Source: Tubulanus polymorphus (Eukaryota > Nemertea > Palaeonemertea > Tubulaniformes > Tubulanidae). From it: a stretch of DNA of 64,000 nt. Below, in pieces: positions 1 to 64,000 of this stretch. Made by a program: the position numbers and the translations under genes. The notes beneath the pieces are model-generated. The model was not told the DNA's origin. It was given only the letters and a program-made list of their open reading frames with translations, and made no database searches. The DNA is taken from positions 17,874,650 to 17,938,649 of the forward strand of contig NC_134026.1 in NCBI RefSeq assembly GCF_964204645.1, given 5' to 3'. Positions within the stretch are counted from its first letter, which is position 1. Each line of letters starts with the position of its first letter.

Positions 1-400
1 CAGAATACATATTTCTAGAGCAGTGGTACAGCAGGCCTACTGTGACTGAAGCCCGTATAGGTAGTTTATGTGATCATGCGGGAATGCCTTTGATAAAGTT
101 AAAACCATCTCATAATGATTCGAAACATTAAACGGTAAACGGTAGGCTACCACTATGATACGATATCACCAATAAAGATAGATCATTTTATTCAATTTCA
201 CCGGAGTTGTTTATTGGAGGAATATCATTGTTAAGTATGCAGAGAGCAACCATGTTGTATCATCAATCAGTAAACAGACAGTTTGTTGTAAAATTCCATC
301 GGTTCGGCTACATTCTACGATAAGTTTTCACTTTAAGACGCTCTGCCCGCCTTCTGCGCACTCACGAGGCCGTAGCAGCCCCTTACGCACTTGGCAGATA

Positions 401-1226
401 GATTCGCTGCGATTTTTTTCACAAGAGAATTGCCATTATTTTGTTTGCAGTGCGCATGCTCTGCTGTATTTGTAAACAAATGCACGTGGAATCGCTGAAC
501 ACTGTCAAGAACTAGTGTCACTGTAGTGTAGGCCTGTGCCCGCGTACCTATGTATAGAAGTGTATACACTTCTGTTAACACACCGATACATATGAGTACC
601 GTATGATCTACTACTCAATTGGATGGAAAACCTGCTTACGAAGAATCTGGACACGTGTAGCATTTTCTTACTCGATCAACGAAATGTTTGAAACTTACAC
701 AGAAAAGACTTGTTGATGAATCTAACGAATTAGAAATTTGCCCCATAAAGATCAATTTTTGAGGAACACTGAATGTATACAAAATTCTGTTTAAATTCCC
801 AAACCACATAATCCAGGGCAATGCAGCCTTTTTGAAAGAAAGTCGAATGATTTAGATTTTGATCTTTCATTTTCAATCATACTAATTTCCTTCTCAAGCA
901 TGCAGATGTGCCAGTCATTTGGAAGCTTAACGACTTATATTTCTTTAATTAAATCCTCCAAAAGTTTATGAGTTGAAATATGAATGAAAAGGCGGTGACA
1001 AAAAGTCAATTTCAAAATTTTTCATCATGTAAAATCGTAGAAAAGGCCTGCCCCGGGATGGCGGGTATAGTTGACACGGTTTTGTTTGTATTAAGTTCAT
1101 AGCCGCGAATGCTGATACAGGAGTGTAGTGCACCCACATGTGGATTGTGTTTAAAAACAGAATGGGGAGCATGCGCACTGCAAACAAGATGGCAGAAACT
1201 CTCTTGTGAAAAAAAAAATCGCAGAT
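401..1226. repeat. Imperfect inverted repeat, arms of about 90 bp
   Basis: The stretch 401-490 is matched in reverse complement by 1136-1226. Shared blocks include GATTCGC, a T-tract followed by CACAAGAGA, and TTTGCAGTGCGCATGCTC. The arms enclose about 645 bp of unrelated sequence. This could be a decayed terminal-inverted-repeat transposon or two opposed copies of one short repeat. I did not find a clear target-site duplication. Confidence 0.6.
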
Positions 1227-2688
1227 TCGCTTTGTAATGCGAATCTGAAAAATAACTTTTAACTTTCCCATGCGTTGAACATCACAACAGTGATAGAATG
1301 TATTCGTTGTTTTTTTAAATTGCAATATTGTGATGGTTATTTGCAGCAACTGTAGTTTTTAGTTATAAGATGGTAGTGAGTTGGTAGTCATGAAGGTTAT
1401 AAGATGGTAGTGAGTCGATGACGTCATTTTCGTGTCGCCACTTATAACTTGTTGGTGGGAGTTCAGAGGAAGATTTGTCAAACGAATAAATACTTTAATC
1501 TTATTTATGCAGAGTGTGAAATTTCGCTTTTTTAAAATATTTCCCTAAATTATTAGAAAATGCCAATAGTAAGACCGTGGGAAAGTTTTTATTGTTGAAT
1601 GGGTGAATCACGGTGGCGCAGTGCACCTGTGATAAGGCGGAAATAGTTTCATGTGAAGGCAAAGCTTTTAAACGATAAGACAGTCGGAGGTGGTGTATCA
1701 ACTTTTTTCAACTAAAGTGCTGCTATTTTCCCAATCAAATTGCTAGATTTCGATTATTTCTCATAAGTCAACACTTGTAATTCAAGCGTGATTTTGATGT
1801 GTGTAGAAATATATCGTGACTACTGAAAAATTTTGGATTGATTCACCGCATAGCTTTTTCATAGTGAACATTTTAGTATATGAATCAATTAAGATGATTG
1901 ACAGACACTGGTGCGGTTGTATCAGCTGTTGAAGACGTTCGATGTAAACAATAATTTTAACCACGTGCGCGTTGAAAACAGGGACATCAAACTAAGAAGC
2001 ACTGAATTTTTTAATTACTTGTGATTTGAATAGGCATCTGTGCTGGTTTTTCAAAAAGTCGAATTTTAATTGACTCCTATTGCGTAGGCCTAAGCCAGGC
2101 CCTCTGGAATTGAATTGAAGTCAACACAGTAATTCGCCTGTAGGCCAAATTTGCGATGAATCTTTTTGAAAATTAGCTTGAAGATTGGGTCTGGCGAGAT
2201 GTCCACCCCTATTGTAAAAAAATGTCATTGGCGATCAAATATGGCTGCCATTTGGGTGGCCATCTTGAATTTGGTGTGAGGATCAGGGTAAGTAAACTGT
2301 CCATGCCTTTTGTATATGGAGGTCATCGGCTTTCAAATATGGCCGCCAGGTCAGCCATCTTGAATTTCTAGCATGAAACAGCCTGCAGTACTAGTACTAG
2401 TTGAGTTCTAGTATGGCCACCAGAGTTGCCATCCATCTAGGATTTTTTTTCAGCATGATGCCTACATCAATTCTTGATGCATTTTTTCATGAAGTGTGTT
2501 ATTTGGGGCAGCTAAAATGGGCTTGTCTTTTCATGTAAGGATATATTAACAGAAAATGTACATTATTGCCACATTGCCTATACCATCTTAACTATTTTAA
2601 AACTTATTACATCGTTACAATGTAAATCTTTCTGTAAAACTTTGAATCATACTGAATCATTCTTCTTCTACTGCGTCATGTAGGTATA

Positions 2689-3350
2689 AGGCCCGTGGGC
2701 CTCTTGTTTTTGAGGAATCAAAGGCATATAACAGTACATTCATGTACTGAAAAATTATGAAATACTTCAATCTTCAGTGCCCGGTGGCTCTTAATGGTTT
2801 ATAGTTTGTTAATTTTGTTAAATTTTACTCACACAGTCGATTTCTGTCGATGTTCTTCTCATTTTGCCTTTGGTCTAGATGACCGAACACTAGCGCACCT
2901 CGCGGTGGCGGCAAACATCAAAATCATTTAGAATAGAAGTAGGGCCTAACAGTTCATGCTTGGAAAACCACAGTCAGTCGAGATTACCCTTACAGTTGTA
3001 CATTAAATGTGAATCTTGTATAGGCGAAAGTGCCGAAATTGTTGTATTAAATGGGTTTTTGTATACAAATCTTGATTGATATAAATCTCTAAACTGGGTG
3101 GGACATGATGGAAAACGTCAGAATAAACTAGTTTCGTCTTTAACAAAGTCACATTAATGAGGTTTAACAATACAAATAGCGTTTAGGCTAAATCTTTCGG
3201 CAGAAAAATTAAATTCATTCAATTCTTAAGTCTGTTGTCCTCCCAATCAACATCGTCATAGAACATTTCTGGCAGATGTAAAGCATAAACCACTTAATAC
3301 CTTACCACTGTATAATCTACCAATGCTTCAAGGCCCATGGGCCTCTTGTT
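2689..3350 (+). repeat. Two copies of a dispersed repeat end (AGGCCC-TGGGCCTCTTG)
   Basis: Nearly identical palindromic ends lie at 2689-2710 (AGGCCCGTGGGCCTCTTG) and 3331-3350 (AGGCCCATGGGCCTCTTG), in the same orientation and about 640 bp apart. The sequence before the first copy (2200-2400) has repeated 'atggccgccaggtcagccat'-like segments. The tandem block at 37129-37480 has the same general flavour, and a related-looking end (CCCTGGACCCCTTGTTTG) occurs near 37894. The family is not identified. Confidence 0.5.
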
Positions 3351-3734
3351 ATTGAATTTTACATTCGAGAATTTTTTCGCACTCCGATCCAGGAGCCATC
3401 TGTATTCTTTTGTTAACCGCGGAACACTGAGAGATATCTGTGCTTGAAAGAATTAATTCATGTCATTGTGTAGTAGACTGCTCTTGCAGTGAAGCAGATC
3501 ATGGTTTATGGTTCTAGGTTTACTTGATAAATCTTTTGAATATTCTAACTTTGTGATGGCCCATCACTCATCAGCTTGTCCCTTAGCCTGCACTGGGGGG
3601 CTCTTGTTCATTTTGTCGAAATTTCTGGAACTAACGATCATCTCAACTCCATGTTGTGGACCTATTATTATCATTATTCCCCAACTTGTGATTTGATTTT
3701 CTCATAACTCTCATAATGCTCTTGGAACTAATGA

Positions 3735-15033
<11,299 letters not shown>

Positions 15034-15056
15034 GAATTTATCTTCTTTTATTTAGA

Positions 15057-15062
15057 AATAAA
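15057..15062 (+). terminator. Polyadenylation signal AATAAA of LETM1
   Basis: A canonical AATAAA lies 24 bases past the LETM1 stop codon. It is the first signal downstream and fits a short 3' UTR. Confidence 0.6.
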
Positions 15063-17600
15063 ATGATGAGATACGGGTACCTGATATCCAACTACATGTG
15101 TACGTAGTAAGATACGCAACGGAAGCAGCCATTTGACATGGTTCTAATTTCAAATGATAGTTTTCAGATGAATTTAATAGTTATGAAGTACTGTCATATG
15201 CTTTTGTCAAGAGATAATACTTTATACATTAAGTCCATCCATTCAGGGTTCGATTTAACAGACTAACCGGAGGCCAGTGGATTTCCTGTCGGGATCATAT
15301 TCTTTACTCTTGAAATCCATCGGGCCAGTGGATGTTTAAGCTACCGCTATTAAAGTAATATAGTCTATGTGCGAACATCTGTTTGTCTGCCTCTGCATCA
15401 TGTGGTTCCTCAGTCAGCTCTCGGTATACATTCAACTCCGAATATAACTTCATGTTGGCTTCATTTCTTAGAACTGCGTGTGCAATAAGGTGCACAGTCA
15501 TCTGTATAAAGTAGAGTATGGTGGTGAGCGAAGCTAATTGACAGTATTTGATGAGGTCACATTGCTGACCGACTCAGTCGCTAGACATTGTCAGTAGGCC
15601 TATGGCTTACAACGTCGAGTAGTACAATTTAATATCATTAGACAGGCCACTGTAAGTGTTGGACCAGAATTTAGCTTCGAGATTGGTGAATTTTGAGATA
15701 TAAATCAGTTTGTGTTTATAGTTCTCAATTGAGCAGGACAATACACTATGAATGTGGGGAGTCCCCTGAAATGGTATCAAAACAATCTAATTGGGAATTA
15801 TACAATGTATTTATGAATTTATAGTTTTCCTTTAATCAGCTGTCTTTATCTACAGCAACTTGAATTGGAAAAAACACTTTGGTATAAGAACTGCAGCCAG
15901 TAAAATAATTGGAGGGCCAGTATTAAAATCAAATCCACTGGTCCTTTTGTCCTTAAATCTTACCCTGTCCTTTCCACCAATTTTAAAAGATCTTCTTTTC
16001 ATATTAATTTGTACTGATAATATCATAGAATTTTGTTGGTCTGAGTTGATACATTATATCCGAAGAATACCGTTTAGAATAATTATGTCCGATGATATCC
16101 TGTTTTGAAGTACATGTATTTTACAAATGATTACTAGAATGTCTAAGATAATATAATGAGAAAACATTTATAGCTGTAATACTACATATATTGTCATTAG
16201 GTAACTTCCTGAAAAGATCTCAAGAACTATTCGATATCAAATGGAAATTTATGGAGTTAAGAAATCTGCACCGTTTATGAATACATGTAATTGATATTGA
16301 AATATTGTTCCGTTTGTCGTGATTAGTAACTAGGTTTGAATAGGTCTAATGAAATCCCGAGTGTTCGCGTGTATATAAATATGTAGTATTTTCGTAGGTA
16401 ATCAATCATAGATTCTGAAACGTGTCTTGTTAACTGATAGATATTGTTTCAGAATGTATGCTTCTTGATGTTGTTAGTTTATAACTCCTGTAAATAGAGC
16501 ACAAGATTTGGTGTAAATATACATAGATATTTGATGAATACCGGTATATAATTTACCAATGGATGAATGGAGAAATATAGCAAATATTATATTAGATATT
16601 TAGAGTTTTTGTTTTTCTGAGCTAGAATTATCTTACAGGACCGATTCTGAAGTCTGACTTTTATGCTTTATCAGATGGAAGCCTAAAGGATAATTAAGTT
16701 TGGTGTGATTTTCTGGTAAAATCCAGATCCAAGAGGCAAAATTTCATCACAAAATCCATGGAACGAGCATATTGAAGATGTAGTATATGCCCCAAGCATG
16801 CCAAGTCTCAAAAGCATAAAAAACTAATTAGATATTAACTAAACATATGGAGAAGCACTACGAATAAAGAATGCACCATTGGGAATACAGCGAATTATTG
16901 TCACAGGGGCCAGTGTTTATCGATATAAAATAACATAATAATTAAGTTATTTTATATACATTATAGACACTGGATTAACAGATTATCGTTTTTAGTGCAT
17001 TAATCTACGGCTCTGATGCGAACCGCCTGCGTGATTATTGCCACTAAGTAGCTTTGACATTGTCCGCGTCCGTGCGGTCTGATCTGTCATGTCAGGTCCC
17101 GAAAAAACCCAAACTCATGACAATATTTGACGAAACGGCGAAATATCTAGGCATGTGCTGGACGAATGGAAGAACATTTTGAGTTGAATGAATATTCTGA
17201 CCCGTCGTTAATATCGAAAATGATTCAACAATTACGATAAGGAAATTGTTCTGACAAATAATTCATTTGAAAGGTTGATTTATAAGAAGAAAATATTTAT
17301 GTGTAAACTATGACTTATTTCTGTAATAAAGGGAAAAAATAAGTTTCAGGCATAGATGAATTAATTAATGTAGAAGTAAGAGTACATTATAAGAGAAAAT
17401 TTAGATGAATCGCTAGATGAATCGAGGTCTTGATATTTCGTTTCCGCAATAAGACAAGGAAATTATCTGCTCACTATCACAGTTCGGCAACACTCCTCAC
17501 TGTCCTGAAGTCCTGAAGTCTCACTATTTATATTCATTGTCTTTATGATGAACATGTTAAAGAGCCGAATGCAATATAGAGACTGATTTTATTGAGACTG
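15063..17600. other. Intergenic sequence 3' of LETM1, no gene seen
   Basis: AT-rich sequence with no conserved coding frame. Segments near 15260-15340 and 15910-15945 share the words GGCCAGTGGAT / CCACTGGTCC in opposite orientation and may belong to one old repeat. A CCTGTCATGTCAGGTCCCG block near 17082 matches the motif of the adjacent satellite. Confidence 0.5.
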
Positions 17601-17609
17601 ATTTTAAAT

Positions 17610-19800
17610 CAACTCATCAATTTAAGGCATGAAGTTTTATTTCTATTTATACCAGTTTTAATGCAGACCTGTCACCTCAGGTCCCGAGAAGCTCTGAGGT
17701 CTGAGGTCTTACTTCATAATTATTGTTTCATAGTAACTTAAGATTAACTATATCCATGGTTAGCAATCTATATTATATTCATTACTATAAAGATACCATA
17801 AAAAGTGAAGTTTTTTCCATTTCATCAGTTTTTATGCAGGCCTGTCACCTCAGGTCTCGAGAAGCTCTGCAAAATGGCGCGAGCTGCCGTGTGAGGTCTC
17901 GCTTCATAATTATTGTTTTATAGTAACTTAAGATTAACTCTATCTATGGTTGGCATTTTGTATTATACTCTTTACTATAAAGAGACCATAAAAATTAAAG
18001 TTTTCCTTCATTTCATCAGTTTTAATGCAGACCTGTCACCACAGGTCCCGAGAAGCTCTGCAAAATGGCGCGAGCTGCCTTGTGAGGTCTCGCTTCAAAA
18101 TTTTTGTTTTATAGTAACTTAAGATTAACTCTATCTATGGTTAGCAATTTATATTACACTCATTACTATAAAGAGACCAAAAAACAAAGTTTTCCTTCAT
18201 TTCACCAGTTTTAATGCAGACCTGTCACCACAGGTCCCGAGAAGCTCTGCAAAATGGCGCGCGTTGCCGTGTGAGGTCACGCTTCAAAATTATTGTTTTA
18301 TAGTAACTTAAGATTACCTATATCTATGGTTAGCAATTTATATTATATTCATTACTATAAAGATACCATAAAAAGTAAAGTTTTTTCCATTTCATCAGTT
18401 TTAAGGCAGACCTGTCTCCTCAGGTCTCGAGAAGCTCTGCAAAATGGCGCGAGCTGCCGTGTGAGGTCTCGCTTCAAAATTATTGTTTTATAGTAACTTA
18501 AGATTAACTCTATCTATGGTTAGCATTTTATATTATACTCTTTACTATAAAGAGAGCATAAAAATTAAAGATTTCCTTCATTTCATCAGTTTTAATGCAG
18601 ACCTGTCACCACAGGTCCCGAGAAGCTCTACAAAATGGCGCGCGTTGCCGTGTGAGGTCTCGCTTCAAAATTATTGTTTTATATTAACTTAAGATTAACT
18701 CTATCTATGGTTAGCAATTTATATTATACTTATTACTATATAAAGGTTATCAAAAGTAAAGTTTTTTCCATTTCATCAGTTTTAGTGCAGACCTGTTACC
18801 ACAGGTCCCGAGAAGCTCTACAAAATGGCGCGAGCTGCCGTGTGAGGTCTCGCTTCAAAATTATTGTTTTATAGTAACTTAAGATTACCTATATCCATGG
18901 TTAGCAATTTATATTATATTCATTACTATAAAGATACCATAAAAAGTAAAGTTTTTTCCATTTCATCAGTTTTAGTGCAGACCTGTCACCTCAGGTCTCG
19001 AGAAGCTCTGCAAAATGGCGCGAGCTGCCGTGTGAGGTCTCGCTTCAAAATTATTGTTTTATATTAACTTAAGATTAACTCTATCTATGGTTAGCATTTT
19101 ATATTATACTCTTTACTATAAAGAGAGCATAAAAATTAAAGATTTCCTTCATTTCATCAGTTTTAATGCAGACCTGTCACCACAGGTCCCGAGAAGCTCT
19201 GCAAAATGGCGCGCGTTGCCGTGTGAGGTCTCGCTTCAAAATTATTGTTTTATAGTAACTTAAGATTAACTCTATCTATGGTTGGCATTTTATATTATAC
19301 TCTTTACTATAAAGAGACCATAAAAATTAAAGTTTTCCTTCATTTCATCAGTTTTAATGCAGACCTGTCACCACAGGTCGCGAGAAGCTCTGCAAAATGG
19401 CGCGCGTTGCCGTGTGAGGTCTCGCTTCAAAATTATTGTTTTATGGTAACTTAAGATTAACTCTATCTATGGTTAGCAATTTATATTATACTTATTACTA
19501 TATAAAGGTTATAAAGAGTAAAGTTTTTTCCATTTCATCAGTTTTAGTGCAGACCTGTCACCTCAGGTCCCGAGAAGCTCTGCAAAATGGCGCGAGCTGC
19601 CGTGTGAGGTCTCGCTTCAAAATTATTGTTTTATAGCAACTTAAGATTAATTCTATCCATGCTTAGCAATTTATATTATATTCTTTACTATAAAGAGACC
19701 TTAGAAATTAAAGTTTTGCCTCATTTCATCAGTTTTAATGCAGACCTGTCACCTCAGGTCCCGAAGCTCTGCAAAATGGCGCGCATTGCCGTGTGAGGCC
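17610..19800 (+). repeat. 190-bp satellite array, about 11 monomers
   Basis: Successive copies of TAACTTAAGATTAAC occur near 17727, 17917, 18107, 18297, 18487, 18678, 18868, 19058, 19249, 19440 and 19630, a period of 190-191 bp. Every monomer carries GACCTGTCACCTCAGGTC (inverted hexamers GACCTG/CAGGTC), then CAAAATGGCGCGAGCTGCCG. Three monomer types can be told apart by the block after CTATAAAG (ATACCAT; AGACCAT or AGAGCAT; GTTATCA-type). The order is roughly A-B-B-A-B-C-A-B-B-C-B, so some blocks spread as multimers. The first and last copies are partial. Open frames of 66-69 codons repeat because the monomer repeats; they are not genes. Confidence 0.95.
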
Positions 19801-20366
19801 TCACTAATTAATCAGTGTTATGTCTAATTTATCTATGTCAACTTATAAGCTTGGACTGAAATGTTTTTAAATTGTATGTACACTTGGTTAATTTATTATG
19901 TTGCGAGTAATTAATAATAATATGTAATAATATAGGGCCTAATCTTAATGAGTATAATGATTGTTATTAATACTGATTATGATTACATAAGGCACTACTA
20001 GTATCATTGCCTGATCTTGATATTTTCATGTTTCGTGTTACAAAAAAATAAATCAATTGTAAACAATTCGTTCAATGTTCTCCAATAATTCACAATCATT
20101 CCATCTTTATTATTATAAGGCGATATAGTTCAACAACTTTTTATAAACGGACAAACATAAATTCTTAAATGAATTCATAACACATCATAGTTTGTTTTTT
20201 TGTTTTTGAATAATATATTCAGAAAGCACTACGATATGTTCTTTGTGTTCTTATCGGCTATCATTTGTTCTAAATCCGCGCCTATCATATCTTCTAATCG
20301 CCTATCATCGGTTCAGTCATAACGATTTTCATTTTAGCGAATCGACCTGTCACCTGAGGTCCCACG

Positions 20367-20398
20367 TGTCATGTCAGGTCTTGGGCCCTGACATGACA
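20367..20398. repeat. Hairpin with 12-bp perfect arms
   Basis: TGTCATGTCAGG and CCTGACATGACA flank an 8-base loop. It sits next to GACCTGTCACCTGAGGTC, so this spot carries the same palindromic motif as each satellite monomer. It looks like a detached relative of the satellite. Confidence 0.8.
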
Positions 20399-20602
20399 GG
20401 TTCTGGAAACTCTGCAGACAGACCTAAATGTTTCACTTCCGGGTTGACTTGACAGAACTCCGAACTTGGCAATATTTGGTTCAATTGACAGCTTTTGCGT
20501 GTAAATAAGTGTGCTTGATCGTAACCAACAGTAAGGTTGGTAATTGTGGTAGTTTACCTTGCCCTGTTAAACAAATGCCACGTTCCGTCGTTCGTTCGTT
20601 CT

Positions 20603-20632
20603 AACAACAACAACAACAACAACAACAACAAC
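20603..20632 (+). repeat. (AAC)n microsatellite
   Basis: About ten uninterrupted AAC/CAA units. Confidence 0.95.
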
Positions 20633-20820
20633 TATAGACTTAAGGTACTCGATATCAACTCCTCAGTCCTCGGTCCCGTAATTCAATCAAATTTTATTTG
20701 GCAGGTTAAATTATTGCCGACCCGGCATTATTGCGCTGTTAACTCTATCTTACCGGTTGCAGGTTCTGATTGGTGAATCCGCGCCATGCATGCACACAGG
20801 TGTGGAAAATTCGTACCGAC

Positions 20821-20996
20821 CCGTACGGATTACTCCGGAAGCTATTCGTACGGACCCGTACGGATTACTCCGGAAGCTATTCGTACGGACCCGTAGGGAT
20901 TACTCCGGAAGCTATTCGTACGGACCCGTACGGATTACTCCGGAGGCTATTCGTACGGACCCGTACGGATTACTCCGGAAGTTATTCGTACGGACC
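20821..20996 (+). repeat. 35-bp tandem repeat, 5 copies
   Basis: The unit begins CCGTACGGATTACTCCGGAA and ends TATTCGTACGGAC; five copies fill 176 bp with a few substitutions. One and a half copies occur in opposite orientation at 23127-23176. The array therefore marks both sides of the fold-back structure. Confidence 0.95.
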
Positions 20997-21404
20997 TGTT
21001 CAATTTCAATTTATTCATGTTTATTCATCATAAATCAAAGAGTACGATTGTGAATGAAGGAAAAAACAATACAAATTCCGTATTATTCGTATGGTATATG
21101 CTATTCGTATGGACTACTCCGAAAGCTATTCGTCGTAGACATAGAACTATTCAGAACAACGTGACGTAGAACAGACAGCCTTAATATTATGAATATTATA
21201 CATATGAATTACATTATTTTCAGTTATTCTAATTCTATTCTGACGGACCTCGCTACACGTGAAGAGAATGTCCGTACGGATAACACATAATTCTATCGAA
21301 GTGGATATTTTGCCAATGCGGCATTATTTTAGTAAACGCTATTCCACCAATGGCTATATATAATAAGATATATAATAATAGAATATAACAATATCATCAT
21401 TATA

Positions 21405-21512
21405 TTGGGTGTAGGGTTAGGGTTTCGATAGGGTTAGGGTCAAGAGGGTCCAGAGGCTTAGGTTTAGGGTTGGAGTCCGTTTTTACCCCTAGGGATAGGG
21501 TTAGGGTAAGGT
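21405..21512 (+). repeat. Telomere-like TTAGGG-rich segment
   Basis: Several GGGTTAGGG and TTTAGGG words occur in a degenerate run. The reverse-complement counterpart (CCCTAAACC, CCTAACCC words) is at 23455-23572. The words are too irregular for a recent telomeric insertion. Confidence 0.75.
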
Positions 21513-21687
21513 GAGGCTATATGTAGTGAAGAATTACGGGTGGTTTTGAGTGAGCCCGGTGGCCCGGAGTCGCGCACCTCTGTGCGCATGCGCGGCGTCA
21601 ATTAGCCAATCAAAACGCACCATTGGCAAAATAGCGTTAACAGGAATAATGCCGCATTGGCAAAATATCCACTGCCAGAAATGCCTA

Positions 21688-22275
21688 ATTCTATTCTGAC
21701 GGACCTCGCTACACGTAAATAGAATGTCCGTACGGATAACACATAATTCTATTCTGACGGACCTCGCTACGTGAAGAGAATGTCCGTACGGATAACACAT
21801 AATTCTATTCTGACCGACCTCGCTACACGTAAATAGAATGTCCGTACGGATAACACATAATTCTATTCTGACGGACCTCGCTACGTAAATAGAATGTCTG
21901 TACGGATAACACATAATTCTATTCTGACCGACCTCGCTACACGTAAATAGAATGTCCGTACGGATAACACATAATTCTATTCTGACGGACCTCACTACAC
22001 GTAAATAGAATGTCCGTACGGATAACACATAATTCTATTCTGACGGACCTCGCTACACGTAAATAGAATGTCCGTACGGATAACACATAATTCTATTCTG
22101 ACGGACCTCGCTACGTAAATAGAATATCCGTACAGATAACACAATTCTATTCTGACGGACCTCGCTACGTAAATAGAATGTCTGTACAGATAACACATAA
22201 TTCTATTCTGACGGACCTCGCTACGTGAAGAGAATGTCCGTACGGATAACACATAATTCTATTCTGACGGACCGC
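21688..22275 (+). repeat. 56-58-bp tandem repeat, about 10 copies
   Basis: The unit contains AATTCTATTCTGACGGACCT, then CGCTACACGTAAATAGAATG and TCCGTACGGATAACACAT. Shorter units lack two bases (CTACGTAAAT versus CTACACGTAAAT). An isolated unit lies at 21235-21290. A 164-codon minus-strand frame across the array is a by-product of the repeat. Confidence 0.95.
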
Positions 22276-22559
22276 GATCAGATTGACAATGTCCTCCGTA
22301 GTACGGATCCTTTTTTAAGATAGCAACATTTTTGTGTTTAAATGCAGGTTTTTTATTATAAAGTATCACAAATGAAATAAATCAACAAAAATTTCTACTA
22401 TTTACAATGATTTATACAACAGCACCAAAGAAATGATTAAAACTACTTAACATGAATAACAATTATTTTTTTCAAGTTTAAAATAGAACATTTTGTATAG
22501 CATATACAATAATCAATTTGGGCAGCACCAACTAAATACGTTCGAAAATCTATGCGGTT

Positions 22560-23100
22560 ATAGTACTTAATAATACAATCAATAAAATCAATTAATACAT
22601 TTACAAAAAAGAATAAAATAGAACAGTAGCATACACATTAATCACACAATCAGTAGGGAGCATTGCACCTTAAAAATCAATTAATTAATACAATTACAAA
22701 AAAGAATAAAATAGAACAGTAGCATACACATTAATCACACAATCAGTAGGGAGCATTGCACCTTAAAAATCAATTAATTAATACAATTACAAAAAAGAAT
22801 AAAATAGAACAGTAGCATACACATTAATCACACAATCAGTAGGGAGCATTGCACCTTAGAAAATCAATTAATTAATACAAATACAAAAAGGAATAAAATA
22901 GAACAGTAGCATACACATTAATCACACAATCAGTAGGGAGCATTGCACCTTAAAAATCAATTAATACAATTACAAAAAAGAATAAAATAGAACAGTAGCA
23001 TATACATTAATCACACAATCAGTAGGGAGCATTGCACCTTAGAAATCAATTAATACAATTACAAAAAAAGAATAAAATAGAACAGTAGCATATACAATAA
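22560..23100 (+). repeat. 93-bp tandem repeat, about 5 copies
   Basis: The word CAGTAGGGAGCATTGCACC recurs at about 22651, 22744, 22837, 22931 and 23020. Units differ by very few bases, which indicates recent expansion. Confidence 0.95.
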
Positions 23101-23352
23101 TCAGATGGCGCGGTAGTCTGTCAGTTCTGTACGAATAGCCTCCGGAGTAATCCGTACAGGTCCGTACGAATAGCCACTTTGTTCAAAGAAACTCAGTGGA
23201 TATTTTACCACATATGGCAGAGTGTTTATTTCCGCCATTTTACCGTACATCATCGTTGATTGGCTGATTTATGCTGCGCATGCGCACTGACTAAGGTGCG
23301 CGACTTAGAAAATTCAAGGAAAGTGTGGATAACAGTTAAATTGAGCGGATTG

Positions 23353-23420
23353 AGCGAGACTCGAATCCGGGCCATTAAGTTACTAGCGCAGCGTCGTACC
23401 ACTAGACCACCAAGCTCGCT
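23353..23420 (-). repeat. tRNA-like sequence (Glu/Gly-type A box), SINE head or pseudogene
   Basis: Read on the minus strand it starts AGCGAG and ends CTCGCT, which pair as an acceptor-like stem. TGGTGGTCTAGTGGTA matches the A box of tRNA-Glu/Gly, and GGATTCGAGTC resembles a B box. The T stem does not pair well and no good anticodon arm is visible, so this is not a working tRNA gene. It lies in the right arm of the fold-back structure and is deleted from the left arm. A similar tRNA-like block (TGGGCTAGTGGG A box) is on the minus strand at about 23735-23810. Confidence 0.65.
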
Positions 23421-23454
23421 GAAAACCAACCGAATGTTTTAACTAGATATAGAC

Positions 23455-23572
23455 CTGACCTCACCTTAATCCTATCCCTAGGGGGTAAAACGAACCCTAA
23501 ACCTAACCTAATCCTAACCCACTGGGTCCATTAAACCCTAAACCCATCAGAACCCTAACCCTAAACACAATA
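23455..23572 (-). repeat. Telomere-like segment, inverse of 21405-21512
   Basis: Words such as CCCTAAACCTAACC and CCCTAACCCTAAAC mirror the left-arm segment. It ends at the same CCTATCCCTAGGG junction. Confidence 0.75.
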
Positions 23573-24246
23573 AAATGATTTTATTGTTACTTTTATTTTT
23601 ATTAGTTAATACTATAATATAAAGTAATGATGTACAGTAAAATAGCGGAAGTAAACACTGCGGCATACGGTTAAATATCCACTTCGAAGAAAGAAATTGG
23701 AGAACAGAGTTGGAGAGAGCGAATAGAGCAGTATTATCCGAACCTGGTTCGCAGCCAGGCCAGCATATTGCTAGCATAGTGTCTTCCCACTAGCCCACTG
23801 AGACAACCTACAATTTTCAAACTGGAATTGCAAAAAAACTTGAGAAATTAAACAAGCCTTTATTATTATCTGTGAGCCCTCCCTATTCCGATAATAGCTT
23901 TCAGTAAGATTGGAGCAATTTGAATTTTCTATGGATTTATAAGATGATGTTGTTATTATTTTTTTCAGTATATCCTATTAGGGCCTATATGTATAGAGGT
24001 CAGCAAAATAGTGTTAACTGGGATAATGCTACATCAGCAAAATATACATTTCGATTTTATTTTGACTGAACGGCCAATGACAATGGGGCAGATTGATGTC
24101 CTGAACCATCTGCTCATGTGTTATTCAAAAATTATTTTTCATTGGGCTTTGAGGCCTTTTTATAATATAGCTTATCATTGAGTAGTATTTTGCTTTAAAC
24201 CCTCAAATCAAAAGAATGTTAATTTTCCAGACTAAATAACTGACTC

Positions 24247-27200
24247 ATGCCCGTACCAAATAATGGTGGCAACATGAGCCAAGGGGTAGGAATCAAAGAA
24301 CATGGGCCACTTCTACGCAAAGGAAGCTCGTCTAAGCGGCCACTCAAAGAAAAGATTGTTCAAATATATGAAGCATTGTTTAAGGTATGAAATTTTTTTC
24401 TCATGGTCCTATACACTAGGTGTGACTGATTTTAAATCTTCGTTTTATTTAATGCCCATGTATATTTTATTCATTTTGTCTAGGGTGAAGATCCTTCTGA
24501 TGGAAATGTTAACTTCTGGGATGAACTGTTCCTCTTGAGGGTGATTGATTCGTCTGAAATTCTCTCTTGTTCAGATGAAATCTTCATAAATGTTTCACCA
24601 TGATGTTTCTATTTTAGGTGAATTCACAATATATCGAGTCTGAATTTGAGAAATTGGACGGTGCACAATTGATCACATTGAAGGTAATTGATTGTTCCAA
24701 TCTGATCATTTGGCATATGTAGGCCTAACGTATAGGCCTATATAACCAGTAATAGTGGTAAATGCCAATCAAAATCATCTTAGTAAATACATTTGTAATT
24801 GGTAACATATAGTTAAAAAAGGAAATTACACAAATTGAACTAACTAACTTATTTATTGTTATTCCAGGACAATATTAATGTATTATTTTTTCACTGTGTC
24901 AAAATATTCAAGACAGATCATCCTATTAGGATTGTAAATGCTGCTCAGGTAAATATTTCACGAGTTGAGGGGTTGTATGTTTTCCAAACAGCTAGTGAAT
25001 CGTCATTACAGGGTTAATGGTTTTGACGGTAGAATTCTTTTGGTTCATTGGTTTTTATTGGCCTCTCTCTTTATGGGGCCTACTTAATCAACTCAAGGTG
25101 TAACTTGTAGTACAAGATTTATGTTTTTTATAGACGATATGCTCCCTGATTCGTGGAATCTTTAGCAAACGGCTGGGAAACTATGGATTTGATGTTATTA
25201 ACATACTTATTGGATTCGAAGCAGCTGAAGGGCAGATGCAGGTACGGTGTATTCATTATTTCTCATTTATCTGAAAAAAAGTAGTTGTAGTACAGTGTAT
25301 GGACTACACCTACCTTGAAATAAGTGGGACCTGTTTTTATCAAAATTCGGTGATAATTGAAAATGGACAATTATAGAAGTACAGTTCTAGGAATTGTTCT
25401 TTTGGTCTAAGTTATGAAGACTTGCCCCTCCCCCAATTTGTGTTACAACCATAAGCCATTTTACTACGCCATGCGACCACGGTGCTGTTAACTACCTTCT
25501 GTGTCATATACCTCTTGTAAGATCAGATCATGTAACCCTATATTCTTCCAGTAGTCTAGATTGTCATCATGCAGGAAATTTCTTCCTTTGATGCCAAATA
25601 ACACGTAAAAGAGACTAAGTTTCTTGGTAGATATTATAAAAAGTTCATAGCAGTAATAGTGCCTTAAGACCAAACCAATAACATGACTTAATTACAAAAA
25701 AGTTCTGAGAAATATCCATTGATCTATTTTCCCAAGTTCAATCACAAGTTAGAATTATACGAAAGGACTTAGAGCTATATACTGACTACGACATAGAAAT
25801 CAATGTATATAGCAGGGGTGTACTGTCGCAGGAGTTGTGTGTCGTTCACGCATGATCACATTATTCAGATAATCTACGGAGGTGCAAGAGAACTTCATCA
25901 TTAAAATAGCTGCCAGAGACTGGAGGATTTTTACGAGAATTGGATTTTTGTAGTCGCTAAATCGATCGCGAAAATCGAATGCTCATTAAAATGCCTTGGA
26001 ACTCAATAGATTGAAGAAAGTGGGTATTCGGGGATAGATGGATTTTCATGAAACTTGGTGTGAGACACCTGTCTGAGAGTCCATCTTAAGTATTTTGAAA
26101 CTTGTATATCTTGTATATATATATATATATATATATTTGAGCAGCTGAAAAAGTATCGCAGGAAAAGTATATGAATGTTGTTTTATCTTTCAGAGTCTCA
26201 TAGAAAGTTTGCACAGGTTTCTTACTGGAGATTTTCCGCCAAGTTTGAAGACCGTGTCATTTCAGTTGCTGCTTGTTCTAGTGACGGTAATTGATCTAAA
26301 TCATTTGTTGAAGCATTTCAAATGTTGGAGAGGTGGACTTGATTATGAATACATATTGATTATTTTTAATTTTTGGACATGTGACTAGCCAGATCCTTCT
26401 TTTTGATAGCCAGTGTAGCCTGATATAGGTAGATAAATCATAAGAAGCTATTGCAGTAAATTCAATCATGTTTGATTCAGATCATTTAGTACCAATAGAT
26501 TATGTATCATATTTTATGAACACTTGTGTATAGGTGGAACATAGATAATGTGTAGGTTTGATCAGAATTCTGATTTAGCTGATTGGATTTATGAGGGTGC
26601 ACTGTATGACCAGAGAGTACCAATTTTCCTCCAGTATCAAGCTGTTTACTATAAGGCTAACCTCTTCTCACCAGGGGAAATGGTTTACACACAAGAAGTA
26701 CTTAATCTATATACCATTTGTGCATAATAATTTTAAATGGTTACCGCTTTTCCGTTTTCTTACAAATTTTCTGGCAGTAATTAAATTCTCATTTACCAAT
26801 GATTTTTTCGTGTACAATTCAATTGCCACAACTTCATCGAGGAAATCGAGATGATTCGAATACGATATTAGTGAATACGTGTTAAACTCTTTTTCATTAG
26901 GCTACTGTCAACGTTAGTCAGAACACGTTGTTGGAATATGTGATGATGAACAGTGCATTCGAAGCAATTATCCAACTATTAGCGAGTCCGATGAGTCGGC
27001 AGAATCATGGTCACGATGCTGTTCTATTACTGACACTTCTGGTTCAATACAGAAAATACGAGGTATCTACTTAGACATCTATCTGTATATTCATGAAAAC
27101 GTTCATGTTGAACCAGCTGTGCAAAAGATTAACAAGGATCATTTTCATGATCAATCCTAATTCATATGCAAATAATGTAAATGCAATTGATTAATATATC

Positions 27201-30200
27201 CTTGTTTGTTTCTCCGTAGTCGGCAAATCCGTACATAGTCAAATTATCCATACTCGATGATGAACTAGCATTGAATGTAAGTTGCCTTATTTCTAACCCT
27301 TTTGTATGCAATTTCCATCATTGCGAGATGTATTAGGTTTCCCCAATATATTCATCAGAGGCATTGAATATTGAAATGTTTAGATTATTGAGCATTTCAA
27401 AACATCTCCCAAGTGGGCATATTGTCCCAGGCCCTATATTCCACTGGTTACATAAAACAATGGTTATTTTTCAGGGATATGCTCAAGTTGTTTCTACAGC
27501 ATTGACAGAGTTTAATCGGTAAGCAGTACAGAATTAATATTATGTCAACAAATATTCTATATGTAAATTTGGTTATGAGGTTGAGTTACTGTAATACTGT
27601 GTGTTTGATATGAGAAGGATATTTCCCTAGCATATTTAAATCAATGAAATTATATTTCAAAATTATTTGATAAACAGACAGCACTGTACTTGAAAAAAAG
27701 ATTCATATGGATATCCATACAAGATATTCTTCAATTGATATCAGAGATGCTAGTTTTCCGGAAATATCCGGAATTCCGGAAATTTAGGATCGCCGATGTC
27801 AATTCCGGAAATTGGGTGAGAATTCCTCGCGGCGACCAGTAATGGCACGGACCGTAAAAGCGTTCATTTGCTTGTACTCGTCGTCGCTTCTGTGTTATTT
27901 TATCTTGGTCTCTGTTTCCGAGGACGTTCTGCTACAATGTATATACGTGTGCTTGTTGTGGTATCTGTGCGTGCGTAGGCGGAGCGCCACTGTTGTGACG
28001 CCATTTCCAATTAATAGTCAAATCTTTACGCGCCGTTGTACATCGTCCCGCTGACGGCCAACAATGTGAAGATGCACGTGGTAATAATTAAGATTATATT
28101 TAATAAATATCATCTCAATTATTAGCACGTGCGTGCTATGTCCTGAGGCACGCAGCTTTGTAACTTTCTTTTTACCTGCAGCTGTCAAGCGGGACGGTCT
28201 GCAAAATGAGCACGCACGGAAAGATTGTCAGTCGGGAGTCGGCCGATATAAAGGCAATTGACAGCGGTATAAAAAATAAATTTAACTGGCACTGGCTAGA
28301 GTGTAAGGACAGTAACGGGGACTACTTATCGAACTACATTCGTAAGTTAGACTTAGCTGGCGTGGCGTACTGCGTCGTTTGTAAAGACCAGGTCAAATAC
28401 GGTAGTGGCGAGAAAAAAGATATTCTTCGTCACCCGGATAGCGCGCGGCATAAGAAGGCAGCGAGGGGTGTGAAGCACAACGAATGCCTGCCGTCATATT
28501 TTCAGATGGAAGATGCCGATCGTGACACTGCCGCTAGTACATCGACACAAGGAAAAGTATCCGTTCCGTATGGTGCTGCTCCGCATATTGAAAATGTAGT
28601 AACAGTTACCGAGACCACCCAGATCGCTCTAGAACGCATCTCCGGCAGTGCAAAAACGCAAAATTTTGTCTGGGGGAGGGCCTCCAGACCCCCTTTCTAA
28701 ATTCCGGAATTTTGGTACTTTGGCCCTAGCATCTCTGTGATATGCACAGTTTTGTTGAATAGATTTAATGGAGGGTATACATTGCCTTGGATGCGTGTCG
28801 GGTCCGTGTAGGGTGATAAGCATTCGTGTGGAGGCATGGCATTCCCCTACAGCAGTTTCCTATTCCGATTCAGCATTCATACAATTAAGTGTAGAATCTG
28901 TAATCATAAGTTTTATGGGTTTTGTTGTTTCCCAGCATTTTCTTAAGTAAATGTATATTCGAAAAGACCGTAAATCAATACCTCCCACGGTATTTATGAA
29001 CGTGGGTATAGTCAATCTCTAGCTGACTATAGAAGCTACATTTTTTTGGACCTATGATTAGCTAAACCCAGGTCAGTCAGTCTGTCTGAAAAGATCATTA
29101 ATTCTGTAAAATAATTATTAGATTGGCTAAAATCTGTGATCAAGCTTGTACTACTATTAGATAGGAATTCAAAAAATTAAGCTGCCAATGACCAATTGAG
29201 CTTTTATTAGGGGATGGGCTTAGTGGAATATTATCAATTGTGAATGGAAACCACAATCAGTTTACTGAATCACAGATTCATCGATTTTGTTAAGTATTGG
29301 TTAATTGCTTTTCGCTTTCAGACATTATCAAATCAAAACTGAGGAACCGCAAGGAGGATTTTTCTCAACCTTGACCAATATGGTCAGTGTACTATTTTCA
29401 GTGTTGACATTGAATGGTCGTAAATTTTTCTCAGTATTTTAAATATTTTTGGTTTTGAATTTTTCTAGATGAGCAGTATTCTAGTAGCTGAAGAAAGAAG
29501 AGTGGCAGCAGTTAGGTATGTAAATGAATACATGAGTATATCTGGCTATTCCCAACTTTGGGGTGGTGTTCCTTGAGTTGCATTCAATTTTTCAATATGG
29601 TTCTTTTTCAATGAATGCCCAGTAAATATGGCCCAGAAAATATCTAAATAACAAAATGGAACTGAAAGTTAGAAGAAATGGACTTACTTACGTAAAACCA
29701 CCTCTACAAGTCCATATAGTTCAACTAATATGTTAACTGTTGATTAACTAGACCAATGGCGACTAATATTTGACGTTTTCCTGACAATTTCGTATAATTT
29801 AAGGTACTATGATATCTCATAACTAGATAATCACTACCTGAAAATTTCAGTGTATGAATGTATTAAAGGGAACATTTAAGTAGATATAAATTAAAGTAGA
29901 TGTAATTGAGATTTATCCAAACTTACAAAACCCTCATCATTTCATCTTGGAGATACTATCAGCAACCCACATTTAATGATTTAATCTTTTCTTCCAGGGC
30001 AAATGATTCAATTTTATTGGCATTGTATGAAGCTGTGCATTTAAACCGAAACTTCATAACTACATTAACTCATGTAAGTAAATGATAGCAACTAATGGTA
30101 GATACCTTGTAATCATCATTTATGGAAATTTCTTCAAGACATGTTTGATTTGTGACTTGAGAGTTTATCTTCAAATTTTGTATTTACCGTTAGAAATTTT

Positions 30201-33200
30201 TTTTAGAATTGTCCCTTATCTATGTGCTGGAAAATTGTGAATTAATTCAATTGATTTTATTTAATGTGAAAAAGATTTTTTCATCATAGGCTCACACTCC
30301 ATCAACACCTGCAACACCTCCTGACAGTCCTACATCTCCTCGGCCACCAAATATTGAAGGTACGTGAAGGCCCTTTATACCAAAGATTCGATCGTCCAAC
30401 CAAGGAATCCTGTGCAGTTCCAATGTGCTTGTGCTTCTTGTTGGTATTATTACCCCCAGCCTACATTTCTGAACATCACTCATCTATACTACATATGGTA
30501 TACATGTGTAAGTTGCTACCATTTATCAGTCCAGGTAACCACTAGCCTTTGTGTTGAGGGAAGCGATGAGGAAAAGTGTCTTGCTCGAGGTCACTGTGTC
30601 ATGCTGCAGGATTCAAACTCATCTGGCATGTTTGAATAGAATGCAGGGATGAGAATTCCCCGCGGATCCGCGGGCGGTATTGAAAAATATCAATTTTCCA
30701 AATAGTCAAAAAATGATGTAAAAGTATAGGGGGTGATGATCTCACTCAATTGGTTCAGGTGAACCGTAAAAGCGTTCAGTGCCTGTTTTACTTATCGTCG
30801 CATATCGCATTTCAATGCATATTCATTGCAACACTGATTTTGTATCTACTACGATGAGTGTGTATGTATTTTATCGATCTGTTGCAGACATGCGCGCACG
30901 GCAGCAGTAGTAATGGCCTACTTACGCCTTCAGATATTATACACTACTGGGTGATGATTTTTAGTGAGCATTCATCGGAGCATTTTAACTGCAATAATTC
31001 AGGGCTTGACCCGTAATGCATGAGATGCTGAATGTCATCGAATGAGGATGTGCCACATTGGAACTTGCCATTACCTTCCAAAATATAATAGTCGTTCATG
31101 GGTTCAAGATCGCTCTAAGTGGTCGGAAAACGCTTTTGATTTCTAAAATTTTCTTGGGGATGACCCCCCAAGATAGCTTTGCGCCTTTGGCGCTCGTGAG
31201 TGCTGACTGCGTAGCTGGTTCGCGTTTGTAACTCAAGAAAAAACTGTGGATTTTATAGGTCGGCGTTCTCATCTCTTAGAATGTTGTAACTACTACTGCT
31301 ACTTGCCCATGCCACTTCAGGATGCTCTTATATTTAATTTCCTATCATTTAACCTCAGTCAAAATGATAATCTTGACTGGCACAGAGCTTTGTACTCCAC
31401 CTGAGAAATCAATGTAAACTGGAGCCTGAAAACTAACTTACATCATAGAAAAGTTCATCATATATTTCGCACAAATTGGAACTCAAAAAATGTAGTTAAG
31501 TTTTTGGCTTATTCATATTGATGAGTTAATTGGGCTGTTATTTGTTGCAGGAGTTCAAAATATTGATCCAACTGAGGTGACTGAACCAACGAGCCAACCT
31601 ACGAATCTTTTAGTCACATTTCTCGAGTATACATCAATAGTTATGCAAGACACTAAAGACGAAACTCGTTACAACAATGCAAAACTGTGTATGATCATTT
31701 TAACATGTATCTCTGAGGATCAGTATGCCAATTCATTGATGCACGATATCAACATGAACTTTCGAGTTCCTATTCACAGACTGGTAAGTAGACTCAATGT
31801 CGTCCCTTATGATTTGTATGCATTTTGCCTAGAAATGTATAGCACTGATAATCACATGTGGTATATAGCATGAATTAACACATCTGATCCGAGTATATTT
31901 GTGGTAGCATTTTGATTGCTGCATGCAAGGCAGAGCTGAGTAGAAAGCTAGCTACAAATAGCGTTTCCCAATTGTTGACTGCTGAGCCTGATTAGTTTAA
32001 GTAATTTGCATTTTCCTCCTTGTTTGTAATGCTGCTTTCAAATGGGAACAGACAATATTCAGTTAAAATTTTATGGGCCTTTTTCATGTATTGTGAAGTT
32101 ACTTCAACAATCCTAACTGCTTTTACTTCACCAGATACAATGTAATCCTATACTGCTCAAAATAATCCTAAATAAAAACTACATTTTGAATTGATATATT
32201 TCATATACGTGGGAACTGAACCAAGATTGTAATTTCGGTATGCAGGATCTACATGATAACAGCTTCATTATCGGCATGTCATTGTTAGCAACTTATCATA
32301 TGTTCTTGCAGCCAATGAGACACAGAAAAGCTACAGTAGACCGGAGGCCTCCATCAAGACCATTAGCTTGTGCACTTTTGGGTATGTCCTTTTTCATACA
32401 TTTAGGTTGTGGATAATTCAAAATTCAAATCCCAATTATGATAGCCATACCACCATAGGGATGAATCTGAAGTAGAATTGTTACAAAACTCCTGAATCTG
32501 TTGCGGATTTTCTGTGGTGATTGATCTTACACGGATATTGTGTATCTTCTAGACTCATTTTCCCCTATAATCTGGACGCTGATGTTACACAATAAAATGT
32601 TAGTAGTGTCCCTGGAGCCCTAGTGTCAAATTTTATAACACACATGTACAGCTTTATTTAATCAAACATTTCTCATTTTAGATTTGATGGTGGAATTCAT
32701 CATGAGTCACATGATGAAAAACTTTCCGTTAGAGCTCTACAGGTAATAACAAATTTAGAATTAAACTCCGATTCATTTTAGAAAGTCAATTTAACTCCTA
32801 TTTGTATGTATTGATGAAATGTCTGAGACAACAGTATTCTGGTGGTCATCTTATTCAAATCATTTACTTGGTGGAATAACTGTTATAACACTTCTATATC
32901 CTAGCACTTTTTGAAAAATCTTAGCTTTCGTACATCTAACCTTTGATTAATTAATCATTCAAATCTCACATCTTACATGATGGAATTACCAGCATAAGAT
33001 ATTAAGTTCAAATTCATTTTTCACAAATGATGATATACCAAGGGGCATGTATTTGATTGTTGGTTTGATTTTGCTACTGTAAAGGGTTTTCTCTTTGTTT
33101 TAATGATTGTAGGAAATGTTTGGGTATAACACATCGTGTGTTGTGTTACCAAAAGAGATGTAGAGTAAGATTGCAGTACGCATGGAAAGAACTTTGGACT

Positions 33201-36200
33201 GGTATGTATCATATGTATCTGATCATTATCTGATTATTGTGTATCATGCACAGCATTGATTGCGTCTTTTCTAAATTGATCAATTCCAGGTTTCAAGTTA
33301 GAATGGACTAAGTAGTGATAGTGTGAATGCAGCTAATTTGTTTCATATTTTGGGTTGATGCACGAACTGTAGTTTTATCCATTTAAGCCTCGTGAAAATC
33401 AAAAATTTTTTTTTTGTATGGATTCTATTTTTCATAAAAGTACATTGTAGTTAGATATTTATCATCTTTTTAGGTCGATAAATTGTATGATTTATTTACA
33501 GTGATGATGAATCTATTGAAATTTTTAATGTCGAATGAAACGCATCTCATGAAGAAGCACAACATATTCCCTATTGCTTCCCAGGTAAGTTATTTTGGTC
33601 ATAAAAACCATCACAGTATATCCACATCTAAATTCCTGATGGCTATTTACAATCCAGTCATTTTTAGTAAACAGTATATTTGACATCACAGAGTCTAAAC
33701 CATCACCATCCATCTATCTTATGAGTAATTGCTTAGCTGGTATGAAAGCAGTGTTGTAGTGTTTTTGTTCTATGTTGAGCCTTATTTTTATCCTACTAAG
33801 TGTGGGAGCGGATAAGAGGCAGATCCTTGAAAATGATGCCTTAAGGAAGACCGGTATAATGTTGTTTTTTGTAGGTTGTGAATATATTCAATTTGTTCAT
33901 CACATATGGTGATACATTTTTACCTAGTCCAAATAGTTATGATGAGCTTTACTATGAAATAATCCGGATGCATCAGGTATTCGACAACTTGTATTCCATG
34001 GGTAAGTTCTTACTTGTACTCGATCAATGAATCATCATGGTTTTTTTCAGCCAGCAGTACCTTTGTTCCATCTTTGTTCTCTTCCTCTTGGACTTATTTA
34101 TAATCAGTTTAAGTAAAGGGCATTTGCACTTTCCTCCAGCTTTTCGATGTTGTCGGCAAAGATATACATTCCCACTTAAATCGCCAAGCTCGATAACCAA
34201 ACCATATTGGCTCAATAGAATTACTTATCATCAAAACAGGTCCAAAGGGAAATTAAGGTTCTCAGTGATAGTACGGCCTGGGTCAAACTCGAGCCAGTTG
34301 CAGATGGTGAACAGCGCACCATACGGCTCGAAATATAATCGTTGAACTGATACAGATAAAAATAGACTGACAGGAAAGTCTCTGTCTTATCATCTGGGTC
34401 ATGGCACCTCACTTCCCACAGGTCGTTATTTTTCACAGTTAATGAGGGTATTTGCTTACATAGTAAGTGCTAATACACAAACATATTTTACTACTGTTTG
34501 ACTGAGTAGAATCAGGGAAGTAATGAGATTACACTTCCCTGGTAGAATCATGAGAACAGACCATCGAAACACATCAACGCAATACTAGCGACAAAATCAA
34601 GATACCTTTCATTTTCATCGTCACAATAAATAAGACATTGAATCGACATATAATAATTAATGATAACAATTTGATAGTTTTGATTTGATTTATCAAGTTC
34701 ATCTATTATCAAATGATTCATATCATCGAAATTATATAAACGATTTTATTCTGTTTAGAACCGATATCAACCATAGCGAGTATAAATTAATTTTGGTTAA
34801 ACAATTTCTAGTTATATGAATAAAAAACTAACCCGATTCAGTTTATTAATATGATATTCAAGTCTTTTGGCATCACTTTTCGTGTGATCGCGTCTCGATA
34901 AAAAACAAGTGACTTGTGAAATTTGCAGAATCGACGAAGCTTCTTCAGAAATGTTTCTAGCTATCGTATCAACTCTGGCCACGAGGATTAGGACCCCTTG
35001 CAACTTAAGGTGGTGTTCGAATCGCCGAAATAAATGTAAAATATAAATTTGCAATTGAAATGGTAGAACGATCAGACTAATGAAACTAAATACGACGTAA
35101 TTATTGATGGTTTAACTGGAGTTATGTTGCTACGCTGGAATTTACGCCAAAGTAAGTGACGATTCTGCCAGTTCGATAAAATATTAGACGAACAGGTAAC
35201 AGAATAACATTCTAATCCGCAAACGAGGAATTCAACGTGCTTTAAAACGATAAATAATTTCACTATAGCGGTAAAAATGTCCCATCATTAAATTTTATTC
35301 ATCAGTATATTCAACTGCCACGATTTGGTAATTCAGCGAAAGTTCAAACACCCACTTGGAAATAGTGCAGGCCACATCCTACCAGCGCGGTAGTTTGTGT
35401 ATAATGTTTACAGGAACACATCTGGCTCTCACCAGTTTCACACAGTACCATAATGACGATTCAAAAAAACTTTTTTCATGTATCTTTGAAATCATTTTGA
35501 TCATATTATTTTTCTAAGTTATATTTCACTGATTCCATGGATGTTTTTTCATAAAAATTCCTCCAGTAATAACGGATTTGAACATAAAATCTGTATTTTC
35601 AATATATTCAATTTTTGTTCAATTTCGATGAAATTTTGACACAACATTGCTGATAAGAAACCTAGATGATATTGAAATATTCAGTTTCATACAACTTTTA
35701 GGTAAAAAGTTTTCTGACCCCCAAAGTATGCACTAGAGAGCGGCACCTGTTTGGTTTTTGGTGTTATGACTCTAGGTTACTGTGTGAAGTTTGTTGCACC
35801 GCTTTTGTCCCGGTACTAGTAGAGTATTTCCAGGCAGTTTCGCGCGACCTACCGTATGTAGGCCAGCTCTCGGTGACATTTCTCTCCCTGCAACCAGTAA
35901 ATTTCACGTCATTGATACGGATATAGCCGAGTCGAAAAAGCGATGAAATCACCAAAATTACTAATATAGCGGGATTTTATACGAATAAGATTTCAACTCT
36001 TCCATTTCTTCAAGATTTCCATCTTAATGTAGAAAAAAACCGGGAATTCATAAACCAATTATCTGTTCAGTTATGGTTCTGTCAGTGCAAAAATAGCCCA
36101 TTTCGAGGCTAAAGTACTGAATTAATCATTCCAACCTATATATTTTTCCAGGATCTTTTAGAATAGTGTAGGTTGGAGCATTGGAAACATAAATCAACTC

Positions 36201-38493
36201 GTGAACTTTGATAGGAAAATCCCGCTTTTTTTTTTCTGAGCGACAGAAGTTTTCAGGATAGATTTGTGTAGCGCAAATGATGATCTTTCTGAAAACAAAT
36301 TACATACACAGATAGCCCAAAATCTTCTTCTTTGAATAAAGCAAGAATTAAAAGAATCGGATGAATAATGACGAAGTTATGACCATTTTGAATAGACAAG
36401 CTGCGCTCTGCATCGCACTATACATTGACCCGCGCCGTACTATCACTGAGTTTTTGATCCCGGAATCTTATTTCACACACAGACCAAATCTTTATAGATA
36501 CAACATTTTTGTGTAAATCTGACATTGTTTCCCCTGTTCAGCCACTGAGCCTCATGCTACAATTATTAGAGTGGGGACATCCATTTAGAACATTCAAAAG
36601 TGATAATTAGGTGCATACCGTTATGCAGAGCCATGTTCCCTGTATGCATTTGTATGCATTTTCACAGACCCCCTATCGTGCGAACGTACAAAATGGATGG
36701 TCCCTATTAGATTGAGATCATCTATTCTTCCTATTGATATGGTAATTTTCTCAATTTAGCCCTTAGGTATACAACTACAGATACCGATGCAAAAGAATCG
36801 GCTGCAAAACTTACAAGTCATCTCGTTAATGTGAGGTAAGATGACTGAATGTATGTACTTAGCATGACCGATTACTCATTGTGATTACTTTCGTGAAACT
36901 TAAAGAATGGTTAATATTCAATTGTATGTTTAATTGTTTCATAATCTAATATACAACTACATCCTAAGCTTGTCTTTTCTATTTCAGAGCAATTATCAAC
37001 CATTTCACCCCTAAAGTTGATTCATGGGCTACAGCAAATCATTTATCTTCACTGACTGAAGATCAGGTGAGAAAATTCAGTAATTTATGTCCCCTGTCGC
37101 TCTGCAGAGTTTTTTTATGAGCAGGATTAAGTCTGAACCAGTCGATGGAGTCTTTTGAAATTTTATGGCATGATGTTGGATAATGTCGGGAAGAAGTTAT
37201 TGATTTTGGAGGTTCCACCTTTCAAAATGACCAGCAAACATCCGCATAATAGGTTGCAGTCTGAACCAGTTGATGGAATCTTATGAAATATTGAAATATA
37301 TTATGCATGATTGTCGGATCATACATTAAAGGACCCTATTGATGGGTAAGGTTTCACCTTTCAAGAAGATGGCCAACTGACCGCCAGCTTCATTCTTTAA
37401 ACTACCGGTAGTACACACAATACAGGCTGAACCAGTGGATGTAATCTTTAGAATTTTATGACATGATGTCCAATCATGTAGGGAAGAATTTGGGGTTTGG
37501 CTGGCAGCCATCTTTTTTCTTTAAAATTGCTATTTAAGCAAACATCCTTTTCGAAAGGTTTGGTATATGTATATGTATACTCCTAAGGGAAGCAACATAA
37601 AATATATTGGGTCCATCCAAAATAAAATGGCTGTCAAAAAGGTCATTTTAGAACACATCACTTCTCATGGATTTGGGATTGCCCAGTGTATTGTTAAGAC
37701 CACCAGGAGTTAAATATTGAAATGTATGAATTATTTCAATATTGGTACCTGTGCATACCTTCTAATCAAAATCAACTGCAAAGTTGTAGATCATGACGCT
37801 CTCTATGATTGTTATGTTTTCAAGATCATTGGCATTGAATTTTGAAATTGACAGATTATTGAATATCATTTATATCACTTGCATAGTGGGTATAGAATCC
37901 CTGGACCCCTTGTTTGTATATAGCGACATGGGCATAATGCATTTTGCTTGTTTGTCATAGCATATCATTTATTACTCGCTGTGCTGGTATTTTGTGAATA
38001 CAGTCAACCCCCGATATACCGCCCTCATCGGTGCAGAACGATTTTGGCGTTTTAGAGAGTATGGCAGTATATCGGGAGTGTTTTACTATGTAATTGTATT
38101 GAGATGTACATCGAGAAAACCTGGCGGTAGACGGGGGTGGCGGTAAATGGGAGGACGGTATATCGGGGGTTGACTGTAATTGCCATTTTTGTAACTTAGG
38201 TGCTAGAGGTTGTTAGAACCAACTATGATACATTGACCTTAAAACTACAAGAAAACCTTGATCAGTTTGAAAGATACAGCGAAAAACCAAAAGAATCATC
38301 TTTTTTCACAACCCTGGTATGTATACTGTTATAAGCTTGTTATATTTTCAATAAATATTTCTCATGATTTAACATGTTTAATTCTGTGTTTGTATTTCAG
38401 GTGAGGTCAATTATCGGTGGTGTTCAAAAAACGCTCAATGTTCACTGTATGGATCATGTGGATATCTTAAAGGAGTTTTCAACAATTTCATGA
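24247..38493 (+). CDS. ARMH3: ARMH3 (C10orf76), armadillo-like Golgi protein, complete, 23 coding exons
   Basis: ARMH3 is a helical-repeat (DUF1741) protein that binds PI4KB and works with GBF1/Arf1 at the Golgi. Exons: 24247-24384, 24484-24540, 24618-24683, 24868-24948, 25134-25241, 26194-26286, 26901-27062, 27220-27276, 27475-27518, 29322-29382, 29469-29515, 29998-30073, 30290-30359, 31551-31783, 32312-32381, 32682-32742, 33113-33201, 33502-33584, 33875-34001, 36760-36835, 36988-37066, 38200-38316, 38401-38493. All use GT-AG and phases agree. Family landmarks: [103 protein letters not shown]-like [13 protein letters not shown] and LKEFSTIS at the end. Starting at the second ATG (24274, MSQ) gives 686 aa, close to the human length; the first in-frame ATG (24247) adds nine residues. 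A probable acceptor at 24230 implies a 5' UTR exon upstream. Confidence 0.97.
24263..24277 (+). promoter_or_regulatory. Four-codon uORF overlapping the MSQ start of ARMH3
   Basis: ATG GTG GCA ACA TGA ends inside the ATGA that begins the family-like start codon at 24274. It also lies in another frame of the possible longer start at 24247. It may tune start-site choice; this is inference. Confidence 0.4.
25242..26193 (+). other. ARMH3 intron with (TA)n microsatellite
   Basis: Holds an uninterrupted TA run at about 26114-26137. A minus-strand 61-codon frame at 25488-25673 looks protein-like but matches nothing I recognise and has no splice context I trust. Confidence 0.5.
27742..28737 (+). mobile_element. 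Non-autonomous DNA transposon, CAGAGATGCTAG ends, 6-bp target duplication
   Basis: Perfect 12-bp terminal inverted repeats CAGAGATGCTAG / CTAGCATCTCTG are flanked on both sides by TGATAT (27736-27741 and 28738-28743). The 996-bp element lies in the ARMH3 intron between exons 27475-27518 and 29322-29382. It keeps an N-terminal transposase-like ORF (28206-28700) whose end runs into the 3' terminal sequence. The middle of the transposase gene has therefore been lost. CAG..CTG termini and the zinc finger suggest hAT or a relative, but hAT duplications are normally 8 bp. Confidence 0.85.
28206..28700 (+). pseudogene. BED-like zinc-finger N-terminal fragment of a transposase
   Basis: The 164-codon frame contains [12 protein letters not shown]...[16 protein letters not shown] and then [20 protein letters not shown] followed by [11 protein letters not shown]. 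The spacing C-x2-C...H-x4-H is that of a BED/TTF-type finger of hAT-like transposases. The frame runs on with low-complexity residues and ends [17 protein letters not shown] in the terminal repeat region. No DDE catalytic core or hAT dimerisation domain remains. Cellular function is unlikely. Confidence 0.7.
30644..31276 (+). mobile_element. Related non-autonomous transposon, CAGGGATGAGAA ends
   Basis: The left end CAGGGATGAGAA and right end TTCTCATCTCTT form inverted repeats. AGAATG (or TAGAATG) is duplicated at 30637-30643 and 31277-31283. Internal words CCGTAAAAGCGTTCA (30767-30785) and a GGGGATGACCCCCCAAG tract near the 3' end also occur, slightly changed, in the element at 27742-28737. 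The two are members of one family. It lies in the ARMH3 intron before exon 31551-31783. Confidence 0.75.
34261..36450. repeat. 2.2-kb element bounded by CTCAGTGATAGTACGG inverted repeats
   Basis: CTCAGTGATAGTACGGCCTG then GGTCAA at 34261-34286 is mirrored by TTGACCCGCGCCGTACTATC then ACTGAG at 36425-36450. The interval fills most of the ARMH3 intron between exons 33875-34001 and 36760-36835. Minus-strand frames inside (34221-34436, 34812-35054, 35072-35263) are short and unrecognised. A clear target duplication is not visible. A smaller hairpin, CAGGGAAGTAAT / ATTACACTTCCCTG, lies at about 34513-34543. Confidence 0.65.
37129..37480 (+). repeat. Degenerate tandem repeat in an ARMH3 intron
   Basis: Three copies of a unit containing 'GTCTGAACCAGT.GATGGAAT' start near 37131, 37259 and 37424 (the third reads GGCTGAACCAGTGGATGTAA). 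Each is followed by GAAATTTTATG-like words. Spacing is uneven (about 128 and 165 bp). Confidence 0.7.
38001..38176. mobile_element. pogo/Tigger-like MITE with TA target duplication
   Basis: CAGTCAACCCCCGATATACC at the left end and GGTATATCGGGGGTTGACTG at the right end are perfect inverted repeats over 20 bp. They are flanked by TA at 37999-38000 and 38177-38178. The element is 176 bp with no coding capacity. It sits 23 bp upstream of the ARMH3 exon at 38200, so its right end adjoins the branch point/acceptor region. Confidence 0.92.
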
Positions 38494-41400
38494 TTGAAGT
38501 CAATTTTTATGATGAATCTACGGGAGACTTATGATAATCAATGGTGTAATTGATTGTGAAAGGAAATGTACAGTGAAAAGTGTGAATGCAGTTCTAATTC
38601 ACATATATGCATGTTAGATGTTTACTGAAGAATTCAACCATTTTATTTCTATTCTGAATTCACAAAATTTACCGTAAATGGCAGTATTTACATTTAAATA
38701 CATGTAAAATACTTTAAGAGAAAATCAGACAACTCGCCCATTAGCGGCTTACATACATTTCAGCCAGTGCACCCTAGAGCCATGATCTGAGCCAACAGAT
38801 CAAAATAAGCTTGTGGAAATGCATCAGTTAGAGATACATTTAATTGATGACTTATGTTTCTAGTTGTGGAATATATTGGAACTTGTGTGGTTGTTTTACC
38901 TTTTAGCGATAGCTCTAGTGATCACTAGGCTTTAAAAAGAATTTTGATCTGTTAATTCCAGGGCCGTCAGAAGGTATAAACTATCGGTATGGCCATCCCC
39001 AACCGTACCTAATAAGGAGAAGCGCGTAGCCAATTTTGAAAAATTGACTTATGATACGCAATCTCATCTTCACCCGTCAAAGGATTCGAACCCACTATGC
39101 TAAAGCTGTTCGCCGAACCCCTTGACCTCACGAGTCGTTGGAGTCGTTACTAGCCGACCAAAATCCGGTCGTACCAATCACAGCGCCTGTAACAAACAAC
39201 ATTAGGCTTCTGTTGGTTTTCCCGTTAATTGGACCAATCAGCGAACGTTTTACCGAACAAGGAAGTATTTCGCAATTCGATAAATGACGTCATACGCAAC
39301 AGCGCCAGTAATGAAATCACGCGTCGTGAGGCCAGGGGGCTGGTGGAAGCGAGGGCGGGAGCGATACCGGACCACTGGCAAGCGAGGATGGCGCATTCTG
39401 GGAGCATTTCAGAATGCATTTTAATGGTCAATTTTGTTTCGTTTCCATCAAGCCCCAATAGCGGTGTCCCGTGCACCGTAAATTTTCGAGGACAAAATTT
39501 GCCAGTTCTATAGCCACACATCAAGAGTATTAATTGTCATGGCCGCCATCGGCATTGTGGCGATTTGTTGGGGAGATACTTGAAGGTGGTTAAAATTATA
39601 AGGTTGCTACACATGATTTAGACATCTATATACACAAAACCGGCTTTTTAATATCGTAATGAAATTTGGTCATCTGCTGTTCAATTTCCATGTAAGTTTT
39701 CGCGCAATAATAGCATGACCACCGCGTGGGCCACCTTTGGTTATCTGAGTTAGTCGACTATAGTCAAACTAAATGAAACCGAATGTCCGTTAGTCGGAAC
39801 TATATTCGGGAAATAGTTCGAAAATCAAGGCATTCATTTATTAGTTCCGAGCACTAGTCGACCAGATACGAAAACTGAAATTGGCCGTAGCTTTTTACTA
39901 GACTGGTACCCGGTATATTTGTTAGACGGATCCCGGTGTACAACATCATGATGCAGCGGCGTCGATGATGTCATCAACAATGACAACGGCACTGGGCCCA
40001 GCCTATGTTTACACAGAAAACAAAAACAACATAGATAGACCTGTGGTCGTCGGCGTGACAAATTTTATTACACAAATTTTGAAACATAATTGGCAAAATT
40101 ATTGGTCCGGCCATGGCTGTACTGGCTGAACCGGTTCCGCCGGCCCTGTATTCAGATTTAGTTTTTATAGCATTGTTGTTTTGGGAGCGTGCAATGTGGC
40201 TACGTATTTCATTAATTCTTTTCATATGGTGTCTGTCACAAATCTTTCTTCATGGAAACTAAACACTCAGAAATGTGGGAATGCTCTGTAGATGTTGCTC
40301 AATAAGTTCTTGAAAAAACTTGTCTTGTTAGAATTTTAAAATGTTGGCATGTGTACATAGCTTATTCAAATACATATTTCCTTGTCAAATATAATTTCTG
40401 TCATGTGTGTAACTGTTTTCTGTTTTTAGCCTATGGCAGGGTATTATGGGTACTGGCACTCCACCAGGGGCAGATTAGGGTAAATGATGACTGTACACCA
40501 AAAATAGAAATTTCATCATTTACTGCCGAAAGGGCATTTTCCATTCATGCCCTTTTCTGCCATTTTCAACGGCTTTTTCATTAAATGCTGGACTGCAGAC
40601 TGTACTGCAGACCCAATTTTGCGGATGTGGAGAATTTTTAGCGCATTTAAAAAACCCAGACTATTGCATGTGCCCCAACAACTCTGCATTATTCGTTGTG
40701 AGAATCAGTTGATTTCCATTAATATTTGAACTTTATGGTTAGTGTCAAAAACTGAAAATTATCAAACAAGTCATTGGAAAGATCAGGGATTCGTTTTAGA
40801 GTCTATGGATAGATGTAAGATTCATTTTTGAAATGCTTAACAACCTGTCAACTTCAATATTCAACGCCCCCTGGTGAAGGACCAATCACCTTGAAAGTCA
40901 TCACAATCAGATCATGTCATGGGCTACAATTTTGCAAATTATTGTTGTAAACATATAGTATGCCTAGGTACCGGTACGCATGATATGCCTTTTTCATGGT
41001 TTATTTGATGATTTGAAAATAATTTCAAATGGTAGGCTTGGAAACATTGCTTAAGTCGATTTATTTCATAAGATGTTGCTCATTTTCTCTGATTCAAATC
41101 AGTCAAAGAAGACTTTCTGGCAATCCCTCGCAAGGGGAGATCGGCACAACGTTCAAATCGAGACACCATCCATAAAATTTGAACCATTGCAGTAAATTCT
41201 TTTTCACACAGTTGATACATCTGTTAGGAAACTTAATTTCGAAATTTTCTTAAGTGATTTTCTCCAGAAGTAAATTGAACAGAAACAAACAAGAAAAGGA
41301 TTTATTAAAAACAGAAAAAAATTACAGATTTTCGAGTAGAATATTCGAAAGGAGTACCGGTATAGACCTTCCAGTATTTTGCCCATATATCGTATCGTAT

Positions 41401-41613
41401 CGTATCCGTTTGGTACTCTGGTCTCTTAGACCTTGACCTCTCCTAGCGTAAATAAAAATCTCTACTGCAGCTTCGGTTGGTGCGCAGTTTTATAAATTCG
41501 TAAATCGATGCTCTGTCCCCTTACTAGTCCGCTTACTATTCCGTTTCCGCTAGCGTTTTTATAACACAATTCTAAAAAGTTTCATATATACACACGTAAC
41601 ATATGTTCAGAGT
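38494..41613. other. Intergenic region 3' of ARMH3, no gene supported
   Basis: A CpG-containing segment (39120-39560) has overlapping frames of 94-99 codons on both strands and an ATGGCCGCCAT word near 39539. It could be an unannotated promoter, but no conserved protein is visible. A perfect tRNA-type B box (GGTTCGAATCC, minus strand, near 39067-39077) suggests a SINE remnant. I could not find a clean ARMH3 polyadenylation signal. The remainder is ordinary AT-rich sequence. Confidence 0.4.
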
Positions 41614-44600
41614 TTAATCCTTATAGGAATACAGCTTCGGGTGCGTACCGGTACTCCAATGTCTGTCAAGCCTGACCTTAAGGCTGGCTTATGTCGACAA
41701 GCAACGCGACGCCTACCGACGCAACTGGGTTTATCGCCGATTAGCGGCAACTAGCGGCCTACGAGAGGCCGCCAGTTGCTCCTCAATCGGTTCGACATAA
41801 GCCGGCTTGTGACGGCAACGCGACGCCTACCGACTTGTCGCAAGCCGTATCCGGCTAGTTGCCCATGTTCTACTTCGGCCTACGGTAGGCGGGCAGTTGC
41901 TTTCGATCGTAGCCGACATAAGCTCATCTGCGACGCGACGGAACTGAGCGCAGGGGCCCAGCCAATGAGAGACCGCATATACATAGTACAAATTATCACC
42001 ACTAGTTAGCGTCATTCGTAATTAGTCATAAACTTTCAAATTCAAGTAGTTCAAAACGTACACCAAACCTTCAGCACGGCAGAGGACTGGACCTGAGATC
42101 TAGAAGCGAAATTGGTAGAATTATGGTGTGAGCGGCCATCTTTATAGATGTCGCTAGCACGTTGTATTCAAAACAGAATTAGAAAGATCAAAGTCTTAAA
42201 GAAATGGCTTTTCTAATAGAAATATATTTCGTAATCATTCAAATTTATTCTCAAAATGCTTATCACGTGACCATTTGAGCCGTTGCAGTTGCTAGTAATC
42301 GCAACCGACATAAGCAGAGAAGCAACTGGGAGGATCTCGTATACCGCTAGTCGGCCTCAGTTGCTGCGAATCGGAGCGCAGTCGACATAAGCTGGGCTGC
42401 GATCGCGGTTGCTCTCAGTTGCGTCGGTAGGAGTCGGTAGGCGTCGCGTTGCTTGTCGACATAAGCCAGCCTTAAAGCAATCCACCGACGGCGCACTAAA
42501 AACGGTAGCGAATTCCAGATCTGGATCGTTCGAATGCTAAAAAAGTATTTTCTACAGTTTAATTTTGCTCGTGACAGAAACAATTTAAATGGATGACCGC
42601 GAGTTCTAGTGGACAGTACCCTGGGTAGAAAGTTTGGTGGGGAGGGACATATACCATGTACATATTTGTACGTGTTGATTGCATCACCCCTCATTCTTCT
42701 ATAGACCAGGGTTGGAAGTTTAAGTTGTTTTAGGCGCTGTTCATAGGATAAATTCTGTAATCGGGGAACCATCCTAGTCACTCTCCTTTGGACTGCCTCA
42801 ATAGCGTCAATATCCTTTTGATACTGCAAGGCCCATACTACATTAGCATACTCTAATATCGGTCGAATTAGGGCCTTATACAGAGGTATCAGTGTATCCT
42901 CTTCTAGATAGACGTATGTGTTTTTAATAGCTGATAATGTTCTGTATGCTTTGTTCACTACATTTCGAACTTGTGATTCAAATATCAGTTTATTGTCGAC
43001 GTCTACTCCTAAGTCTCTCTCACACTTGATTTCCTCCAATGGTAAGCGGTTTCCCTCAGCATCGTTCATGTGGTACCTAAAATCCGGTGGGTTTCTACCT
43101 ATTCTCGTTACTTTGCATTTAGCCGTTTGAAATCCCAGTTGCCATTTCTCAGACCATTCTGTCATTCTGTCAGTATTTGCCTGTAAATTCTCACAGTCTT
43201 TGATTTTTTCGATGATGTTATATGCTTTAGTGTCATCTGCAAACATACCCACGCAACAATCTAACACATCTGGCAAATCATTAATATAAATAACAAATAG
43301 TATTGGACCCAAAACCGATCCTTGGGGTATGCCACTAGTGACAGCCGCTGATGATGACGATTGACCATTAATAACCACTTTTTGTTCTCTACCTGACAGA
43401 AAATCATTAACCCATAGACATACCTCGTCCGATAGCCCGTAACTATGCATCTTTTTCAAAAGTCGTTGGTGTGGGACTCGGCCAAACGCCTTTGCAAAAT
43501 CTGTATAAATGACATCTACACTTTTTCCAGAGTCTAGGGCAGTTGTCCAGTTATTTAGTGCTTCCAGCAAGTTCGTCACGCAGTTTTTTCCTTTGACAAA
43601 ACCATGCTGGTGATGACTGATCAAACCATTGATTTCTAAATGCTTCATGATATGATCTCTTATGAAGCTTTCCATTATTTTTGAGCAGATCGATGTAAGA
43701 CTAACTGGTCTGTAGTATACACCCTCGGCTCTATTTCCCTTTCCTTTGTATAATGGGGTCACGTTGGCTTCTTTCCAGTCGTTTGGTACTATACTATTAC
43801 TCAAACTCTTGCGAAATATGAGTGTTAAGGGTTCCGCTATAGCCGAAGCCACTTCCTTTAGCAGTCTTGGATGCAGGCCATCTGGTCCCATACTCTTGAA
43901 CACGTTTAAGCTTGATAGTTTTTTTTCCACTGCCTTGCTTGTAATATGAATGTGCTGAAAAGGCACCAGAATCTGTCTATTTTGCGGTCCAGGGATGATT
44001 GTCAGGTTTTCTGATGTAAACGCTTTAACAAACTGATTATTTAGCAAATCTGCTTTCTCTATTTCATTACTGACCTTAACTGATGTGCCTGGGATAAGGA
44101 GATCAGGTATAGATGACTTAGCTTTTGTTTTGGACTTGGCGTAAGCCCAAAAATCCTTCGGGTTAGTCTTAACTGATGTAGTCAATCCTTTTTCGAAGTT
44201 TCTAACTGCAACCCTGATTTCATTCCTAACCTCTGTTCTGGTTGCCTTGTACTCCATATAATTCGCTCGCGACCTATCGGCCTTGTATTTCTTAAACAGA
44301 CGATGTTTTGTCTTTACCTTGTGAATAATAGTTCTGGATAGTCACTTCGGTTTACTTTTATTATTTTGATTCGATCGTTTCGGGATATACTTTTCGCTAC
44401 ATCCATGAAGGCAATCCTTGAAAAATATCCAATTCCCGGCAATATCTAATTTTTGTATCTCATCTGTCATTTTGGCTTCTACAGGTTTTTCATTTATTGA
44501 GCTGTAGTCTGCAGAATCGTACATAAGCCTCACAGTATTAGCGCCTCTAGATGAGTTAGAAGAAAGTGGAGCATTTATTTCGAACAGAAGAACATTGTGG

Positions 44601-45275
44601 TCGCTAAGACCGATAGCTGGCAAATGGTCTATCTCCCCGATAATATTTTCGTCACTTACCAAAACTAGGTCTATGAGATTCTCTCTGTCCATACCTATAT
44701 CTTGTCGGTTCCTGTACCATCTGCTCTAGCAGATTATCCCTCATCACATCGGGGAACCTTGCTTCAATATGTGGGTGTTTATGAGTGGTTGATGTATTTG
44801 ACCAATCTATACCAGGGAAGTTGAAGTCACCCATTATAATCGTTCTCTTTCCTGATTTCATATTGCTATTTATAATCTCAAGTAGTTTCGCATCATTTTG
44901 CTCAGTACTATTAGGGCTTCTATATATACAGCCTAAACGCAGCACACCGTTTTCTGTCCTTCGATCAAACCATAGGGACTCCTGAAAATTCTGATCTACA
45001 ATACTGACAGGAATAACCGGAAATTCCTCCTTTATATACACACAAATACCCCTGCCTTCACAATCAATGTTGCTGTAAGGTATGTTATATCCATCTACCT
45101 TCAGATTTTCTGCTTGTAAGCTATATATTGAGTGTTTTGGTTTCACCTCGGTTACACAAATAATATCAGGGGCATGACGTATTGTGACAACTTTTAACTC
45201 GTTCAGTTTATTCTTTAATGAGTCCGCATTCGTATAAAGTATTTTACAATATTTTGGCCCGTTATCTACGGGCAT
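41614..45275 (-). pseudogene. CR1 ORF2: APE endonuclease and reverse transcriptase, broken
   Basis: The N-terminal endonuclease frame (45275-44652) has LYTNADSLKNKLNEL, ICVTEVKP, GRGICVYIKEE, LGCIYRSPNS and MGDFNFPGIDW. After a shift near 44695 follows LIDLVLVS and the catalytic GLSDHN. An in-frame TGA at 44342 precedes the 636-codon RT frame. That frame has GPDGLHPRLLKE, YYRPVSLTSICSKIMES, HQHGFVKGKNC, VIYTDFAKAF, SGIPQGSVLGPILFVIYIND, FADDTKAY (43232-43243) and WNSLPF. The usual AFD reads AFG. The true C-terminus (CFKVRLDRHWST, then a stop at 41614) lies beyond the inserted element at 41682-42471. Confidence 0.9.
41682..42471. mobile_element. 790-bp TTAA-flanked inverted-repeat transposon nested in CR1
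   Basis: Both ends read GGCTGGCTTATGTCGACAAG inward and stay identical for about 39 bp. TTAA flanks both sides (41678-41681 and 42472-42475). Removing one TTAA and the element restores continuity of the CR1 C-terminus, which shows the insertion direction. CGACATAAGC recurs inside in either orientation near 41802, 41912, 42308 and 42384, and CAACGCGACGCCTACCGAC recurs as well. The element has no long frame of its own. TTAA duplication points to piggyBac or Kolobok mobilisation. Confidence 0.93.
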
Positions 45276-46460
45276 CAGATCGAAAGGGCTGCCCTGCGTT
45301 GTAGTTCTTGTCTTAGCATCTTATATTGTTCTCTGTCTTTCTTCGATATATCAGCTGTAATATGTAATTGTTCTAGTATCGTTTTATCTGTCTCATTTAC
45401 ACTTCTCCTTAATTCGCTATTTTTGCTTAACACTTTTACTGGATCTTCCTTCGACCAGAACAAAACTTTAATAGGTCTTGTCTTTTGTTGTTGGCGAAGA
45501 ACGTAATCGGAATATTTGTCGAATTTTCAAAGTATTTTGGTAAACTGGTTCGACATTTATATCTGGATATGGATTTTTGTCCTGTATTCTAAAACGCAGT
45601 AACTTGAACAGACGTCTAACTTCGTTACTATCATCAACTAATCTATCCTTAAACTCATCCTTCAATGATTCCTCAATCTGATGTATCACCAAATTGAATT
45701 CTCTTTTCTCATTTTCAAGTTTGTCTTTAACATCCTTCAGTTTGCTGTCGATATTCGAGTCCAAATCTTTCATCTTCTGGTCAACTCTTTTGTTGAATTC
45801 TGTAAGTTCCTTGTTCACTACTTCGGTTACTGCTGCATCCACCTCAATTTTGATTGTCTTTTTGACGTCATCTATTTTTTCATTTAAAGCATCAAAGCGT
45901 CTGTGATTATCTAATACTAATCTATTTAATGTGTCAGCAATAGTTTGTATTGTCGCCTCTTGTCTGAGATAAGTCAGTTGAGCTCTAGGCCTACTCCTCT
46001 CAGTCATCTCCTTTGGACGTGCCCCGTTCTCTGTGGTCCTCCCTTTTTTGGATACCTGTTTATCTACCTGACTTACATCAGTAGTTGCTTCTTCAGGATC
46101 TGTAGGCAATCTGGCTCGTTTGGACGTAGTACTATTAACTGGATGGGAATCTGTTCTAATCGCTCCTTGTCCGTCTTTATCGTGATCATCAACCATAGAA
46201 TGCCTCATGTCGTGAAGATTTATTTTACTTTGGGCGACTGCCAAACTCAATATATCATGATTTTCCCCTGTGGCTGTATCATAACTAATCTCTGGTCCCA
46301 CCTCACTTATAGGTCCTCCTCTCGACATAGTAACCAATGGGGATGGGGTTTGTATTATAGCAGGTCTCATCGTATATTGAGATGGATTTACCCTGTCTGG
46401 CATTGCAATAAGATCGAGGGAGGGTACTGTCCCATTTGGATATTCCCGTTGTTGGTCCAT
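45275..46460 (-). pseudogene. CR1 ORF1 protein (coiled coil, nucleic-acid binding), one frameshift
   Basis: The frame 46460-45468 encodes 330 residues. It has a disordered N-terminus and a basic patch (KKGRTTENGARPKEMTERS), then a long heptad-like coiled coil (about residues 170-270), then a segment ending RLRSSPTTKDK. A one-base shift near 45466 joins it to RPIKVLFWSKEDPVKVL...DISKKDREQYKMLRQELQRR, the classic C-terminal domain of LINE ORF1 proteins. It stops at 45275. The protein binds the element's own RNA in known relatives. Confidence 0.8.
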
Positions 46461-47820
46461 AATATTATAGTTCTTCTATATTCTCTATACCGTGTATATG
46501 CTAAAGATTTAATCTAGCTAATATATGCAAATGAAGACATAGTAGAGTCAAAAGTTATTTACCAATTCCAATCAAGATGGTCTCACGCCTTCATTTAAAG
46601 CTTGTGAGGGCAGTTTGACTTTCCGGGGTACCTTCCCAATATGCGCGCCACACACGTAATTAAAAAGTTACCAAATTCTTTCAAAATCATTTTCCCGGCC
46701 ACTGGCATGGTTCCATCCCCGGCCCGATCATCGTTGTAAAGATGCGCTTCTGATAGACTGCATATGGTATAATATGGACTTGAAAGGTTCCATTATTTTC
46801 ACAGCGATGTGGTCACTGCATTGATCCAGTTTATCATTGAGTTTGTGATTGTATAAAGTTATAAAAACGTCTCAATAAATTATTTTGTCAAAATTAATGA
46901 TTTTTGTGATATATATTTTGGTGCGTTGGGTGCCCTAAACTAAAGTTACGGTGACTCCATCCAGGATAGATAGCCACAATAAAATTTTGCTATCAATTAT
47001 CATATTGCTTCCAGAAAAATTTCAATCTAAAGCCAATTGGTTAAATATGTAATAGGCCTAAGCTTATGTGGTGTTGTTTTTGCAAATCTCCAATGTTTGA
47101 AAAATGTCTCAATATTGCCCACACGACCCGGCTTGGATAGAAACGATGGTGAGAATTACGCCCTTTTCATGTTTTCTTCGGGCACTTGTACACGACGAGG
47201 CAGATAATAATAAAACAAAATGGCACATTTCAGTCGGCCATCGCTACCCTGCCAACATGGGTCCCTGGATCCGCACCAAATGCCCACTGCCTAAAATAAG
47301 CTTTATATAAATGAGAAAAGTAAGTTCAGTTGAGGTCAGTTCAAAATATGTTGCGGATTAACCCATATGGGTCTTAAGTACAATTTTGTAACGCAAAAAT
47401 ATCTTGAGAGTGCGCATAGATTTAAATGTTTTGTCCTACATTTCGGAGCCGCCTAATTATATAAGTTGGATTCATACTCGTAATTAAGACCAATTTGAGG
47501 TGCGTGTTCAGAAAACTTAGAGAAATACCAGTAACACAAAAGATCGACCCTAGCTAAAAATTGATAGACTTAGTTCTAAGAACATTGTGAAAAAAATGTT
47601 CTTAATTGTCGAGGTGGGATTCGAACCCAAACAGTGACGTCACCTGGTGTGAATAATGGCTCCTTTTCGATGCTGCGCGTGCGGTTCAGTGGTTGAGAAT
47701 AAAGGAAGAGGTGCTGGTTTTGTGGCGGATGGTCGAGTAGTGACGCGAGATGACGCAGGCAATGGCGTGGATAAGAGGGTCTCGACTACTACGCTACGGT
47801 ACGGTAGGCATAAGCAGCTA
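46461..47820. other. Spacer between CR1 and Harbinger, no gene supported
   Basis: The first part may include the CR1 5' UTR. A frame at 47104-47310 has no recognised match. A GGATTCGAACCCA word near 47607 is a tRNA-like B box on the minus strand, possibly a SINE fragment, in GC-richer sequence up to 47820. Confidence 0.4.
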
Positions 47821-48214
47821 GGGCCCTGGGACCGCATTCACGAAGCAAGTTACGTGTCACGTCAGATTTACGGGTGAACTTACGCCTTACGACGGGCGAA
47901 CTTGCGGGTTGTCTACGTGGTGGTATTCACGAAACTACCCGTAAGCAGTGAGTTCGCACGTAAATTCACCCGTCGTAAGTTCACCCGTAAGTTCACCCGT
48001 AAATCTTACGGCACTTAATAAAGGGCAAATGCCATCAAAATTGTACTCTCCGCGATTTCTTAACCAGAGCAGAAGAAACTGGGTCCTGCTAAAGTATGAA
48101 ACTACGAAATTACAAAACTACGAAATTACGAAATGGAAATTTTTTTGCCAGGAGTGCTAAAATACGAACCGAAATACGAAACGAAATGGTCACATTTCAA
48201 ACACACGCCCATAC

Positions 48215-49136
48215 CAGGGGCGGATCCAGGGGGATGAGTAGACATTATTGGAAGGAAATTTAAGGGCACCCTTCTGATCTTAGGGCACACCCAGTAGCCA
48301 GGTCAATGCGAGCGCCGAAAACTTTGAAAATATGGTACCATTTAAAGGCTTTTAGAGGGCTTCTAGAGGCTAGCAGAGCAATCCAGAATAAACGAATCCG
48401 AGAAGATTTCAACAGATGCGGATAAAAAATGAAGCTGGCGAACCCATGAAAGAATGGTTGTCGCCAACTTCAAGATCAACAATGAATTTCACAGAAGACA
48501 CCCAAGAAAAACACTGGCATTGTTTTTTATATTTTCCTTAGTGCCCCTATAATCTTTAAAAGTGCCCCTTAACAATTATACAGAATACGGCTAAGTTGCC
48601 CCTTCATTGTTAACAATCGGCAAAAATTGCCTCGTCTTCACATTTATCCGTATGTCGTGTGCCGTATTCCAAAGCAAAAGTGCCCTTAAAATTTTAAGAA
48701 TTAGGCAAAAAAATGCCTTTTTCATCAGCATTCACCGCGAATTAAAGCCTGACCCTTGAAAAGGCAAAGTGCCCTTTTCTTCAACATTTTCCGCGTATAG
48801 TGCCCTCTTCTAAAGTACGAGTGCCCCCTTTAGTCCTCCCTGAAAATGCAAGGACAAGGTGCCCTCATCAAAAGCATGAGTGCCCCTTAAAAAAGGAAAG
48901 TGCCCTTCTTAATTTATCATGATTAAAGGCCTAATATCAAATATGATTATCTCTCCTCACTTTCTCGGAAGCAGTATTTACTGATTAATTTTATAATTAT
49001 GCCCGGATTCCGGACACGGAATTAGCGGTTGCTGAAATAATGCCGTCAAAAATATTGCCGGTGAAATTTCGAAGGGCACTTAAAACTTCTAGACCGTATT
49101 GGGCAATACGGCTAATACGGTCTGGATCCGCCCCTG
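48215..49136. mobile_element. CAGGGGCGGATCCAG-ended MITE (hAT type)
   Basis: The 15-bp ends CAGGGGCGGATCCAG and CTGGATCCGCCCCTG bound a 922-bp element. Its inside repeats AGTGCCCCTT / GTGCCCTT words at irregular spacing. No coding region. The ends are of the common hAT type; the 8-bp flanks (GCCCATAC and CATACTAT) do not match cleanly. Confidence 0.85.
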
Positions 49137-49139
49137 CAT

Positions 49140-51200
49140 ACTATGGTCAAAGCTCGTTATAACGCTACGGGACTGTAAAAATCTCGGCGGTGCATGTAAA
49201 TGATCTTTTGATACCATATTAGTACCATATTCAAGAATTTATTTTCTTAAACTGGAAGGTTTTAAGAACGTCTACAATTAGTAGAAACTTGTAGGATGTT
49301 CTCAAAAACAAATAATGAATACGCTGCGCCATTTCCACGAACTCAGACGCGGTAAAGCATAGTGAAACGATAGGCCCTACACATGGACTACATGACTATC
49401 TTTTTACCGCTTAACAGCGTAGTGACGAGCAATTTGAAAAAAATTCCGGCCGTGATTTTTCTTTTCAAATCCGCATCCCTTGCAAAATCCAGACAGGGTA
49501 AAGGTCTTAGTTTATTTCGTTTTGATAATGGAAAATAAATGATACAGTGCGATACTGCTGACCACATGTATCAATTATTAACATAACAGACGGGGGAAAC
49601 ATCATTGGCGTTTTATAACGAAAGTTTTTTCTAAGAGTTAGAATAGGACTGTATGATTTCATTGGCGTTATGGCGGAGGGTCGAGAGCTATTCCTTAGAT
49701 ACACAATTCAGGCTTCACAAAATGAACTGTGCACTAGGATCAAATTGATCCATAAGTGAATTTACATTTACTATGACGAACTTTGACTATTTCTCTGAAC
49801 CATTACTACCGTACTTACGTATTCCAAAAATATGACAGATATAATGACTTTTTCCTCCTTCGATTAAGAAGTATACTAGAAAAGTTTGATGTTTGTTCAA
49901 TAAAAAAAGATTGAATTGAAAACTTATGCAATATGCAATATTTTGAATGAAATCAGAAGATTTGGAATTTATAATTGATACGACTTACGTGAAAATTTCA
50001 CCCAGCACTGGCAGTGGTTGTCTCCACCAGTGATCTACGATCCTAGTGTAACCAACCACCCAGACGCGTGCATTCAAATTCGCTGTACAGTTGCCGACCA
50101 GAATTTGGTCGGCTTTTTTGAACGTGTTCAAACTGCGATATCTCAGCAAATAAACAACCGATTTTGATGAATAAACTATGTACACTAACCTTATGATGTC
50201 TTACGTTTGTTCATTATATAATTTTGACGATAAATCTGATTCTAGTACGATTAAATTCAAGATACAAAAATGATGCGCTGTTTAGCGATGAGACACGCAT
50301 TGCTCAAGTTGTCTTGTTGCTAACGAACTACAGTGTTACAATGCCTAGTTTCAAAGTGAAAAAATGGTGTCATTTTTGCTTTTTCTGTATTTATATCGCA
50401 TCAAGCACGGACTATGATGAAGGAACCTCCGAATGAATATAATAATAAGAAAACTGAATGTTTGAGGTTTGTAAAGAGAGTTAATTTTTCACAATCGGTT
50501 TGATGAAACTGGATTTCTAGTGGTTTAAAGTCACAGTGATTTAAGAGTATTGAGAAAATGTTGTTCGTGTCTTAGTGTCCGTGGTACATCACAGACACTA
50601 AGGTTCTTGGTGAAGTGAAAATAAAACTTATAAAGTACGAGTTATAAGCATTATTTTATAAGGTTTAAAGAAGAAAAAAATCGGGACCAAAATAATTATA
50701 CGAGAGATGTGATGATACGACTAATTCGATGACGACTTATGCGGGGTTGACTGTAGCAGAAAGGAAAGGCAAGCGCTTCACGCGACACCGAGCTTGTAAC
50801 CATGATAGGATTATCCCGTTCTTGGACACGGGCTGACATATCTGAACCTGTCTAGTAGCGATCATTTAGCTCAGAAAAAATTAATGTACAGGGTAGATTA
50901 GCGGCCGGTCAGCAGAGGAGAAACAAGGTATCAATTTTTTAGCCTAAACACTGCAGGATATATTTTAAGGCACACTTCGTTCTCTAACCCGTAATTTATT
51001 AATCGCTACCTTCCAGTTGTATATGAGCATGTGCAGATCATTCTCCCTGATGGCATCGCTAAACTTAGTCGCGGCGCGGAACCCTGCCACACTAGACCGG
51101 GTGCGCATGTTTAAGCCAGCTCCACGAATCCGCTGCTATAGCGCAAAAAATTACAAAATTTTCGTTTCATATTACATTTTATACTTTAGCAGGACCCGCG
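49140..51200. other. Interior of nested repeats, no gene seen
   Basis: AT-rich sequence with short frames only. A TIR-like end (GGGGTTGACTGTA near 50752) resembles the pogo-type ends seen elsewhere. The word AACAAGGTATCAATTTTTTA (near 50925) recurs in slightly changed form at about 54368, so these may be two copies of an unidentified repeat. Confidence 0.4.
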
Positions 51201-51377
51201 AAAAAATGACCATTTCGTTTCGTAGTTTAGCATTTCGTATAGTATTTCGTTTCGTACTTTAGCATTTCTTAATTTCCTTTTGCATTTCGTTCCATATTTC
51301 GTAATTTCGTTGCATATTTCTTAATTTCGTAGTTTCGTACTTTAGAAGTACCCGAAGAAACTTTAGTTTAGTATCAA

Positions 51378-51492
51378 CAGGGGTCCGGTTCCACAGTTGT
51401 GAGTTAAAGTTAACTCAGAGTTAAAATCAGTTCATTTACAATGTTTTAACTCTAGAATCAAATTTAACTCAGAACGGTGGAACTGGACCCTG
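51378..51492. mobile_element. 115-bp MITE, CAGGGGTCCGGTTCCAC ends
   Basis: The left end CAGGGGTCCGGTTCCAC and right end GTGGAACTGGACCCTG are imperfect inverted repeats. Inside, GAGTTAAAGTTAACTCAGAG and AAATTTAACTCAGAA continue the palindrome, so most of the element can fold back. No coding capacity. Confidence 0.85.
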
Positions 51493-52239
51493 AGATGTGC
51501 CTGAAAAAAGGAGCACAAATTAGCCGTAATAGTTAGCGGAATAGTCATCTATTTATCCTTTTCACTGCGTGCGTATAGTTCATATTGTAGCGGAACGGGG
51601 ATAAATAAATAACCCCGGCAAAATATTCTTCCTCTGAAGTCCGGTTCCATGTCATTGGTAGCGTTCAATAAAACCGAATTTAAATTGGCGTCCGCCACTG
51701 GGTCCGTCCCGGGTCCATCCAGTGCCGGAAGGGAACTGGATAAGGGGATGTGTGGTTTAACATCCACCCCGAGATAAGTAAATAAAAAGAAAGAAAATAA
51801 CCACTAGAGAATATCCGTCATTATGATTCGACCATCAAGGACCGTCATAAAGGGTAAGTAAATAAAGTGAGGCCTATCGCCGCTGGCAAACACCTCCTCC
51901 ACTGTTGTCGCTCCCACTTTCCGTGACTCGAGTCACCTGGCCAAAGTAACCACCCCCAACCCACTCAGGATAGACGTCAGGGGATTTCTCACATCATCGC
52001 TCTATCGCGTCCTCAGAGCGGCACAAAATTCCGTCTACCCCCCTGGGCCGAGTCACACAACATTCCAAGTGCCCACCGCACAATCTCGTCCCCCGCACAG
52101 TCTCATGGGATCAGCGAACAACTAGTCTGGACCTCAACCAAATATCTTTGTGCAACGTTGACGACAAACGTCTCTCAAATCTACATACAACTGCGTCATC
52201 TAGTTCGAATCCTGTCATTGGGGCTTGCGTGGTGATGCA

Positions 52240-53395
52240 GATAAGAAAGAGGAATCCAGGATCTCGATACTACGTAAACAAACTCGTATAGAATATAGTA
52301 CGAAAAAGTGCGTGTCTTTATTTACTCGATGGACATCCCGACAACACTAGCAACCGTTATCGATATAAATAGGCATACTTGTAATATACACTTGGAAATA
52401 AACCTTCGCATACTGATTACTAATACGATTCGTTGACTAAAAATGATATAAAAGAAACGTAAGGCGTTCTCGAGCTCATCCTCAGGCTTCAGATCCGAAA
52501 GCTAGGAAACTGGCTTGGAGCTTAAAGCTTAAACTGCGGTCCGATGATAAGTTGGTAAGCTTGACTGGTAAGCTGGTTGATAAGCTTGCACAGAGTCGAT
52601 GTTGAAGCTGAAAAACTGGGTCAAAATTCGCAGGCACAAGCTTCAGCGAGCTTGTCCTGGAGCTACGGCTAAAATCTTGAATAATTTGGGCATCCCGCAT
52701 CGGCTTGAGGATGAGCTTGAGCAACGAAATCAACTTCCGGGACCCGGAGGTACGGAGGAGCTCAGAGAGTAACACACGTACCAATAGTGAGCGGAGAACT
52801 GTCGAATCTCCGGCCGCGAGCCGTATTTATAGGCGATGCAGTGACGTCACAACCAGCTTGGGATGCTGATTGGACCACTGAGGCAGAGCGCCGCGCGGCT
52901 AGAGACACGATCACATACAACGATTTAAGAATAATAGAAACAAGTACAATACTAATACACATATATTGAACAAAACACTATACGATTCACCGATTTGTAA
53001 AATTGTCTGTAAACCTATTCCAACTTTATCTTGACAGTGATAACACAAAAAAAAACAAATAATATCTTTACATACACCATTACCATCCGGACGGGACTCG
53101 AGTCGTGCTGACTCGTACAGCGGAGCACAGCTCGAGCTAAAAACAATATATACAAACAGCCGGTATAAAAATAGATCGGATACAAAAAATATTATAGCCT
53201 GAGTTATAGCTAAATCCATTTGTCAAAATAATCTAAAATCTATAAGATATAATGATTGTCATGCAATGCTACGGATTAATACTGAATATCGAACACGAGG
53301 GAAGGTATAGGGAGAAAACCACCAGGAGCGCTGACCCAGATTGGTGGACCTGACACGACCGCAGTCACTTCCCAGCAATTTTCGCCACAATACCC
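52240..53395 (-). repeat. Possible LTR (solo or 3') in minus orientation
   Basis: A purine-rich tract (GAGGCTGGGAGGGGG on the minus strand) precedes TATTGTGGCGAAAATTGC, a start reminiscent of Gypsy LTRs. A minus-strand promoter follows (see 52824). Near 52213 the minus strand reads TGACAGGATTCGAAC, like a tRNA-complementary primer site but offset from any clear LTR end. Several AAGCTTG/AGCTTGAGC words cluster at 52480-52760. No gag or pol was recognised on either side, so this is tentative. Confidence 0.3.
52824..52873 (-). promoter_or_regulatory. Minus-strand core promoter: CCAAT, CRE, TATA
   Basis: In minus-strand order are CCAAT (52873-52869), the palindromic CRE TGACGTCA (52849-52842) and TATAAATA (52831-52824), with spacing as in RNA polymerase II promoters. 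Transcription would start near 52795 and run left. No coding exon was recognised downstream; it may be an LTR promoter. Confidence 0.5.
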
Positions 53396-54620
53396 CCTCC
53401 CAGCCTCAAACGTATCGAGGCGAATACGAATCAAATACGGAAAATTTTTCATGAAGTCGAAGGTGGTTGTTCTTGTTTCTCGAGTTCCCGGCAAATCTCA
53501 CACAGGCAGCACTATAAATCTTCGACCTCGGTACCGTACATCACATGGCGATGAATCTTTATCCCGGCCGACGTCCCGACCGGTTTAAATGGCAAACCTG
53601 CCAGGCGACGGCAGTCCGCGTAGAACTGACACTGTGGGTTTTCGTTCCGCGGATGTGTAATTTCTATCGTCGACAGAAATCTGGAATGCACGTGCTTTTT
53701 AGTTGCGCAAGGCACACTCCGTTGCTGCTTCTTGTTCAATTCCTGGTCGAGGAATGTCCCAAAATTTGAAAAATAATTATATTTGATCGAGGCGTGTATA
53801 TATTTGTTGAAATAATGTAAGGTCAGTTGGAGATTGGTCATCGGTCAGGTGATATCTCCGGATTTGTAATATCGTAATTAAAAGTGATTATTTATACTGA
53901 TATCTGAAACTGATATCTATGAAATTTGTGAATACATCACATTTGAAAATGAATTTTACATAATATTCTATTTTGATGGCATATGCTCTTTAAATAACAA
54001 AGCGCATATTATTCTTTGAACCATCATTGGCGAAGGCCCGTCCAGACGCCGGCCTTAGGAAAATTTGCGGATCAAAAGATCCACTCATTGGTAACATTCA
54101 TTCGTTTTCGTTCAAAATATACACATACTTTTTAACTTACTTCATTTAAGGCCAATATAATAGGAGAAAGAAACAAAACTTTCATCCCAAATGCTATAGT
54201 TGTGAAATTGCTTTTTTGTGCATCTAAAGGCTAAAAATGATTCCTTGTTTCTCCATCTACCTATCACCTATCTATCCAGTACATAAAATCACGATCAGGC
54301 TAACTACTGACCTGGCAGCTATAGAAATGGACTGATTACAAATTGGACCCGGCCGCCAGTGCGGAAAAACAAGGTATCAGTTTTTTGCCTAATTTTCAAA
54401 AATTTTCTGCGCGCGCAGCCTGAAATTTGCGAGGGTACATCACAACACATTTCACTTTCAAGAAGCAAGTTTTACTTTCAGAAAAATCGATTCAATGTTA
54501 ACTAGAGTTGTTTTTTTAAGCAAAATAGCCTATTTTTTGTTTGGAAGATGTATTACTAAGACGTGAATGAATTCATATGTTATCGCTGATTGAAATGTCC
54601 GTTAACGTATCGCTGACTCA
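53396..54620. other. No gene seen between possible LTR and transposase
   Basis: Overlapping frames at 53512-53841 (minus) and 53545-53769 (plus) have no recognised match. The rest is AT-rich. Confidence 0.4.
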
Positions 54621-54624
54621 TTTC

Positions 54625-55423
54625 TTATCCATCACGGAGACCGTCATCGGCCCTGGCGTAATGTTCCTCCTCATCTGGTCGCTCTTCAAATTCATTTCCT
54701 GGTAATGGAAGGCCGTGTAATTGACAAAAGTTGTGAAGTAGCATAGTAACCGCAATCACCGAACTGCATTTTTGATGGCTAAGCATAATAGCAACACATA
54801 AAAATGAGAATTATTAATAAATGAGATCATGAATTCCATTTCAAGCAATGTAATTCATCCCTGGATTTAGATTTAGAATTGAATGCGGTATCTGTTTGTT
54901 AATATCATATACCATCGATTGATACTTGTAATTTGTTGTTTTTACACAGCACAGCATGTTGCACACTTGACATTTAGCGAACTTACCACAATTGTGGCAC
55001 ACCAACCATCGCATCTTCCATCGGCCAAATGTGCATTCAATTTTGCACCTTGTTTTCTTGTGGCTGACGATGTATTTCTGCTCCCCTTCTGTCCTCGGTT
55101 GATCAAACAGTGTCATCGAGTATTTCCGCAGAGGATTTCCACTATCTCCAAGTAAGACACAGTTTTCTGAATGTACCATAATGTCTCTGAGACCGCAATT
55201 GCTCCATATGTGAGCATCATAAGTTGAACCCGGCCAACGCACCACAATATCGAGAAATTTCATTGACGCATCACAAACTCCTTGAATGTTGATGGCGTGA
55301 AAATTCTTCGGCACACGTAGATGTTCTCGTTTACAACGGGCCGTTTAATTCTAACAAATGCGAAAAATGCGCTCTCTCCAAAAATTTCGACGTAACTCGT
55401 TCACGTAGCAAAATTGCAGCCAT
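54625..55423 (-). pseudogene. HARBI1-like Harbinger transposase, internally deleted
   Basis: The minus strand starts ATGGCTGCAATT (MAAILLRERVTSKFLERAHF, the usual kind of Harbinger N-terminus) at 55423. It then jumps to VRIKRPVVNENIYV, losing the DNA-binding region and the first catalytic Asp. A one-base shift near 55303 leads to KNFHAINIQGVCDAS, VRWPGSTYDAHIW, the second catalytic box LLGDSGNPL and KTRCKIECTFGRWKMRW with the catalytic Glu. A donor-like GTAAG follows near 54985. The last exon, after a good acceptor near 54772, gives CSSVIAVTMLLHNFCQLHG and a stop at 54625. The exact exon junction is uncertain. Not functional as read. Confidence 0.88.
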
Positions 55424-55551
55424 TTTTGAAAGTGCGCGTTTGATCGAAGCAACACTGACAAAGGTTTCCACAACAATGCGATTACAATAGTGACGTCGGA
55501 TACCATAGATGATTATCGTGCACTTGACATAGGTTTTCGAAACTTGATAGT
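55424..55551. promoter_or_regulatory. Likely shared promoter gap of the Harbinger gene pair
   Basis: The 128 bp between the two divergent start codons contains GTGACGTCGG (CRE-like) near 55491. The placement is that expected of the divergent promoter in Harbinger elements; no TATA box is clear. Confidence 0.4.
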
Positions 55552-56368
55552 ATGGATTGTAAGAAAAGACGCAAGTCCAATTGGACGGAAGAAGATTTTA
55601 GTAGACCTCGTAAGCGAGAAATACAATACCTTAAAGACCGCGTTCAACAACGTGATACAAATAAACTGAAGAACGAAGTTTGGCAATGCATTACAAATCA
55701 AGTGAATGCCGCTTCAACCGAGGAAAGGACAGTTTTAGAAACGAAGAAGAAATTCGAAGATTTGAAAGCTGCAGCAAAAAAGAAAGCGAACTGGATCAAG
55801 AACTCTTCTAATCGAACTGGTGGAGGAGAACCAACGTCACTTCAGTTGACACCCGTGGAAGAGGCGATCGTGTTTATGATTGGAAGCGATGCAGTGTATG
55901 GTTTAAAAGGGTTAGATTCCAGCAACTGTACACATGAAGATCATGTCATTTTGGTAGATGCATCCGTGCCGGTTCAGGTAGCCAACGAAGGTCTTACTGT
56001 AAAGCCAACCGATCGATCTACACCGGTAAGTTCGCCAAAAGCCAGAAAAAATTTACAGTCGACAAAACAATAAAACAAACTCTGATCTTTTGTATTTGTT
56101 TCAACAGAAAACTATGAAAAGAAGTGATTGTAGCCGTGAGAAGGGATCAGGAACCGATTGTAAGGAAGTGAAGCGACCGAAAATGTCTCATAAAATTGGC
56201 GGCCAAGATGAACTTTTTGAAATCGAAAGAGAGAGACTTTCCATTGAAAAGCAATGACTAGACGTAGAGAAAGATATATTACGACAACTTGAAACTATAT
56301 CTGCAGTTCTTACGCAGCGTTACGTGGCAACTTTTGAAGAATCAGGGAAAACCTATTTCAACATCTAA
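55552..56368 (+). pseudogene. Harbinger Myb/SANT-like DNA-binding protein (NAIF1-like), one stop
   Basis: Exon 55552-56025 begins MDCKKRRKSNWTEED. It has the Myb/SANT-like fold pattern (LKNEVWQCITNQVNA, KKKFEDLKAAAKKKANWIK) and the conserved GGGEP..LTPVEEAIVFMIG and YGLKGLDSS tail seen in NAIF1 relatives. The donor is at 56026 and the acceptor at 56107; exon 2 runs 56108-56368. It encodes a basic stretch and a coiled coil (ELFEIERERLSIEKQ) broken by TGA at 56255-56257, then LDVEKDILRQLE to the final TAA. In Harbinger systems this protein binds the ends and brings the transposase to the nucleus. It is transcribed away from the transposase from a shared 130-bp gap. Confidence 0.88.
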
Positions 56369-56809
56369 TGTGATCTAATGTTTTGTTTTCAATGTTCTGT
56401 TTTCCTGTTACATTTTTTTAAGTATACACTATTTCGATGAATAAATTGACATCAGTTCTAAGTCAGAGTCATATTCTACCAAATTATGAATATTCTCACT
56501 TTTTGTTGTTGAGGTAAATATGATGGAAATCATGTAGGTTTTATTCACAAAGAATCATCTGCCGTCTCATCCGCCTACAAGTGTCAAATCCAAACTCATA
56601 ATTACTCAGATTTAAGACAGAGGGGACTTACGTGGGAACTTACGGGTAGGTGAGTCCGCCCAAAAATTCTCGCTACATTTAGGGCAGACTTACGTGACAC
56701 GTAAGTTACAGGTGCTTCGTGAATAAGGACTTTTCTCTACGTGTGAACTTACGGGCAGACTTATGTGACACGTAGGCTTACCCAGCTTTGTGAATACGGC
56801 CCCAGGCCT

Positions 56810-57995
56810 GAGAGACAAGGAAGTAAGTTTTGATGAGTGAGTGGAAGTCTGACCGTTTGGTTTGTTAATGTTGGATTGAGTTGGAGGGAGGAGGGGTAGT
56901 GTGCTGATCCGCATCATATAAGAATGATGATCCGGATGATGCGGATCATGCCAGCGCTAGTTACATGTAGTCTATTTTAGAATCTCTCTTTCAGTACGTC
57001 ATCGGCAATCCAGTTTAATCAGGTCGACTTGCATAGGGGACTACGTATTTCTACGGGTATACCGTAAATTTACGTGACATCCGGTAAATCCCGTAAATTT
57101 ACGAGACTATCTTCAAAGGCCACACAAACAACTTATTCTTTGTTTCTTAATATTGATTTGTTAGAATAGGGGTTGGCTTGAGCCGCGGAGCCGCCCAGTG
57201 CAGAAAAATTTCCCCACAGCGAGCTGTCCGTTGCGGGGCAGTCTCCGCGCATCATGTAGCTAGCATGGTGTAGTAAAGGCCTTTTTTTTTTAATTGCTTG
57301 CAGCACGGATTTTATTACCCAAAAAATGGAAGGGTGGAGGGAAAAAAATAAAAAAGATTTTTCCAAAAGACCTTGTAAAAAAGTGGAAGGGTGAAGGGAA
57401 AAAAAATTAAAAAAATGATTTTATTTAGATAAAAATGATATTATTGAGTTTCATCGCATAATCTGGAAGGGTGAAGGGAAGAAAAACAAACAAAAAATAA
57501 ACATTTTCCCATTTATTGCCTGCTATTATGGGATATCCTGGAGGTATAAAAGAAAAGATAAAAAATTGTTAAATCACATATTTCTTTATTTCAGAACAGA
57601 ACACAATCTTATTGATTTCCTTATTTTGTGCCCCTCCCAACCACGCACAGTCCAGCATCAAGGCACGTAATGCAAATTGGAGGCACAGTCTTGTATAATG
57701 CCTCTGCCTCTTTCCATCTTTCATCGTCTTGGACTCTGCTGTGGCGCCTCCCTCCACTCTCACCACCTTTCCACCATCTGTATCTACCATCGATGCCACA
57801 TCAGACACCCTGAGACCAAGTGACAGCCTTGACAGTCGCCTGTCTTTGCTTCCTTTTCCGACAAATGAGTTGGAAAGCTGCCGCCGCCATTTTCGCTTGC
57901 CGAAATCCTACTATTTACTGAAAGAAACCTCGATGACAAAAATCGGGAACATTGAAAAAAGACGGAGGTCGGAAAAACATAAAATTTTATTTTTA
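56810..57995. other. Repeat-rich spacer with palindromes, no gene identified
   Basis: Contains a hairpin with 12-bp arms GATCCGCATCAT / ATGATGCGGATC (56906-56947), two copies of the palindrome CGTAAATTTACG (57063 and 57092), and three GAAGGGTGRAGGGAAAAA words (57330-57480). On the minus strand 57569-57900 has coding-like frames (VASMVDTDGGKVVRVEGGAT, ALRALMLDCAWLGG) that I cannot assign. Confidence 0.5.
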
Positions 57996-58866
57996 TGCCC
58001 CCACAACGCGTTGTGGGGGGGCATACTATATTCACCTCGTCGTCCGTCCGTCTGTCCGCAGTGGTTTCCGTGCCCTAGCACCCAAACCCTTTGACAAATT
58101 TTCCTGTGCTGTACTAGATGAGGTTAGTAACTGATTAGATTTTGGATCCTGTAGGTCCAAGGTAAAGGTCACAGGAAGTCATTTTGTAAATTTCATTTCC
58201 GGGCGCAAACTCATAAACGGTTTAAGATAACTTGGTGAAATTTAATGGATGAGTTATCCTAGAGACTGGGGGTAACCGATTAGATTTTGGGTCCTGTAGG
58301 GTCAAGGTCACAGGAAGCCATTTTGGAAATTTAATTTCCGGGCTCTAACTCATAAACGATTTGAGATAACTCAGTGAAATCTATGGATGGGTTATCCCAG
58401 TGACCGTGGGTAACTGATTAGATTTTGGAACCTGTAGGTCATAGGTCAAGGTCACCAGGAGCTGTTTTGTATTTTTAATTTCCGGGCTCTAACTCATGAA
58501 CGATTTAAGATAACTTGCTGAAATTTTATGGATGGGTTACCCTAGAGACCTTCAGTGACTGCTTAGATATCGGGTCCTGTAGGTCTAAGGTCAAGGTAAC
58601 CAGAAGTTATTTTGCTATTTTCATTTCCGGTTTATAACTCATAAATGGTTTTTGATAACTTAGTGAAATTAAATTGATGGATTGTCCTAGAGCAAATAGA
58701 TTAGATGTTGGGTCCTGTAGGTCAAAGGTCAAGGTCACCAGAAGTTGTTTTGGAATTTTCATTTCCGGGCTCTAATTCATCGATTGTTTACGATTACTAT
58801 GTAAAATGATTAATGAATTAATCTTGTACTTAACTCTCAGGCGTTTCACCTGATGTGGGGGCATCA
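57996..58866. mobile_element. ATGCCCCCAC-ended element with internal about 144-bp tandem repeat
   Basis: The left end is the 26-bp palindrome GCCCCCACAACG / CGTTGTGGGGGGGC; the right end is GATGTGGGGGCAT. ATGCCCCCAC and GTGGGGGCAT are inverse. About 4.7 copies of a 137-147-bp unit fill 58120-58790, marked by CCTGTAGGTC, ATTTCCGGGC and AACTCATAAACG words. The palindrome end is of a type I associate with mollusc and other lophotrochozoan repeats. No coding region. Superfamily not identified. Confidence 0.75.
58120..58790 (+). repeat. Tandem array carrying clustered AGGTCA half-sites
   Basis: Unit starts are near 58149, 58293, 58429, 58576 and 58717 (by the CTGTAGGTC word). In two units AGGTCA occurs three times in a row with one spacer base then none (58436-58454 and 58719-58737). 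That gives a perfect DR1 plus a TCAAGGTCA monomer site; the other units carry partly mutated versions. Confidence 0.85.
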
Positions 58867-58869
58867 GTC

Positions 58870-59840
58870 GTCTTCAGCGACATTCTAGTTTTCTCTAATT
58901 TAGCGGTCATTGTAGAATGGCGGGCGGGAAAAATAAAAATATTTTTTATTTTTTTTAAAGTTCACGGATTTTCAGCATGGGTGAAGGGAAAAAAATGTTT
59001 CTTTTTTCCCAAATTGACGGAAACGACTGCGCCGGATCCGTGCTGCAAGCAATTAAAAAAAAGGCCTAACACATCTATGGAAAGATGTTGTAGAGGGGGT
59101 GTTTTCTGGCATAAAACTGTAATCTGGTAAACAATCTAACTTAATGCAATCCTCTATCAAATTTCCTGTTTGTACCTAAGTGATAGATATACTAATTCTG
59201 TTGAGACCTGTGAGGTATGTACCCCAAAAAGTTAGTGAAATATCTCAGAAAAACAGGTCTCATCCATTTATAAATAGACACAGACTCTGGCTCTTAAGTT
59301 TGAAAAAACAACTTTTAATGAAATGTGCTGTGTTCTTTTTACCTGGATACAACAATTTTTGCAAGTTTGCAGAGCATTCTCCAAATACCGGTATTTAAGA
59401 CAAACATACCATATGACCACTTTGCACAAGCGACTGTTGTCAAAGTAAATAATATTCCATTGGATATTGATTTCAAGAAATAGAAAAACGATATCAAACT
59501 ATTGAAAGATTAATCAACTAGATGATAATTTCGTGAGTACCGGGTAGTTTTTCTTTTCGGGTAGTTTAGAATTAGTTCCCAATTTTCTCCTTCATATTAG
59601 GCCAATTCTCTTGGAGTTTTAGAGGATTTCCATTATAATTTGATTCTTACACTGAACCCTTTTTTTTACGAAAAGAACAAGGCTCCCATCAGTTGCCTGA
59701 TAATAGCCTACAGGTTAGCTTAAGTAGATAGGGGTGGGCGGTTCCGTACTTTAATCATTATTCAAAACAGCGATCCATCCAAATTCATGCGATCCAGCAG
59801 ACAGTTTCTTAAGGAATAACCTCGTCTTTTGAATTTGTCA
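58870..59840. other. No gene seen
   Basis: AT-rich sequence with homopolymer tracts. Short frames at 58855 and 59180 show no recognisable protein. Confidence 0.5.
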
Positions 59841-59858
59841 TTACACCTTTGCCTTACA

Positions 59859-60045
59859 CGTTGTCTCCTTACACCCCAGATTAACTGTCCAAAAAGGGGA
59901 AGTCGTCTCCTTACACCCCAAACTTCCTGTCCAATATGGGGTAGCCATCTCCTTAAGCCCCAGACTAACTGTCCAATATGGGGAAGTCATCTCCTTACAT
60001 CCTAGACTAACTGTCCAATACGGGGAAGTCGTCTCCGTAAAAATG
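59859..60045 (-). repeat. 42-bp minisatellite, 4.4 copies, open in one frame
   Basis: Units start at 59864, 59906, 59948 and 59990, with a partial at 60032, each 42 bp (CTCCTTACACCCCAGA then AACTGTCCAATATGGGGAAG). Because 42 is 14 codons, the minus strand reads a 14-residue repeat of type TTSPYWTVSLGCKE four times in a 69-codon frame. Differences among units are partly conservative (Y/F, S/N). No neighbouring exon was found, so it may be only a minisatellite. Confidence 0.85.
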
Positions 60046-60680
60046 TGCATGATTTAAACAAATTAACAAACAGAAGTCCAAAGATTAATATGAAGATGAA
60101 TTTCGTTTATTTTACAGTTGATGATGATAAAAAGTGCAAGTGAGTCTAAAGGTTTCACAAGCATTTGATAATTTCAGGCCCACATTTGAATTGTAAAAAT
60201 GCAATACGGTCACATTTAACTTCCAGAGACATGTTAAGTTAATAAAAATGTCATAATAATATTGATGTGCTAATACATGTATAATGCAATACGTTTTACT
60301 AAAATTGAGTGATCAAATGTTGACGAAAAACCAAAAACCATAGCATTAGAAAGTTCAGTATTGTATCAACTGGGCGGCTGATGTGATGATGATCATTTTT
60401 AAAAACAATTTGTCAACAAAGAGAATTTACCTCAAATTGCATATGGATATTTGAAAAATTAGATGCACTGGTACATGCATTTTTTTGAAATACATAGAGC
60501 CTAAAATAATTAACCTAAAATAGTTACGGGGAACTTCGATATCCAAGGCATAAAGTTAGTTGATTTGATATTTTCAATTAACTGAAACTGTCAACTCATC
60601 CGGATAAAAAATACTATAGAAAAAACATTCAGCTATCCCAAGCTATGAAATAAATAGCCTTACTACCCTTATGAAAATGG

Positions 60681-60893
60681 TACACGTGTATTTAGCTAAA
60701 TACACGTGTAATACACGTGTAATATGAAATTACACGTGTACTTTTGACATGTATTTTGAAGTACATGTGTAAAACACGTGTATTTCTAAAATGCACGTGT
60801 AGTTTGGACATGTATTTTGAATTACACGTGTACTGAAGATGTGTATTTTGAAATACACGTGTAACTTAGGACGTGTATTTTAAAAACACGTGT
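60681..60893. repeat. Minisatellite of ACACGTGT palindromes (E-boxes)
   Basis: TACACGTGTA occurs exactly at 60681, 60701, 60712, 60731, 60823 and 60854, with one- or two-base variants at 60762, 60774, 60793 and 60886. From 60748 on, the unit is about 31 bp (GACATGTATTTTGAAATACA then CGTGTA). Each unit can itself fold (GTGTATTT-TG-AAATACAC). Every exact copy contains the CACGTG E-box core. Confidence 0.9.
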
Positions 60894-60899
60894 AAATTC

Positions 60900-61285
60900 A
60901 TGTGTGGCTTCTGAAATACATGTGCAATCTGGATGCATGTACCTTGGCTAAAAAATTATACATGTACCTTGTTTCTCATAATTGGTCACTTTTGTAAACT
61001 GCAATAAAATTTGTAATTACATCATTTAGCTTCACATGATTTCATAAAAAGTAAGATTTTGCATGTAATGTTCGGAGAATTGAAGGAATCTCCTGTCTTT
61101 TTAATTGTTTGATCCTCATTTAGTAGCTTTTTCCAGGATGCCATGTCAAAAAATCATGTTGTTTGTCCTGTATTGACTAGATTGGATCCTGTATGAATGA
61201 AGCACATGTCTTTGTTGCCCTCTGAATAAATCCAAAAACTGTTTCACAAAAATCATGATCTGAACAAAAAATTTTGGATATTTCA
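60900..61285. other. No gene seen
   Basis: AT-rich sequence between the palindrome minisatellite and the 3' side of the minus-strand gene candidate. Confidence 0.5.
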
Positions 61286-61291
61286 TTTATT
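61286..61291 (-). terminator. Possible AATAAA poly(A) signal of the minus-strand candidate gene
   Basis: AATAAA on the minus strand about 285 bases past the stop codon at 61574. It is the most plausible signal I noticed there. Confidence 0.35.
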
Positions 61292-61573
61292 ATCAAGATA
61301 ACTAGAGGCTTAGGGGACTGCCCAAGCCCCGAATTACAATGTTATTTATGAAAAATGTTGAATATATTGCTGTCACCAGCTCCAAGTGTTCTGCTTTCCT
61401 TGTAGGCCCATACACAAAAAATGTCCTTTTTCCTCTAATGTTGCCTTATCGTACTGTATATCACATAATGAACATTTGTATCATACCTGCAGTTTTTTTA
61501 ATAATGTCTTACATACAGCGCAGTAATATTTGTTCACCTCCGCACATAGAGAAAATCTTTTCAAAATAGGCAT

Positions 61574-61972
61574 TTAGAACTGCGTAGAACCGCTTCTCAG
61601 TAACAGTAAATTCAACCGATCCAACAATCCAGTCAAAACAGTTGATGTGGATCCAGCTTTGAGGGAGAACATCATAATAGTAGTAACAGCCCCACGAAGG
61701 GTCACCTCAGCATTTGTGTGGAGAGGATCATCTATTTCCATCAATGAGCTGTGGCTGCAAAACAGATTAAACATTTTGGTGATTGGTCAAGTTCATATCG
61801 GATGAGTAGATTGGCAATTATGATTGCATTCACTTTAGTCATAAGGCACTGTATTACTAACTTACGTCGTCACAACCATTGTCTGCATTATTGGTGGATT
61901 GTGGCCATTTTCAATTCTTAAATCTTCCAGATTCTCAAAATCGACTTCTTGAAAAATCAAAATGTCCATCAT
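61574..61972 (-). CDS. Two-exon candidate gene, 95 aa, unrecognised
   Basis: On the minus strand, exon 61972-61866 starts ATG ATG GAC and ends at a consensus donor (GAC|GTAAG). Exon 61754-61574 begins after a good acceptor (CTGTTTTGCAG). The phases fit, giving 95 residues with QEVDFENLEDLRIENGHNPP, MQTMVVTTHSSLMEIDDPLH and a C-terminal GLLDRLNLLLLRSGSTQF. A stop lies directly upstream of the first ATG. An acceptor-like TCTTGTTTTGTAG near 61990 suggests a 5' UTR exon. The even amino-acid composition and clean splice sites favour a real exon pair, but I know no family for it. It could be the 3' end of a longer transcript using another start. Confidence 0.45.
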
Positions 61973-61991
61973 TTAGCAACATATTACAAAC

Positions 61992-63264
61992 TACAAAACA
62001 AGAAGTAATTTGAGAATAAATTATTCCCAAGCATATAGAACTTAAGGCTACAGTAGGCCTATACGTAGGTTGGTTTCCAGCTAGCGATTTCGTAGCATAT
62101 TGTTGCGATGAACATGCATAACGTACCAGATCGGACCTGGATTTTTTGTCTGTAAGGGCTTATATACGAAATACCTAGCATTGTCTATCATACATTATCC
62201 ATTATATATGTATACACCACATTTTGTATGTTATACACATAAAAAGTATGTGGTACAATGCGATCGTCCAATACAGACACTGAGACAGACAGAGGCCATC
62301 CCCTCAATTAGCACTGAGCCCGCTTGTGAAAACTAACAACATTAACATTAAACTAAACAATTGGCCTATGCAATAGCATAATTCTCCATGTCTCTTGTTT
62401 GTCCTGTCAACTTTATTGAACTGTCAAACCAATAATTTACTTGTTTAACATTATTATTGATAAGGACCAATAAAGTCAATTTGATTTGCTTAGATTTAAA
62501 ATGATCTTACCTCCAAATGTTTAACATGTAGGCCTACTCGCGTATTTTAACTGGCCTTCTACTTGCAATTTCTTTTTCAAACTCCATGCTTGCAAAAGAC
62601 GAATTCGGTTGGTATACATCGATATTTACCGGTAATTTTTCCACTAAAAAGTGCATCTTTATGTTATTTGTCTTCCATTTTGGAACACTACTAAAATGAA
62701 AACCTCACTGACGAACTGACTAGCTCCGATTAAATGGTTTTCAATGAACAGAAAAACAACCTAGACAAAATAATCTCATCTAAATGTTGAATTAAATACT
62801 AACAGGCCTTATTCATGCACCTTTTTGTCTATTTTTATAATACAGCGTATATTTAAATGATCGTCATTTCTTCACTGAATCGTTATTTTCAACTTACTTA
62901 ATTGATTTTGCCTTAGCTTCATAATAACTTAGTATAAGTAATTTTTTTACTAATTAAATATCACTTATCACGATTATTCTTAAATTCTAAAAGAACTAAA
63001 ATGCTGATGTAAAACTTATTAATAATTAAATAATCTATTTCAATTAAACTCCCAAGCACCCCTGCGCGGTGGCAGCCATATTGCCATTGTTAAGCAACAC
63101 GTTTTCACGCCGTTTTCACAGGCTTTCACGATCTATTCAGTATTATATTCTCATAATGATTGCAAAACGCATTGGATGACAATGTATAATAGGGGATCAT
63201 TGACAACTGGACCAAAAGTGACACTGCTTCTTTGTTTGAGGTGAAACACATAGTGGATCATTGA
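61992..63264. other. Upstream region of two divergent gene candidates
   Basis: AT-rich sequence with a GC-richer patch at 63055-63135 (GCGCGGTGGCAGCCATATTG and GTTTTCACGCCGTTTTCACA). That patch could be a promoter between the minus-strand candidate and the plus-strand exon at 63265. A minus-strand donor-like GGAG|GTAAG near 62512 could end a leader exon. No conserved protein seen. Confidence 0.35.
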
Positions 63265-63370
63265 ATGATTAGATTCATTAGAGTGGATTCGAATGGAAGT
63301 GGAACAGAAAAAGTCGAAGGCCATTTGATTTATTATCCCGCGTTTAAAGGACGCGTTGTGGATTGTTCAG
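63265..63370 (+). CDS. Candidate first coding exon, protein unrecognised
   Basis: ATG at 63265 opens 35 codons reading MIRFIRVDSNGSGTEKVEGH then LIYYPAFKGRVVDCS. It stops at a donor TCAG|GTATTA with one base left over. The composition is protein-like, CG-containing and unlike the surrounding AT-rich sequence. No matching second exon was identified before the window ends. The family is unknown to me. Confidence 0.4.
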
Positions 63371-64000
63371 GTATTATTATTGTTATGTACATGTAGTAAA
63401 GTAAACGTTTATTGTGTTGGGCTTCAGGCCACCACAAGGTCACTAAAAGAATATGCTTATTGGAATGAAAACTAACATGACTAAGTAAATATTGTAGGCC
63501 TAGAATCTTTATTTTTAGTATTGAATTGAATTTGAATTAGTTATGGTTATTAGTAGGCCTTAAATGATTGAATGTCCAGTGAAAAAATTGTGAGTGATCA
63601 TTCCAATCGTGAGGGATAAAAATGGAGTTTCTTTGGTGTTTATTCATCCAATCTAAAAACCGCAGGATCATTTTGATTTTGTTGTGCGCCCATCATCGCC
63701 ATTAAATTTGTATGCTGGACATGAAATTAGGTCGCTGTCGGAGTTTCGATTGTCGGCAAAAACGACGTTAGTGCAATCAATTCTTGACCATTTTTTTTCA
63801 AACTTTATAGGGTCTACACCAATAAGAATTGATCCAAGCCGACACTATTAAATTGGAATTCCCATTTTTTGGCTTAAAAATGTGCCCACCAGGGGATTGT
63901 TGGAAAATGATGTTAGCGCGAGAGAGCCTTCAATTTTCCACTGATTTCTCAACAATGACAGTGTGATGAAAATCAGGTATTTACATAATAGATTATATGA
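63371..64000 (+). other. Possible intron following the candidate exon
   Basis: No coding segment recognised up to the window edge. Confidence 0.35.

Follow-up and report, generated by a model that had tools for sequence, protein, structure and literature searches.

A probable nest of Mutator/Foldback transposons in Tubulanus polymorphus, with one core found between several types of TIR

The window (the whole 64,000-nucleotide stretch of Tubulanus polymorphus DNA that was analysed) lies on contig C2 of a 268-Mb assembly of 77 contigs. It contains a densely repeated region in which 21359-21473 is inverted relative to 23502-23616 (115 nt, 71% identity), 21464-21516 to 23454-23506 (81% identity), 21579-21613 to 23256-23290 (86% identity), and the 35-bp array at 20945-20998 to a remnant at 23122-23175 (54 nt, 91%). 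An earlier note on this DNA had described two inverse arms enclosing tandem arrays, and all of its modules were confirmed at the positions given: the 35-bp array on the left with its inverse remnant on the right, the 58-bp and 93-bp arrays between the arms (Tandem Repeats Finder scores 998 and 906), and an order of TTAGGG-like block, tRNA-like part, GTGCGCATGCGC and TIR common to both arms. A tRNA gene was considered and rejected; ARAGORN found none in the window or in 21 loci, and no Rfam family was matched in the window at gathering scores. The features, which we assign to four elements (O, C, A, and B), are as follows.

20691-20699, no strand: left 9-bp target duplication of O, ATTTTATTT, an exact match to 24054-24062
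20700-24053, minus strand: O, an old MULE-type element with A-like TIRs (ends 73-78% to the A-type TIR), a decayed tRNA-like head and a GC/CCAAT part
20700-20797, minus strand: TIR and CCAAT/GC-palindrome part of O (A-type element positions 403-497), 73.5% to the A-type element
20809-23181, no strand: C, foldback-type, with terminal repeats of 35 bp and, inside, the 58-bp and 93-bp arrays; its extreme left end is lost; matches L074
20809-20996, plus strand: 35-bp array, left terminal repeat of C (5.4 copies, Tandem Repeats Finder score 348), inverse of 23122-23175
21230-21296, plus strand: first 58-bp unit, left of copy A (97% match)
21288-21296, no strand: left 9-bp target duplication of A, TAATTCTAT, an exact match to 21686-21694
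21297-21685, plus strand: copy A, an A-type non-autonomous element; 21677-21685 are nine extra bases past the usual end
21298-21355, plus strand: left TIR of A, 94.8% to the end of the autonomous A-type MULE
21405-21515, plus strand: TTAGGG-like block of A
21568-21676, plus strand: GC palindrome, CCAAT motif and right TIR of A, 91.7% to the A-type element
21686-22273, plus strand: 58-bp array in C (10.4 copies, score 998)
22586-23103, plus strand: 93-bp array in C (5.6 copies, score 906)
23122-23181, minus strand: 35-bp right terminal repeat of C, 90% to the left end of L074
23183-23191, no strand: imperfect duplication of B, TCAAAGAAA, matching its partner TCGAAGAAA (23684-23692) at 8 of 9 bases if the end of B is set three bases short of the usual one
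23192-23683, minus strand: copy B, a B-type non-autonomous element
23352-23420, minus strand: tRNA-like head of B (A box, B box), read from the sequence
23454-23567, minus strand: TTAGGG-like block of B
23690-23802, minus strand: decayed tRNA-like head and tail of O, 70.4% to the A-type element
23986-24053, minus strand: right TIR of O, 74.6-78% to the A-type TIR
24054-24062, no strand: right 9-bp target duplication of O, ATTTTATTT

The full repeated unit is about 490 bp long and consists of a TIR, an AT-rich spacer, the TTAGGG-like block, a tRNA-like head (A box TGGTCTAGTGG, B box GGTTCGAATCC), a tail, GTGCGCATGCGC, AGCCAATCAG, and a second TIR. The left arm is a plus-strand copy with the A-type TIR, and the right arm a minus-strand copy with the B-type TIR. 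The tRNA-like part reported for the left arm is present, but about 107 bp of it are missing relative to fuller copies. One 58-bp unit lies to the left of A, and A therefore interrupts the 58-bp array; the unfilled site of A is visible in uninterrupted 58-bp units, and the nine extra bases separate the usual right end of A from its duplication. A and B are separate non-autonomous MULE elements, both inside O. The earlier note had joined the arms into a single element; they are instead insertions from two subfamilies that arrived separately, lie in opposite orientation and have their own TIRs. The partial modules that it had noticed near 20705, 21300, 23640 and 23996 are present, and all prove to be TIRs of elements.

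The interior of O retains the tRNA-like head (70%) and the GC/CCAAT part in the order typical of the family; the telomere-like block was not recognised in O. O is an older MULE-type element that encloses A and B.

Element C has the inverse tandem-repeat TIRs of a foldback element (20809-20996 versus 23122-23181). A complete relative of 1500 bp (L074, 1224-2723) carries 35-bp repeats at both ends and is flanked by the exact 9-bp duplication ATATTTATT, which supports reading the 35-bp array as a foldback-type terminal repeat. L074 contains the 58-bp array and the AT-rich stretch that follows it, without the 93-bp array; a piece from contig C5 (L073) has the 58-bp, AT-rich, 93-bp and inverse 35-bp parts in the same order as in the window. 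The 58-bp unit was found on contigs C2, C4, C5, and C7 (five candidates, all scored) and the 93-bp unit on contigs C2 and C5 (three candidates scored), the match on contig C4 being to the preceding stretch only. In the window, element C has neither a readable left end nor a readable duplication; the junction AAAATTC/ATTCGTAC suggests that the left end was lost by deletion at a short shared sequence.

The arms recur in the genome beyond chance, with at least 98 matches to the left arm (40 of 553 candidates scored) and at least 50 to the right arm (40 of 502 scored). A 21-base core motif gave 261 genome matches and the A-type TIR 134, against 0 for the reversed control in each case. Target duplications were counted in 37 end pairs from 36 of the loci L001-L072 (L072 gives two pairs, and A and B of the window are included), leaving aside pairs of unclear orientation or longer than 560 bp. 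Flanks match at 68% over nine bases, versus 39% in a cross-paired control; the corresponding values are 48% (control 37%) at eight bases and 44% (control 36%) at ten. Six of the 37 pairs have exact 9-bp duplications (control 0.08%) and 15 have one mismatch or none (control 0.3%), and at lengths of 5-8 and 10-12 there is at most one exact match. A and B are misses in this automatic count (8 and 5 mismatches of nine) and were matched by hand. The 9-bp target duplication characteristic of MULEs is present among the 37 end pairs and at O, L074, L078, L094, and two autonomous copies. What survives of the fold-back transposon family proposed earlier is a multicopy MuDR/Foldback family whose ends are constant and which has target duplications and A and B boxes of the tRNA type; the pairing of the arms does not survive.

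The part that the small elements share is a core consisting of the telomere-like block, the tRNA-like A/B-box head, the GC palindrome, and the CCAAT motif. A near-complete core is present in 77 records, and 76 loci were typed by their ends, with the window itself left out: 24 are B/B, 19 A/A, 14 C/C, and 2 D/D, and 17 have one or both ends unassigned or unlike. One locus scored A/A by script (L094, with the exact duplication TTCATTTAT) is by eye of type F, together with L093 and L102, and L107, typed D, may be another. Flanks match at eight or more of nine bases in 36 of the 76 loci, versus 4 of 76 control chimeras, although seven of those 36 reflect inner TIR symmetry and one (L014) the duplication of an enclosing element. 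Among the C/C copies the duplication is exact in 10 of 14 and 8/9 in three more.

All types from A to F start with an RAAGTGGNTAT-like motif. Over 157 columns the core consensus sequences are 96% identical between B and C, 89% between A and B, and 85% between A and C. When C copies are compared with the nearest B copies, similarity stops 55-65 bp to the left and 0-4 bp to the right of the core in all 14; between C copies it extends for a median of 147 and 89 bp, and between B copies for 233 and 63 bp. In the inner TIRs the B-C alignment score was reached by 94 of 300 shuffles and the C-D score by 204 of 300, and relatedness is detectable for A-B (3 of 300) and A-F (0 of 300). A loses its similarity to B at the right-hand edge of the core (median -3) and, on the left, 196 bp out; D versus B (three D copies) stops at -2 on the right and 160 on the left; the right-hand stop at CCAAT is therefore not special to C. 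In a weakly supported tree of the cores the majority of C and D copies fall within B; the tree requires 18 type changes, compared with a minimum of 6 and a shuffled mean of 42.6. A, B, and F are probably of common descent, and C probably has the same core between foreign ends, as perhaps does D. The core has probably exchanged its ends at least once, because B and C cores are 96% identical, their inner TIRs match at shuffle level, and the points where similarity stops are nearly constant in all 14 C copies. Elsewhere in the genome no source copy was recognised for the core; seven further tRNA-like pattern matches on contig C5 have unlike spacers.

A, B, and O carry no transposase, and the genome was searched for possible drivers. 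PF10551 has 56 matches (109 candidates, all scored). Six MULE loci (L075 and L085-L089) were examined for known ends: two have the A-type TIR, two a C-type end adjoining the MULE domains (L075 and L085), and two (L086 and L087) no known end. An autonomous A-type MULE of 6898 bp on contig C5 resembles the small elements in its TIR ends (about 96% identity) and has the exact 9-bp duplication TTATTGATA on both flanks. A second A-type copy on this contig, of which the ends only were fetched, has TTTTTTTAA on both flanks (exact, 9 bp), and a copy on contig C12 is 99.5% identical over 4.46 kb. The right ends of the C12 copy and of the C-type MULEs were not found. TIRs common with an element bearing MULE domains are thus in place for the A type and, at one end, for the C type (L075 and L085); no transposase partner with B-, D-, E-, or F-type ends was found at the MULE loci examined.

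The A-type element encodes a 451-residue frame with ZSWIM1-3 RNaseH-like, MULE, and SWIM matches above cut-offs; in the 141-residue frame that comes before it, FAR1-like and ZSWIM3-like matches stay below threshold. Pieces of the A-type and C-type transposases are 44% identical over 178 residues. A search of solved structures with the transposase returned a single weak match (E 0.0009), to a glycoside hydrolase entry, which was set aside. The full A-type element matched L075 and L085-L091 in the TIRs alone, so these loci lack the core, and no tRNA match was found in the autonomous loci at E up to 5.

Could the region be one composite foldback transposon with long arms at 21405-21690 and 23190-23572? 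The arms are indeed inverse and have their module order in common, but each occurs alone elsewhere as a complete element, their TIR types differ, A splits the 58-bp array with a 9-bp duplication, and relatives of element C (L073, L074, and L076) include array material but lack A and B at the equivalent place; we regard a single composite as extremely improbable. It is also very unlikely that the tRNA-like part represents a free SINE, jumping several times independently into MULEs. Such a SINE would account for the A and B boxes with their tRNA-like spacing (109 genome matches to the pattern; reversed control 0) and for weak Rfam tRNA matches in 2 of 16 loci (L003, 29.2 bits; L008, 23.5), with none reported for the other 14. 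A sample of 20 places, drawn from the first 22 new ones among 100 listed of the 109 matches, speaks against it: the telomere-like block recurs upstream in 18, within 2 mismatches over 14 bases (L100 and L104 lack it), and the GC palindrome downstream in 18, within 3 mismatches over 12 (L102 and L104 lack it); at least 11 have two TIRs and an 8/9 or 9/9 duplication, and none of the 20 was recognised as a free copy carrying a duplication of its own. The same figures show the modules together, and not as the never-associated dispersed repeats that the earlier note had allowed for.

An exchange of ends would be unnecessary if all TIRs had one ancestor and the inner TIRs had diverged much faster than the core, perhaps through selection on transposase-specific binding sites. 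The common start motif of types A-F, the detectable A-B and A-F relationships, and the 44% identity of the two transposases are in keeping with this; the B and C cores, 96% identical, nevertheless lie between inner TIRs that look unrelated, and C-B similarity stops at a nearly constant point in 14 of 14 copies while C-C and B-B similarity runs on. We consider such divergence unlikely. Very probably, four cut-and-paste transposons of Mutator/Foldback (MULE) type (O, C, A, and B) lie nested in this region. The same core stands between several TIR types, and the simplest account of this is that one element had a gap which was filled again with sequence from another.

Under this nested arrangement O would have landed first, element C, with its 35-bp ends and its 58-bp and 93-bp arrays, would then have inserted into O, A into the 58-bp array of C, and B into O directly adjoining C, with A and B in either order; parts of this order are what we infer. 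A MULE transposase from elsewhere would cut at the TIRs and insert the element with a 9-bp target duplication, so that these elements are likely to be moved in trans with the core as a passenger. A gap in one element that is refilled from another would leave an old core between new ends, and gap filling or template switching may be the route by which new ends are acquired.

Pol III might be attracted by the A and B boxes; the GC palindrome looks like an NRF1 site and the CCAAT motif like an NF-Y site. Conservation was ranked in 11-base windows: across 17 A-type copies the A box falls in the top 21%, the B box in the top 12%, the NRF1-like box in the top 60%, and CCAAT in the top 16%; across 33 B-type copies, which were found with a query containing the core, the values are 8%, 11%, 1.9%, and 0.7%. 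A better A-box rank from an alignment of 75 rows was set aside, since the A-box motif itself had served to select 16 of those rows. Clear selection on promoter motifs was rejected as unsupported, the palindrome and CCAAT ranking high in the B type and not in the A type, and any role of these motifs is one that we infer.

tRNA-derived SINEs have a tRNA-like head with an A box and a B box. Such a head is present here, but between TIRs with 9-bp duplications and with no free copy recognised in the 20 places sampled. A search of titles and abstracts in the open-licence literature returned no paper describing a tRNA-like head in a small MULE element. The nearest described systems found are Tm1, a Mutator/Foldback family of root-knot nematodes (PMC3169594), and Tetris of Drosophila virilis (PMC4079207), both with foldback-type TIRs, duplications of about 9 bp, and modular small and large members. 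Tm1 has 9-bp duplications, composite TIRs of tandem short repeats, a MULE domain, and both MITE-like and transposase-coding members within one genome; its transposase, by contrast, is Phantom-like (FLYWCH), some members have a histone-hairpin motif, and the available part of that account makes no mention of a tRNA-like core common to unrelated TIR types (PMC3169594). Tetris, described together with DAIBAM of D. virilis, is a modular foldback element with internal tandem repeats and 8-10 bp duplications, and has TIR ends in common with a small element; an autonomous partner was reportedly not found for Tetris, and it is the ends that are shared there, whereas in the present case it is the core, between differing ends (PMC4079207). 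Pack-TIR and Pack-MULE elements are likewise TIR transposons with foreign filler, for which template switching offers a refilling route; the filler here differs in being non-coding and present in hundreds of copies, with no host source found (PMC8277862). New relative to Tm1 and Tetris are partner MULEs for two TIR types in one genome and a core common to TIRs that look unrelated.

As a speculative extension, which we think rather unlikely, the core may be a promoter cassette of a selfish kind: a tRNA-type Pol III head would lie on one strand, and the NRF1-like and CCAAT motifs could serve Pol II. Such a cassette would persist by being refilled into the TIRs of another MULE system as one wanes and by moving with the transposase of the new system, and the unit of inheritance would then be the cassette, not the TIR. 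Small non-autonomous transposons are usually viewed as leftovers whose ends bind them to a single transposase. In the present case the interior is common to different ends, the junctions are sharp, and near-identical autonomous partners are present in the same genome, which offers a testable case of non-autonomous elements changing transposase and of transposons spreading tRNA-type promoter motifs and telomere-like DNA across a genome.

The window carries further tandem arrays, one of which (17702-19802) comprises 11 copies of a unit of ~190 bp with 90% matches, unrelated to the arrays of the nest. An array of ~145-bp units (58126-58780; 4.6 copies) contains GGTCAAAGGTCAAGGTCA, and the array at 60684-60924 is built of a palindromic unit bearing ACGTGTATTT and AAATACACGT. 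A DDE_Tnp_4 frame on the reverse strand adjoins a Myb/SANT-like frame on the forward strand (54841-56073), an arrangement known from PIF/Harbinger elements. Of two LINE-like reverse-transcriptase frames, one (42347-45275) scores 98.3 bits, over the cut-off, whereas the other (12627-13929) falls just below it (29.2 bits against 29.6).

On contig C5 of the genome assembly, the relative of the array element (locus L073) is surrounded by coding-looking DNA (1-1980 and 2990-4501), in which similar stretches occur on either side of it. At another locus, L014, an A-type copy sits between inverted ends that are not its own, and the flanks there repeat 9 bp exactly (TGAAATTTG); this copy is possibly nested inside yet another TIR element. 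The transposase-coding, autonomous A-type element at L091 has a B-box-like stretch, CGGGTTCGAATCCCG, on the reverse strand close to its right TIR (~290-330); no Rfam tRNA match was found for this element.

Among the genome matches listed for the A-box/B-box pattern, six on C5 (24376883-24854566) are tRNA-like with spacers that differ from those of the core, and may be either a different tRNA-like repeat or true tRNA genes. Also among those listed are three identical matches on contig C4 (8950703, 8958323, and 8965943), whose spacing of exactly 7620 bp suggests a 7.6-kb tandem repeat carrying the core.
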